Source: an uncultured Bacteroidales bacterium (GTDB lineage Bacteria; Bacteroidota; Bacteroidia; Bacteroidales; Bacteroidaceae). Taken from it: a stretch of 50,017 nucleotides of DNA. The translations under genes and the position numbers were made by a program. The notes beneath the pieces were generated by a model that worked only from the letters and a program-made list of their open reading frames with translations, had not been told where the DNA came from and made no database searches. This document shows positions 1 through 50,017 of this stretch, in pieces (positions within the stretch are counted from its first letter, which is position 1; the number at the start of each line of letters is the position of its first letter). The stretch spans positions 1 through 50,017 of the forward strand of contig CADCIP010000023.1 in the NCBI GenBank assembly GCA_902801485.1, in the 5' to 3' direction.

Positions 1-75
1 AATGGGAGGCGGGGAAAGTTGGAGAATAATTGTACAATAATACTAACATAAACTGTCATACCCCTGTTTACAGTT

Positions 76-108
76 CCCTCCCATTTGGGGGAGGGTTAGG
101 GAGAGGGG
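76..108. repeat. dispersed palindromic repeat, copy 1
   Basis: CCCTCCC and GGGAGGG arms around a short ATTTGG centre, followed by a GGGAGAGGGG arm. A 33-nt copy differing at two positions lies at 27218-27250 inside a coding sequence, and looser relatives lie near 9449, 22816, 26848, 35723 and 48039. It ends about 10 nt before the start codon at 119 and so forms most of that gene's leader. The rest of 1-118 shows no gene that I can support. Confidence 0.75.
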
Positions 109-118
109 CCGGTCTTAT

Positions 119-277
119 ATGAGATACATTAAACCGATAATTAAAGTAGAAGAGGCCGAGGTTGTCAACATGTTGGCAGAGAGCCTGGTAATTGACGGTA
201 ACACCACAGTTGATGGTGGCGATGCATTGAGCAAAGAAGACAAGAGTTGGGAAATCTGGTCAGATGACAAGGAATAA
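119..277 (+). CDS. 52-residue peptide of unknown function
   Basis: A short complete reading frame beginning MRYIKPIIKVEE and ending in DDKE, too short for usual gene finders. It has no signal peptide or membrane segment. The N-terminal part is K/I/V/E-rich, the middle is G/T/D-rich (DGNTTVDGGD), and the C-terminal end is acidic with two tryptophans. It is followed within 22 nt by a strong terminator hairpin, which supports it being the last gene of a transcript entering from the left. The start is the only ATG. The purine-rich GGGAGAGGGG ten bases upstream could serve as ribosome site but belongs to a dispersed repeat. Size and leader-like composition resemble RiPP precursors or small Bacteroidales peptides, but no modification genes are adjacent inside the window, so function is unknown. 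Confidence 0.6.
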   Translation: MRYIKPIIKVEEAEVVNMLAESLVIDGNTTVDGGDALSKEDKSWEIWSDDKE

Positions 278-298
278 TACTCGTTTAAGTTCATAAAA

Positions 299-334
299 GA
301 AGGGCTGGTGCAATTAGCGCCAGCCCTTCCTTTT
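299..334. terminator. bidirectional terminator
   Basis: A 13-bp stem (299-311 with 317-329, one G-T pair) with a 5-nt AATTA loop. A CTTTT run follows on the + strand and a CTTTTAT run on the - strand. It sits between the convergent 52-residue gene and gltX and can serve both. Confidence 0.85.
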
Positions 335-358
335 GAGATGGGAGTTAATTCCCAAAAC

Positions 359-1918
359 TTATTTCAGATAATCAATTGCGAATCTCATGCGTTTCAGGGT
401 TTCTTCTTTGCCCAGGAAGGCAGCTAACTCATACATATCGGGTCCTTGACCGGCACCCACCAGACAGATGCGCCAGGCATTCCAGGGGCGCAGACCTGAT
501 GTCTCTGCCCAGGGATCCACAACGGCTTTCATGCCCTCTACCGTAAAGTCCTGAATGTTTGTCAGTACCTCACAGAACTGTGTCATCTCGTCTGCTGTAG
601 TTTCTGTCCAGTTCTTACGGATAAACTTGTCCTCTCGGTCGAAACTTTCTGGTGCTACGAAGAAGAATCGCGTAAGGGGCCACAAGTCCGACGGGAAACT
701 GATATTACGTTTCCGCTTGTTGCCTTGTCCGTCAACATATTCTATTACCTTCAGCTTCATCATGCGTACCACTTCTGTTTCCTGTTCAGTTGTAGCATTG
801 ATGCCTTCTTCCTTTAGAATCTTATCAAAGGCTGGTGCCCATGCTTCGTCGGGTTGCTGAATCAGGTATTGGTGGTTGAACCACGCTGCTTTCACATAGT
901 CGAACTTGGCGCCGTTCTTGGAACACTTGCTCAGGTCAAAGAGTTTCACCATCTCGTCCAGCGTCATCAGTTCCTGGTCGTTACCGGGATTCCAGCCTAG
1001 GAGTGCCAGGAAGTTGACAACAGCCTGAGGCAGATAACCTTTCTCGCGGTAACCGCTGGATACTTCACCTGTCTTGGGGTCGTGCCACTCTAATGGGAAT
1101 ACGGGGAATCCTAACTTGTCACCGTCACGTTTGCTAAGCTTACCGTTTCCTATAGGCTTCAGCAAAAGGGGTAAGTGAGCAAAACGTGGCATGGTATCTG
1201 CCCAACCGAAGGCTTCATAAAGCAGCACATGCAAAGGAGCACTGGGTAGCCACTCTTCACCACGGATAACATGGGTAACCTCCATCAGATGGTCATCTAC
1301 AATGTTGGCCAGGTGATAGGTGGGCAGTTCATCTGCACTCTTGTAAAGCACCTTGTCATCCAGAATGCTACTGTTGATGCGCACTTCTCCACGGATAAGA
1401 TCGTCCACCAAGATGTCTCGTCCGGGTTCTATCAAGAAGCGTACAACATATTGTTTTCCTTCAGAAATGAGCTTATCAACCTCTTCTTTCGACAGTGTCA
1501 GCGAATTGCGCATTTGCATACGTGTACTGGCATCATACTGGAAGTTTTCGATTTCGGCACGCTTGGCATCCAGTTCCTCCGGGGTATCAAAGGCAATGTA
1601 GGCCTTTCCGTTATCTAAGAGTTGCTGAACATACTTCTTGTAGATATCCCTGCGTTCGCTCTGACGGTATGGACCGTGTGAGCCGCCAAAACTGACACCT
1701 TCATCGAATTGGATGCCTAGCCAACGGAAACTTTCTATAATATATTCCTCGGCTCCAGGGACAAAACGTCCACTGTCTGTATCTTCAATACGAAAAATCA
1801 AATCACCTCCATGCTGACGTGCAAAAAGGTAATTGTACAAAGCTGTCCTCACACCTCCTATGTGCAGCGGACCAGTAGGACTTGGGGCAAATCTTACCCT
1901 CACTTTTCTATCTTGCAT
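359..1918 (-). CDS. gltX: glutamyl-tRNA synthetase
   Basis: Charges tRNA-Glu with glutamate in the cytoplasm, a class I aminoacyl-tRNA synthetase. The N-terminal HIGH-type motif is read as [10 protein letters not shown] within the first 25 residues, and the KMSKS-type motif as KLSKRDG about halfway, as in bacterial GltX. The 519-residue length is slightly longer than the usual 460-500; the extra lies in the catalytic and anticodon-binding half. The start [16 protein letters not shown] places the HIGH motif at the expected distance from the N-terminus. The gene stands alone, with its own promoter 25 nt upstream and a terminator at the 3' end. I see no sign of disruption. A single GltX with no sign of a GatCAB partner nearby is the usual housekeeping arrangement. 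Confidence 0.97.
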
Positions 1919-1941
1919 AAGCTAATGTTATCAAAATTCGT

Positions 1942-1970
1942 GCAAAAGTAAACATTTTTTTTCTAACAAA
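1942..1970 (-). promoter_or_regulatory. promoter of gltX
   Basis: On the - strand TACTTTTGC (1950 to 1942) matches the Bacteroidetes -7 box TAnnTTTG. A TTTG at 1970 to 1967 lies 16 nt further upstream as a -33 element. The distance to the gltX start codon is about 24 nt. Confidence 0.7.
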
Positions 1971-2037
1971 AGAGTTTTTTTTGTATTTTCGCATTTTGAA
2001 AGGGAAGAATCTCCCAACAATAACGAAAATAGTGCCT

Positions 2038-4116
2038 ATGAGCCGATACAATAGACAGAGAAAAGTTAGCAATAAAGAATATCTTTACAGGATTGCAGGA
2101 CTTGTAGCTATGATAGCCGTGTTGATCATCTTTTTACCCAAGGGTGGTTACAACAGTTATGATTATAAGATAGGTGAGCCGTGGGACGAAGCACAGGTGA
2201 TAGCTCAGGACAGTTTTCCTGTGTATAAGAGTGAAGCCCAGTTGCAGCGTGAGAGTGACAGCTTACGCAATTACTATGAACCTTACTTCGAAATAAACAA
2301 TACCATATATGAAAAACAGGCTACACAGTTGAAAGAAGCTTTCAGAACATTGTCCCACGACCGTGTTCCTCCATACTACCTGCCCCATTTGTTAGTGAAA
2401 CTTAGACACTTATATTCACAAGGCATTGTTGAAGCGTCAGACTATGACGAACTGAAGAAGGAGAAAACACGTCAGGTCTGGCTGTTCGAGAACAATGAGT
2501 CGCAGCCACGTTTCGTAAAACAACTGTTTACAGAGAAGTCGGCCTACGAATACATGATGGCTGAAGAGGACAGTGTCCGATACAATCATAAATGTTTGAT
2601 GCATTGTGGCTTGGATAAATATATTCAGCCTAATTTGGTTTATGATGCCGAGAAATCCATGCAGCAGCGTCAGGAGGTTGACGCTCAGTTGGTACCTTAC
2701 ATCGGGCAAGTCCAGATTGGACAGAAATTGGTGGATCATGGTCAGATTGTGGATGAATACACATACTGCGTCCTGCAATCGCTGGAGCGTTTCCAGAAAA
2801 CCCGTTCACTGAGCAATAAAGAGAAATTGCTGCAACTGGCCGGACAAGTGACATACATCGCCATATTGATGGTTCTTCTTCTGTTCTACTTCGAGCAATT
2901 CCGTAGTGATTATCTCGCCTCCCCGCGATACATTCTGTTGGTCGTGAGCCAATGTGTCATCTTCCCTTTGCTGACGTACACCCTAATGACGCATAACCTT
3001 ATGAATGTCTTTGTCATTCCCTATTGCATTCTGCCTATTTTCATACGCGTGTTCATGGATAGCCGAACCGCCTTCATCGCCCATACTGTCACCATACTTT
3101 TGTGTGCTGTTGCACTTCACCATCCTTACGAGTTTATCGTAACACAGCTGGTGGCAGGGCTGGTGGCTATATACAGTTTGCGACAGCTCTCGCAGCGCAG
3201 CGAGTTGGTGCGTTCTGCAGCCTTGGTGACAGTGGCTTCACTTGTTACCTATTTCTGTATAGAGTTGTTGCATGGCAGTCCTTACAGTTCTAACGGATTT
3301 GACAAGTGGACATATATCTATCTTCTATTAGCGGGCATTCTTTCTTTACTATCTTATACACTCCTTATGCCCATAGAGCGAATCTTCGGGTTTACTTCCA
3401 ACGTTACATTGGTAGAATTATCCAATATCAACAATACCATTCTTCGCAGATTATCGGAGGAGGCTCCAGGTACTTTCCAACATAGCATGCAGGTAGCGAA
3501 TCTGGCTGCTGAGGTTGCTAACAGCATAGGCGCAAAAAGTCAGTTGGTCCGTACCGGTGCTTTGTATCACGACATAGGAAAGTTAGAGAATCCTGTTTTC
3601 TTTACGGAGAATCAGTCGGGCACCAATCCGCACGACAATCTGCCCTATGAACAGAGCGCACAGATTATTATCCAGCACGTAAAGAATGGCTTGCGTCTGG
3701 CCGACAAATATCAGTTGCCGTCCGTAATAAAGGAGTTTATCTCCACCCATCATGGGCGCAGTTTGGCCAAATACTTTTATGTCTCTTTTAAAAACGATTA
3801 TCCCGAAAAGGAGATAGACGAACGGATGTTCACTTATCCCGGTCCCAATCCAACAACATTGGAACAGGCCATTCTTATGATGGCGGATTCTATCGAAGCT
3901 GCTTCTCGCAGCCTTAATAAATATACCGAGGAAAGCCTGAACAATATGGTGGATAGGATAATCGACGAACAGGTGGCTTCCGGATATTTTTCTCAGTGTC
4001 CCATCTCGTTTCTTGAGATTGCTGATGCCAAGGAGGTCTTTAAAACCAAATTGCGTACCATGTATCATACCCGCATACAATACCCGGAACTTAGCGGGCA
4101 AGTAACTAAACCGTAG
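2038..4116 (+). CDS. 7TM-HD family membrane phosphohydrolase (PgpH-like)
   Basis: An integral membrane HD-domain protein. It has one N-terminal membrane segment (about residues 20-35), a large extracytoplasmic domain of about 220 residues, a block of several hydrophobic helices (about 270-460), and a cytoplasmic HD domain with the metal-binding motif YHDIGK (H511, D512). This is the order of the 7TMR-HD family, whose characterised members (PgpH) hydrolyse cyclic di-AMP; that activity is inferred here. I chose the ATG at 2038 (MSRYNRQRK) rather than the TTG at 1981, because the earlier start would add 19 unlikely residues close to the gltX promoter. The next gene starts 13 nt downstream, so the two are probably cotranscribed, though their products are unrelated. 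Confidence 0.88.
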   Translation: MSRYNRQRKVSNKEYLYRIAGLVAMIAVLIIFLPKGGYNSYDYKIGEPWDEAQVIAQDSFPVYKSEAQLQRESDSLRNYYEPYFEINNTIYEKQATQLKEAFRTLSHDRVPPYYLPHLLVKLRHLYSQGIVEASDYDELKKEKTRQVWLFENNESQPRFVKQLFTEKSAYEYMMAEEDSVRYNHKCLMHCGLDKYIQPNLVYDAEKSMQQRQEVDAQLVPYIGQVQIGQKLVDHGQIVDEYTYCVLQSLERFQKTRSLSNKEKLLQLAGQVTYIAILMVLLLFYFEQFRSDYLASPRYILLVVSQCVIFPLLTYTLMTHNLMNVFVIPYCILPIFIRVFMDSRTAFIAHTVTILLCAVALHHPYEFIVTQLVAGLVAIYSLRQLSQRSELVRSAALVTVASLVTYFCIELLHGSPYSSNGFDKWTYIYLLLAGILSLLSYTLLMPIERIFGFTSNVTLVELSNINNTILRRLSEEAPGTFQHSMQVANLAAEVANSIGAKSQLVRTGALYHDIGKLENPVFFTENQSGTNPHDNLPYEQSAQIIIQHVKNGLRLADKYQLPSVIKEFISTHHGRSLAKYFYVSFKNDYPEKEIDERMFTYPGPNPTTLEQAILMMADSIEAASRSLNKYTEESLNNMVDRIIDEQVASGYFSQCPISFLEIADAKEVFKTKLRTMYHTRIQYPELSGQVTKP

Positions 4117-4129
4117 AAAAATCAGGACT

Positions 4130-7100
4130 ATGAAAGAAAAATTCTTTTTTATTCTAACTGCACTGTTGCTGCTCTGTATCTTCTCGGTAAGAGCGCAAAA
4201 CCCCGATAACCTGGAGGGAGCGGAGTACGTCAATTATATCCTTAATAAGGGTGGGCTGGTACGTATTACCAACCGTAGGACTTCCACTGCCAACCTTACA
4301 GATGACGGAACCAAGACTCTTGGTGTCCGTGCCAGTGTGAATAATCTTCAGCAAGTGTGGATATTACAGAAAAACAACAAGAGTTATACCCTGCGGAACG
4401 CCAGCACAGGTCGTTTCCTTTCATCTGCAGATAATTACCGTACACCCAGCCCGGCTGCCAAGATGCTGTATATCCAGTATAGCCCCAACAATTCGGGTAA
4501 TAGCTCTTATGTGAATATCTCCGAGAAGAGTGACTTCAGTGGCACTTCCTGTCTGAACTTGAATGGCGATGGTGTCAATCTGTACAAATGGAGTTGTAAG
4601 GGGGATGCCGGCTCCGACTGGTCCATATCAGCCGTGGATAATTTTACATTGGAGCAGGTAATGGCCGATTTGTTGGCTAAGAGTCCTTATAAAACTCCTG
4701 AAGTGGGCAAGTACTACCGAATCCGCAATATGGGATATGATACTTATATGAACGAGGACTTTGGCAACAATGCTATCAGTTGCGAGGCAAAAAGCGAAGA
4801 CAAGCTTTCTCAATACTGGACTCTGGTTTCTGCTCCGTCGGGTAAGTTTCATTTGCAGAACCTCTGTACCCAGCGTTACATTATCCGACAGAACGGCGCA
4901 TTCAGCAAACAATATAACACCCAGACTGGCAAGCCTACTGTAGGATTTTCGCTTACACGTAACGGTGACGAAACTAACCTGCTGTATTACATAGTGGATA
5001 ATGGTAACGTTGCTCTGCATTGTGATGCCCAAAGCGCAGTGGTGGGTTGGTACACAGACAACATACCAGGCAGCACATGGGGTTTCGAGGAGGTGGAACT
5101 CACAGACGAGTTCATCCAGAACGGACGCAGTGGTCTGAATGCTTACACCGAACTTAAAACAAGACAGGCAGTCTTTAAAGCTGCACTCAACAGACTTTTC
5201 CAGGATGCTGCCTGTACGACACTGAATGGGGAGATTCAGGCTCTCTCCGATGAAGAGTTGGCAGAGAATGACGACTTCAAGTTGCTGAATGCCGACATGC
5301 AGGCCATGATTCTGAAAGTGAAGAACAATACTTGGGAGACGTGTACAGGCAGTAACGGGTACAGTCGTGACTTTGAAAAGTTCTTCCGTGTTCGCGACGA
5401 CTATCAGGTTTACAGCCATTTCCAGAAGATGGCGGGCAATGCATATTGTGGAATGAGTAATCCTTTCGGCAAACTTTCCGGCCCTACTGGTATCTGTGGT
5501 AATGCAGGTGATATTATATATCTTTATGTTGACAGAGAACCCAATCCCAACTGCACGCTGCAAGTCGAGGTAATCGCAGACAGCGATAGCCCGGGTGACC
5601 ATCAGACAGGTATCACCACAGATCTGCACAAAGGCCTTAATGCTATCATTCTCAGCAATAAGAGCACCGTTTATATTTTCTATCAGCTCAACGACCCGGA
5701 CAAATTCCTTGCCAACTATCCCGACATGAAGATTCATATCGAGGGTGGTCAGGTACAAGGTTATTGGGATGCTACACGTGGCATGACAAATGCCGATTGG
5801 CTTCTTCTTCGCGAAAAGATGCTGAATAAAAGCAATATTCTAAACCTGAAATCCAAACGTCTGGTCTTTGTCATGAATAACAATTTGGTCCAGAAAGCCA
5901 TCAGTGCCGATAATAATATGGAAGGCCTGCTGCGCGTCTGGAACACCATGTTACAAAACGAGGAGGACCTGATGGGCTTCCAGAAAAAAGTCGAGGGTAA
6001 GTTCAACAATATCTGGAACTGCTTCTCTATCAACCACAGCTATATGTATGCCACCACATACGGAACCTATTACGAGAACAGTACGCTTCCCACCGTCATG
6101 AGTTATAAGGCCTTGACAGAAACAGGTGGAGGCGCTCTTTGGGGACCCAGTCACGAGATGGGGCATAACCACCAGGCATGTATCAATGGTGTGGGAAGTA
6201 CCGAAACGAGCAACAACCTCTTCTCTAATGTTAACGTCTATCTGCATGGTGTGAGTACCAGCCGTGGCGATGCTGCCGAGACTTGCTTCAGCGACTTTGC
6301 TGCCGACAAGTCGTGGGTGCAGCGCGGCACATGGGCTCAGGCCAGGTTCTACTATCAGTTGTATCTTTACTATCATGCTACGGGTCGTAATACCAACTTC
6401 TATCCTAAGCTTTTCACTCTTCTTCGGCAGGATCCTATCAACAAAGGCTCTTGGGACAGTACTCTGGAAGCCGACAGCGATGGTGACGGAACGATAGATG
6501 TTAAGGGTGGTTACAAGAGCTATGGAAAGAACGACTACCTGCATATAGCCAAGAAGATGTGCGATGCAGCAGGCGAAGACCTAAGCGAGTTCTTCGAGGC
6601 GTACGGTATGTTTATCCCTGTAACCAATTTGTTTGTGGGTGATTACTCCAATTATTGGGTCACCACTACGCAGGCGGATATCAATGCTGCCAAGAAATAC
6701 ATGCAACGTTATCCCAAGGCAGGAAATATCATCTTCATCGAGGACCGTATCAAACAATCGCCCTCTGTTCCTGATGGCCCGCTGGAAGGGAAACCCAAAG
6801 GAGCATACCGTGTGCCTATCAGCGATGAAGACTGTAATCAGATTGGAAAGCATGGTGATGTAGGACAGTACACGGATTATGTCAATGATTACGTTACCAA
6901 TGGATACTATTACCTGACTTCAACCAGTTCGGGTAATACAACCTTCAGAATTTCCGGTTCGGGAGCCGTAGGATTCAAGATATACGATAGCAATGGTAAG
7001 TTGGTATATTTAAGCAACAGGAAAAGTTTTACTGTTCCTTCTTCGGTTCAGAAGAAGATAAAGGATGGTTTCCGCCTTTATGCTGCCGAGGGTAACGGCT

Positions 7101-7819
7101 ACGATGTATTGATTTCCTATGGACCTTCTACCTATCGTGGCGAGATGACTGCTTACTATGCAGGCAATTCCACTCCCCATACCTTATATTATTATGGAAC
7201 GGGAACTGTAGGAAAGAGCGATATAAGTGAGTTGCCCCCCAACTCGCTTGTCTATATAAAAGCTGGTCAGGATGAGAAGAAGCAACCCACGGTAGAACTT
7301 TTGCAGAAAGCTAATGTGGTAAGCGAAGAAAGCGAGACCCGGATGCTTCAGATAGATGGTAATAAGCCTTTCTTTATCCCCACGCAATTCAATGCCCAAC
7401 AAGTTACTTTCACAAAGGCGGGTTCTGGTTATCAGGCACTCTCGTTACCGTTTGATCTTGCTGAGGCAGACTCAGAAACCATTCCCTCTGGTGAACCTGT
7501 GATTAAAGAGGGTGAAGTTGAAATTCATGCAAATGATGTTAAGATAAACGTCGGAACCTACGATGTAACAGAAAACGGTTATGTCCTTGCTTCCGACGGC
7601 AACTCGTACGTCTTTGCCGAAAACATATCTCCCTTTACTTATATTTGGGATGACCCCAATGGCATCAATGATGTCAACGTTAACGTTAACGTTAACGTCA
7701 ACGAGGGTGCTATCTACGACCTAAGCGGCCGTAAACTCAATTTTCAATTCTCAATTTTCAATTCTCGATTAAAAAAGGGAATCTACATTATAAATGGTAA
7801 AAAGATGATGATAAAATAA
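4130..7819 (+). CDS. secreted M60-like zinc metalloprotease with ricin-like modules and sorting tail
   Basis: A 1229-residue exported protein. The signal peptide runs to about residue 22 (VRAQ). Two ricin-type beta-trefoil-like segments (about 30-180 and 190-330) carry repeated LVRITN/YTLRN and YRIRN/FHLQN motifs. A peptidase M60-like core follows, with HEMGH at 675-679 and a downstream glutamate in GSTETSN. The C-terminus is a short sorting-type tail (IYDLSGRK ... KGIYIINGKK). M60 enzymes of gut Bacteroidetes typically cut O-glycosylated mucin-like proteins; that substrate is inferred from the family. Two repeat tracts lie at the end: GTTAAC-type hexamers (7673-7702) encoding alternating N and V before the tail, and CAATTYT heptamers (7738-7770) inside it. 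The stop codon overlaps the next start by one base. Confidence 0.88.
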   Translation: MKEKFFFILTALLLLCIFSVRAQNPDNLEGAEYVNYILNKGGLVRITNRRTSTANLTDDGTKTLGVRASVNNLQQVWILQKNNKSYTLRNASTGRFLSSADNYRTPSPAAKMLYIQYSPNNSGNSSYVNISEKSDFSGTSCLNLNGDGVNLYKWSCKGDAGSDWSISAVDNFTLEQVMADLLAKSPYKTPEVGKYYRIRNMGYDTYMNEDFGNNAISCEAKSEDKLSQYWTLVSAPSGKFHLQNLCTQRYIIRQNGAFSKQYNTQTGKPTVGFSLTRNGDETNLLYYIVDNGNVALHCDAQSAVVGWYTDNIPGSTWGFEEVELTDEFIQNGRSGLNAYTELKTRQAVFKAALNRLFQDAACTTLNGEIQALSDEELAENDDFKLLNADMQAMILKVKNNTWETCTGSNGYSRDFEKFFRVRDDYQVYSHFQKMAGNAYCGMSNPFGKLSGPTGICGNAGDIIYLYVDREPNPNCTLQVEVIADSDSPGDHQTGITTDLHKGLNAIILSNKSTVYIFYQLNDPDKFLANYPDMKIHIEGGQVQGYWDATRGMTNADWLLLREKMLNKSNILNLKSKRLVFVMNNNLVQKAISADNNMEGLLRVWNTMLQNEEDLMGFQKKVEGKFNNIWNCFSINHSYMYATTYGTYYENSTLPTVMSYKALTETGGGALWGPSHEMGHNHQACINGVGSTETSNNLFSNVNVYLHGVSTSRGDAAETCFSDFAADKSWVQRGTWAQARFYYQLYLYYHATGRNTNFYPKLFTLLRQDPINKGSWDSTLEADSDGDGTIDVKGGYKSYGKNDYLHIAKKMCDAAGEDLSEFFEAYGMFIPVTNLFVGDYSNYWVTTTQADINAAKKYMQRYPKAGNIIFIEDRIKQSPSVPDGPLEGKPKGAYRVPISDEDCNQIGKHGDVGQYTDYVNDYVTNGYYYLTSTSSGNTTFRISGSGAVGFKIYDSNGKLVYLSNRKSFTVPSSVQKKIKDGFRLYAAEGNGYDVLISYGPSTYRGEMTAYYAGNSTPHTLYYYGTGTVGKSDISELPPNSLVYIKAGQDEKKQPTVELLQKANVVSEESETRMLQIDGNKPFFIPTQFNAQQVTFTKAGSGYQALSLPFDLAEADSETIPSGEPVIKEGEVEIHANDVKINVGTYDVTENGYVLASDGNSYVFAENISPFTYIWDDPNGINDVNVNVNVNVNEGAIYDLSGRKLNFQFSIFNSRLKKGIYIINGKKMMIK
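7673..7702 (+). repeat. hexamer repeat in coding sequence
   Basis: Five consecutive units of the form GTYAAC (GTCAAC, three GTTAAC, GTCAAC) encode a V-N alternation in the linker just before the IYDLSGRK sorting tail of the M60-like protein. A related GTTATC/GTTAAC run is intergenic at 35820-35850. Confidence 0.9.
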
Positions 7820-9426
7820 TGGCAAAAGTAAAACCTAACAAAAGTACAAAGAGTGTTGCTAAAGGGAGTGTTACGACTCCTGCAACGGAAAAGAAGAAAA
7901 GGCAACTGCGTTTACCTGTGCTGTTTCTCTTCTTTGTGGCTGTGCTGCTTTGGTCGGCATGGTATTACGGAAGTGTCTTCCATCTAAGTCGTGAATACAG
8001 TTTCTGGGTTGCTGACACCCGTCAGTTGGATTTTATCCTGTCCTGTTCCTTCGGCAGTTTACGTTATGTGGGCCGTGCCTTGCTCATGACCTATAAATAT
8101 CCTTGGTTGGGTGGACTCCTGATGGCATTCATGCTTACACTGGGCACTTGGCTGGTTGGCTATTGCTGGCGTTTGAAAGCCAAATGGCGTGCCATACAGT
8201 ATTTGCCCGCCTTGGCCTATATGGGTACTGTCACTTTCTATGGCCTTGATATTTTCTTCGAGGCAGAGACAGGTTATATCTTCGGCATTCCCTTCCTGGC
8301 TTTGTTGGTACTTGCCATCTGCGGTATCATGATACGCAGCTTCAGTCGCAAGAAGGTACATGTCCTCTTTGCTATTCCTGCCGACGAGACACAGCGCGAC
8401 AACCTCCTTCAGTTGGCAGTCTGCCTTATTGGTTTTGCTGCCATCATCGGTTACAACGAATGGAAACGTCCTTATGTGCGTGTTATCACCCAGTTGGCCT
8501 CTATGGAGCAGAAACAGGATTGGGAAGGAATACAGAAAGTAGCCCGTGCACATGCATATCAGAGCAACCGTCCTATGGCATGTATGTATGCTATAGCACT
8601 TGTCCATACCGATCAGGTTGGCTACCGTATGTATGATATTCGTCTGGATTATGATTCACTTTATATCCACGGAATGGACGGGACCCATAACAATGCCAGC
8701 AATATGTATATTCCTGAGGGCGATTATCATGGAGGATTCCCAGAATCCTGTATGCATTCCTGCATGGAACAGATGGTGATGGAAGGACCCAAGCTGCGTC
8801 TGATGAAGCTATACATCAAGAGTGCTCTGATGCGTGGCGAGTGGGAACTGTGTCGTAAGTATCTCCGTATTCTCAGCGATGTTCCTTTCGAGGGAGCTTT
8901 TTGCAAGAAATATAGTGCTATGGTGGGAAATGATTCATTAGTGAATGCTGACCCGGAGATAGCGAAGATCAGACTTACCGAACCTCTTCATGACAGTTTC
9001 GAGAGCATGTATCAGGCACCCTTATTCATGGGCTACAACTTATCTCTGGTAGAAGGCCGTAGTGTGAATGCTCTTTATAACTCACTTTGCGTTTGTCTCT
9101 ATACCAAGCTGATGCCAGCCTTCCTCTCGCGTTTGGAGCCTATTATGGGATCTACACCTCCTGATATCATTGCCGACGGCATTCTGCTGGCTTCTACCAA
9201 GAGTCCAGGGTTGGAAAATCGCTTTACGGGTCTTAATATGCGTGTTCCGCGTATTCAGAATTTTATGCAGCAGATACAGCCCTATTTGAGTGACCGTCCG
9301 GGAAATGCGTACGAGCTGTTTGGTAAATACAAGGGTTACTATCCTTACTATTATTTCTTCGGCAACCTGAAAGCTACCAAGAAGGGTTATACGGGACAGA
9401 CAACCTCTAATTCTGGAGTGAACTGA
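7819..9426 (+). CDS. DUF6057-type multi-span membrane protein
   Basis: A 535-residue protein with a lysine-rich cytoplasmic N-terminus (about 35 residues), several hydrophobic helices (about 35-60, 95-115, 120-150, 155-180, 200-215), and a long soluble C-terminal half of about 320 residues with helical repeat character. The overall pattern fits the Bacteroidetes family DUF6057; function unknown. The start codon overlaps the stop of the metalloprotease gene (TAATG), implying translational coupling. It is followed after a dispersed palindromic repeat by the CxxCH/TolB-like lipoprotein gene. The soluble half resembles TPR-like scaffolds, but no catalytic motif is visible. Confidence 0.75.
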   Translation: MAKVKPNKSTKSVAKGSVTTPATEKKKRQLRLPVLFLFFVAVLLWSAWYYGSVFHLSREYSFWVADTRQLDFILSCSFGSLRYVGRALLMTYKYPWLGGLLMAFMLTLGTWLVGYCWRLKAKWRAIQYLPALAYMGTVTFYGLDIFFEAETGYIFGIPFLALLVLAICGIMIRSFSRKKVHVLFAIPADETQRDNLLQLAVCLIGFAAIIGYNEWKRPYVRVITQLASMEQKQDWEGIQKVARAHAYQSNRPMACMYAIALVHTDQVGYRMYDIRLDYDSLYIHGMDGTHNNASNMYIPEGDYHGGFPESCMHSCMEQMVMEGPKLRLMKLYIKSALMRGEWELCRKYLRILSDVPFEGAFCKKYSAMVGNDSLVNADPEIAKIRLTEPLHDSFESMYQAPLFMGYNLSLVEGRSVNALYNSLCVCLYTKLMPAFLSRLEPIMGSTPPDIIADGILLASTKSPGLENRFTGLNMRVPRIQNFMQQIQPYLSDRPGNAYELFGKYKGYYPYYYFFGNLKATKKGYTGQTTSNSGVN

Positions 9427-9448
9427 TGAGAATTGAGAGTCGAAAGTA

Positions 9449-9485
9449 CCCCTTCTAACTTCCCCTTGTAGGGGAAGGACTAAGG
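9449..9485. repeat. dispersed palindromic repeat, copy 2
   Basis: A CTTCCCC/GGGGAAG hairpin flanked by CCCTTCTAA and ACTAAGG. It belongs to the same loose family as 76-108 and sits between the DUF6057 gene and the lipoprotein gene. Confidence 0.5.
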
Positions 9486-9538
9486 TCTAAAGCCTAAATT
9501 AACTTTCTCGTTTTAGTTATCGTTTAAAGTTGAAGACA

Positions 9539-11140
9539 ATGAAACATTCACTATACATTATTATTTTAGGCGGCTTGACATTCCTGTTAGCTGCCTGCGG
9601 AAAACCTGCAGCTCAGGTGCCGACACAGTATTCACAGTTAGAAGAGCAGGTTAATATTTACCCCGACTATACTGATGTTGTGGTTCCTCCCAACATCGCT
9701 CCCCTCAATTTTATCGTGCATGATTCGTTGGCCGATGCCTTTGTCGCCCAACTGCAGGGGAATGGGGTAGAATTGCTGGCATCGGCAGGCAAGGATGGCG
9801 TAATCCAGATGGATATGGCAGAGTGGAAGAAACTGCTTGCTGCCTGCAAGGGTGCAGACATAACGGTTACCGTATTTGCAAAAAGAGGTGAGAAATGGTA
9901 TTCTTTCAAACCCTATACACTTACAGTGGCGGAAGAACCGGTCGATGCGTTCCTAAGCTACCGACTTATCGAACCGGGTTACGAGTTATATCGTCAACTG
10001 GGTATTTACCAGCGTAACCTCACTAATTGGGATGTTCATACCATCTACGAGAACAATCGCGAGTTCGACAACAAGACCAATCATTGTATTAATTGCCATA
10101 ATTATCGTAGCAACAGCTCTGCCGATATGATGTTTCATGTCAGATCCAACCATGGCGGAACTGTCATCGTGCAGAATGGTAAAGCACACAAGGTACAGAT
10201 GAAGGACAGTACCATCATAACGGCTGGAGTTTATCCTTCCTGGCACCCGACGGAGAACCTGATAGCATATTCCACCAACAAGACGGGACAGGCTTTCCAC
10301 GTTTATCACGACGAGAAGATCGAGGTAATGGACGAGTCCAGCGACCTTCTGCTGTATGATGTCAACAAGAACGAGGTCTGTCACATTATGCGTACACGCG
10401 ACGATTTGGAGACGTTCCCCTGCTGGGCACCAGATGGCAAGAAACTTTATTATTGCAATGCCAATGTATCTTCGCTGCTCAACCCGGCGTTTGAAGACAG
10501 TACCCGAACCCAGCAACTGATGATTCAATATGACAGTATCTATTATAATATGATGTCTGTGACTTTTGACCCTAAGACCCGTCAGTTTGGCGAACCTCAG
10601 ATGGAGGTCGAAGTTGCTTCCAAGCGCAAGAGTATCAGCGTTCCCAGAGTCAGCCCTGATGGTAGATATGTGCTTTATACACAGGGCGATTATGGCCAGT
10701 TCCATATCTGGCATAAGAGCGCTGACTTGTGGGTTAAAGATCTCCAGACCGACAGCTGTTATATCCTTACTGAAGTAAACAGCAAAGAAGCCGAGAGTTT
10801 CCATTCCTGGAGCAGTAACGGCCGATGGATGGTCTTTGCCAGCAGAAGGATGGACGGTAATTACTCAAGAGCCTTTCTGGCTTATTTCGATAAGAACGGG
10901 CGGGCCCACAAAGCCTTCGTCATTCCTCAGGAAGACCCGGAGATGAACGTCCTCCTGCTCAAAAGCTTCAATGTACCTGAGTTGACCAAGGACTCTGTCA
11001 CTATCTCAACTGCTGATATTGCCAAGTGCATATATGAGACTGAAGCTGAGAATGCCAAATACATTCCCAACGATGCTACCTTCCGTCATCAGGGGCCCAA
11101 GGCAGATGGCGTAACGGGAGCAAGTCCGAAGAGAAAATAA
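9539..11140 (+). CDS. lipoprotein with CxxCH haem-type motif and TolB-like propeller repeats
   Basis: A 533-residue protein from the ATG at 9539; an upstream TTG would only add MKT. The signal peptide ends in a lipobox (LLAACGK). A single CINCH motif (C183, C186, H187) has the c-type haem-binding pattern. It is followed by WD40/PD40-like strand repeats (YPSWHPTENLIAYSTN, FPCWAPDGKKLYYCN, VPRVSPDGRYVLYTQ, FHSWSSNGRWMVFASRR) typical of TolB-type beta-propellers. The protein is probably anchored in an envelope membrane. One CxxCH followed by a propeller suggests either a monohaem sensor/electron-transfer protein or a structural use of the motif; the sequence does not decide. Its pairing with a DUF6057 protein suggests the two act together. 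Confidence 0.75.
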   Translation: MKHSLYIIILGGLTFLLAACGKPAAQVPTQYSQLEEQVNIYPDYTDVVVPPNIAPLNFIVHDSLADAFVAQLQGNGVELLASAGKDGVIQMDMAEWKKLLAACKGADITVTVFAKRGEKWYSFKPYTLTVAEEPVDAFLSYRLIEPGYELYRQLGIYQRNLTNWDVHTIYENNREFDNKTNHCINCHNYRSNSSADMMFHVRSNHGGTVIVQNGKAHKVQMKDSTIITAGVYPSWHPTENLIAYSTNKTGQAFHVYHDEKIEVMDESSDLLLYDVNKNEVCHIMRTRDDLETFPCWAPDGKKLYYCNANVSSLLNPAFEDSTRTQQLMIQYDSIYYNMMSVTFDPKTRQFGEPQMEVEVASKRKSISVPRVSPDGRYVLYTQGDYGQFHIWHKSADLWVKDLQTDSCYILTEVNSKEAESFHSWSSNGRWMVFASRRMDGNYSRAFLAYFDKNGRAHKAFVIPQEDPEMNVLLLKSFNVPELTKDSVTISTADIAKCIYETEAENAKYIPNDATFRHQGPKADGVTGASPKRK

Positions 11141-11216
11141 ACATTATTAATAACCATAGACCCACAGCCCTGTTTTGTCTATCCTTTATGGGAGTTTGGA
11201 GGGGGCTAACAAAAAC

Positions 11217-12008
11217 ATGAGATTAATCATCAATCCAGACTATGCCTCACTTTCTAAGTGGGCAGCTAACTATGTTGCAGCAAAAATCAATGCTGCCAAC
11301 CCCACACCCGAGAAACCCTTTAAGTTGGGTTGTCCAACAGGCTCCTCACCACTGGGTTTGTATAAGGAACTTATAGCCTTGAATAAGGCCGGCAAGGTTT
11401 CCTTCCAGAATGTAGTAACCTTCAATATGGACGAGTATGTCAACCTGCCTGAGGAGCATCCCGAGTCATACCACAGCTTCATGTGGACCAATTTCTTCTC
11501 TCATATCGACATTAAGAAGGAGAATGTACATATCCTGAATGGTAATGCACCCGATCTGGCTGCTGAGTGTGCAGCTTACGAACAGGCTATCGTGGATGCC
11601 GGAGGCATCGACCTCTTTATGGGTGGAATCGGGCCTGACGGTCATATCGCTTTCAATGAACCCGGCTCATCACTCACTTCACGAACACGTGTTAAGACAT
11701 TGACTACCGATACCATTATAGCCAACTGCCGTTTCTTCGATTATGATGTCAATAAGGTGCCCAAGACTGCACTTACCGTCGGTGTGGGCACAGTTATGGA
11801 TGCCAAGGAAGTTCTGATTGTGGTAAACGGTCATAACAAGGCACGCGCTCTCCAGCACGGAGTAGAAGAAGGTGTCAGTCAGATGTGGACCATCTCAGCC
11901 CTCCAGCTACATCCCCATGCCATCATCGTTTGCGACGAGGCTGCCTGCGGCGAACTGAAGGTTGATACCTACAAGTACTTCAAGGACATCGAGAAGGACA
12001 ATTTGTAA
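11217..12008 (+). CDS. nagB: glucosamine-6-phosphate deaminase
   Basis: Converts glucosamine-6-phosphate to fructose-6-phosphate and ammonia in the cytoplasm, the committing step of amino-sugar use. At 263 residues it matches the bacterial NagB length (about 266). The start at 11217 gives [17 protein letters not shown], aligned with the NagB N-terminus; the TTG at 11175 is less likely. The family signature [16 protein letters not shown] is intact. It lies 76 nt after the lipoprotein gene on the same strand. A mucin- or peptidoglycan-derived amino-sugar supply would fit with the M60-like protease upstream, but this is context only. Confidence 0.96.
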
Positions 12009-12034
12009 CTAAACAGATATTCGAGAATCAGTTA

Positions 12035-12074
12035 GTAGCCTGTATACGGGTACGTATGCAGGCTACATTTCTTA
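12035..12074 (+). terminator. probable terminator after nagB
   Basis: GTAGCCTG (12035-12042) pairs with CAGGCTAC (12059-12066), extended inward by ATAC/GTAT around a GGGTAC loop. The tail ATTTCTTA is only weakly T-rich, so this may be a terminator or a 3'-end stabilising hairpin. Confidence 0.65.
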
Positions 12075-12100
12075 GTAACCATCTAAACTTCTTAACCTAA

Positions 12101-14884
12101 ATGAAATCAGCAACATTCTCGCTATTATTGGTCGCTCTCGGCTTCTTATCTGTCAACGCTCAACAAAGACTGAATGTAATGCTCAGCGACAAGACGGTAC
12201 AGAACTTCCCCCTTTCGGAAGTAGACCAGATCGCCTTCGATAACCAATCATCTGTATTGGTCCAAACGGGAGATGCTTCCTCAATAACTACAACGGGGGC
12301 AAGTGTTTCTGCCAGAATAACTTCCGAAGACCCTACACCTGAAGATTTCTCATATGGTATTCTCTTTGGGACAACCAGGCATCCACAACAGCAGGTTCCT
12401 GCATCAGGAGCATTACAGGACGGCGTATATTCTGTCAGCCTGACCAACTTGACACCTGCTACCACATATTATTACAGACCATATGCTATTCAAAACGGTA
12501 TCATATATTACGGCGATGTTTCTTTTTTTCAAACAGTTGAAGAGAAAGTCAATACCGATGGCGTCGCTTTTCTCAGTCAGTATGCCACTCCCGACGATAT
12601 CCTACAGAATGGCGATGACGATGAAGCCTCTGCCTGGTTATGGTTCCATCAGGAATATCCCCAGTGTCCCTTCCTCTATGCTGGCAATATTCATGCTGCC
12701 AGTGACCTGCTTCCTTATCGTGTGCTTTTCTATATCCGCGACTTAGATGCCGGCAGCGAAAATGATGCATGGACACAACCTTCCAGCATTCAGCAAGCCA
12801 CACCTTATATAAAAGAATGGTACCGCAACGGCGGCAATATGGTGCTGTGGCAGCATGCTGTTACATTTATTACTGATTTGGGCCGTATGGACCGTGATAT
12901 GATGCGTAATTGCGATCATCGCATTACCATTGGCAAAGGTTCTTGGAACCAGGGACAGTGGTATATGGCCGTTCAGTTAAATCCAGCCAGCCGTTTCATC
13001 AAGGATTTCTCAAAGCATCCTCTTTATCGCGGTCTGGAAATCCGTTCGACTGGCCGCTCCAAGTTCATTACTGTCAAGGGGCCAGCTTGGACAGAAGACC
13101 ACAATTGTGTTTTCCATAATCTTCCGGCTCAACTAACCGGACTTGGTAATCAGGATCCCCGTTGTTACGAAGTACTGACAGACACCTACGGCATCTATCC
13201 CCTTGCGGTATGGGATTCGCAAATCGACTGGATTTCGCAGCTCAACGTATGGGAAGCACGTCAGGGTAATACAGACTTTAAGGGAACTATACTTTGTGTC
13301 GGTAACGGAGGGCTGGAGTTTTCTTATAAGAATGCCGATGGAACGCCGGACAAAAGTTCTTTCCCTCGTAACAGCCCCTTCCAGTCTAATGTCCTCAAGA
13401 TAGCAGCGAATGCTATCGGATATTTAGCATCCGGAAATCTCTACGATTGGTCCGAGACCACAACCGCCTCTTCTTCTGACTACCGCGAGAAGATGCGCCC
13501 TCAGATTCATTTCACACCTGCCAAGAATTGGATTAACGATCCCAACGGTATGGTTTATGCTGATGGCATATGGCATCTTTATTATCAATATAACCCTTCC
13601 GGCCCCGATTGGGGTAATATATCCTGGGGACATGCTACTTCCTCAGACCTCTTCCATTGGAAGGAACAGCCTGTAGCACTGGAATCGGACAATCTGGGAT
13701 TTGTCTATTCAGGCTCGGCAGTCGTCGATTCTTCTAACACGGCAGGATTCGGGGAGAATGCTATTATAGCCATGTATACTTCACACGGTGCCCACGAACA
13801 ACAATGTATTGCCTATAGTACGGACGGCGGTATGACATTCACCAAGTATGAGAAGAATCCGGTCATCAAGAATACGACCTATGGTGATTTCCGTGATCCT
13901 AAGGTCGTATGGGACGATACGTCTAATGCGTGGTATTGCATTCTGGCCTTGGGTGGAGAACATTCTGCACAGATATATCGCTCCTACAACCTTAAGACGT
14001 GGACGCTGCGCTCCACCTTTACTGCGCCAGCCTATGCACCTGCCTGTAATCGCGGCATCTGGGAGTGTGCCGACCTTTTCCCCATCCAGTATAAGGGCGA
14101 GCGCAAGTGGGTGTTAACTGTCAATGTCAGCGATGGCGGCCCTGTCGTGGGTTCGGGCACCATGTATTTTGTGGGTAACTTTAGTTCTGGGCGTTTTACC
14201 CCCGACCGTTATAGCTATCCTCTTTGGGAAGATCATGGTATGGACGATTATGCCAGTGTCATCTGGAGCAATACCGGAGACAGAAGGGTTTGTATAGGCT
14301 GGATGAATAATCAGGCTTATGGAGGCTATCCCGTTTCACCATGGCGATGCTGTATGACGTTACCCAGAGAGATGGTACTCGAAGAATATAACGGGCAACC
14401 TCTTCTCAAGACCACTATTGTTAAGGAAATCGAAGGTATCGCCGAACCTTGGCAGACTTTGTCTGCTGCCAACTCATTTATTGAGAAACCCTCCGGTGAA
14501 TTGCCCGATGCCTATCAACTGAATGTGACTGTTGATATGACCGCAGATGCAGACCTCATACTTGCTAATGCTATAGGACAGGAGTATGGCATTCATATCG
14601 ATGCCCAGCACCGCGAGATAATCATCAATAGAGGGACAAAAAGCGGGAACACAGATTTCAATGCCAATTTTGCTATCCCCACTATGCGTTCTTCACTCTA
14701 TTCCGACAAGGAGAAGATAACGCTCTGCGTTTTTGTTGACCAGTCGAATGTCGAGGTAACCACCGAAGACGGTTCTGTTATAATGTCCACGCTTGTCTTC
14801 CCTGATACCATATACAACCGCGTCTCCCTGTCAGGAAGTACAGAAGAAGGTAAGGTAAGACTTCTCAGAAGCGTATGGAGATAA
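12101..14884 (+). CDS. secreted GH32 fructan hydrolase with N-terminal accessory domains
   Basis: A 927-residue exported enzyme of the levanase/inulinase/invertase family. The signal peptide (to about residue 20, SVNAQ) is followed by a fibronectin III-like segment (about 50-145), a roughly 250-residue domain resembling DUF4960 of Bacteroidetes glycan enzymes (about 155-440), and a GH32 catalytic domain (about 460-927). The three GH32 motifs are intact: WINDPNGM (nucleophile D480), RDPKVVW (transition-state stabiliser D599) and WECADLF (acid/base E655). A C-terminal beta-sandwich ends the protein. Fructan is the inferred substrate; endo or exo action cannot be told. No SusC/SusD pair, fructokinase or sensor regulator is next to it, unlike classical Bacteroides fructan loci. 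It has no sorting tail. Confidence 0.93.
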   Translation: MKSATFSLLLVALGFLSVNAQQRLNVMLSDKTVQNFPLSEVDQIAFDNQSSVLVQTGDASSITTTGASVSARITSEDPTPEDFSYGILFGTTRHPQQQVPASGALQDGVYSVSLTNLTPATTYYYRPYAIQNGIIYYGDVSFFQTVEEKVNTDGVAFLSQYATPDDILQNGDDDEASAWLWFHQEYPQCPFLYAGNIHAASDLLPYRVLFYIRDLDAGSENDAWTQPSSIQQATPYIKEWYRNGGNMVLWQHAVTFITDLGRMDRDMMRNCDHRITIGKGSWNQGQWYMAVQLNPASRFIKDFSKHPLYRGLEIRSTGRSKFITVKGPAWTEDHNCVFHNLPAQLTGLGNQDPRCYEVLTDTYGIYPLAVWDSQIDWISQLNVWEARQGNTDFKGTILCVGNGGLEFSYKNADGTPDKSSFPRNSPFQSNVLKIAANAIGYLASGNLYDWSETTTASSSDYREKMRPQIHFTPAKNWINDPNGMVYADGIWHLYYQYNPSGPDWGNISWGHATSSDLFHWKEQPVALESDNLGFVYSGSAVVDSSNTAGFGENAIIAMYTSHGAHEQQCIAYSTDGGMTFTKYEKNPVIKNTTYGDFRDPKVVWDDTSNAWYCILALGGEHSAQIYRSYNLKTWTLRSTFTAPAYAPACNRGIWECADLFPIQYKGERKWVLTVNVSDGGPVVGSGTMYFVGNFSSGRFTPDRYSYPLWEDHGMDDYASVIWSNTGDRRVCIGWMNNQAYGGYPVSPWRCCMTLPREMVLEEYNGQPLLKTTIVKEIEGIAEPWQTLSAANSFIEKPSGELPDAYQLNVTVDMTADADLILANAIGQEYGIHIDAQHREIIINRGTKSGNTDFNANFAIPTMRSSLYSDKEKITLCVFVDQSNVEVTTEDGSVIMSTLVFPDTIYNRVSLSGSTEEGKVRLLRSVWR

Positions 14885-15011
14885 CTAAACATAATTTCCC
14901 TTATACTCTAAACTCTACACTCTAAACTTTATATATTTGACTTAAGTCAATAAAGATATGGGGAAAGAGCTTTTTTTACCTGAAAACGTTGCATGGTTGT
15001 AGAAATGGTCG

Positions 15012-15019
15012 TACCTTTG
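15012..15019 (+). promoter_or_regulatory. promoter of candidate small RNA
   Basis: TACCTTTG, an exact -7 box. A TTG at 14989-14991 lies 20 nt upstream in the -33 position. No + strand coding sequence follows. Confidence 0.7.
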
Positions 15020-15025
15020 TATTGT

Positions 15026-15101
15026 TTTCATGGTATTAGTTTAAGGTTAATTATTTTAAAAAGATTGTGGTTGTCGGGATGACAACCCTTCTTTGTTTTT
15101 A
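15026..15101 (+). ncRNA. candidate short non-coding RNA of about 75 nt
   Basis: It starts just after a good promoter and ends in an intrinsic terminator: a 7-bp stem GGTTGTC/GACAACC (15069-15075 with 15081-15087) with a GGGAT loop and a T-rich tail. I find no reading frame with a start and ribosome site. It does not overlap a coding start; its 3' end abuts the 3' end of the HAD gene, so the hairpin can also terminate that gene (- strand tail CTTTTT). The alternative is a leftover promoter and attenuator of a lost gene. Confidence 0.5.
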
Positions 15102-15743
15102 TACCCCTATGATTTCCAATGGTCTCTCGATGAAACGCTGAGCACCATGTTCGAGCAGGAATTCCCTGTTGCGGAATCCCCACAGCACACTAATACAAGG
15201 CACACCGGCATTCTTGGCTGTCTGAATATCCACATCGCTGTCACCGATATAAACTGCTGTTTCGGCTTCAGCGTCTAATCGGTGAAGGGCTTCGAACACC
15301 ATATCTGGTGCCGGTTTTTTGCGGATTCCCTCCGCTTCGTTTTCTCCAATGGCCACTTGTATTTCTGGGAAGAAGTGAGCCACCAGTTCTTGAGTTGCAG
15401 CCATCATCTTGTTGCTCACAACAGCCATTTTACAACCGCGTTGTTTCATTTCTTGTAATATCTCGGGAATTCCGTCGTATGGTTTGGTCGCATCTAAGGA
15501 ATGTTCCATATAGTAGGAGCGGAAATCTGTAAAGACATCATCGAACCTGAGATTCTTCGAACCGTTGGGCACAGCCCTTTCTATCAGTTTTCTTACTCCG
15601 TTTCCTACAAATCGTCTGATATCATCGATGGAGTGTTCCTCCATTCCGTTCTTTCGTAGTGCATAGTTAGTAGCGTTTGCCAGATCCAGCAATGTATCCA
15701 GCAGCGTTCCGTCAAGATCAAATATATAGGTTGTTTTCTTCAT
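15099..15743 (-). CDS. HAD-superfamily hydrolase, phosphoglycolate phosphatase-like
   Basis: A 214-residue cytoplasmic phosphatase of HAD subfamily IA. Motif I is FDLDGTLLDT (residues 6-15), motif II lies in VVSNK, and the C-terminal acidic motif is YIGDSDVD. The cap is helical, as in the Gph/PGP group. The start at 15743 is set by a clear GAGGAG ribosome site immediately upstream (TTGAGGAGATG); the longer frame would add 17 hydrophobic residues without such a site. Substrate specificity cannot be read from the sequence; phosphoglycolate or another small phosphate ester is likely. It lies downstream of, and on the same strand as, the membrane regulator gene, separated by a perfect inverted repeat. 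Confidence 0.88.
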   Translation of the reverse strand: MKKTTYIFDLDGTLLDTLLDLANATNYALRKNGMEEHSIDDIRRFVGNGVRKLIERAVPNGSKNLRFDDVFTDFRSYYMEHSLDATKPYDGIPEILQEMKQRGCKMAVVSNKMMAATQELVAHFFPEIQVAIGENEAEGIRKKPAPDMVFEALHRLDAEAETAVYIGDSDVDIQTAKNAGVPCISVLWGFRNREFLLEHGAQRFIERPLEIIGV

Positions 15744-15826
15744 CTCCTCAATTTTTTTGCCCACAAAAATAAGCATAAGCTGGATAATAAACAAACATTT
15801 TGGGGAATAACCGGATATTTTTTAAC

Positions 15827-15869
15827 CCAAATCGGTCATTAGCCCGTAACAGCCTAATGACCGATTTGG
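15827..15869. repeat. perfect 16-bp inverted repeat
   Basis: CCAAATCGGTCATTAG (15827-15842) and its exact reverse complement (15854-15869), separated by 11 nt. It is about 85 nt upstream of the HAD start and 70 nt past the regulator stop codon (both - strand). No T-run follows on either strand, so a factor-independent terminator is not well supported; a 3'-end stabiliser, an operator or an attachment-type site are alternatives. Confidence 0.8.
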
Positions 15870-15940
15870 AGAAGCCTTACTCCGCAGGAAAGCCTACCTT
15901 TTTGGAAGTTTTGGAACCTAGAGGTACTCCTGCCTTGTTT

Positions 15941-17683
15941 TCAGACCCATTCGAATCTTTTTTCCCAGCGCCAGATCGTTACTCGAGCCATATCCGTCAT
16001 ATTCATAATCTGACGTTTAGACAGACCTATTCTTAACAGGTACATGACCTGCATCTCTTTTTCGCTAAGGCGTTCTGGCTGTTTCAGGATGGTTTCGTGG
16101 AAGTTCGGATAAAGTTCATCCACCGCCTTGTAGAGTTGTTTCCATTCTGCCATCGTCATTTCCTTTTTGCCCTTGGAAGCATCTCTGACGGCCTTAATCA
16201 CATCTTCAGCCGAAGCCTCAAATTCTGATTGGTGCAGAAGCTTAATGAAAGTCTTGTTTTGTTCTTTTTTCTCTTCAAGCTGTTTCTCTGTTTCTTTCAG
16301 TACAATATTGTTTTCTTCCAGTTCTTGGTTCACGATTAAAAGTTTTTGCTTCACATCGTCCAACTCGTTAGAGGATTTCTTTAGAGACATTCTTGAATCG
16401 TTCAGTTCCTTTTCCTTTTGCTTTATTTTCTTTCGGAGTTGTTCGCCGTCATTGGAAACACGCTGTAAGGCAAACGATAGTGCGTCAACCTCTTTCTGGT
16501 GCTTCAGTTTTCTCTTGAAAAAAAAGATGTAAATCATACATATCAGCAGCGATCCTGTCAAGATGGCTATGATGGTGAAACTTTTGTATTTTTCTTTCTC
16601 TTCCTTCAAATCCTGCTCTTTCTTCTGGTCCAAATGGTACTGATAAGCATTATTCACCGATGCTGCCAGTTCCTGCCGTTTCCCAAAGTCCAGCGAGTCG
16701 CTTAATTTCATATAGGTTTCGGCATACTTTCGTGCTTCCTCGTATTTGCCCACTTTATTGTACATGCTAAACATTAGTTTTGCAGCATCATACTTATAAT
16801 ATAAATCTGGTCCTTCATCAAGAATTCGCTTATAGTAGATTTCTGCGGAGTCGGTAATCCCTAATACCCTGTAATATTCTCCATAGGCAATGCACGAAAA
16901 AGAGGGTTTCCCTTCCAATGGGTTTCCTTTTATCCTTTTCATACATTCTTTTGCCTTCTCCATCTTGTGTAATTCGGAATAGTCGTTTAACAAAGTTACG
17001 AGCAATACCTGATTTAACGAATCAGATACAGACTCCTTAGTAATATATGTATATACTGAATCGTAGGCTGTCTCAGCTTCTTTGTAATTATTCAATGCCT
17101 GGTATGCAGTTCCGATATGCGAGAACGGTATTATAGGGACGCTTTTAGTCTTTTTGCTTATTTCCAGTTCTTTAATGGCGGCTTTCAGTGCTTCGTTGAA
17201 ATTCTGCACTTTGTATTGCAGATAATTAATATTAGAATACGTGTTGCATAGCATATTTGAATCACATTCTTCTGCATTCTCTTTTGCGTAATCTAATGCT
17301 TTAAAAAAATGTTCCAATGCCCGTGGTGTGTCTTGTAAATCACGGTAGATACTTCCGGCATAAAAATAAACCTCTTGCTTGTCTGTAAAAGAACCATTTT
17401 CCTCGAAGTAACTGATCAGTTTTTTAATCATGATGTCCGAGGTTGGCAATTTGTATGCCTTGTCGTTAAGTCGGATGCGTAATAAATCGTATTTATGTGT
17501 AATATATTTCCGTTCTCCCCTGATTTCCACCTCAAGCGAGTCAAGCATGGACAGCGCCTTATCGGGATTTGTATCCCCAATTGCTCTGATTTGCTCCATT
17601 TTTTTTAGGGTGCTATCCCCGGAACATGACACTAAAAACAAGGTCATGTACACAAAAATACACCAAAAAACATGTTTTTTCAT
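15941..17683 (-). CDS. membrane-anchored TPR / coiled-coil / HTH transcription regulator
   Basis: A 580-residue one-protein signalling chain. The signal peptide has a lipobox-like LVSC (C20). A periplasmic region (about 25-365) carries TPR-type helical repeats (for example residues in ALEHFFKALDYA and YKEAETAYDSVY). A single membrane helix (about 370-392, SFTIIAILTGSLLICMIYIF) is followed by a long charged cytoplasmic coiled coil (about 393-485) and a C-terminal helix-turn-helix (about 540-575, RLSEKEMQVMYLLRIGLSKRQI). The layout means an extracytoplasmic cue could be passed directly to DNA, as in other Bacteroidetes TPR-TM-HTH regulators. It is divergent from the small secreted gene at 17984. 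Mirrored TGTTTC sites between the two genes are candidate targets. Ligand and regulon are unknown. Confidence 0.82.
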   Translation of the reverse strand: MKKHVFWCIFVYMTLFLVSCSGDSTLKKMEQIRAIGDTNPDKALSMLDSLEVEIRGERKYITHKYDLLRIRLNDKAYKLPTSDIMIKKLISYFEENGSFTDKQEVYFYAGSIYRDLQDTPRALEHFFKALDYAKENAEECDSNMLCNTYSNINYLQYKVQNFNEALKAAIKELEISKKTKSVPIIPFSHIGTAYQALNNYKEAETAYDSVYTYITKESVSDSLNQVLLVTLLNDYSELHKMEKAKECMKRIKGNPLEGKPSFSCIAYGEYYRVLGITDSAEIYYKRILDEGPDLYYKYDAAKLMFSMYNKVGKYEEARKYAETYMKLSDSLDFGKRQELAASVNNAYQYHLDQKKEQDLKEEKEKYKSFTIIAILTGSLLICMIYIFFFKRKLKHQKEVDALSFALQRVSNDGEQLRKKIKQKEKELNDSRMSLKKSSNELDDVKQKLLIVNQELEENNIVLKETEKQLEEKKEQNKTFIKLLHQSEFEASAEDVIKAVRDASKGKKEMTMAEWKQLYKAVDELYPNFHETILKQPERLSEKEMQVMYLLRIGLSKRQIMNMTDMARVTIWRWEKRFEWV

Positions 17684-17706
17684 AACTAATCACCTAAAAT
17701 CGAGTA

Positions 17707-17714
17707 CAAAATTA
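17707..17714 (-). promoter_or_regulatory. promoter -7 box of the regulator gene
   Basis: TAATTTTG on the - strand, 24 nt upstream of the ATG at 17683. The TGTTTC sites at 17736-17771 lie immediately upstream of it. Confidence 0.6.
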
Positions 17715-17735
17715 TAAAAAAAAACGGTAATGCAA

Positions 17736-17771
17736 TGTTTCTTGACCAAAAATTATGTTTCTTTGTGTTTC
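17736..17771. promoter_or_regulatory. phased TGTTTC sites, block A
   Basis: TGTTTC occurs at 17736, 17756 and 17766, start-to-start spacings of 20 and 10 bp, so all lie on one face of the helix. The core is TGTTTCTTTGTGTTTC (17756-17771). Upstream of the regulator promoter; a candidate operator. Confidence 0.65.
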
Positions 17772-17884
17772 ACGGCCTTTTGCCGTCTAATGGATAATGA
17801 AACGTTTTGCGAGGTGCTCAAATAATTGATAATCAGTTAAATATATTCTGCATAGAGGTTGGGTAACATTATTTAACATATCGA

Positions 17885-17900
17885 GAAACACAATGAAACA
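17885..17900. promoter_or_regulatory. phased GAAACA sites, block B (mirror of block A)
   Basis: GAAACA at 17885 and 17895, again 10 bp apart. The reverse complement, TGTTTCATTGTGTTTC, matches block A at 15 of 16 positions. It lies 31 nt upstream of the -7 box of the DUF3244-like gene. Confidence 0.65.
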
Positions 17901-17931
17901 TCAAAAATTTCTCTGTTTGTTTGATACCACG

Positions 17932-17939
17932 TAATTTTG
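17932..17939 (+). promoter_or_regulatory. promoter -7 box of the DUF3244-like gene
   Basis: TAATTTTG followed by C, 44 nt upstream of the ATG at 17984. The 300-bp divergent region 17684-17983 otherwise holds only the two mirrored site blocks. Confidence 0.65.
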
Positions 17940-17983
17940 CATCCGGAATAATTCATTATCATTAAACCCAAAAACAAACGATT

Positions 17984-18388
17984 ATGAAAACAACAATGAA
18001 ATTTTTTGTGATTCTGCTTACTCTTGTAATGCAAGTTTCTAACGTGTGTGCGGACGATAATGGTGGTTCACCAGTGTTACTTATGAGAAGCGATCCTATA
18101 ACTGGGAATGTTGGTCCGAGAAGAGCACCTGCAAGACCTCGTCCATTATATTTAGAGATTTTCCTCAGCGAAGATGGCAGTAGCCTGAATCTCTATAACC
18201 CGGATGGCAATACTATCACCTATTCTATTATAAATGAAGACGATCAAGAGGTTGCTGCAGGAACTATTTCCTTTGCCGGTCAGCCAAATGCTTCTATTTC
18301 ACTCGAAACGCTGGATTACGGCATCTATTTTCTCCAGATTGTTGCTAATGGCGTAACCTACGAGGGTGAATTCGGTCTGGAAGAGTAG
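17984..18388 (+). CDS. small secreted DUF3244-like protein
   Basis: 134 residues with a signal peptide (cleavage near residue 23, VCADD) and a mature domain of about 110 residues. The domain is predicted all-beta: LYLEIFLSEDGSSLNLYNPDG, TITYSIINEDDQEV, then GIYFLQIVANG and a closing YEGEF strand. The spacing fits the Bacteroidetes DUF3244 family, a small Ig-like secreted fold without known function. The segment between signal peptide and domain is R/P-rich (RSDPITGNVGPRRAPARPRP), which could be a flexible linker or protease-sensitive stretch. It is transcribed divergently from the TPR-HTH regulator and followed 32 nt later by a terminator, so it is probably a single-gene transcript controlled by that regulator. 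An ATG at 17996 is an alternative start. Confidence 0.78.
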   Translation: MKTTMKFFVILLTLVMQVSNVCADDNGGSPVLLMRSDPITGNVGPRRAPARPRPLYLEIFLSEDGSSLNLYNPDGNTITYSIINEDDQEVAAGTISFAGQPNASISLETLDYGIYFLQIVANGVTYEGEFGLEE

Positions 18389-18420
18389 CACCATAGGTGT
18401 TTAGTTCAACAAGTGATATT

Positions 18421-18460
18421 CGAGCAAGGTCATTGCTCGCTGTTTGTTATTATATTTTTT
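18421..18460 (+). terminator. terminator after the DUF3244-like gene
   Basis: CGAGCAA (18421-18427) pairs perfectly with TTGCTCG (18433-18439) around GGTCA, followed by a T-rich stretch ending in TTTTTT at 18460. Confidence 0.85.
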
Positions 18461-18463
18461 ACC

Positions 18464-18564
18464 CTCACTTTGACATTATTAGTTATTTTATTTTCACCAG
18501 GGAAGCCTGATTGCAGCGTTTTGTGATTTTATTTTATGCCTCTTTCAGGCTTCCCCAAAGTGAG
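18464..18564. repeat. nested inverted repeats, candidate structured RNA
   Basis: An outer 9-bp pair CTCACTTTG (18464-18472) / CAAAGTGAG (18556-18564) and an inner 11-bp pair GGGAAGCCTGA (18500-18510) / TCAGGCTTCCC (18545-18555). On the 3' side the two arms are directly adjacent; on the 5' side they are separated by 27 nt. It occupies most of the gap between the two small secreted genes and ends 53 nt before the next start codon. It could be a 5' leader element of that gene or an independent RNA. Confidence 0.55.
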
Positions 18565-18617
18565 TCCTCTTCCCGCACGAAGCACATTACTCTTTATTAA
18601 CGTAAATCAGAAAGAAT

Positions 18618-18932
18618 ATGAAACGTTTATTTGCATACATTATAGCTACAGTGCTATTTTCACAGGTTATGTTCGCAGTCATACTTGTACAAAAGCCCGC
18701 TAAAGGTTTTTCTTTATCACAGACATATATCGTTCCCGCCAGGAATTATAAGAATAAGAGTTACTTTGCTCCTAAGCTTTGGTTATCTCAGCATTGTAAG
18801 AAGCAGAATGTTGACTGGACCATAGAGAGATTCTCGCATCCAAAAAGGCATAATATCCCAAATAGGGTTAACCGCATCCCCTCACAGAGGAAATTATGTC
18901 AAATGTCGCAGCAGACCTTTGTGACTCGTTAA
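18618..18932 (+). CDS. small basic secreted protein, unknown family
   Basis: 104 residues beginning MKRLFAYIIATVLFSQVMFA, a plausible signal peptide or membrane anchor, followed by about 80 residues rich in K, R, Q, N and S with two cysteines (in QHCKKQ and KLCQMS). An AGAAAG ribosome site lies about 7 nt upstream. I do not recognise the family. Support for it being real: it starts after the nested hairpin element, fills the + strand up to a strong terminator 32 nt beyond its stop, and has export features like its neighbour at 17984. A strongly basic exported peptide suggests nucleic-acid, envelope or antimicrobial interaction, but that is speculation. Confidence 0.55.
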   Translation: MKRLFAYIIATVLFSQVMFAVILVQKPAKGFSLSQTYIVPARNYKNKSYFAPKLWLSQHCKKQNVDWTIERFSHPKRHNIPNRVNRIPSQRKLCQMSQQTFVTR

Positions 18933-18964
18933 AATAAGTATTGTTTAAGGTAGTGAATTGTTAG

Positions 18965-19012
18965 ACCTGCTATACCCTCGTTGGAAGAGAGGGATAGCAG
19001 GTTTACTTTTTT
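18965..19012 (+). terminator. terminator after the small basic protein gene
   Basis: A stem of ACCTGCTAT plus CCCTC (18965-18979, one bulged A) pairing with GAGGG plus ATAGCAGGT (18989-19002), a 9-nt loop, then TTTACTTTTTT. Confidence 0.88.
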
Positions 19013-19082
19013 ACTATAACCCATAACCTCTACCCCATAACCTCTAATTCGACTTCGGCCTGAATAATATGGCACCAACGCA

Positions 19083-21398
19083 TTATTCTTCAATAGTTGG
19101 AGTCTCGAAATTATCAAGTATCTCGAGTGAAGTGACATGGAAATCACCTTCACCGCTTCCTTCAATCTTCAAAATGAGGTTCTGCCAATAGGTAATGGTA
19201 CCCGTAGAGACATGGACGGTTTTGCATTTGTACCCCAGATACTCTGTATCGCCAAATGTCATGCCTTCCATATTACGACCTGCTTCCTTTTTCTGCCAAC
19301 GGCAAAAGTCGTACGTCCTGATCCAATCGGGTTCTAAGACGTGCATGCAAGTGGAAATAGGCATTACATTATTTGGTAAGGCATACCATCCCATAGGGGT
19401 GTGCACTTCTACCTTGTTACCTTGCTTACGGAAGTCTGCCTCACCATCTTCACCTACCACATGTTCGTAGATATTATTACCTCCATCCCGGTACTGAATG
19501 GTGCTGATATGTCCACCCATGCTGACAGAAGCATTGAAGTTCTTGATCTCCCAAGGCAGCTCTTCTTCAAGTTCCTTGATGATATTTCCATCACCGTCCA
19601 GGATTCGTGTTGCAAGAATGGTACGATATCCCAAGGGGATGCGTGACTTAAATGTTGTATGTGCAATACCGTCGTCGTCACATTGTGTGGCCCACTCTGA
19701 ACCTTCTATTTCATGCATCTCTACAGTTGCAGGCATCACAGACTCTGCCTGCCGCCGGGCAGAGGGATGCTGCAACTTGCCAAGAGCCTGTTCGTACGGA
19801 AAATCTGACTTCTGACACTGCATTACGGCATGTTCCTGCCCCAAAGCAGGTGTTACCGGTTCGTCATATAATGAAGCATAGGTCTGGAAATCGCGCGTGT
19901 CCTCAACATCATACGAGCAGAGGGTAACCTTCTGATTGTTGACTGGTTTAACATCAGAGGGTGAATGGTAGAGTTTTGTTACGAGGAAATCTTCTGTAGT
20001 ATGTGAGACGTAGTCATCACTATCCACAAAGGGAGCATTAAAGTAAAGTCCGCCGCGCAGGTTTGCTCCAGCTTCAAGATCAAAGCTGCCAAAGTCATTC
20101 ACACCTTTACGTTCTACTCCTTTATAAGTAGCCTTCAGGTAAGGCATAAGGTCAAGGTGCATACCAAAGACGACATCAATAAGCAGGTCGAGCCTGAGAT
20201 ATGGCGAGAAGCGCGCCATGATGGTTCCCTCCTTGGATAGTATCTCCGGCTTCTGAGGCTCAAAGACGGGTTTAATGTCAAGAATGGGCTTCAGGCTGCC
20301 AGCCTCGCGTGTATATTCCATTCCGGCCGTTAGCGTAAATCCTGTCTTAGTGACTTGCTGTAACTTTATTTCTGCCTCTATGGCCGCCTGAATGTTGTAT
20401 CCTAATGTCCCTGAAAGGTCGAGCCACAGAGGAATTACCACGGGACCTGCAGGAATCATGAATTTTCCGGAAGCTTTGAACAGCGGTTTTTCCAGATATT
20501 TATCCTTCTCGAAGTTGATACCTACACGAGGTGTCAATTCCAGGGTTGTTGTCTTCTCGTAGGTTCCGCGAGCAACAAAGCCCATGTATTCTATTTTAGC
20601 CAGGAAGGAACGGGCACATTTTTCATTCCTGCGCGGTTCGCTAAGTTTAAACTTGGCATCGATATCAAGGCTGCTCTTGTCGGCACTGGTAAGACTCATT
20701 CCCATCTCGGCAAAAAGCTTCACTGGCCCTTTCTCAATCTCAACCTTTGGAACAGCCTCTAAGCCAGGAGTGCGACGGGCTCTATAAACCGGTAGCGGGT
20801 CACCGCTGGCGCTCTTGGTTTCGAAATAGGTATTGTCGGGATTTGCTGCCAGTACAAATTCTGTATTGTAGATCAACTCCTCGATGCTGGCAAAGCGGAA
20901 ACGTATGTCGGCCTTCTTCCCAATTATCTTGTAGGTAAGGACATAGCAGTTATAGGCAGCGGTATCGTTTTCTAATGACAGAATCTTACCGACATACAAC
21001 TGCGGCACATCCTCCTTGAATTGCACTTGTGCATGACAAAGCGCTGTATCCATCAGCAGGATTTCGTACGAATCCACTTCAGGGTGTTCGAAGTTGGGGT
21101 TGTACTTGTCTGTCTCCTTAGGTGTAAGAAGAGGATCTTGTGCGGTTTCTGTTTTGTCAGCAAAGCGAATCTGCTTGATGTCCTGCCCGCCAAAGGAAAC
21201 GGTCTGGCCATCAGAGACAAGGGTATAGATATCTTGCTCTGCATCGTATTGGAAGGTCTCTGCCACAGAAGCAGGGTACAGGTGCATGTCACCCTGACAG
21301 GTAACAATAACCATCTGGTCTTGAGCCCTCAGCATTGTAGGCATGAGGAACAATGCAGCCGTGAGGACTGTCTGTATTTTTGCGTATATCTTTCTCAT
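19083..21398 (-). CDS. large secreted protein of unknown function
   Basis: 771 residues with a signal peptide (to about residue 25, MLRAQ). The first 80 residues resemble the short beta segment seen in several exported proteins of this window (IVTCQGDMHLYPAS ... GGQDIKQIRFAD), followed by long beta-rich stretches (for example LLDIVFGMHLDL-type amphipathic strands) and an acidic C-terminal end. It has no lipobox, no sorting tail and no recognisable catalytic motif. Its start overlaps the stop of the upstream gene by four bases (ATGA), so the two are translationally coupled. The upstream protein ends in a sorting-type domain that this one lacks, so one may depend on the other for display. Expression is presumably set by the rplS-like leader at 21874-21964. 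An adhesin or surface-scaffold role is possible but unproven. Confidence 0.7.
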   Translation of the reverse strand: MRKIYAKIQTVLTAALFLMPTMLRAQDQMVIVTCQGDMHLYPASVAETFQYDAEQDIYTLVSDGQTVSFGGQDIKQIRFADKTETAQDPLLTPKETDKYNPNFEHPEVDSYEILLMDTALCHAQVQFKEDVPQLYVGKILSLENDTAAYNCYVLTYKIIGKKADIRFRFASIEELIYNTEFVLAANPDNTYFETKSASGDPLPVYRARRTPGLEAVPKVEIEKGPVKLFAEMGMSLTSADKSSLDIDAKFKLSEPRRNEKCARSFLAKIEYMGFVARGTYEKTTTLELTPRVGINFEKDKYLEKPLFKASGKFMIPAGPVVIPLWLDLSGTLGYNIQAAIEAEIKLQQVTKTGFTLTAGMEYTREAGSLKPILDIKPVFEPQKPEILSKEGTIMARFSPYLRLDLLIDVVFGMHLDLMPYLKATYKGVERKGVNDFGSFDLEAGANLRGGLYFNAPFVDSDDYVSHTTEDFLVTKLYHSPSDVKPVNNQKVTLCSYDVEDTRDFQTYASLYDEPVTPALGQEHAVMQCQKSDFPYEQALGKLQHPSARRQAESVMPATVEMHEIEGSEWATQCDDDGIAHTTFKSRIPLGYRTILATRILDGDGNIIKELEEELPWEIKNFNASVSMGGHISTIQYRDGGNNIYEHVVGEDGEADFRKQGNKVEVHTPMGWYALPNNVMPISTCMHVLEPDWIRTYDFCRWQKKEAGRNMEGMTFGDTEYLGYKCKTVHVSTGTITYWQNLILKIEGSGEGDFHVTSLEILDNFETPTIEE

Positions 21399-21859
21399 GG
21401 CTTCACAATTTTAATCGCAGGTTGGTTATCTATCTTCACGATGAAAGTGCCGGAGGATTTCCCGGATATCCTGACGGTGGCCCGTCCATTAGAGGGTACT
21501 GCCTGTTGACTGACCTGCTGCCCCGAACTGTCATAGACCCGTATCAGGCTACCGGCTTTCAGTCCTTCGGCCTTAAGGCGTCCGTTGGCATCTACAGCGA
21601 CTTTGCTTCCGCCGTTCTTGACTATCTTTATGGCATCCTCGTCAGAAGCACTGAATCCTCGGAAATCAGTACGAGGAATGCAGAGTTCGGTATTGCCTGC
21701 GCTGATAATGATATTACCGCCTTCCCATAGCAATTCCGGGCGTTCGCTTAATAGCAGCACGTGTCGGGTTCCATCGGCAAGCGTCAGCGTCAAGGTGTTC
21801 TGTGCCGACAGCCCTGTTGCGCATAGGACTAATGATAAATAAATAAGAATCCTTTTCAT
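21395..21859 (-). CDS. small secreted protein with C-terminal sorting-type domain
   Basis: 154 residues: a signal peptide (to about residue 20, GLSAQ), a short N-terminal beta segment (NTLTLTLADGTRHVLLLSE), then a C-terminal half that reads like a type IX secretion sorting domain (GLKAGSLIRVYDSSGQQV ... GTFIVKIDNQPAIKIVKP). There is almost no cargo between signal and sorting domain. It is the first gene of a two-gene - strand operon coupled by an ATGA overlap to the 771-residue secreted protein. Its 5' untranslated region is a near-copy of the rplS leader. It could be a surface attachment partner for the second protein; that is inference. Confidence 0.75.
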   Translation of the reverse strand: MKRILIYLSLVLCATGLSAQNTLTLTLADGTRHVLLLSERPELLWEGGNIIISAGNTELCIPRTDFRGFSASDEDAIKIVKNGGSKVAVDANGRLKAEGLKAGSLIRVYDSSGQQVSQQAVPSNGRATVRISGKSSGTFIVKIDNQPAIKIVKP

Positions 21860-21873
21860 GTGTTTTTATTACC

Positions 21874-21964
21874 TATGTTTAAAAATTGTTTGTCGATCAC
21901 CAATAGGCATAACAGGTCTCACTTCCCCTGCCAGCGACCTATGGAAAAGCGAGCGTGAAGGTAC
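21874..21964 (-). ncRNA. second copy of the rplS (bL19) leader, upstream of a secreted-protein operon
   Basis: Read on the - strand this matches 84 of 92 aligned positions of 24008-24099, with seven substitutions and one deleted A. The predicted hairpin arms CCATAGG/CCTATTGG and GGCAGG/CCTGTT are identical in the two copies. Three of the seven substitutions fall in the apical loop and the rest upstream of the hairpin. The -7 box TACCTTTG of the rplS copy reads TACCTTCA here, so this copy may need another promoter. Confidence 0.8.
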
Positions 21965-22026
21965 AATAAAAAGTTGAAAGTTGAAAGTTTAGAGTTAAAA
22001 GTTTTTGGATTTTATGTAAAAATATG

Positions 22027-22034
22027 TATTTTTG
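22027..22034 (+). promoter_or_regulatory. promoter -7 box of the 5'-nucleotidase C-domain gene
   Basis: TATTTTTG followed by C, 20 nt upstream of the ATG at 22054. It rules out the in-frame ATG at 22024, which would lie upstream of the box. Confidence 0.65.
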
Positions 22035-22053
22035 CACACCAAACGTTATAATT

Positions 22054-22815
22054 ATGAAGCACATACCAGGTATATTTCTGTTTTTTCTTAACTTTTCGCT
22101 CCTTACACTTTACCCTGTATCAGCGCAACAGTATAAGGTGCGTTCTACCAAATGGAAACAGCTTGAGGTAACAAGCGACTTAGATAAAAAACCTGACTCT
22201 CTGGCATTGGCCATCATAGCCCCATACAAGGCTAGTGTAGATAGTGTGATGTCTCCTGTATTGGGAATGAGCCGTGTAGCCATGGTTCCCAAAAGGCCGG
22301 AAAGTCTGCTCAGCAACTGGGCGGCAGATGTGTTGGTTGAAGGCAGCACGGCCACGGGACTGCCTGTAGCCGATATGGGACTGGTGAATATAGGCGGTTT
22401 GCGCAACAACATGCCGGAAGGCATGGTAACATGCGGCGATATCATCCTTATCTCACCCTTCGAAAATACACTTGTCGTGTTGGAGATGAAAGGGAAGCAC
22501 ATGCTTGAACTCATGCGCAATATAGCTGCTGTAGGAGGCGAGGGAGTAAGCAGCAGCGTAAGAATGGTTATCAGCAAAGACCGTAAACTTATCAGCGCTA
22601 CCATTAACGGCGAGGAAATCTCCCGAAAACGTACCTATACCGTTGCCACATTAGACTACCTGGCAGAAGGAAACGACAAAATGTTTGCCCTGAAGAAAGC
22701 CAGGAAACGCCATGATATTGGTCTGAAAACCCGCGAGGTATTGATGGAAAGTGTAATTAAGCACCGCATCATCGACAGCAAGATAGAAGGTAGAATTGTC
22801 ATAAGTGATAAATAG
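22054..22815 (+). CDS. 5'-nucleotidase C-terminal domain protein
   Basis: A 253-residue exported protein (signal peptide to about residue 24, PVSAQ) made only of the substrate-binding domain of UshA/5'-nucleotidases: LLSNWAADVLVEGS, VNIGGLRNNMPEG, DIILISPFENTLVVLEMKGKHMLELM and RTYTVATLDYLAEGND are characteristic. In UshA this domain follows the metallophosphatase domain in one chain. Here it is a separate gene placed before the gene for the metal-binding half. Together they would release nucleosides and phosphate from nucleotides outside the cytoplasmic membrane. I chose the start at 22054 because the promoter lies between it and the earlier ATG. Confidence 0.88.
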   Translation: MKHIPGIFLFFLNFSLLTLYPVSAQQYKVRSTKWKQLEVTSDLDKKPDSLALAIIAPYKASVDSVMSPVLGMSRVAMVPKRPESLLSNWAADVLVEGSTATGLPVADMGLVNIGGLRNNMPEGMVTCGDIILISPFENTLVVLEMKGKHMLELMRNIAAVGGEGVSSSVRMVISKDRKLISATINGEEISRKRTYTVATLDYLAEGNDKMFALKKARKRHDIGLKTREVLMESVIKHRIIDSKIEGRIVISDK

Positions 22816-22872
22816 CCCCAACCCCTCCCTCTAAGGAGGAGGGGGAGTTTAGAGTTTAGAGTTTAGAGAAAG
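22816..22872. repeat. dispersed palindromic repeat, copy 3, plus GTTTAGA heptamers
   Basis: CCCCTCC ... GGAGGGGG-type palindrome (22816-22847) directly followed by about three units of GTTTAGA/GAGTTTA. The two repeat types together fill nearly the whole gap between the two 5'-nucleotidase half genes. Confidence 0.7.
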
Positions 22873-22886
22873 AACCCCGTGAAAAC

Positions 22887-23729
22887 ATGAATCTTATGAA
22901 ACATACATTGTTTATAATATTATTGCTATTTCCCATAGCGCTTTCGGCTCAGCCGAAAAAGTTCCTTATCGTTCACACCAGTGATACGCATTCATGTATA
23001 GAACCGCTTTCTGCTAATTTTACTGTTGCTTCGTTTGCCAACAAGGGCGGATATGTACGACGTATCTCCTTATTTAACCAGTTAAGGGAACAGTATCCGG
23101 ACGGAATGCTGGCCTTCGATTGCGGTGATTTCTCTCAGGGAAGTGTGTACTACAACCTGTTTAAGGGCGAAGTAGAGGTAAAACTCATGAACATGATGCA
23201 TTATGATGCCGTAACGATAGGAAACCATGAGTTTGACTTCGGCCTGGAGAATATGGCTCGCATCTTCCGTATGGCAGAATTCCCCATTGTCTGCTGCAAT
23301 TACGATTTTACGGGAACGCCTTGTGAGGGTTTGGTTAAGCCGTACATTGTGGTTGAACGGGGCGGCAGGAAGATTGGCGTCTTTGGTGTCTGCCCGCAAC
23401 CCAAGGGACTTATAGTAGGGAAGAACTACGAAGGAATGAAATACACATCTCCGGCTGTAGCAGCTCAACCCGTCATTGACAAACTGCGCAAACAGGAGAA
23501 ATGTGATGTGGTGGTATGTCTCAGTCACTTAGGATGGGGCGATGCATCGGACCAGGACAAAGGTTTCATCGCCAGAATATCGGGTATTGACGTCCTTCTG
23601 GGCGGTCACTCACACACATACTTCAAAGAACCTGCGTATGTAAACGATAAGAAAGGCCATCAGGTAATTGTTGACCACGAAGGCAAAAATGCCTGCTTCG
23701 TAGGAACCATCGAAATGGAGGTGGAGTAA
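22887..23729 (+). CDS. 5'-nucleotidase metallophosphatase domain protein
   Basis: A 280-residue exported calcineurin-like phosphoesterase, the N-terminal half of UshA-type enzymes. Metal-site motifs in order: IVHTSDTHSCIEP, FDCGDFSQGS, GNHEFDFG, SHLGWGD and GGHSHTY. The signal peptide ends near residue 21 (ALSAQ). It stops where the C-terminal domain would begin in a full-length enzyme; that domain is encoded by the gene just upstream. ATGs at 22887 and 22896 are both possible starts, and the first is used here. The two proteins probably work as a pair on extracytoplasmic nucleotides. Confidence 0.9.
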   Translation: MNLMKHTLFIILLLFPIALSAQPKKFLIVHTSDTHSCIEPLSANFTVASFANKGGYVRRISLFNQLREQYPDGMLAFDCGDFSQGSVYYNLFKGEVEVKLMNMMHYDAVTIGNHEFDFGLENMARIFRMAEFPIVCCNYDFTGTPCEGLVKPYIVVERGGRKIGVFGVCPQPKGLIVGKNYEGMKYTSPAVAAQPVIDKLRKQEKCDVVVCLSHLGWGDASDQDKGFIARISGIDVLLGGHSHTYFKEPAYVNDKKGHQVIVDHEGKNACFVGTIEMEVE

Positions 23730-23748
23730 TCACGTGGTTCAACAAGGC

Positions 23749-23836
23749 GAAACTGTCGGTTCCGCCGTCCGGAACTGTCGGTTCCTCCGTGCGGAACTGT
23801 CGCTTCCACCATGCGGAACTGACAGTTCCACTTAAT
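23749..23836. repeat. four 22-bp tandem repeats with nested palindromes
   Basis: Units start at 23749, 23771, 23793 and 23815. Each holds an odd-length palindrome-like core (GGAACTGTCGGTTCC in the second unit, a perfect GGAACTGACAGTTCC in the fourth) followed by a CCGTGC-like spacer. They lie between the nucleotidase gene and the rplS leader; the rest of 23730-24007 is AT-rich and shows only GTAAATG-type heptamers near 23905. Confidence 0.85.
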
Positions 23837-24007
23837 GTTACTGTTGCGGGACTTGTTGCCAAAATTAAAGAATGCTCCAGCCTTCAGACCCCAGACTTTC
23901 ATCCGTAAATGGTAAATCGTAATTGGGTAAATGATAAAAAAAGTGATAATTTTAGGTAAAAACAGTAAATTTATGAGATATAAATTATGAATTATAAATT
24001 AAAAGTA

Positions 24008-24099
24008 GTACCTTTGCGCCCGCTTTCCCATAGGTCGCTGGCAGGAGAAGTGTGGCCTGTTATGCCTATTGGTGATCGACAAAACAATTTTTAAACATA
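24008..24099 (+). ncRNA. rplS 5' leader, candidate ribosomal-protein leader RNA
   Basis: It starts at an exact -7 box TACCTTTG (24009-24016) and runs to just before the rplS ribosome site. It folds as CCATAGG (24028-24034) with CCTATTGG (24065-24072) and GGCAGG (24040-24045) with CCTGTT (24056-24061) around a 10-nt loop. Leader elements that bind their own ribosomal protein are known for bL19 in some bacteria; whether this one is such an element is inference. A second copy lies at 21874-21964. Confidence 0.65.
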
Positions 24100-24106
24100 A
24101 AGCAAA

Positions 24107-24475
24107 ATGGCTGATTTAATTAAAATTGCTGAAGAAGCATTTGCTACAGGCAAGCAGCATCCCTCATTCAAGGCTGGTGACACTGTTACCGTAGCATACA
24201 AAATTGTCGAGGGTAACAAGGAGCGTGTTCAGCTCTATCGTGGTGTTGTGATTAAGATCTCAGGTCACGGCGAGAAGAAGCGTTTCACTGTTCGTAAGAT
24301 GTCTGGTACCGTTGGTGTTGAGCGTATCTTCCCCATCGAGTCTCCCGCCATCGACAGCATTACCGTAAACAAGGTAGGTAAGGTACGTCGCGCTAAGTTG
24401 TACTACCTGCGTAACCTCACCGGTAAGAAGGCACGTATCGCTGAAAAGCGTGTTGTCGCTAAGGAAGCAGAATAA
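24107..24475 (+). CDS. rplS: 50S ribosomal protein bL19
   Basis: A 122-residue ribosomal protein located at the interface of the 30S and 50S subunits. Recognisable stretches are [49 protein letters not shown] and [13 protein letters not shown], in the family order. The length is typical of Bacteroidetes bL19. It is a single-gene transcript with its own promoter, a structured leader of about 90 nt and a strong terminator. In many other bacteria rplS sits with rpsP and trmD; here those are absent. Confidence 0.98.
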
Positions 24476-24501
24476 GAGACTTCCCTCTCAAAAACAAGAA
24501 T

Positions 24502-24545
24502 CAAGAAAGCATCAGGAAAATATTTCCCGATGCTTTTCTTGTTTA
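24502..24545 (+). terminator. terminator after rplS
   Basis: AAGAAAGCATC pairs with GATGCTTTTCTT (one extra T), continued by GGAAA/TTTCC, then a T-rich tail. Confidence 0.85.
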
Positions 24546-24569
24546 TAAACAAAAATCCTCATACCTTTG
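24539..24569 (+). promoter_or_regulatory. promoter of the GH27 gene
   Basis: An exact -7 box TACCTTTG (24562-24569), with a TTG at 24539-24541 spaced 20 nt upstream. The start codon at 24607 follows 37 nt later. Confidence 0.75.
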
Positions 24570-24606
24570 TCGTCGGAATCTTATTAACACATAAACTAAT
24601 AACACA

Positions 24607-26835
24607 ATGAAACATTTTCTTTCTGCATTGGTACTTACCTGTACCGTTTCACTTCCATCCTTTGCACAGGATATTTTTCTTGAGAATGCAAAATTCCAAG
24701 TAGGAGATGATGCCTCATGGGCTGGCGTAAACATTGACGAGAGCGCATGGCGCCAAATCAGTAACACCACAACCTGGACTTCGCAGGGTGTTAAATGCGA
24801 GAATGGCTTTGGATGGTACCGTTATCATGTTACTATTCCCAAAAGTATGTTGGACAAGTCCGACCTTAAGGAGACCGTTGACTTTAATATGGGCAAGATA
24901 GACGATGCCGATGAGGTATATCTGAACGGTAAGCTTATCGGTAAGACTGGTAAGTTCCCCTCTGATGCAGGCGGCTACCAGAGTCAGTGGAGCAAACCGC
25001 GTCTGTATAGTGTAAAGGTAAACAGCGGCCTTATCAAGTGGGATGCCGACAATGTATTGGCAGTAAGAGTTTACAATGCAGGAGATCCGGGCGGTATGTT
25101 CCAAGGTCCCATGTGCGTGCGCGTACCTAATACTATTGATAACCTGAGCATCAGCATCAAGGAAGGTAAAGACAAGCAGGGTGCCTTAGCGTGCATAAGT
25201 ACCCTCAACAGCAGAATTTCTTCTACCAAGAGCGGCGTATTCACTGTTAAGGTTCAAGATCCCGAGTCAGGAAAGGTGCTGACAGAAAAGACACAAAAAG
25301 TTTCTGTTAATACGAAGAAGAGCAGTGCTATCAGCCTACCTTACGACAATCATCAGATGGTACGTATCATTGCTACTTTCACAGAGAGCAAGTCAGGTTT
25401 GAGTACTACCACACAGTATATCCCCAAGTACATCCTTACTCCTGCTGCTCCTGCAGAGCCTCGCTTCAACACAACTCCTCTCTATGGTGTTCGTCCAGGT
25501 TCTCCTATTCATTTCCGCTTCGGCGTGAGTGGCGAGAAGCCTATGAAGATTACTTCTGACGATCTGCCAAACGGTCTTGCCATCAATCCCGATAATGGCG
25601 CCCTGAGTGGTAAGTTGGACAAGCCGGGTTCTTATACCTTTACTGTCAAGGCCAAGAATGCCAAGGGCGAACAGACACAGAAGTTCACCATCCGTTGTGG
25701 CAGTAAGATTGCCCTTACACCTCCTATGGGTTGGAACAGCTGGAACTGCTGGGGCCTGAGTGTTACACAGGACAAGGTGGTTAGCAGCGCCAAGGCTCTT
25801 ATCGAGAAAGGTTTGGCCGACTACGGTTATTGCTATATGAATATCGACGACGGTTGGGAAGCTCCCAAGCGTAATGCCGACGGTACCATTGCAGTAAACG
25901 AGAAATTCCCCAGCATGAAGCAGTTGGGCGACTGGCTGCATGCCGAGGGTCTGAAATTCGGTATCTATTCTTCACCTGGCGACCTGACCTGTGGCGGTTA
26001 CTTGGGTTCTATCGATCATGAGTTGCAGGATGCCGAGAGCTACAACAGTTGGGGTATCGACTACCTGAAGTACGACTGGTGCGGTTATGGACGTAAGCAT
26101 GCCACTGAGCCCGACAGACAGACGGTTGCCAGCTACGTGCGTCCTTACTTGCTGATGGAACGTTGCCTGCGTCAGCAGCCTCGCGACATCTTCTATAGCC
26201 TTTGCCAGTATGGTATGGCCGAGGTATGGAAGTGGGGCCATGCTGTTGATGCCAACTCATGGCGTACAACAGGTGATATCACTGATACATGGGAGAGCCT
26301 CTATGATATAGGTTTCGGTCAGCAGCCCGACCTCTATCCATACGCACAGCCAGGTCATTGGAATGATCCCGACATGCTGATTGTCGGCAAAGTGGGTTGG
26401 AGCAATAACCTGCGTGACAGTCGTCTTACTCCCGATGAGCAATATACGCATATCAGTCTGTGGACTCTTCTTGCCAGCAATATGCTAATCGGTTGCGATA
26501 TTGCCCAGATGGATGAGTTTACAGTATCTTTGCTCTGTAACCACGAGGTGAATGCCGTAAACCAGGATATTCTGGGTAAGCAGGCACAGCGTGTTGTTTT
26601 GGATGGAACCATCCAGATTTGGAGCCGTCCTCTGAGCGATGGCAGCTATGCAGTAGGTATCTTCAATGTAGGTCCGTCAGATACCCGTGTTGATTTTAGG
26701 AAGTATTTCAGGGAAATGGGTATCGGTAGCCTCCAGAGTGTTCGCGACCTGTGGCGTCAGAAAGACCTGAGCACAACGGATGTGAACTACTTTATCCCCA
26801 CACATGGTGTGAAGTATCTGAAGATAAGAAAGTAG
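24607..26835 (+). CDS. secreted GH27 alpha-galactosidase with N-terminal beta domains
   Basis: A 742-residue exported enzyme. Signal peptide (to about residue 21, SFAQD), a jelly-roll domain like the sugar-binding domain of beta-galactosidases (about 25-175), an Ig-like linker (about 180-265), a putative-Ig segment (about 280-365, GALSGKLDKPGSYTFTV), and a GH27 catalytic barrel with C-terminal beta domain (about 370-742). The catalytic aspartates are visible: nucleophile D490 in LKYDWCGYG and acid/base D557 in WRTTGDIT. PPMGWNSWNCWG at the start of the barrel and WNDPDMLIVG are further family marks. It removes alpha-linked galactose from plant or host glycans; the exact substrate is unknown. 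A monocistronic gene with its own promoter and no sorting tail. Confidence 0.94.
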   Translation: MKHFLSALVLTCTVSLPSFAQDIFLENAKFQVGDDASWAGVNIDESAWRQISNTTTWTSQGVKCENGFGWYRYHVTIPKSMLDKSDLKETVDFNMGKIDDADEVYLNGKLIGKTGKFPSDAGGYQSQWSKPRLYSVKVNSGLIKWDADNVLAVRVYNAGDPGGMFQGPMCVRVPNTIDNLSISIKEGKDKQGALACISTLNSRISSTKSGVFTVKVQDPESGKVLTEKTQKVSVNTKKSSAISLPYDNHQMVRIIATFTESKSGLSTTTQYIPKYILTPAAPAEPRFNTTPLYGVRPGSPIHFRFGVSGEKPMKITSDDLPNGLAINPDNGALSGKLDKPGSYTFTVKAKNAKGEQTQKFTIRCGSKIALTPPMGWNSWNCWGLSVTQDKVVSSAKALIEKGLADYGYCYMNIDDGWEAPKRNADGTIAVNEKFPSMKQLGDWLHAEGLKFGIYSSPGDLTCGGYLGSIDHELQDAESYNSWGIDYLKYDWCGYGRKHATEPDRQTVASYVRPYLLMERCLRQQPRDIFYSLCQYGMAEVWKWGHAVDANSWRTTGDITDTWESLYDIGFGQQPDLYPYAQPGHWNDPDMLIVGKVGWSNNLRDSRLTPDEQYTHISLWTLLASNMLIGCDIAQMDEFTVSLLCNHEVNAVNQDILGKQAQRVVLDGTIQIWSRPLSDGSYAVGIFNVGPSDTRVDFRKYFREMGIGSLQSVRDLWRQKDLSTTDVNYFIPTHGVKYLKIRK

Positions 26836-26847
26836 GAGCCTTACCAG

Positions 26848-26921
26848 CCTCTCCCCTAACTTTTCTAAAAGGGTTCCCGTTAACGTTCCCCTCTCCTCGG
26901 AGAGGGGTCAGGGGAGAGGCC
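26848..26921. repeat. dispersed palindromic repeat, copy 4, with internal insertion
   Basis: Outer arms CCTCTCCCCT (26848-26857) and AGGGGAGAGG near the end, with an inner CCCCTCTCC/GGAGAGGGG hairpin. Compared with the simple form at 48039-48070, about 28 extra bases separate the first outer arm from the inner hairpin. Confidence 0.75.
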
Positions 26922-26930
26922 AAAATAAAA

Positions 26931-26982
26931 TTTTTTTGATGATTTAGTTTCCAGTTTCGCCAAAAAGTTATACCTTTGCGCC
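26931..26982 (+). promoter_or_regulatory. tRNA-Leu promoter region
   Basis: It contains an exact -7 box TACCTTTG (26971-26978), about 20 nt before the tRNA. The 52 nt match 33685-33736 at 50 positions. Confidence 0.8.
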
Positions 26983-26997
26983 GTCTTAACCAAGAAT

Positions 26998-27079
26998 GCG
27001 CCTGTGGTGGAATTGGTAGACACGCTAGACTTAGGATCTAGTGCCGCGAGGCGTGTAAGTTCGAGTCTTATCAGGCGTA
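26998..27079 (+). tRNA. tRNA-Leu (UAG anticodon)
   Basis: 82 nt without encoded CCA. The acceptor stem GCGCCTG pairs with CAGGCGT (first pair G-U). The anticodon stem CTAGA/TCTAG closes the loop CTTAGGA, so the anticodon is TAG (leucine, CUN codons). The long variable arm is a GCC/GGC stem, as expected for class II tRNAs, and the T stem is GTAAG/CTTAT around TTCGAGT. Own promoter upstream, terminator directly downstream. Confidence 0.95.
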
Positions 27080-27082
27080 CAA

Positions 27083-27120
27083 AAAAAGAGGCCGTCGGTT
27101 TATCCCAACGGCCTCTTTTT
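27083..27120. terminator. bidirectional terminator between tRNA-Leu and the glutaminase-like gene
   Basis: A 13-bp stem AAAAAGAGGCCGT (27083-27095) / ACGGCCTCTTTTT (27108-27120). It gives a T-run on both strands, so it can end the tRNA and the convergent - strand gene. Confidence 0.9.
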
Positions 27121-27129
27121 ATTCTTAAC

Positions 27130-30100
27130 TTAATAAAGCACCTTCTTACCATTCATAATATAGATGCCCTTCTTTAATTGAGAATTAACTTTTCTTCCAG
27201 AGAGGTCATATACGTCTCCCTCCCATTTGGGGGAGGGTTGGAGAGAGGGGCTTATCCCCGTCATCAGCTCACCGGAGAGGCACTTGTCCAAGAGCACTTT
27301 CATCCAATGACCTCCCACGACCGAACGGCCGATGAATGCCACGCTATTTCCGCTGTCGGTAAAGAACCAGTCAGAAAGTGGAACACGAGACTTGGTCTCG
27401 TTGGCATATCTGTACAAACGATCCATGTGGAGAATGAACTGTGCCTGAGTACCCAGGCAGGCTGTCCACGAAATCCAGTCACTCTTCGAATAAACAGAGC
27501 GGTTATCCAGGGGAAGTCCGTATGTCTTTGTCTGTCCGTTATAGTATGTCATCTCCTGCTTGTAAACAGCGTCGGGGAAGAGTTTTGTCTGCCATACCTT
27601 ATCCCAGACCATATTGTATTTCTGACTCCAGGTGCCAGACCTGTCGAATGCCAGCTTGTAGTGAGCTCCGTCTTTGGCCAGTTTTACCCATTCAGTAGCC
27701 ATTTCCTGAGCCTTGCCGAAGTAGTAATTATAACTGTCCATATCTCCCTTCTGCTTGCACATCAGTGCAAATCCGGTTACACCCATGATGGCTTTCAGAG
27801 AGAGGTTGGCATTGTGTGCCAGATGACCGGCAAAGTCATCGGTACAGAGCTGGTTCTCGGGGTCGAGACCGTTTTCTACCAGATAGTCTGTCCATTTCTT
27901 CAGCGTCTTCCAGTACTTGTTGGCCCATGTCATATCATTGTCGATAAGGGTGATGGCAGCAGCCAGAACCACGATATTACCGGATTCCTCGATGGGCATA
28001 TTACCGGCAAAGCCGCCGTTGGCATCCGGGAAGCGGATGGAATATACCTGATTGTTGGCATGAGGATAGGTGCCCAGGTCGTGGGCAGCAAAGTTGAATC
28101 CCCATCGGCTGCTCTCGCAATAGTCCAGGATAGATGTACACATACCCTTCATCAGGTCTGTATTATATATAAGGAATAAGGGAGCGGACGGATAGGTCAG
28201 GTCAACGGTGTTCACACAGCCGTTAGAGTTGTTCTCCTTCGAGAAGAAGAGCAGGTTCCCCTTGTTGTCCTGGAAGATCTTATGTGCCGCAATAACATGG
28301 CGGTAGCAGCCGGAAAGCAGCTCGGCATACTTGGCATTACCGGCGGCCAGACCGTCATCGTAGATTATCTTATCCTGTGCCTGACAGTCGGCCATAATCT
28401 GGTCGTAGCGGTCGTGCAGCTCCTCAAAGGCTGCAAAGATTGTCTTGCCGTTGCGGGCCCAGTAGCCTTTGTAATCGACATCCATATAGCGCATATCCTT
28501 CACTTCGTCGTAACCTATCATCATATAGGAATTGGCCTGTAGTACTTTCCCTAAATCCTTGCTGAAGGCCAGCAGGGGCATGTCGGCATCCTCTGAGCTG
28601 GACAAAGCAGTTGTGGGTGCCTCCGGCAGTTTGCCTGTCGAGGCAAAGGTGTTGGCAATCTCCGTGCGGTTACCGATTGTTATGTTTCCGTTAATCTCGG
28701 GAATGTACAGATAACCCCAGTCGATGCAGATCATGTCGCCGGCTTTGCCCAGTACGTGCTGTGTCTTGGCACCCGACTTGATATAGCGTATGCCGTTTTG
28801 TTCAGTGACGGAAGAAACGGTAGCCTGCATGTTGTTGTTAACGGTAAGCTCTGGAGTGGTAGCAAAGAAGAACTGTACATCATGTTCCTCACCGTCGTTG
28901 GAGGTTACCTGATAGGAGATGAAGTTGATGGGTGTTGACATCAGATCTACATCGTTCATCAGCATAGGTGCAGTGAAGACAACATCCAGTGTTACCGGTC
29001 CGCAGGTGAATTTATAGTATGTATTGGTAGCCAGTACATGACAGTTGGTCTGATTGGCTATCTGCTCGCCTGCTATACTGTAGTACAGACCTATGTCGGC
29101 CAAAGCACCACCCGTAGTGTTGTGAACATGGTATGCAATCATGTTTTCTCCTTCGTGTAATACTGCTTTGTCATCGTCTGTAAGTTGATAATTCACATTC
29201 TTTACCCATGTCTCGCCTGTCGAGAAAATCCGGCGTCCGTTGATATAACCCTCGCAGACGTCGTCATGCGAATAGATGACGTGCAGGTCACGTTGCAGAT
29301 CCTCGGCAGTAAGGGTTACTTTGCGGCGGATATAAATATCGGATCCTGTTTTGGTCCAGGGGGTGTTGACGTATGGTTCGCCGTCAGAACCGAAAGCTCC
29401 CTGTTGGGTCAGCCATGTTGAGCCGGTATCATCATAATCCTCTTTGGTCCATGTTGTTCCGGAGATAGCTGCTGTACGGACGCGAGCCTCCCAAGGTCCC
29501 TGATCTGCCATAGGAGCGATGGCTTCCATGCCGGGGTGGAAACCTAAGATGTTTCGGAACAGACCTACGTCGGCCAAAGCGCCGCCTCGGGTATTGATTA
29601 CGTGAAATGCAATAACATTATCACCAACGACTAAGGCATCACGTGAGCTGCCTTGCAGGTGGATTTTTACGTTCTGTTTCCAGGTCTCTCCGTTCGTTGC
29701 CTCTGCCAGTTTTACACCGTTGATGTAAAGCTCGAAGTTATCGTCGTGGGAATAAACCATCCACAGGTCGGATTTCAGGTCTTCCTCTGTCAGGGTTACA
29801 TGACGGCGGATGTAGTATTGCGACAGGTCGTTCCAATTAGTATAAACCCCGTCATACTCGTTTTGTGAGCCGAAGGCGCCATAGCCGTTGGTCCATCCGC
29901 TTTCGCTGGCATCCTTCTCGTACCAGTTGGAAGCTGCATTCGACCGTTTGATTTTTGCAATCCAGCGGCCTTTGTTTCCCATTGGGGCAATGGCTTCGAG
30001 CAATATATCTTTCTGTGAACCCATGAAGCGGTAGTTTGTACCATCTACACGCAGGATACCGTCCATAGCCTTAACAGCTCCTGTCCAGTGCCGGGTGGTT

Positions 30101-30273
30101 CCGCCTGTTAGTTTGTTGTAAGGCGACCAGAAAGAAATATAGGGGTCGTTAGAAATCAGCGGTACTGAAGGCAGACGCAACTTTGTCTGCTGGTAGGGGG
30201 TAAAATAGTCCGGTTGGGCTTGCATGGACAAAAAAGTCATCAATGCAATAAAAAAGGTTAATGTCTTGTTCAT
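27130..30273 (-). CDS. secreted glutaminase-like protein (DUF4964/5127/4965/1793 type) with duplicated insert and sorting tail
   Basis: A 1047-residue exported protein. After the signal peptide (to about residue 19) comes a DUF4964-like opening (YFTPYQQTKLRLPSVPLISNDPYISFWS), then two tandem modules of about 155 residues each (about 92-248 and 249-402), both with AIAPM...G.W, IRR.VTLT.EDL, SHDD and GGALAD marks, resembling galactose-binding-like jelly rolls. DUF5127-like, DUF4965-like (HDLGTYPHANNQVY) and DUF1793-like (DDFAGHLAHNANLSLKAI) parts follow. The end is VYDLSGRKV...LKKGIYIMNGKK, a sorting tail. Family members are annotated as glutaminases; activity is inferred. The two extra modules make it about 200 residues longer than usual. 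The linker before the tail (SLQPSPKWEG) is encoded by a dispersed palindromic repeat. Confidence 0.82.
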   Translation of the reverse strand: MNKTLTFFIALMTFLSMQAQPDYFTPYQQTKLRLPSVPLISNDPYISFWSPYNKLTGGTTRHWTGAVKAMDGILRVDGTNYRFMGSQKDILLEAIAPMGNKGRWIAKIKRSNAASNWYEKDASESGWTNGYGAFGSQNEYDGVYTNWNDLSQYYIRRHVTLTEEDLKSDLWMVYSHDDNFELYINGVKLAEATNGETWKQNVKIHLQGSSRDALVVGDNVIAFHVINTRGGALADVGLFRNILGFHPGMEAIAPMADQGPWEARVRTAAISGTTWTKEDYDDTGSTWLTQQGAFGSDGEPYVNTPWTKTGSDIYIRRKVTLTAEDLQRDLHVIYSHDDVCEGYINGRRIFSTGETWVKNVNYQLTDDDKAVLHEGENMIAYHVHNTTGGALADIGLYYSIAGEQIANQTNCHVLATNTYYKFTCGPVTLDVVFTAPMLMNDVDLMSTPINFISYQVTSNDGEEHDVQFFFATTPELTVNNNMQATVSSVTEQNGIRYIKSGAKTQHVLGKAGDMICIDWGYLYIPEINGNITIGNRTEIANTFASTGKLPEAPTTALSSSEDADMPLLAFSKDLGKVLQANSYMMIGYDEVKDMRYMDVDYKGYWARNGKTIFAAFEELHDRYDQIMADCQAQDKIIYDDGLAAGNAKYAELLSGCYRHVIAAHKIFQDNKGNLLFFSKENNSNGCVNTVDLTYPSAPLFLIYNTDLMKGMCTSILDYCESSRWGFNFAAHDLGTYPHANNQVYSIRFPDANGGFAGNMPIEESGNIVVLAAAITLIDNDMTWANKYWKTLKKWTDYLVENGLDPENQLCTDDFAGHLAHNANLSLKAIMGVTGFALMCKQKGDMDSYNYYFGKAQEMATEWVKLAKDGAHYKLAFDRSGTWSQKYNMVWDKVWQTKLFPDAVYKQEMTYYNGQTKTYGLPLDNRSVYSKSDWISWTACLGTQAQFILHMDRLYRYANETKSRVPLSDWFFTDSGNSVAFIGRSVVGGHWMKVLLDKCLSGELMTGISPSLQPSPKWEGDVYDLSGRKVNSQLKKGIYIMNGKKVLY
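27216..27250. repeat. dispersed palindromic repeat, copy 5, inside a coding sequence
   Basis: CTCCCTCCCATTTGGGGGAG followed by GGTTGGAGAGAGGGG. It is 31 of 33 identical to 76-108. In the - strand gene it encodes most of SPSLQPSPKWEGD, immediately before VYDLSGRK. Confidence 0.9.
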
Positions 30274-30448
30274 TGGGTAGTATTTTAAAGATAATGTTAG
30301 TTTTGCGGCGCGAAATTACTGATTTATGAGCAAATAAACAAGTATATCGCCAGCCTTAATGCAAGTAAAATATGATATTTATAAAAAAAATGTCGCGTCG
30401 TTTGCAAAAAGTTGCACACAAATTTGCTTTTTGAGTTTATATTTTGCA

Positions 30449-30464
30449 ATTTTGCATGCAAAAT
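30449..30464. promoter_or_regulatory. perfect 16-bp palindrome upstream of the Big_2 protein gene
   Basis: ATTTTGCATGCAAAAT, 36 nt before the ATG at 30501, within a TTGCA-rich stretch (30400-30465). Position and symmetry fit a dimeric repressor or activator site. No clean -7 box is visible for the 30501 gene in this stretch. Confidence 0.45.
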
Positions 30465-30500
30465 ACCGAGAACCATTAATTAACTAAAACAAACACAATC

Positions 30501-33377
30501 ATGAAAAAAGTTCTACTATTTATCATTGGTTTGGTAATGGCAACTGTCACTTTTGCCGCTCCCATCGAGGCTACGCCGGTGGATAACATTGCGACGTACA
30601 CGGGAAATGATCCTTATGTCTATGACCAGACAGCAAGGAAGTACTATGCTCTCAATAATCAAGGTGTTTATGAGGAGTATGGCATTATTACGAAGGTCAA
30701 CTCCCTAAAGGTTGCTGGTGGCGGTGTTACAGAGATTGAGTACATTGCCACCACTGATGCTACGGGCAAGCCTTATATCAATACGGAATATGTACATACT
30801 GCTAACACTCGTATTTTAATGGAATGCGATATTGATGGCAGCAATACGGCTAATTACCAGGCTCCTTTCGGTTCCCGTTCAAACTATGGAACCGATATGT
30901 TTGTTTTCTTCTGGCGCTTTGGCGGACAGAATACCGGTTGTTTCGCCCGTAATGCCGAGGTAACAGGATCAGTTGAAATTCCCACGGGAGAAAAGATTCT
31001 GGTCAATGCCAGTGGCCTGACCTTGGATGTTTTCAGAGACGGTGAGGCAGAACCCTGTGCTACCATAACTGGTGAAGGTGACTCCAAGGATGGTACTACC
31101 CCTATGTACATCTTCGATCTCTGTCACACTAACCATCCCGACAACTCAGCAACTTTCATGAAGCTATATACCTTCAAGATTTTCGAGGGTGAGTTGTTGA
31201 AAATGGACCTTGTTCCCGTTGTGGACAGCGAGGGAAGAGGTGGTTTGAAAGATAAAATCACGGGTAAGGTTTTCAATTCAGCTAATGATGCTAACTTTGA
31301 GCTCAGCGCTGACGGTCAGGCTATTGCTGAGGAAGCCGGTACCACAGTTTATCCGGGCAAGCTTGTTGTTAACACAAAAGATAACCACGAGTACAAGTGG
31401 AATGGCGCATCATGGGAAGACATGGGTGTCGTAACCTCTCAGCCCATCGATATGACAGCATACAAGGATCTGAACAACTGGACTACCAACAACGATCATA
31501 AGAATGTATTCGAAGGCAAGATTACCTACGACGAAGCTGCAGGAACCTGCCATCTGGATAACTACGTTGGTACTGGCGGTTGGGAACCTCTTTATTATAA
31601 GTTAGAGGGTCTGGAGGCTGGTGCTACCTATACCGTATCATTCAATTTCAGTTGCGAGCAGTGGAAATCATGGAACGAGGGTTCATACGCTTTCCTGCCT
31701 TTCTATGTCCGTAACACAGATGCTTTTGACCATGCTTCTGCTCCCAACAATCCGGGTGGTGAAATTCTGGGTATGACACGTTTGCCAAAGGCACAGACAA
31801 CGAACCAGCCTTATTCATTCGAGTTTACAGCCGACAAGGACTGGGATGTATTGAATATCCAGTTCGGCGTGTGTGACGACGGTGAGCACAATCCTCCCTA
31901 TTACTTCTATTTCGACCAGCTCACGATAGAGAAGGCTGTCTTCCCTGTTGCGTACGATGAAATCACTTGGACAGACACCGAGAAATATACACCGCTGGCA
32001 TACATCGAAAGCACATCTGCTGCCCGCGAAAATGTATTTGAATTCCCCTATAAGCCAACTACCGACACAAAGGTGAACGTTAAGTTCCAGACTGAGGTTG
32101 AAGGCGGTTGGCGTGCTGTCTTCAGTGCACGTAACGTATATGCCGGAACAGGTATGTCACTCTATATCAATGGTAACGATAATGCACACATCGGCTACTT
32201 CACAGGTGGTACAACAGGTAGCGGTGACAACCGCGCTCCTTTCGAACTGGGTAAGGAATACGAGGCTGAATGTACGGTCGGCAACCTGAAACTTAACGAT
32301 GTGGACTACCCGACAGGTGAGACTGCCTGCAACCCGACAAGCCGTAACTTTTCTATCTTCGCTAATCCCGAGTGGGACAATGCCTTCCATGGCCGTATCT
32401 GGTACTTCAGGGTTTCGGAGGGTGACGAAGAGATTTGCAACTATGTTCCTGCCATGCGTCACGATGGTGTATATGGATTCTACGACATTGTGAAGGGCGA
32501 CTTCGTGCTGCCAAAGAAGGGCTATGACGGATACACCTTCCAGTTGGACGAGAATATGTCTTACGTTTGCTATCTCCCAGAGGAGCGTACCGTATCTGTC
32601 GGTGCTACGGCAAAATACCTGCCCACCATCCAGAATCTTGAGGATGTCGCTCTGACATGGAAGTCAGCCGACGAGAACATTGCTACTGTTGCTGCCGACG
32701 GAACTGTTACAGGAGTTGCGTTGGGTAAGGTCCAGATTACCTGCACCACAGATGCCGGTGACGGATGGGAGGCAACCTATACCCTGGAAGTGAAGCAGAA
32801 GACATCAGACAGCTATCAGTTTGCCGAGGGTGCTGTTTATGGTACGTATGTAGCACCGTTCAATATCTCTAAGCTGCACTCTAAGGTTCAGGCATTTGCT
32901 GTCAAAGTCGTAGATGGCGGATTCGCAGAACTGAAAGAGGTGAAGGCAATCCCTGCCGGTGAGGCTGTAGTTCTTAAGGACAACGGCACAGGTCACAAAT
33001 ATACACTCAATATGGCAGAGGGAGCTGTTGAGCCTGTCGCAGACAACGACCTGAAGCCTGCAAACGAGGAGGTGACAGCCGATGGTTCTCAGTTCATCTT
33101 GGCTAAGATCGGCGATAAGATTGGATTTGCCAAGGCAACTCCGGGCACAGCGATTGCTGCCGGTAAGGGCTACCTGGAAATCTCTGCTGCTATCAAGGCA
33201 TTCTATCCCTTCGACGAGGAAGATGCTACTGGCATTGAATCGGTTCAGGGTTCAGGGTTAAAGGTTCAGGGGTATTATGACTTAAGCGGACGTAAGTTAG
33301 ACTCTAAACTCTCAACACTAAACTCTCAACTGAAAAAGGGCATCTTCATCATTGATGGAAAGAAAATCGTGAAATAA
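30501..33377 (+). CDS. large secreted multi-domain protein with LamG-like modules, Big_2 domain and sorting tail
   Basis: A 958-residue exported protein with no obvious catalytic site. Order: signal peptide (to about residue 20, VTFAAP), a first concanavalin/LamG-like module (about 70-270, EYIATTDATGKPYINTEY), a carbohydrate-binding-like beta domain (about 320-480, ending YYFYFDQLTIEKA), a second LamG-like module (about 495-690, YTPLAYIESTSAARENVFEF), a bacterial Ig-like group 2 domain (about 690-770, LTWKSADENIATVAADGTVTG), a further beta segment, and the sorting tail YYDLSGRKL ... LKKGIFIIDGKKIVK. Probably a surface adhesin or glycan-binding protein. The end carries heptamer repeats: GGTTCAG units (33241-33273) before the tail and CTCTAAA/CTCTCAA units (33301-33330) inside it. 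Confidence 0.78.
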   Translation: MKKVLLFIIGLVMATVTFAAPIEATPVDNIATYTGNDPYVYDQTARKYYALNNQGVYEEYGIITKVNSLKVAGGGVTEIEYIATTDATGKPYINTEYVHTANTRILMECDIDGSNTANYQAPFGSRSNYGTDMFVFFWRFGGQNTGCFARNAEVTGSVEIPTGEKILVNASGLTLDVFRDGEAEPCATITGEGDSKDGTTPMYIFDLCHTNHPDNSATFMKLYTFKIFEGELLKMDLVPVVDSEGRGGLKDKITGKVFNSANDANFELSADGQAIAEEAGTTVYPGKLVVNTKDNHEYKWNGASWEDMGVVTSQPIDMTAYKDLNNWTTNNDHKNVFEGKITYDEAAGTCHLDNYVGTGGWEPLYYKLEGLEAGATYTVSFNFSCEQWKSWNEGSYAFLPFYVRNTDAFDHASAPNNPGGEILGMTRLPKAQTTNQPYSFEFTADKDWDVLNIQFGVCDDGEHNPPYYFYFDQLTIEKAVFPVAYDEITWTDTEKYTPLAYIESTSAARENVFEFPYKPTTDTKVNVKFQTEVEGGWRAVFSARNVYAGTGMSLYINGNDNAHIGYFTGGTTGSGDNRAPFELGKEYEAECTVGNLKLNDVDYPTGETACNPTSRNFSIFANPEWDNAFHGRIWYFRVSEGDEEICNYVPAMRHDGVYGFYDIVKGDFVLPKKGYDGYTFQLDENMSYVCYLPEERTVSVGATAKYLPTIQNLEDVALTWKSADENIATVAADGTVTGVALGKVQITCTTDAGDGWEATYTLEVKQKTSDSYQFAEGAVYGTYVAPFNISKLHSKVQAFAVKVVDGGFAELKEVKAIPAGEAVVLKDNGTGHKYTLNMAEGAVEPVADNDLKPANEEVTADGSQFILAKIGDKIGFAKATPGTAIAAGKGYLEISAAIKAFYPFDEEDATGIESVQGSGLKVQGYYDLSGRKLDSKLSTLNSQLKKGIFIIDGKKIVK

Positions 33378-33453
33378 TCGCTTCTTCTATTTTGTTGAAA
33401 TGTTAACTCGTCAACTTGAACATAAATAGAAAATAAAAGTAATTTAGCGATAG

Positions 33454-33606
33454 CGGGATTTTTCTTCTGTTCAGGCTGAATCTCTTAGAGATTGATGGGG
33501 TGACTGTAGGCTTTTGCTAGGAGTTTACTCATGAGCAAAATCATGCAGGCAGGCCATCAGAGACGGAGTCTCAGCCTGAGCAGAAGTGTTTTTAGGGTTT
33601 TCTTTT
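33454..33606 (+). ncRNA. candidate structured RNA of about 150 nt
   Basis: A 16-bp closing stem (33464-33479 with 33571-33586, one G-U) is capped by further pairs: TCTCT/AGAGA (33481-33485 with 33559-33563), GATGG/CCATC (33494-33498 with 33554-33558) and TTTTGCT/AGCAAAA (33512-33518 with 33534-33540), with a small GAG/CTC top. A T-rich tail follows (TGTTTTTAGGGTTTTCTTTT). A weak promoter, TAATTTAG at 33440-33447 with TTG 21 nt upstream, precedes it. A long irregular hairpin with an internal bubble recalls 6S RNA, but it is shorter and I cannot confirm it. It could instead be an elaborate terminator. The remaining gap to 33684 shows only a GCCG/CGGC mini-hairpin. Confidence 0.5.
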
Positions 33607-33684
33607 CAAATAAATTGTAGAAGAACCGCCGTAAACGGCAAACAGCTTTAGACCTCAGACGCAAGTTTTTTTTGGGTGTTCCAT

Positions 33685-33736
33685 TTTTTTTGATGATTTA
33701 GTTTTCTGTTTCGCCAAAAAGTTATACCTTTGCGCC
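33685..33736 (+). promoter_or_regulatory. promoter of the GH97 gene, near-copy of the tRNA-Leu promoter
   Basis: 50 of 52 positions equal 26931-26982, including the -7 box TACCTTTG (33725-33732) and the following CGCC. No tRNA-like sequence follows; the GH97 start codon is 31 nt downstream. Confidence 0.8.
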
Positions 33737-33767
33737 AACTAAAACACATTATTACGGATAAACTCAA

Positions 33768-35717
33768 ATGAACATTATGAAAAACTTGTCAGTTGCGGCA
33801 CTACTCTTTGTTGTCACCTCATTGGTAGGACATGCCGCACAGGTTAGGGAAATTGTATCTCCCAACGGGGCATTGCGCGTTCAACTGCAGCAAAGTCCTT
33901 TAGGTTGGACAGTTACCAAGAATGGCACCACACTCTACACGATTAAGGATGTCAATATGCAGATTAGCGGAAAGAACTATGCCGGTGCCACTCCTTTCAA
34001 GAGTGTAAAGACAAGCTCTTTCCAGGAAACAATCAAGCCCGTTGTTCCTATTAAATACAGCACAGTCGAGAATGTCTATACACAGGCAATCCTCTCTTAT
34101 GGCAATTATACCGTGGAGATGCGTGTGATGGATAATGCTGTTGCATATCGTTTCGTAACCAAGATTAAGGGTGATGTCGAGGTTCAGGAAGATAACTTCA
34201 CTATGGTTCCTGCCCAGGGTTATGTTGCTCATCGGCAGACCACCGGAAACTTCAACACCTCCTACGAGGAGGCTTACAGACACGAGACCTTGGAACAGTG
34301 GAACCAGAGTGATCGCAAACTCTCTACTATTCCCTGCCTGCTTTCTGGTCCTAACGACACGCAGCTGCTGATGGGCGAAGCTGATGTGGACGACTATCCC
34401 CGTCTTTTCCTGCAGCCTACCGCTGAGGGCATTGAAGCCATCTATCCCAAGGCACCTGTCAAGTGGGAGCCCAGAGGTGACCGTAGCGAGAACATTACAG
34501 AAGAAGGAAACTATATTGCCAAGACTGCCGGAACCCGTACCTTCCCATGGCGTTATGTGGTCTGCACAGACAGTAAGGGTATCGTGGAGCAGACCGTTAC
34601 TCTCCAGCTTTCCCGCAAGCCCGTCCTGACAGATACCAGTTGGATTAAGCCTGGTCAGGTAAGCTGGGAATGGTGGAACGGCGCAACTCCTTATGGTCCG
34701 GATGTTGACTTTGTGGCCGGCTGTAACTTTGAGACATACAAGTATTTTGCCGATTTTGCATCTAAGTATGGTGTAGAATACATCCTTTTGGATGAAGGAT
34801 GGGCAAAGAGCACCAGAGATCCTTTTACCGGAAGAGACGACCTCCGTCTGAAGGAGTTGATTCAATATTGTAAGAATAAAGGGGTTGGCGTTATCCTCTG
34901 GCTCCCTTGGTTGACCGTAGAGCAGCATTGGGACCTCTTTAAGACCTACGCAGAATGGGGCGTGGCAGGTGTGAAGATCGACTTCATGGATCATGCCGAC
35001 CAGTGGATGGTGAACTTCTACAAGCGTGTTGTTTCCGAGGCTGCCAAGTATAAGTTGCTGGTTGACCTGCACGGTTCTTTCACGCCTGCCGGTTTGGAAT
35101 ACGAATACCCTAACTTCCTTTCTTACGAGGGTATCCGAGGTTTGGAGCAGATGGGCGGCTGTCGTCCCGAGAATACCACTTATCTGCCTTTCATCCGTAA
35201 TGCTGTAGGTCCTGCCGACTTCACCCCTGGTGGTACGAACAACATGCAGCCCGACCGTTATCATGCCAGTCGTCCCAATAGCGGTGCTATGGGAACACGC
35301 TGTTTCCAGATGGCTCTCTATGTGGTATTAGAGAGTGGCATCCAGATGCTGGCTGATAATCCTACCCGCTACTATCAGAACGACGATTGTACTCGTTATA
35401 TCGCCTCTGTTCCTACTACATGGGATGAAACCCGTTGTCTGGCTGCCGATGCAGGTAAGTATGTGATTACCGCTAAGCGCAAAGGCAACAAGTGGTTCAT
35501 CGGCGGTATTTGCAACGGCGATGAGGATTCCCGTACATTCAGCGTTAAGTTGGACTTCCTGGGAGCCGGGAACCATACGCTTACAGGCTATAAGGATGGC
35601 GTAAATGCCAACTGGCAGGCTATGCACTATAATAAGGAACAGCGTCAGGTAAGTGCTGCAACTACACTCGACATTAAGATGATGAAGAATGGCGGTTATG
35701 CAGCGGTGATTGAGTAA
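33768..35717 (+). CDS. secreted GH97 glycoside hydrolase (alpha-glucosidase/alpha-galactosidase)
   Basis: A 649-residue exported enzyme, the usual GH97 length. Signal peptide (to about residue 23, GHAAQ), an N-terminal beta-sandwich (about 25-270, VSPNGALRVQLQQSPLGWTVTKN), a catalytic barrel (about 280-555, WEWWNGATPYG, YILLDEGW, GVKIDFMDH), and a C-terminal beta domain. GH97 splits into inverting enzymes (SusB-like) and retaining ones with an aspartate nucleophile. The aspartate in VKIDF (D405) fits the retaining, alpha-galactosidase-like branch, which would match the GH27 alpha-galactosidase at 24607, but I rate this only moderately. ATGs at 33768 and 33777 are both possible starts. Its promoter is a near-copy of the tRNA-Leu promoter. 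Confidence 0.92.
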   Translation: MNIMKNLSVAALLFVVTSLVGHAAQVREIVSPNGALRVQLQQSPLGWTVTKNGTTLYTIKDVNMQISGKNYAGATPFKSVKTSSFQETIKPVVPIKYSTVENVYTQAILSYGNYTVEMRVMDNAVAYRFVTKIKGDVEVQEDNFTMVPAQGYVAHRQTTGNFNTSYEEAYRHETLEQWNQSDRKLSTIPCLLSGPNDTQLLMGEADVDDYPRLFLQPTAEGIEAIYPKAPVKWEPRGDRSENITEEGNYIAKTAGTRTFPWRYVVCTDSKGIVEQTVTLQLSRKPVLTDTSWIKPGQVSWEWWNGATPYGPDVDFVAGCNFETYKYFADFASKYGVEYILLDEGWAKSTRDPFTGRDDLRLKELIQYCKNKGVGVILWLPWLTVEQHWDLFKTYAEWGVAGVKIDFMDHADQWMVNFYKRVVSEAAKYKLLVDLHGSFTPAGLEYEYPNFLSYEGIRGLEQMGGCRPENTTYLPFIRNAVGPADFTPGGTNNMQPDRYHASRPNSGAMGTRCFQMALYVVLESGIQMLADNPTRYYQNDDCTRYIASVPTTWDETRCLAADAGKYVITAKRKGNKWFIGGICNGDEDSRTFSVKLDFLGAGNHTLTGYKDGVNANWQAMHYNKEQRQVSAATTLDIKMMKNGGYAAVIE

Positions 35718-35722
35718 AAGGA

Positions 35723-35855
35723 CCCCCTAACCCCCTTTAGGGGGAATGAAGAGTGAAGGAATTATCGGTTAACGGTTATAGGTTATTGGTTATAGAAAAC
35801 AGAAACAATAACAAAAAAAGTTATCGTTATCGTTAACGTTATCGTTAAGTTTATC
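35723..35855. repeat. palindromic repeat copy 6 followed by GGTTANN heptamers and GTTATC hexamers
   Basis: CCCCCTAACCCCCTTTAGGGGG (35723-35744, a palindromic repeat), then four GGTTANN heptamers (35767-35795), then about five GTTATC/GTTAAC hexamers (35820-35850). Together they fill almost all of the gap between the GH97 and GDPD genes. No promoter is evident in it. Confidence 0.75.
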
Positions 35856-35860
35856 ATTCA

Positions 35861-36634
35861 ATGAAAAAGACATTCTTAATATTAGCTTTGGCTTGCGCAT
35901 CAGTGATAATGTATGCACAGCCGAAGATTGTGGCGCATCGCGGATATTGGCGCACAGACGGAAGTGCACAGAATTCCATTGCCTCGCTGCAGAAGGCAGC
36001 AGCCGTCGACTGTTATGGTTCGGAATTTGATGTATGGATTACCGTTGACGGTGTACCTGTTGTTTTCCACGATGCTACCGTCAATGGCATTAGAATCGAG
36101 GATGCCACCTATGCAGAACTGATGAATCATCGCTTGGCGAATGGCGAGTTCATCCCTACCCTTCAGCAGTACCTGTTGGAAGGCACACGGATCGAAGACT
36201 GCCAGCTGATATTAGAGATTAAGCCTCACAGCACAGCGCAGCGCGATGAACGGATTGTACAGCGTTGTCTGGAGCTGGTCCACATGCTGAAGCTGGAAAA
36301 GCGTACCGAGTACATCTCCTTTAGTAAACATGCTTGCGAATATCTTCATGCCCAGGAACCTAAGGCTAAGATTGCCTATCTGAGCGGTGACATATCACCT
36401 AAGGATATCAAGGCAATGGGACTGACGGGCATTGACTATCACATGAACGTCTTCAAGAATCATCCTGAGTGGTTGCAGGAGTCACAGCAGTTAGGTGTGG
36501 AAGTAAACGTATGGACGGTTGACGGCAAAGAAGCCCTTACCGAGTTTGCCGATATGAAGGGCATAGACCTCATTACCACAAATGATCCTGAGATTCTTCA
36601 AACCATTCTCAAAAATAAACAAAACAAAAAATGA
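35861..36634 (+). CDS. secreted glycerophosphodiester phosphodiesterase
   Basis: 257 residues with a signal peptide (to about residue 20, IMYAQ) and a GDPD barrel. The active-site stretch VAHRGYWRTDG...NSIASLQKA, followed by SEFDVWITVDGVPVVFHD, carries the two histidines and the acidic metal ligands of the family. It hydrolyses glycerophosphodiesters to glycerol-3-phosphate and an alcohol. Export suggests action on lipid head-group debris in the periplasm or outside. It is first in a three-gene run in which every junction is an ATGA overlap, so it is expressed together with the calpain-like protease and the NAD-epimerase. Confidence 0.92.
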   Translation: MKKTFLILALACASVIMYAQPKIVAHRGYWRTDGSAQNSIASLQKAAAVDCYGSEFDVWITVDGVPVVFHDATVNGIRIEDATYAELMNHRLANGEFIPTLQQYLLEGTRIEDCQLILEIKPHSTAQRDERIVQRCLELVHMLKLEKRTEYISFSKHACEYLHAQEPKAKIAYLSGDISPKDIKAMGLTGIDYHMNVFKNHPEWLQESQQLGVEVNVWTVDGKEALTEFADMKGIDLITTNDPEILQTILKNKQNKK

Positions 36635-38151
36635 AACGTAACCTTTTTTTATTCGCCATCTTTATGATGGGATGCGTTGCAACGTTTGCACAACGCTTGG
36701 ACATTACCTTGGACGACAACTCGATTGTCTCCTTTGATGTGAACAAAATCAAGAGCATGGAGTTCATGCCTGAATCCGAACCAGGTCAGCTTTCCGGTTT
36801 CTGGTATCTTGGCTGGCGTGTGATGAGTTCTTCTACTACCCATTACAATGGTGATGAGAAGTGGGTCTTCAACGGCACCGTCATGAAACTGGTGAAGGCT
36901 TCCGGTGATGAAACGGTATATGATTTGGAGTATGCCGACAACAAGCGAAGCTTTAAGGCTGTGCCACGTGAATCAGGTGCTACCGTTACTTATAATATCG
37001 TTGCATGCGAAGAGGGACTGCTTGTCTTGAAGTCCGGCACAATTACCCGTCATTTCTATAAGTCAATGGCTGCCGCACACGATGCAACATTCGTTACTCC
37101 TTTCCCCAATCGCGAGGAATTTACCGATACGACCAAGGTTTGGGCGCTGAAGAGCAGTTCTTCACATTCCAGCACCAGTCCTATGGGAAACCATTATGCC
37201 AAATATGCTGCTGCTACCCAGGCGCAGAAAGAATGGCTGGCCGATCCCAACAACCAGCCTGATCCGAAACTTGCCGATGTAGGAAGTGAGTATGACCGCT
37301 GGACAGCCAAGACCATCACGTTGTATCCTCTTAACAATGGCAACCCCACACCGGCTGACGTAAACCAGCATGCCATCGGAGACTGCTGCATGTGTGCTGT
37401 GTTTGCATCATTTGCCTATATTTATCCCGACTTCATCAAGAGCATCATTACAAAGGAGGGAACCTCAACGTACATTGTCAAGATGTTCGACCCCAAGGGT
37501 AACCCCATTGATGTTGTTGTTGACAATAAGTTGCTGAGTAAAAGCAACGGCGAATGTGCGCAGGTTAGCGGAAAGAACGACAAGTACAACTGGGCAACCA
37601 TTATGGAGAAAGCTCTCATGAAGTGGCTCACCTGCTTCAAGACCGGAGGCCTCGGAGGTATCGGTACAGAGCATGCCGCTCCCCCATTCACAGGTGATGG
37701 CGACAGCTGGGCAATCAGTCCGGGTAAACTGTTCAACGGAGAGCTCACCATGGTAGTCGATTATGCCCTGAAGAACGGTATGATCAGTGTCGGCGGTTTC
37801 AATAAGGGCGGTATTATCTGTGGAACACTCGAGACCGTGACGGGCCATGCCTTTACTGTTATGTACACCCGCCAGCCCTCAAAATACTGTTTCTCTATGC
37901 GTAACCCATGGGGTATTACCTCTGTTGACGGCGTGCTTGAAATTGCCGACAAGAGAACTACTATGAATACCATCGACTTCCGTCTGGTAATGCCTGGAGC
38001 GGCAGCTCCCTACAAGCGTCAGGATCTGGGTGGCTACATTCCTCCCAAGTTCGTAATGGGTAAGAACGACAGACGACTCAGTCCCGAGATGCTGAAGATG
38101 TATAATATTGATTCTTACGGACCGGCTATAGAGGAAGAAGACGAAGAATGA
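36631..38151 (+). CDS. secreted calpain-like (C2 family) cysteine protease
   Basis: A 506-residue exported protein. Signal peptide (to about residue 20, TFAQ), a short N-terminal beta segment (LDITLDDNSIVSFDVNKIKSMEF), a lipocalin-like beta region (about 50-155), and a calpain-type catalytic domain (about 200-480). The triad is readable: C252 in IGDCCMCAVFAS (calpains LGDCWLLAA), H406 in TGHAFTVM (calpains GHAYSV) and N425 in MRNPWG (exact calpain motif). The second cysteine of the CC pair replaces the usual tryptophan. It has an acidic C-terminal tail (AIEEEDEE) and no calcium-binding EF hands. The bacterial relative Tpr of Porphyromonas gingivalis is a known C2 enzyme. Both gene borders are 4-nt ATGA overlaps. 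Confidence 0.83.
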   Translation: MKRNLFLFAIFMMGCVATFAQRLDITLDDNSIVSFDVNKIKSMEFMPESEPGQLSGFWYLGWRVMSSSTTHYNGDEKWVFNGTVMKLVKASGDETVYDLEYADNKRSFKAVPRESGATVTYNIVACEEGLLVLKSGTITRHFYKSMAAAHDATFVTPFPNREEFTDTTKVWALKSSSSHSSTSPMGNHYAKYAAATQAQKEWLADPNNQPDPKLADVGSEYDRWTAKTITLYPLNNGNPTPADVNQHAIGDCCMCAVFASFAYIYPDFIKSIITKEGTSTYIVKMFDPKGNPIDVVVDNKLLSKSNGECAQVSGKNDKYNWATIMEKALMKWLTCFKTGGLGGIGTEHAAPPFTGDGDSWAISPGKLFNGELTMVVDYALKNGMISVGGFNKGGIICGTLETVTGHAFTVMYTRQPSKYCFSMRNPWGITSVDGVLEIADKRTTMNTIDFRLVMPGAAAPYKRQDLGGYIPPKFVMGKNDRRLSPEMLKMYNIDSYGPAIEEEDEE

Positions 38152-39194
38152 CAATACTGATTACGGGAGCCAGCGGCTTCATAGGTAGTTATATCGTTCA
38201 GGAAGGACTGGACAGAGGGTTCGAGGTTTGGGCCGGTGTTCGCGGCACCAGTAGCCGGGGCTATCTGCAGGACGAACGCATCAGGTTTGCCCAGCTCGAC
38301 CTCTCCCATCCTGATGCCCTGCTAACCCAACTCCTTCAATACAAGGACGAAATGGGCGGGAATGGCTGGGACTATGTCGTCCATGCCGCAGGAGCCACCA
38401 AATGCCTGAACGAAAAGGATTTTTACCGTACCAATACCGATGGCACCCGCAACCTTATTGATGCACTGAGGAACGCAGGCATGATTCCCAAGAGGTTCGT
38501 CTTCGTCAGCAGTCTCAGCATCTTCGGCGCCATCCGGGAAAAACCCGTCAGGAAACCTTCCGAAGATAATCCCTGGATTTACAGTCCCATACTTCTTACA
38601 GATACACCCAAGCCTAACACCGCCTATGGTAAGAGTAAGTTGAAAGCCGAGGAATACCTGCTCCGACAAAAGGATTTCCCTTACACCATCCTCAGACCGA
38701 CGGGAGTTTACGGACCACGCGAGAAGGATTACTTCATGATGGCAAAAAGCATCCGGCAGCATATCGACTTTGCTGTAGGCTACAAGCCACAGGAGATCAC
38801 CTTTGTCTATATGATGGATGTCGTGCAGGCTATATATAAATGTATAGCATCTCCTGCAGCCGAGGGCAAGGCATATTTCCTCAGCGATGGTGAGGTCTAT
38901 AACAGCCGCAGGTTCAGCGACCTTTTACAGCAGCAACTCGGGAATCCCTGGGTGTTGCACATCAAGGCTCCTCTCTGGCTGTTACGGATAATCTGTGCGG
39001 TAAGCACTTGCATCAGTCATTTAACTGGCAAGATGAATGCACTGAATACCGACAAGTTCCATATCCTCAGCCAGCGCAATTGGCAGTGCGACATAGAACC
39101 GGCAAAGCGTGATTTCGACTACGAACCGCAATGGAAGTTGGAGCAGGGCGTGGAAAGTACAATTAAATGGTATAAGGAGAACGGATGGATATAA
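38148..39194 (+). CDS. NAD(P)-dependent epimerase/dehydratase (extended SDR)
   Basis: A 348-residue cytoplasmic protein with the Rossmann motif TGASGFIG (residues 6-13), a VHAAGATK strand, the catalytic serine region FVSSLSIFG and the YGKSK motif (YxxxK), then RPTGVYGPR. This is the extended SDR order seen in nucleotide-sugar epimerases, dihydroflavonol reductases and 3-beta-HSD-like enzymes; the substrate is unknown. It is the third gene of the overlapping GDPD/calpain/SDR run. A cytoplasmic reductase coupled to two exported hydrolases is an unusual set, though the coupling may only reflect operon packing. Confidence 0.88.
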   Translation: MTILITGASGFIGSYIVQEGLDRGFEVWAGVRGTSSRGYLQDERIRFAQLDLSHPDALLTQLLQYKDEMGGNGWDYVVHAAGATKCLNEKDFYRTNTDGTRNLIDALRNAGMIPKRFVFVSSLSIFGAIREKPVRKPSEDNPWIYSPILLTDTPKPNTAYGKSKLKAEEYLLRQKDFPYTILRPTGVYGPREKDYFMMAKSIRQHIDFAVGYKPQEITFVYMMDVVQAIYKCIASPAAEGKAYFLSDGEVYNSRRFSDLLQQQLGNPWVLHIKAPLWLLRIICAVSTCISHLTGKMNALNTDKFHILSQRNWQCDIEPAKRDFDYEPQWKLEQGVESTIKWYKENGWI

Positions 39195-39272
39195 TTTCCA
39201 TACATATTCTGGCATAAAAATCGCAGTAAGAAACATTTTCGGCAAAAAAAATCAAAAAAAAGTAAAATTATC

Positions 39273-39303
39273 TTTGGAGATTGAGAAAAAATATGTAAGT
39301 TTG
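39273..39303 (+). promoter_or_regulatory. promoter of the cohesin-like/dockerin gene
   Basis: -33 TTTG at 39273-39276 and -7 box TAAGTTTG at 39296-39303, 19 nt apart. The 5' leader is about 90 nt, AT-rich and without an obvious fold. Confidence 0.75.
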
Positions 39304-39397
39304 CATCGTATAATTGTGTTTAGACCTAAAAAGCTAACTATAAACAATAACGAAAACAATTTATAATAACAAATTATTCACTTTAAAAATTTATCTT

Positions 39398-40036
39398 ATG
39401 AAAAGAAGATTTTTATTCTTGTTGATGGCGGTTTGTTCATTCGTAGGTGCTAATGCAGCTCTTAACCGCACAAACAACTACTTGCAGGCTGCCAATGCTA
39501 CAGCAGAGCAGGGTAAGACAGTAGAAGTTGCCTTAACCATGGTGAACAACACAAAGGAAATTGTCAACTGGCAGACCGATCTCGTTCTCCCCGAGGGCAT
39601 TACATTGGTAAGTGCTGTTGCTGCTGATCGTTGGTCAGAAGCTATTCAGGTAGAAGGTGTTAGATTGTTCTCTGAGACCGAAACTCCTGTTGCTACAGGT
39701 CAGGGTGTTGTTGCTAAGTTTACTCTTCAGGTTGCTGCTACAGTAGCTGCTGGCGAGTATGACCTTGCATTGACAGGTATTGTTATGCATACTCCTGATG
39801 GAACTGAGATTGCTCAGGTTGAAAACAAGGGCTTTAAGCTGACTGTAACTGAAGCACCAGAAGAAGGCAAGAAGGGTGACCTGAACGGTGACGATTTCGT
39901 TGATGCTTCTGATATTCAGGTAGTATTGAACGACATGGCAAATGAAACAAACGATCCCAAGTGCGACCTGAACGGTGACGGTTTCGTTGATGCATCTGAT
40001 ATTCAGGTAATCCTGAACATCATGGCTGAAGGATAA
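39398..40036 (+). CDS. small secreted cohesin-like plus dockerin protein
   Basis: 212 residues. Signal peptide (to about residue 21, GANAA), a beta-sandwich of about 130 residues that reads like a cohesin domain (VEVALTMVNNTKEIVNWQTDLVLPEGITLVSA ... GEYDLALTGIVM), and a C-terminal type I dockerin (about 160-210) with two calcium-loop repeats: GDLNGDDFVDASDIQVVLN and CDLNGDGFVDASDIQVILN. Having both partners of the cellulosome interaction in one small protein would allow self-association or chain building. It has no enzyme domain or sorting tail. The next gene is a related protein with two such beta modules. Cohesin identity is based on the strand pattern and needs a profile search. Confidence 0.75.
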   Translation: MKRRFLFLLMAVCSFVGANAALNRTNNYLQAANATAEQGKTVEVALTMVNNTKEIVNWQTDLVLPEGITLVSAVAADRWSEAIQVEGVRLFSETETPVATGQGVVAKFTLQVAATVAAGEYDLALTGIVMHTPDGTEIAQVENKGFKLTVTEAPEEGKKGDLNGDDFVDASDIQVVLNDMANETNDPKCDLNGDGFVDASDIQVILNIMAEG

Positions 40037-40117
40037 TTAACTGAGTAATCATCGATATTAGTTTATTAGGTATCAGAATCTGTAATAAGCGATAATAACA
40101 TTTAAAGCATAAATTAT

Positions 40118-41092
40118 ATGAAAAAGATTCTATCTCTTTTGTTATTTTCTGCCATGGCTCTTTTTGCCAACGCTCAGAATCCCGTTGACTTAAAGGGCGA
40201 AGTTAAGGATGGCAGTTTGGTATTTACATTTGTAAACAACAGTGGTAAGACCATTGCCAACTGTAACTTCCAGCTCCAGCTTCCCGAGGGTGTTAGTGTA
40301 AAACCAAAAGGTAAGAAGTATGCATACGAAGAGGGCGATGCTACAGAAGGTATGACATTCACTGTTGCTTACAATGCAACAAGTAATAAGTACACCATTA
40401 CTGTTTACGATGGTGAATTCGACGAGAGCCTTGGTAACACCATTATTTCTCTTCCTTTGGAAGGCGAACTGACAGGTGAGGCAACTGTTAGCAGTATTGC
40501 CTTCGGTGATCCCGATGCAAACAACATCTGCCGTCCTGATGCCTTCACAATTAAGTTGGGTGGTGAAGTTTCTACTAATCCAGTTGATTTGTTTGGTAAG
40601 GTTGACAACGGTTCATTGGTATTCACATTCAAGAACAACAGTGGTAAGACCATTGCCAACTGTAACTTCCAGCTCCAGCTTCCTGAGGGTGTTTCTGTTA
40701 AGCCAAAGGGCAAGAAGTATGCATACGAAGAGGGTGATGCTACTGAAGGTATGACATTCACTGTTGCTTACAATGCAACAAGTAATAAGTACACCATCAC
40801 TGTTTACGATGGTGAGTTCGACGAGAGCCTTGGTAACACAATTATTTCTCTTCCTTTGGAGGGTACTTTGTCAGGTGTAGCTACAGTTAGCAGCATTGCT
40901 TTCGGAGATCCCGATGCAAACAACATCTGCCGTCCTGAGGCCTTCACAATTGACCTGGCTAATGCTATCAACAGCATCTCTGCTGATGAGACAAAGAGCG
41001 GTGTTATCTACAACCTCTCTGGCCAGCGCGTAAGCAAGGCTGTTAACGGTATCTTTATCATTGATGGTAAAAAAGTTGCTGTTACAAAGTAA
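40118..41092 (+). CDS. secreted protein with two nearly identical cohesin-like modules and sorting tail
   Basis: 324 residues: signal peptide (to about residue 20, NAQ), two tandem copies of a 133-residue beta module (first from residue 21, nucleotide 40178; second from residue 154, nucleotide 40577), then the sorting tail IYNLSGQRVSKAVNGIFIIDGKK. The copies differ at few residues (DLKGEVKDG versus DLFGKVDNG, and some near the end), and the DNA differs mostly at third positions, so the duplication is fairly recent and kept under selection. Module strands (GSLVFTFVNNSGKTIANCNFQLQ) are cohesin- or CBM-like. It lies 81 nt after the cohesin-like/dockerin gene and shares its terminator, probably one transcript. 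A plausible surface-anchored receptor for that dockerin. Confidence 0.78.
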   Translation: MKKILSLLLFSAMALFANAQNPVDLKGEVKDGSLVFTFVNNSGKTIANCNFQLQLPEGVSVKPKGKKYAYEEGDATEGMTFTVAYNATSNKYTITVYDGEFDESLGNTIISLPLEGELTGEATVSSIAFGDPDANNICRPDAFTIKLGGEVSTNPVDLFGKVDNGSLVFTFKNNSGKTIANCNFQLQLPEGVSVKPKGKKYAYEEGDATEGMTFTVAYNATSNKYTITVYDGEFDESLGNTIISLPLEGTLSGVATVSSIAFGDPDANNICRPEAFTIDLANAINSISADETKSGVIYNLSGQRVSKAVNGIFIIDGKKVAVTK

Positions 41093-41113
41093 GTAATTTA
41101 GTTTATTGACAAT

Positions 41114-41148
41114 AAAAGGCTCGGCATTATGTGTCGGGCCTTTTTTTC
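41114..41148 (+). terminator. terminator of the cohesin-like gene pair
   Basis: AAAGGCTCGGCA (41115-41126) pairs with TGTCGGGCCTTT (41132-41143, two G-U pairs), followed by seven T. Confidence 0.9.
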
Positions 41149-41237
41149 GTTTATACTTGTTTCTTCTTATATTTTGTTGAAATGTTGGAATGCCATAAAA
41201 TCTGAGGAAATTATTTGGTGGGATAAAAAATTATCCC

Positions 41238-41245
41238 TAAATTTG
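41238..41245 (+). promoter_or_regulatory. promoter -7 box of the DUF4160/DUF2442 pair
   Basis: TAAATTTG followed by C, 16 nt before the ATG at 41262. Confidence 0.65.
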
Positions 41246-41261
41246 CACAAAAAGTGAATAT

Positions 41262-41507
41262 ATGCCCACTATACTCTTAGCGTTTGGATTACGATTCTAC
41301 TTCTATTCTGAGGAGCACATGCCTATTCATGTCCATGTGGAAAATGCAGATGGACGTGCAAAGTTCTCGCTTGAACCAGACATCGAACTTGTTAAGAATG
41401 AAGGGATAAAGCCAAAAGATTTAAAAAAGGCCAAGGCTCTGTGTGAGACTTTTCAAGAGGAGTTCATAGAGAAGTGGCACGAACACATGGATGATAATGT
41501 TGAATAA
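41262..41507 (+). CDS. DUF4160 family protein, putative toxin-antitoxin partner
   Basis: 81 residues with the DUF4160 pattern: MPTILLAFGLRFYFYSEEHMPIHVHVE, with conserved histidines in HMPIHVHV and an acidic helical C-terminal half. It is followed two bases later by a DUF2442 gene. DUF4160-DUF2442 pairs recur in bacterial genomes and have been proposed as toxin-antitoxin modules; that role is inference here. The two overlap closely enough to be translationally coupled, and share a promoter directly upstream. Confidence 0.85.
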   Translation: MPTILLAFGLRFYFYSEEHMPIHVHVENADGRAKFSLEPDIELVKNEGIKPKDLKKAKALCETFQEEFIEKWHEHMDDNVE

Positions 41508-41509
41508 TT

Positions 41510-41926
41510 ATGGCAAAAATTGAAAAACTGTGGTTTGATGCTAATCGCATTTATTTGTTAACAGATGCTGGTGAGACTTTAAGTCGCCCGTTGGAAGCAT
41601 TTCCTTTATTGAAAGATGCATCCGAATTAGAGCGACTTGATTTCAAGATTGGACGATTTGGTGATGATATACGTTGGGAGCAGTTGGATGAGGACATACA
41701 TTTATCCAGTTTCTATGATGTCGCTGAACCTAATCCTGATAATGAAGTAGCAAGTATCTTTAACCAATTTCCTCAGATTAATGTATCAGAGATGGCTAAG
41801 TATATCGGCATTAACAAAAGCCTTTTAGCCAAGTATATCTATGGTATCAAGAAACCAAGTACAAAGCGAATGCAGGAAATAAAACAAGCATTTCATCTGA
41901 TGGGCCAGCAATTGATTGCAATCTGA
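41510..41926 (+). CDS. DUF2442 protein with C-terminal HTH
   Basis: 138 residues. The N-terminal DUF2442 part (about 1-80) reads IEKLWFDANRIYLLTDAGETLSRPLEAFPLLKDAS ... IRWEQLDEDIHLSSF; the C-terminal part (about 95-135) is a short helix-turn-helix (VSEMAKYIGINKSLLAKYIYGIKKPS) of the XRE kind. This makes it the likely DNA-binding antitoxin and autoregulator of the pair with the DUF4160 gene. No operator palindrome is obvious near the promoter at 41238. Confidence 0.85.
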   Translation: MAKIEKLWFDANRIYLLTDAGETLSRPLEAFPLLKDASELERLDFKIGRFGDDIRWEQLDEDIHLSSFYDVAEPNPDNEVASIFNQFPQINVSEMAKYIGINKSLLAKYIYGIKKPSTKRMQEIKQAFHLMGQQLIAI

Positions 41927-41972
41927 CACAACATACCCGAACTCTTGCAGTATTGATTTCAACACTTATTTG

Positions 41973-41980
41973 TAATTTTG
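41973..41980 (+). promoter_or_regulatory. promoter -7 box of the 41985 gene
   Basis: TAATTTTG, ending only 4 nt before the ATG at 41985, so the transcript may begin at or within the start codon. A TTG at 41953-41955 is a possible -33 element. Confidence 0.5.
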
Positions 41981-41984
41981 TGTC

Positions 41985-42512
41985 ATGTACAGGTTATCAA
42001 ATCCTCTTGTCTGGCTGTTCCGCTTCAGGCACAGGTGCGGATATGGAGTTCATTCGCCCTTCGCATTTAAGTTTATTACGGAGGTCCTTTATGAACCGCT
42101 GCCCTACTATGCCTACAAGGAGTTGGACAAAGACCTGCTACTGAAAGACCGCTTCAGGGTTCGTAAAATACTGCACCTGCTGCTACGTATCAGTAACTGG
42201 GCACAACCCGATGTTGTTGTCTGTCTGACCAAAACATACGCTTCGGTACGCTATTTGCAGGCAGGATGCAGAAAGGCCCGGATAACAGATGGTGTGCCAG
42301 AGGGGAAGATTGACCTGTGTTGGATTGACGAGCCAAACGATGAGGTTCTCACTCATCTGAACGAGCATTCAGTAGTCCTGATGAATAACCTGAACAGGCA
42401 TAAGGAATGGTTCATGCGTCTGCCCTCAGTCATAACCTTCGACCTATATGATGTGGGCATAGCCTTTTTCGATACTAAATATAACAAACAACACTATATA
42501 GTTAATTTCTGA
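41985..42512 (+). CDS. conserved hypothetical protein next to cobalamin adenosyltransferase
   Basis: 175 residues, basic N-terminus (MYRLSNPLVWLFRFRHRCGYGVHSPFAFKFI), no signal peptide, aromatic-rich. The middle (QPDVVVCLTKTYASVRYLQAG ... GKIDLCWIDEP) has the alternating strand-helix pattern of a degenerate Rossmann or methyltransferase fold without a clear SAM-binding glycine motif. I do not know its function. It overlaps the adenosyltransferase gene by one base (TGATG), so the two are translationally coupled. Because the promoter box ends just upstream of the ATG, the mRNA may be leaderless. Confidence 0.72.
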   Translation: MYRLSNPLVWLFRFRHRCGYGVHSPFAFKFITEVLYEPLPYYAYKELDKDLLLKDRFRVRKILHLLLRISNWAQPDVVVCLTKTYASVRYLQAGCRKARITDGVPEGKIDLCWIDEPNDEVLTHLNEHSVVLMNNLNRHKEWFMRLPSVITFDLYDVGIAFFDTKYNKQHYIVNF

Positions 42513-43066
42513 TGAAAAAATGCAACGTTTATACACGAACAGGCGATCAGGGGCTGACCAGCCTTGTAGGAGGTAAGCGTGTACCTAAAGCCAGCTTACG
42601 CTTAGAGAGTTATGGTACCATTGACGAGTTGAACAGCCAGATTGGTCTCCTTCTTACCTACCTTGACAATCCCACCGACTGTGACTGCCTGACAAAAATC
42701 CAATGTCAGTTATTTGCCATTGGTAATATCCTGGCTACCGACCCCGAGAGCACTACACCCGGCAAGTGTAAAATTACTGCTGAGGAGATTATCGAGCTGG
42801 AACATAATATAGATGTTGCCAACGACGGACTGCCCGGATGGCGCGGATTTACCTTGCCGGGTGGTTGTCGTGCGGCTGCACTGGCGCATGTTTGCCGTAC
42901 GATATGCCGCAGGGCCGAAAGACTGATTTATGCACTGGATGCGCAGGAGCCTGTTGACAAAAATGTTACTGCTTATATGAATCGTTTAAGCGATTATTTC
43001 TATGTTCTGGCCTGTCGCTTGAATTTTTTGGGTGGAACAGAAGAAATTTTATGGCATAAAGGCTGA
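42512..43066 (+). CDS. cob(I)yrinic acid a,c-diamide adenosyltransferase, PduO type
   Basis: 184 residues, the usual PduO-type length. Transfers the adenosyl group of ATP to cob(I)alamin to make coenzyme B12. The family motif VYTRTGDQGLTSLVGGKRVPKASLRLESYGTIDELNS near the N-terminus contains the ATP-binding loop, and the C-terminal RRAERLIYAL ... YMNRLSDYFYVLACRLN helix is characteristic. Cobalamin-dependent metabolism (for example methylmalonyl-CoA mutase in propionate formation) is common in this group, but the user enzyme is not in the window. Confidence 0.95.
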   Translation: MKKCNVYTRTGDQGLTSLVGGKRVPKASLRLESYGTIDELNSQIGLLLTYLDNPTDCDCLTKIQCQLFAIGNILATDPESTTPGKCKITAEEIIELEHNIDVANDGLPGWRGFTLPGGCRAAALAHVCRTICRRAERLIYALDAQEPVDKNVTAYMNRLSDYFYVLACRLNFLGGTEEILWHKG

Positions 43067-43084
43067 TAATTCCAGAAAAAATTG

Positions 43085-43092
43085 TAACTTTG
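43085..43092 (+). promoter_or_regulatory. promoter -7 box of the DUF2795-like gene
   Basis: TAACTTTG followed by CGC. It gives a leader of about 120 nt before the start codon at 43219; the leader is AT-rich without a clear fold. Confidence 0.65.
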
Positions 43093-43218
43093 CGCTCCCG
43101 TAAGAGGAAAAGGTTCTTTGAAGAGCCCATAAGCCTTATAGTTCCAACAGATCCTATGAGACTCATTAGCCCTATAAGACCTAAATAAAAAGGAAAATTA
43201 ATTTTAATTGTAAGAAAT

Positions 43219-43440
43219 ATGTACTGGACATTGGAATTAGCTTCAAAACTGGAGGATGCTCCCTGGCCTGCGACCAAAGAGGAGCTCATTGATTATGCAA
43301 CACGTAGTGGTGCTCCTCTTGAGGTAATAGAAAATCTCTCTGAGATTGAGGATGAGGGAGATGTCTATGAGAACATCGAAGATATTTGGCCCGATTATCC
43401 CACAAAAGAAGACTTCCTTTTCAACGAGGATGAGTATTAG
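43219..43440 (+). CDS. small acidic DUF2795-like protein
   Basis: 73 residues: MYWTLELASKLEDAPWPATKEELIDYATRSGAPLEVIENLSEIEDEGDVYENIEDIWPDYPTKEDFL is the kind of short acidic helix-hairpin seen in DUF2795 proteins, widespread in Bacteroidetes and often single-gene. Function unknown. It has a strong promoter, a long leader and its own terminator, so it is probably a well-expressed monocistronic gene. Its negative charge and short helices suggest a protein-interaction or stress role, without direct evidence. Confidence 0.85.
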   Translation: MYWTLELASKLEDAPWPATKEELIDYATRSGAPLEVIENLSEIEDEGDVYENIEDIWPDYPTKEDFLFNEDEY

Positions 43441-43469
43441 AGGGTTAAATTACTCTTAAATAGCTAAAT

Positions 43470-43520
43470 ACCAGCGAGATAAGCAGATAATATTTGTTTG
43501 TCTCGCTGGTGTTTTGTAGT
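43470..43520 (+). terminator. terminator after the DUF2795-like gene
   Basis: ACCAGCGAGA (43470-43479) pairs with TCTCGCTGGT (43501-43510) over a 21-nt loop, then GTTTTG. Confidence 0.7.
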
Positions 43521-43629
43521 TGTTTTGAATTGTTCAGGAATTCCGAACAGTTCAGAGCTTGTTCATTCCTCTTTCGCTAAAAAAACATAAAACTTTACCT
43601 GCGAGCATAGCTCTTGTATTGAAAATACC

Positions 43630-43637
43630 TATATTTG
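43630..43637 (+). promoter_or_regulatory. promoter -7 box of the lipase gene
   Basis: TATATTTG at 43630-43637. It overlaps the in-frame ATG at 43635 and so fixes translation at 43659. Confidence 0.65.
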
Positions 43638-43658
43638 TGGCATAAATTATTGGAAATT

Positions 43659-45287
43659 ATGAAACAGAGAATCCTTGTAATAATTGCAGTTGCTGCGTTC
43701 CTGCTTGGCATGGGCGCCTGCACAGATAAGAATGACAGTCCCGTAATCCCCAGCCAGGAGGAGATGGAAAAGAGTCTCATCGGCATGTGGTACGAGGAGT
43801 TTGCCTATGAGGACGTGACAGAAGAAGGTAAACCTTTTAATCGCGCCTTGATAGTAGTGGAGGCCAATGCCGACCATACCGGCTACGTCGCTCTGGCAGT
43901 TTTTGACGACGAATTTAACGAGCCGCTCAAGATTTACGGTGGTCCGACAGATGCACCGTTCAAATGGCAGGTGACAGCTGAAGGCAATGTCATCCTTACT
44001 GACCCGAATACAGGCTCTACCATTGATCAGCTCAGCACACGCAGCGATGCGAATCACGATAACTTTGTAGATATCAATCAGATTAATATGAATTGTGCGT
44101 CGGGAAAAGTTGACTTCGCTAATTCATCCCATGAAGGTTCTCTTTCCAAGGCTGAAAAGGGAAAGAATGGCCTGATTCAGGACTGGATGGCAAAATCCAC
44201 TCTCCCCGAGGCCTGCATTACCGACAGCATCCCTGTGGAGCTTTTGCCCGACTATATGAACTATGTGTTCAATTACCCTTCGGTTGACCCCTTTGGTAAG
44301 CCCTGCACACTTAGCGGTACCATAACAGTCAACAAGTCGCTGATAAATGACGATAAGCCCTTCCGTGGCATTCTGCTGTATAACCACTTCACAATCTACG
44401 CCACTACGCAGGCTCCTTCGCGTGGAGCTGTTGAATTCCCGACGGGGGCTGCCCTCACAAATTTCATCATCGTAGCTCCCGACTACTATGGCTTCGGTAT
44501 TACCGAGAAGGAACCGCAGGCTTATTGTATCTCGCGGGCTAACGGACGTGCCTCGCTCGACGCATACTTTGCAGCCAAACGCCTGATAGAAGATCTGAAT
44601 GTGAAGAAAAGAGGCGACTTCGTTATCGCAGGCTATTCCGAGGGTGGTCAGACCACGATAGGCGTGTTGCGTGAGATTTCAGAACGCCATCCCGAGGTAC
44701 AGGTGAAACGAGCTTTCGCCGGCGATGGTCCCTACGACATCAACTCGATGTATGATGCCATTACGCAAGGCACCACCGAGATGCCCAGCACCGTCTGCAA
44801 CGTGCTCTATGCCTACAACCACTTCTTCCGTCTGGGTTACGACATCCACGACTATCTGAAGGATCCCGTAGCCAAAAACTTCGATGAGTGGTTCCTCAGT
44901 AAGAAGTATAAGCGCATGGCCCTTGACGAGGAGCTTATCAAGACTAAAACGACAAGTGATTTCTGTACAGATGCCGTCCTCGATAACACCAGCCCCCTGT
45001 CACTCAAGTTCAAGGCTGCCTTCAGCGAGGATGCCCTCACCAGTGGCTGGACACCCCGCAGCGACTTCGACGTGATGCTCTTCCACGATACCGAAGACGA
45101 TGTTGTACCGGTGGAGAACTTCTATGCCATGAGCAAGTTCTTCAGGGACAATGGAATCAAGACGCAGGAGTTTGTCGGTGAGTACAGCTCAGAAACGACT
45201 AAGGAGGCTGGCATCACCAACCATGAGGTATCTGCCCTGACCTTCTTCCTCAGGATTATCGAGTGGATAAGGGCAAACTATAAATAA
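43659..45287 (+). CDS. lipoprotein alpha/beta-hydrolase (secretory lipase-like)
   Basis: A 542-residue lipoprotein: signal peptide with lipobox GMGACTDK, a lipocalin-like N-terminal region (about 25-160), and an alpha/beta-hydrolase domain (about 190-540). The nucleophile elbow is GYSEGGQT (GxSxG), preceded by VVAPDYYGFG-type strands. A late aspartate (LFHDTEDDVVPVENF) and a final histidine (TNHEVSALTFFL) complete the triad pattern. This is the layout of secretory lipases (family X-like) and related esterases. It is probably displayed on the cell surface or in the periplasm. Substrate unknown. Confidence 0.85.
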   Translation: MKQRILVIIAVAAFLLGMGACTDKNDSPVIPSQEEMEKSLIGMWYEEFAYEDVTEEGKPFNRALIVVEANADHTGYVALAVFDDEFNEPLKIYGGPTDAPFKWQVTAEGNVILTDPNTGSTIDQLSTRSDANHDNFVDINQINMNCASGKVDFANSSHEGSLSKAEKGKNGLIQDWMAKSTLPEACITDSIPVELLPDYMNYVFNYPSVDPFGKPCTLSGTITVNKSLINDDKPFRGILLYNHFTIYATTQAPSRGAVEFPTGAALTNFIIVAPDYYGFGITEKEPQAYCISRANGRASLDAYFAAKRLIEDLNVKKRGDFVIAGYSEGGQTTIGVLREISERHPEVQVKRAFAGDGPYDINSMYDAITQGTTEMPSTVCNVLYAYNHFFRLGYDIHDYLKDPVAKNFDEWFLSKKYKRMALDEELIKTKTTSDFCTDAVLDNTSPLSLKFKAAFSEDALTSGWTPRSDFDVMLFHDTEDDVVPVENFYAMSKFFRDNGIKTQEFVGEYSSETTKEAGITNHEVSALTFFLRIIEWIRANYK

Positions 45288-45373
45288 CTGAAGTTGTTTG
45301 TATTTACGATTTACTATTTGCTGTTTATGGTTCGCTAAATGGTAAATGGTAAATCGTCAAATAGTGAATATTA

Positions 45374-47005
45374 TTATTTGCCTAGTTTTATAACCTCGTT
45401 GCACAGTTCACATACCGTGGGACGGTGCGTTATAAAAATCATCGTTTTCTGCGGATAGGCAGCAAACAGGCGACTATACAGCTCATGTTCGGTATCTTCA
45501 TCGAGCGACGAACTGATTTCGTCTAACAGCATGATATTACCAGGTCTGAGCAACCCGCGTGCAATAGCTATGCGTTGTGCCTGACCTTCGCTCAGACCGC
45601 TGCCCCGCTCCCCGCATTCGGCATCCAGACCTTCCGGCAGGTTAAGCACGAAGTCGGCCATTGCCGTATGGAGCACCTGTCGCAGTTCTTCTTCCTTAGC
45701 ATCAGGTTTGGCCAGCAGAAGGTTGTAGCGGATACTTCCGCTCATCAGCGTGTTGCCCTGGGGAACGAAGACAAAGTTCGACCGGGTACTTTCGCTTACT
45801 GCCTGTTTGCTGTCGGCATTGAAGAGGACCATTGTTCCCTGGTCGGGCTTGATGAGTCCCAACAGCAGACGGAACAGAGTTGTCTTGCCGGCTCCCGTAT
45901 GTCCCATAAGTGCAGTCTTGCTGCCAGGAGCAAACTGATGTGTAAAATGCGAGAGAATCTCGCGGTCGCCCAGCGCATAACGGAAGCTCACATCCTGAAT
46001 GTCCAAACCCAACAGACCTTCCATCTTGCATCTGTCGTCACGCCGTTCTTCTTCTGCCTCCACGTGTTCCATCTCTTCCAACCTGTCTATGCTGGCCGAA
46101 GCCTGGAACATCTGCGGCATCATATTTACCATTTGCAGGATGGGTTGCTGAATCTGTCCCACCAACTGCAGGAACGAAGTCATCACACCAAAGGTGATTA
46201 TCCCTTCCTTCAGTTGCAGACCTCCCCAGATAAAGGCAATGATGTAACCCATGCTGAAGCTGAGTCCGATAAGCAGGCGGAACAGAACCGTAAACCGGGC
46301 GCGATGGTTGATTTTTCCCCTAAGGTCCTGCTGCATGTTTTCCAGCCGTTCCGTCACCCAGTCGCCGCTTTCCAACGATCGCAAGACAGCATTATGTTCC
46401 ATAGATTCTTGCACCAGCATCTGAATGACGCTCTCCTGCTGACGAATGTCCTGAGTCATCTTGCGGATTTTCCAAGCCACCATCTTGCCTATCATCACAA
46501 ACACAGGAGTCAGCAGCAGCAGCACCCATGCCAGGCGTTCGTCCATCGCCTGCATCAGCAGGAAGGCACCCGACAGTTGGAACAGAGTAACGCAAAGGTC
46601 GGGAATGATAGATGTAGTAGCGCTGCTTACCGTACTGATATCTTTCTGGAGTCGCGAAGAAATATCGCCTGAGTGCAGTTCCTTCTGTTCAAACATCTGT
46701 CTGCGGAACAGATGGCAGAAAATGCGCAGGCGGATAGCGGTAGTTTGTATGGCTTCCGCCTTTACGCCCCAGTAGTAGTAAACCTGTCGGCAGATGATGC
46801 CGCCAATAACCGTAGCCACGATGTATGCCACCATCAGCACGATATCGGAGTCCGATCCCGTCCTGATAGCCACATCTATGAACTGTTTGCAAAGCCACAC
46901 CATCAGCAGACCGAGCACCACACGCCCGATTCCCGCCATGATGCGCAGCAGCATATTCATCCTGATGCCCACCGTGTTATGCCACAGCCAAACTACGTAC
47001 TTCAT
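45374..47005 (-). CDS. ABC transporter, fused permease-ATPase (peptide or lipid exporter type)
   Basis: 543 residues: a six-helix ABC-exporter membrane domain (about 10-320) fused to an ATPase (about 335-543) with Walker A GHTGAGKTT (368-376), signature LSEGQ (471-475), Walker B IMLLDE (491-496) and the H-loop in ITHRPT. It works as a homodimer at the cytoplasmic membrane. It has no N-terminal C39 peptidase. The last gene of the - strand series HPr-kinase-like, S24/S26 peptidase, PqqD-like, ABC. In lasso-peptide and related RiPP clusters such a protein exports the product; that role is inferred here. The gap to the PqqD-like gene is made entirely of heptamer repeats. Confidence 0.9.
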   Translation of the reverse strand: MKYVVWLWHNTVGIRMNMLLRIMAGIGRVVLGLLMVWLCKQFIDVAIRTGSDSDIVLMVAYIVATVIGGIICRQVYYYWGVKAEAIQTTAIRLRIFCHLFRRQMFEQKELHSGDISSRLQKDISTVSSATTSIIPDLCVTLFQLSGAFLLMQAMDERLAWVLLLLTPVFVMIGKMVAWKIRKMTQDIRQQESVIQMLVQESMEHNAVLRSLESGDWVTERLENMQQDLRGKINHRARFTVLFRLLIGLSFSMGYIIAFIWGGLQLKEGIITFGVMTSFLQLVGQIQQPILQMVNMMPQMFQASASIDRLEEMEHVEAEEERRDDRCKMEGLLGLDIQDVSFRYALGDREILSHFTHQFAPGSKTALMGHTGAGKTTLFRLLLGLIKPDQGTMVLFNADSKQAVSESTRSNFVFVPQGNTLMSGSIRYNLLLAKPDAKEEELRQVLHTAMADFVLNLPEGLDAECGERGSGLSEGQAQRIAIARGLLRPGNIMLLDEISSSLDEDTEHELYSRLFAAYPQKTMIFITHRPTVCELCNEVIKLGK

Positions 47006-47009
47006 CTTT

Positions 47010-47130
47010 TTACGGTTTACAGTTTACGGTTTACAGTTTACGGTTTACGGTTTACAGTTTACGGTTTACAGTTTACGGTTTACGGTTTTTCGCCTCTAAC
47101 CTCTAACCGCTAACCGCTAACCGCTAACCG
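47010..47130. repeat. heptanucleotide array between the ABC and pqqD-like genes
   Basis: TTTACGG/TTTACAG units (about 47010-47090), then CGCCTCTAAC and CTAACCG/CTAACCT units (about 47093-47130). It reaches the stop codon of the PqqD-like gene and lies five bases from the ABC start. The array in reverse complement (GGTTAGC ... GCGAAAAA ... GTAAACC) recurs at about 48130-48190 and 48300-48380. Confidence 0.92.
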
Positions 47131-47400
47131 CTAATCAATAAGTCCTGCCTCCATCCACCTCGCAGTCAGTTTCTCCGCATCGCTGAGAGCCTGTTCATGA
47201 CTTACCTCATATACCTCTTCAAGGGCATCGGCAAGTTGCTCAACAGAAAAGTCGCCCAATTCCGTTGCCTTCTTCCACAGCAAAGCTGCTGTATCGTTAA
47301 CACTTATCAGCTTGCCGAAGTTGATGGTTTCCAAGCCTTCGCCGACAATCACTTTCTCGCCGCACACTTCGCGCAGCACAAATCCTTTCTTTATTTTCAT
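47131..47400 (-). CDS. PqqD-like RiPP recognition protein
   Basis: 89 residues with the PqqD fold order: MKIKKGFVLREVCGEKVIVGEG beta strands, NFGKLISVNDTAALLWKKA, then a helical C-terminal half (FSVEQLADALEEVYEVSHEQALSDAEKLTARWMEAGLID). Such small proteins (RRE domains) bind leader peptides of ribosomally made natural products and bring them to the modifying enzymes. It lies between an S24/S26-type peptidase gene and an ABC exporter, as in lasso-type clusters where the PqqD-like protein is called B1. No precursor gene could be identified next to it in the window. Confidence 0.88.
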   Translation of the reverse strand: MKIKKGFVLREVCGEKVIVGEGLETINFGKLISVNDTAALLWKKATELGDFSVEQLADALEEVYEVSHEQALSDAEKLTARWMEAGLID

Positions 47401-47429
47401 ATCTTTTTTTTTAACTTACGTTTATATGG

Positions 47430-47555
47430 TTTAGAGTTGAGAGTTTAATAAGTTTAAAGGCCAACGGCCAAAAGCTAAATTCTATACTTACTACTCTAAA
47501 CTATCGAGCGCAGCTCGCAACTGTCTCTAAACTCTAAACTTTAAACTCTACACTA
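47430..47555. repeat. TTTAGAG/AACTCTA heptamers plus a small hairpin
   Basis: GTTTAGAG-type units near 47430, CTCTAAA-type units near 47495 and 47525, with CGAGC/GCTCG (47505-47517) and GGCC/GGCC short hairpins between. It fills the gap between the PqqD-like and peptidase genes. Confidence 0.7.
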
Positions 47556-48032
47556 TTATACATGCCAATTCAGTTTTACTACTGTTCTCCGATAGACAGC
47601 CAGAATCCAGCGTCTTACGGGCAGAATCCTACCCCACATCCGGGCAAAGCGAACCCTGCCCTTTGTATAAAGGTAGCGTTTTTTCCCTTTGGGCGAGATC
47701 ACATATTCAGCCACAGCAGCCACCTCATCTTTTGTGCAATGCTCCACGCCTCTGATATTTCCGTCGCCCATCAGGCTCACCTGCTCACCGTCAATACCGA
47801 TTATACGGTGTATCACGTAGTGCGTGCCATTCACCCAGGCCAGCACCACATCCCCCACTTTCAGGGGCGATTGCGGACTCACCAGTTCCACGCTTTCTTT
47901 GCCGCCGATGATAAACGGAAGCATGCTGTTGCCTTTCACCGACAGCACCACTCTCCTACCCTCTTGCAGCAAAGCAATAGTCTCCTTAATGACTATATTG
48001 TTCGATAGCGTCTTAACAACTGTTTTTTCCAT
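47556..48032 (-). CDS. S24/S26-type signal peptidase-like protein
   Basis: 158 residues. The catalytic motif GNSMLPFI (S36) near the N-terminus and YVIHRIIGI (H75) form a Ser-His pair like that of ER- and SipW-type S26 enzymes; the lysine of the usual bacterial signal peptidase I is not evident. No N-terminal membrane helix precedes S36, unusual for a signal peptidase, while the C-terminal end is very basic and partly hydrophobic. In RiPP-like clusters of this kind it could cut the leader peptide; that is inference. It is followed by repeats and then the PqqD-like gene, same strand. Confidence 0.82.
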   Translation of the reverse strand: MEKTVVKTLSNNIVIKETIALLQEGRRVVLSVKGNSMLPFIIGGKESVELVSPQSPLKVGDVVLAWVNGTHYVIHRIIGIDGEQVSLMGDGNIRGVEHCTKDEVAAVAEYVISPKGKKRYLYTKGRVRFARMWGRILPVRRWILAVYRRTVVKLNWHV

Positions 48033-48038
48033 CCTAAG

Positions 48039-48070
48039 CCTCTCCCCTAACCCCTCTCCGGGGAGAGGGG
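48039..48070. repeat. dispersed palindromic repeat, copy 7
   Basis: CCTCTCCCCTAACCCCTCTC, then CGGGGAGAGGGG. It sits immediately upstream (in - strand terms) of the peptidase start codon at 48032. Confidence 0.85.
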
Positions 48071-48116
48071 AATATTAACTCCTAACTTTTATCTATCAAC
48101 TATTATCTATTATCTC

Positions 48117-48500
48117 TCAACTCTCAACTGTAATCGGTTAGAGGTTAGCGGTTAGCGGCGAAAAACTGTAAACCGTAAACTCTCTAAACTGCCTCTAAAC
48201 TCTAAACTCTCAACTCTAAACTCTCAACTATTATCTATTATCTATAAACTCTAAACTCTCAACTCTTTCAACTGCCTCTCAACTCTCAACTCTCAACTGT
48301 AATCGGTTAGAGGTTATCGGTTAGCGGTTAGCGGCGAAAAACTGTAAACCGTAAACTGTAAACCGTAAACTGTAAACCGTAAACTTTATAAACTGCCTCT
48401 AAACTCTCAACTCTAAACTCTCAACTCTTATCTATTATCTATAAACTCTTATCTCTCAACTCTTTCAACTGACTCTAAACTCTAAACTCTAAACTCTAAA
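48117..48500. repeat. long heptanucleotide array with higher-order repeat
   Basis: Continuous CTCTAAA, CTCTCAA, GGTTAGC, GTAAACC/GTAAACT and TATCTAT units. A composite of about 175-190 bp (CTCAACTG...GGTTAG...GCGAAAAACTG...AACTGCCTC...) occurs twice in tandem, from about 48117 and about 48288. It is the whole content of the 470-nt gap between the HPr-kinase-like and peptidase genes, apart from the palindromic repeat at 48039. Confidence 0.92.
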
Positions 48501-48502
48501 CT

Positions 48503-49375
48503 TTAAAACGAGACGCTCCCGCAGCACAAAACCGCCGCCTCCTCATCAGGCAGACAGTCCAAGTGCCAGACAGAAGCATTCGTAGCCAGCAGATTCTCCG
48601 TTTCGTGTAAACCCTCTGCCAGTTTGCTGTCCCAGCGCTTCCCCGATATAGATGCTATCAGAGCAGCGTATGCTTCTATAGGTCTGAAACGGCGGATAAC
48701 ATTCTTGGGAGCCTGACTCAGGTCCACAATAGCCCCTAACGGATAGCTTACGTTCCGGTAGCAGGGAGTCTTGCCGCTCCACGGAGAACCATACACATAG
48801 ATCGACCCGTCGTCCAGATAGCGAACCACAGGGTTGTCGTCGTTAACCAGTTCTGTTCCTTCTATGTATTTTAGCCACAGGCTCGAGTGAGTACTCTTCC
48901 CCGTTCCGCTCTTACCTAAGAACATATATGCCCTACCCTTGTAGCTTACCACCGAAGAGTGGAAAAGAGCCGTATGTTTGTCCGAGGTAGCCAAGGCATA
49001 CATAACCATCAGCGCATTGTTTATACCGAACGGATTGTTCCTTTCGGCAAACACCTCGGCGCGTTTATAGTCGGTACTGCACACCATCACGCTCATCAGT
49101 CTGTTATGCAGGAAAAACTGATAGCAAGGTTTCTCTCCCAAATGTCCTGCCAGGATATGCTGACCCTCGTCCTCCTGCTTCCATTCCAGTTCGAAACCGT
49201 TTGTTTCCAATGGTTCAGAGCAAATCTGAATACGGAACAGCACATTCTCGGTAGGGTCAGTCACAAACGGGTCGTATTGCCTCAGGTTAAGCATCACATT
49301 TTCGTTACCGCCCATTTCCAGGGCAAACACATGTTCTGCTACCTTATAATATATCTCTTTCATCATTTCATTCAT
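48503..49375 (-). CDS. HPr kinase/phosphorylase-like protein
   Basis: 290 residues. C-terminal two thirds resemble the HprK kinase core: FHSSVVSYKGRAYMFLGKSGTGKSTHSSLW with the P-loop GKSGTGKST (154-162), then LVNDDNPVV and GSPWSGKT, and a helical tail ending in LPDEEAAVLCCGS. The N-terminal 130 residues do not match the usual HprK N-domain. Proteins of this kind (for example the kinases of paeninodin-type lasso clusters) phosphorylate a RiPP precursor, which fits the PqqD-like and ABC genes following it. Start codons at 49375, 49366 and 49363 are all possible; a promoter box at 49392-49385 ends only 9 nt before the first, so a later one is attractive. Confidence 0.83.
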   Translation of the reverse strand: MNEMMKEIYYKVAEHVFALEMGGNENVMLNLRQYDPFVTDPTENVLFRIQICSEPLETNGFELEWKQEDEGQHILAGHLGEKPCYQFFLHNRLMSVMVCSTDYKRAEVFAERNNPFGINNALMVMYALATSDKHTALFHSSVVSYKGRAYMFLGKSGTGKSTHSSLWLKYIEGTELVNDDNPVVRYLDDGSIYVYGSPWSGKTPCYRNVSYPLGAIVDLSQAPKNVIRRFRPIEAYAALIASISGKRWDSKLAEGLHETENLLATNASVWHLDCLPDEEAAVLCCGSVSF

Positions 49376-49384
49376 TTTGGGTTA

Positions 49385-49392
49385 CAAAGTTA
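49385..49392 (-). promoter_or_regulatory. promoter -7 box of the HPr-kinase-like gene
   Basis: TAACTTTG on the - strand. An 84-bp-distant degenerate copy reads TAACATTG. Confidence 0.6.
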
Positions 49393-49545
49393 CGATTAAG
49401 CGAGCGGAATACAAAATAAAATTGCTTTTATTTTTATTCCCGAGCGAAAGTAAGTTCGGCGATAGCCAATGTTACGATTAAGCGAGCGTAATACAAAATA
49501 AATTCATATATATTATTATTCCCGAGCGAAAGTAATTTCGAGCCC
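49389..49545. repeat. 84-bp direct repeat upstream of the kinase gene
   Basis: GTTACGATTAAGCGAGCG followed by AATACAAAATAAA occurs at 49389 and again at 49473; each is followed by ATTCCCGAGCGAAAGTAA about 40-47 nt later. In each copy the middle is AT-rich and more diverged. A TACTTTCG near-box is present on the - strand in both. Confidence 0.8.
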
Positions 49546-49608
49546 TTCCCTTACTTTTTCTTTTTCCCGTTGAACAAATGTTTTCCCCTTAGGAGTTAAT
49601 TTCCGTTT

Positions 49609-49680
49609 CAAACTTTGGTATCTACATTCCAAACTTTGGGATGCATGTTGCAAACTTTGGAATGTACGTTCCAAACTTTG
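49609..49680. repeat. four CAAACTTTGG palindromes at 21-bp spacing
   Basis: CAAACTTTG starts at 49609, 49630, 49651 and 49672, exactly 21 bp apart. The spacers are GGAATGTACGTTC-like. No gene is apparent in 49376-50017: this array, the 84-bp direct repeat and terminal heptamers account for most of it. Confidence 0.88.
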
Positions 49681-49881
49681 AAATAGAAAAATCCCACCGA
49701 AAAGAAAACTTTTTCCTCGTGTCCAAGAATAAAAAAGCTCGTTCCCGTGCTTCTTTTTCTCTCTAATTGAAATGTGGGAAAAAAACGGCCCACCAGTAAA
49801 TTCCTGTGTCAGACTTACTGCTTCATGTTTAAACCAAAACGGTTCTTCTGTTGAAATGTTAGAAAGAAAACAGAGAAAAAA

Positions 49882-50017
49882 GTTTACGGTTTACCGTTTA
49901 CCGTTTACAGTTTAGAGGAGCAGGTTTGAAGTACTGTTTTACTCCGCCAGTGGCGGCACTATCTACTGTTTAAACTGTCTCTCAACTTTAAACTATCAAC
50001 TCTCAACTTTCTCTCTT
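49882..50017. repeat. terminal heptamers and GC hairpin
   Basis: GTTTACC/GTTTACG units (49882-49915), a CCGCC/GGCGG hairpin near 49945, then CTCAACT/TTAAACT-type units to the window end. The array continues past the window. Confidence 0.75.

What the first reader, a model, noticed from the sequence alone, without database searches (positions are those of the whole stretch)
21874..24099. The rplS (bL19) leader RNA is duplicated in front of a secreted-protein operon
On the - strand at 21964-21874 and the + strand at 24008-24099 there is the same roughly 91-nt leader, 84 of 92 positions identical. Both hairpin arms are unchanged, while three of the seven substitutions are in the apical loop. In one copy it heads rplS, in the other a coupled pair of exported proteins, one with almost no cargo besides a sorting-type domain. 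A ribosomal-protein control element taken over by a surface-protein operon would tie its expression to ribosome supply. The -7 box is exact only in the rplS copy. The inverted arrangement also encloses about 2 kb that could invert by recombination between the copies.
Basis: partly seen in the sequence, partly recalled or inferred. Interest (0 to 1): 0.78.

Follow-up and report, generated by a model that had tools for sequence, protein, structure and literature searches.

The report
Displaced ribosomal-protein leader in gut bacterium
The repeated stretch is a real RNA control element that normally precedes the gene for ribosomal protein L19 in many Bacteroidales, and its second copy here is best read as an L19 control region stranded in front of a surface-protein operon by a local DNA rearrangement and probably decaying.

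Summary
In detail: 84 of 92 positions match, hairpin arms unchanged, -7 box intact only in the rplS copy. The element is a real structured RNA: 90 rplS leaders of the genus covary; a model built from them finds it in 127 of 139 genus genomes, in two copies only here; a broader model finds it in 57 other Bacteroidales genomes, 56 directly before rplS. No Rfam 15 family matched the leaders submitted.

The takeover reading is weak. The copy before the surface operon, with about 90 bases upstream and nucC, is an rplS control region in its usual context: 92.7% identical over 245 nt to relative G102's region running into rplS. nucC diverges from rplS in 27 of 27 relative loci holding both; here that block is turned round, and a phosphoesterase-gene remnant lies beside sec771. 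The stranded copy has 7 private substitutions against 1, two in the -7 box that is intact in all 90 rplS leaders. Most likely a rearrangement relic; co-option is possible, unproven.

The parts
24009..24099 (+). rplS (bL19) leader RNA with its -7 box; P1 24029-24034 with 24065-24070, internal loop 24035-24040 / 24061-24064, P2 24041-24045 with 24056-24060, apical loop 24046-24055
   Evidence: model R1 100.8 bits; covariation on 90 rplS leaders
24009..24016 (+). -7 box TACCTTTG of rplS
   Evidence: in all 89 fetched relatives an exact TANNTTTG begins 98-110 nt before the end of the rplS ATG; consensus recalled
24107..24475 (+). rplS, ribosomal protein bL19
   Evidence: PF01245 2e-43, TIGR01024 over cut-off
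21873..21963 (-). displaced second leader: hairpin and internal loop intact, -7 box changed to TACCTTCA (21963-21956)
   Evidence: model R1 87.2 bits; 7 private substitutions
21964..22053 (-). nucC/rplS-type intergenic region, still next to nucC
   Evidence: 21965-22060 is 93.75% identical to the same region of G102; 21866-22110 is 92.7% over 245 nt, ending at the first base of rplS there
21395..21859 (-). por154: 154-aa exported protein with a weak T9SS type A sorting domain
   Evidence: TIGR04183 24.2 bits against a cut-off of 23; PF18962 below its cut-off
19083..21398 (-). sec771: 771-aa exported protein, overlaps por154 by 4 nt; close homologue in the genus only in G102, weak partial matches in G069, G010 and G130
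22054..22815 (+). nucC: 5'-nucleotidase C-terminal-domain protein (ORF may start at 22024)
   Evidence: PF02872 3.3e-22; divergent from rplS in 27 of 27 relative loci that hold both
22887..23729 (+). calcineurin-like phosphoesterase
   Evidence: PF00149 1.7e-14
19039..19073 (+). 35-nt remnant of this phosphoesterase gene or a close homologue (GNHEFDFG region), beside the 3' end of sec771
   Evidence: 83% to the corresponding place in G102; best score 25 against at most 18 in 500 shuffles, 5 of 9 genes above 18 on their own
23730..24007 (+). flank of the rplS leader, unlike the flank of the other copy: the 48-70 nt next to the leader resemble the AT-rich rplS flank of G021 and G051 (77-79%); the rest has only short dispersed-repeat matches

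Best explanation
Two things are present. (1) The element is a bL19 ribosomal-protein leader of the Bacteroidales: a transcript start set by a -7 box, then a 5' hairpin made of a covarying outer helix, a conserved asymmetric internal loop (UCGCUG / UAUG here, often CUCUG / UAUAU in more distant genomes) and a covarying inner helix, then an A/U-rich stretch to the rplS start. By analogy with other ribosomal leaders, free bL19 most likely binds the hairpin and lowers expression of its own mRNA; that step is inferred. (2) The second copy is an rplS promoter and leader with its nucC neighbour, in which por154 now stands where rplS should be. A segment holding phosphoesterase, nucC and leader was duplicated around the incoming por154-sec771 pair; one phosphoesterase copy shrank to a remnant, the block lies turned round, and rplS uses the other leader copy. 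Whether the stranded region is this genome's own old one or came with por154-sec771 from a G102-like strain is open. The stranded copy drives por154-sec771 weakly at best and is most likely drifting. The adjacencies are shown; the order of events is inferred.
For: Structure: 94.7% of cells paired against 85.1% in shuffles and at most 56.3% for slid partners; 9 of 12 pairs with changes on both sides. Order-wide alignment: covariation score 0.566 against 0.202 shuffled. R1 finds 127 of 139 genus genomes, two copies only here. rplS follows in 89 of 89 fetched genus loci and, on the same strand within 20 nt of the match end, in 56 of the 57 other Bacteroidales genomes hit by R2, of which 37 were not used to train R2 (36 of 37). 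All 10 genomes hit in a class-wide sample of 296 belong to the order. Displacement: por-side leader plus flank 92.7% identical over 245 nt to the G102 region ending at rplS; nucC divergent from rplS in 27 of 27 relative loci; phosphoesterase remnant beside sec771. Drift: 7 private substitutions in the por copy, 1 in the rplS copy, 0 in G102, two of the 7 in the -7 box; no exact TANNTTTG in 504 nt before por154.
Against: The arms and internal loop of the displaced copy are unchanged, as expected if it were still used (chance 0.04 with all 7 substitutions, 0.07 with 6). Two boxes one mismatch away from TANNTTTG lie 188 and 165 nt before por154. bL19 binding is untested. Single-sequence folding is no better than shuffles for the rplS copy (z 0.24; other copy -1.35), the number of further pair types does not exceed shuffles (448 of 500 reach it, 369 of 500), and the RNAalifold covariation term is small (-0.86). 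RNAalifold also pairs part of what I call the internal loop. The por-side flank is not alike in all relatives: G021 aligns over the leader only and G036 little beyond. No relative shows the proposed intermediate. G102, the only other genome with a close por154-sec771, ends its contig at the por154 start codon. The window is one contig of one assembly and both outer junctions lie in repeat-rich DNA, so a misjoin there is not excluded. R2 finds the leader in only 58 of 294 order genomes at its threshold.
Confidence: 0.65

Rival explanations
1. Promoter and leader capture that works: the surface operon is now made from a former rplS promoter and leader, and free bL19 turns it down, tying it to ribosome supply.
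For: Hairpin arms and internal loop identical in the two copies, chance 0.04-0.07; 87.2 bits, within the range of genuine leaders; ends about 14 nt before the por154 ATG, like a 5' UTR.
Against: The -7 box is lost although exact in all 90 rplS leaders, and no other exact TANNTTTG lies in 504 nt upstream; 7 against 1 private substitutions; 1 of 139 genomes.
Confidence: 0.16
2. Invertible segment: recombination between the two inverted leader copies still flips nucC-phosphoesterase (21965-24007), swapping the upstream flanks of rplS and por154.
For: The leader pair is the longest inverted repeat found in 18800-24200 (114 nt at 79% including flanks); the enclosed block lies opposite to all 27 comparable relative loci; flipping it back would restore the usual nucC-leader-rplS order.
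Against: No recombinase family among the 32 of 33 naive ORFs (90 aa or more) of the window scanned with Pfam; 92% identity over 91 nt is poor fuel for homologous recombination (general knowledge); flipping alone does not explain the phosphoesterase remnant; no reads.
Confidence: 0.12
3. Assembly chimera: the odd arrangement is a misjoin of two strains.
For: Both outer junctions lie in dispersed repeats; identity along the window is a mosaic of relatives; G102's contig ends at por154.
Against: The decisive joint, second leader to por154, is in unique sequence: that leader carries private mutations and runs without a break into nucC on one side and por154 on the other.
Confidence: 0.07
4. A DNA-level operator (dyad bound by a regulator), not an RNA element, explains the covarying arms.
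For: Paired arms can also covary in DNA dyads (general knowledge).
Against: The pairs form two nested helices around a conserved asymmetric internal loop, downstream of the -7 box in the presumed 5' UTR, as in ribosomal leaders.
Confidence: 0.05

Closest known systems
L19_leader, Rfam RF00556 (Firmicutes; L19 leaders also reported in Flavobacteria in PMC7247131, passages read)
   Same: A 5' UTR structure before rplS, inferred autoregulation by bL19
   Different: RF00556 finds the Bacillus subtilis control over its cut-off but none of 13 near genomes and none of 296 class genomes over it (sub-threshold hits in G000 contig C32 and in G504), and gives no match at the leaders submitted
L13 and S4 ribosomal leaders of Bacteroidia (Table 1 of PMC7247131, passages read)
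   Same: Lineage-specific ribosomal leaders in the same class
   Different: Different genes; that table lists no L19 leader for Bacteroidia
Invertible promoters flanked by inverted repeats in Bacteroides (recalled, no call)
   Same: Inverted repeats enclosing a segment next to surface-protein genes
   Different: Known ones have short near-perfect repeats and a site-specific recombinase (recalled); here the repeat is a 91-nt diverged leader and no recombinase was found in the scanned ORFs

Membership tests
Ribosomal-protein leader (r-leader), as a kind | Conserved RNA structure with covariation in the 5' UTR of a ribosomal-protein gene | tested here: met
   transcript start itself not mapped
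Ribosomal-protein leader (r-leader), as a kind | The encoded protein binds the leader and regulates expression | not testable with these tools
   needs a binding or reporter assay
Ribosomal-protein leader (r-leader), as a kind | Resemblance to the protein's rRNA site (present in some r-leaders only) | not tested
   no 23S comparison made
RF00556 L19_leader | Match to the family's covariance model at its gathering score | tested here: not met
RF00556 L19_leader | Lies directly upstream of rplS | tested here: met
   89 of 89 genus loci, 56 of 57 order hits
Functional r-leader (second copy only) | Hairpin and internal loop intact | tested here: met
Functional r-leader (second copy only) | Promoter able to make the transcript | tested here: inconclusive
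   -7 box lost, no other exact box in 504 nt, two with one mismatch; transcription itself not testable
Functional r-leader (second copy only) | Kept in relatives | tested here: inconclusive
   only G000 has it; the one other genome with a close por154 ends at its start codon
Site-specific invertible segment | Recombinase nearby | tested here: not met
   none in 32 of 33 naive ORFs of the window; elsewhere in the genome not searched
Site-specific invertible segment | Both orientations present in the population | not testable with these tools
   no reads

The most novel reading that the evidence does not exclude
The displaced leader still works: a weak or altered promoter transcribes it, free bL19 binds the intact hairpin, and a surface-protein operon is thereby under ribosomal-protein feedback. 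A rearrangement would have rewired a non-ribosomal operon to ribosome supply in one step.
Probability: 0.16. Interest if true: 0.78.

Novelty: new member of a known kind. Interest (0 to 1): 0.46.

Why it matters
A bL19 leader spread over the Bacteroidales would add a feedback element to a dominant gut and rumen order. No Rfam 15 family matched the leaders I submitted, and Table 1 of the 2020 ribosomal-leader survey lists none for Bacteroidia. In seven further searches of open papers no listed title or abstract start reported one; one search listed 12 of 21 papers. It can be tested at once in laboratory Bacteroides strains. The displaced copy is a natural experiment: the same leader with and without its ribosomal gene, showing which part has decayed (the promoter box) and which has not (the hairpin).

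Tried and rejected
Rejected: a recent copy of the leader alone pasted in front of the surface operon, because the por-side copy carries the nucC flank typical of rplS leaders. Rejected: a dispersed leader family in the genome, because only two copies were found in G000. Rejected: membership of RF00556; the sub-threshold hits in G000 (C32) and G504 were not followed. Left open: whether the rplS-side copy with its flank comes from a G021/G051-like strain (77-79% over 48-70 nt of AT-rich sequence that also recurs elsewhere) and the por-side copy from a G102-like one. Considered: a single inversion through the leaders; it does not by itself explain the phosphoesterase remnant beside sec771. Two histories (tandem duplication then inversion of the block, or inversion through the leader repeats after an inverted duplication) fit about equally well. 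Not done: comparison of the hairpin with 23S rRNA; structure prediction of proteins.

Full report
CHECK OF THE OBSERVATION. Over 24008-24099 and 21964-21874 the two copies differ by seven substitutions and one missing A (84 of 92 identical). The match has E = 2.2e-30 in the 3.6 Mb assembly and no third copy is listed. Substitutions at leader positions 38, 45 and 47 lie in the apical loop; no change lies in either helix or the internal loop. The -7 box TACCTTTG is exact only before rplS. The + strand copy heads rplS. The - strand copy heads por154 (154 aa, weak type IX sorting domain) and sec771 (771 aa, no match at E 0.1 in Pfam or NCBIfam), whose reading frames overlap by 4 nt.

THE LEADER IS A REAL STRUCTURED RNA. 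A DNA search with the rplS copy matched 120 of 139 genomes of the genus, the window's included. I fetched 89 of the 119 others: all 89 have rplS directly downstream, and in all 89 an exact TANNTTTG begins 98-110 nt before the end of the start codon. The 89 plus the window copy were aligned from that box on; none was dropped for lacking it. For a structure of two nested helices around an asymmetric internal loop, 94.7% of cells are paired (85.1% in shuffles, at most 56.3% with slid partners) and 9 of 12 pairs show changes on both sides. RNAalifold unaided gave the inner helix and three pairs of the outer one, plus pairs in part of what I call the internal loop and one two-pair hairpin at the 5' end; its covariation term is small, -0.86. 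Also against: the number of further pair types does not exceed shuffles (448 of 500), and single-sequence folding is no better than shuffled sequence for the rplS copy (z 0.24) and only slightly for the other (z -1.35).

DISTRIBUTION. Model R1 finds 127 of 139 genus genomes; each has a single match except the window's genome, which has two (strict filters, 31 candidates scored per genome). In 294 genomes of the order R1 finds 22, the window's own included. Of the 21 others, 20 lie directly before rplS; the exception, L185, matches little more than the promoter (E 0.007). Model R2, built from 41 sequences including those 20, finds 58 of 294. Of its 57 hits outside the window's genome 56 have rplS on the same strand starting within 20 nt of the match end; 37 of the 57 were not used for training, and 36 of these have rplS (exception L230, E 0.0047). 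The order-wide alignment covaries more strongly still (0.566 against 0.202 shuffled), though it was fitted to the structure. In 296 genomes sampled from the class R2 finds 10, all in the same order; the two genomes new in that search (G582, G606) also have the leader before rplS. Rfam 15 gives no match at the leader in the window, in 20 order loci (its 11 weak matches lie elsewhere) or in 20 genus loci. RF00556, the Firmicutes L19 leader, finds Bacillus subtilis over its cut-off but none of 13 near genomes and none of 296 class genomes over it. Table 1 of PMC7247131 (passages read) lists L13 and S4 leaders for Bacteroidia but no L19 leader; the text mentions L19 leaders in Firmicutes and Flavobacteria. 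PMC2864571 (passages read) does not contain the term L19. In seven other searches of open papers I saw only listings, and none reported this element; one search listed 12 of 21 papers. Absence from print is claimed only within these searches.

WHAT THE SECOND COPY IS. Of the 29 relative loci (the best matches), 27 hold both nucC and rplS and in all 27 the two diverge with the leader between them; L027 and L031 show no nucC in the stretch held. In the window nucC and the phosphoesterase point the same way as rplS and lie between the two leaders. The stretch 21866-22110 (por-side leader, its flank and the start of nucC) aligns without a break to the nucC-leader-rplS region of G102 (92.7% over 245 nt); 21874-22101 to G072 (88.6% over 228 nt); and parts to G033 (89.7% over 184 nt), G090 (86.2% over 188 nt) and G123 (81.0% over 248 nt). 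Not all relatives share this flank: G021 aligns over the leader only (91 nt) and G036 over 113 nt. The flank of the window's own rplS leader is different: its last 48-70 nt resemble the AT-rich rplS flank of G021 and G051 at 77-79%, and the rest of 23730-24007 finds only short dispersed repeats. The por-side copy is thus an rplS control region in its nucC context, with por154 where rplS should be; whether it is this genome's own old one or came from a G102-like strain is open. G102 (by content and contig length the GTDB record RUG13701) is the only other genome of 139 with a close sec771; G069, G010 and G130 have weak partial matches. G102 has por154-sec771 on the far side of the phosphoesterase and its contig ends at the por154 start codon, so the upstream sequence is unseen. 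A 35-nt remnant of the phosphoesterase gene, or of a close homologue, lies beside sec771 in the window; its best local match falls in the corresponding region of all nine phosphoesterase genes compared (best score 25, at most 18 in 500 shuffles; 5 of 9 exceed 18 on their own). A second leader and a second, mostly deleted phosphoesterase are what a duplication of the phosphoesterase-nucC-leader segment around por154-sec771, followed by deletion and an inversion, would leave. The order of events is inference.

IS THE SECOND COPY USED? With G102 as reference, the por-side copy has 7 private substitutions, the rplS copy 1 and G102 none; the rplS copy's one extra A was left out of this count. Two of the 7 hit the -7 box, whose TTTG is unchanged in 90 of 90 rplS leaders, and no exact TANNTTTG lies in 504 nt upstream of por154, though two sequences with one mismatch do. 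The model score is 87.2 bits, against 100.8 for the rplS copy and 99.9-103.6 for the eight near relatives G102, G036, G021, G051, G072, G033, G090 and G123. For function: none of the 7 substitutions touches the 32 core positions, a chance of 0.04 (0.07 for 6, leaving out the one at the 3' edge). I put a working captured leader at 0.16.

INVERSION. Whether it flips now needs reads. No recombinase family was found in 32 of the 33 naive ORFs of 90 aa or more in the window (the one left out, 26880-27152, overlaps a tRNA).

MECHANISM. Shown: conserved promoter box, conserved and covarying hairpin, fixed place before rplS in the genomes of the order where it is found. Inferred from established knowledge of ribosomal leaders: free bL19 binds the internal-loop hairpin and lowers expression of rplS. 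Not tested: binding, regulation, resemblance to 23S rRNA.

VERDICT. Observation confirmed; interpretation partly supported. The ordinary part is a rearrangement relic. The part worth keeping is a Bacteroidales bL19 leader that no Rfam 15 family matched here.

Noticed in passing
G138:C34:10874-10898, G083:C28:120081-120105, G060:C33:58618-58642 and other places listed: The first 21-25 nt of the query (just before the -7 box to the early transcribed sequence) recur at 96-100% identity elsewhere in several genomes of the genus; possibly a shared start region of strongly expressed promoters.
   Followed up: no
window 21965-22001, 22846-22868, 23748-23813, 23905-23940: Several dispersed intergenic repeat types sit near the rearrangement junctions and recur many times in this and related genomes.
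   Followed up: partly
window 19083-21398 against G102 C57: sec771 is a patchwork: 200-nt windows range from about 44% to 97% (identity times coverage) to its only close relative, as in a fast-recombining surface protein.
   Followed up: no
window 22054-23729: An UshA-like 5'-nucleotidase appears split in two genes, the C-terminal-domain gene first and the metallophosphatase gene second; the same order is seen in the relative loci that hold both.
   Followed up: partly
L040 (G102:C57) position 13841: The contig of the only other genome with a close por154-sec771 ends inside the por154 start codon, where a leader repeat could have made assembly ambiguous.
   Followed up: partly
G000:C32:19501-19526 (L187): Sub-threshold RF00556 match (28.9 bits) elsewhere in the genome; seen, not reported, where fewer candidates were scored.
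   Followed up: no
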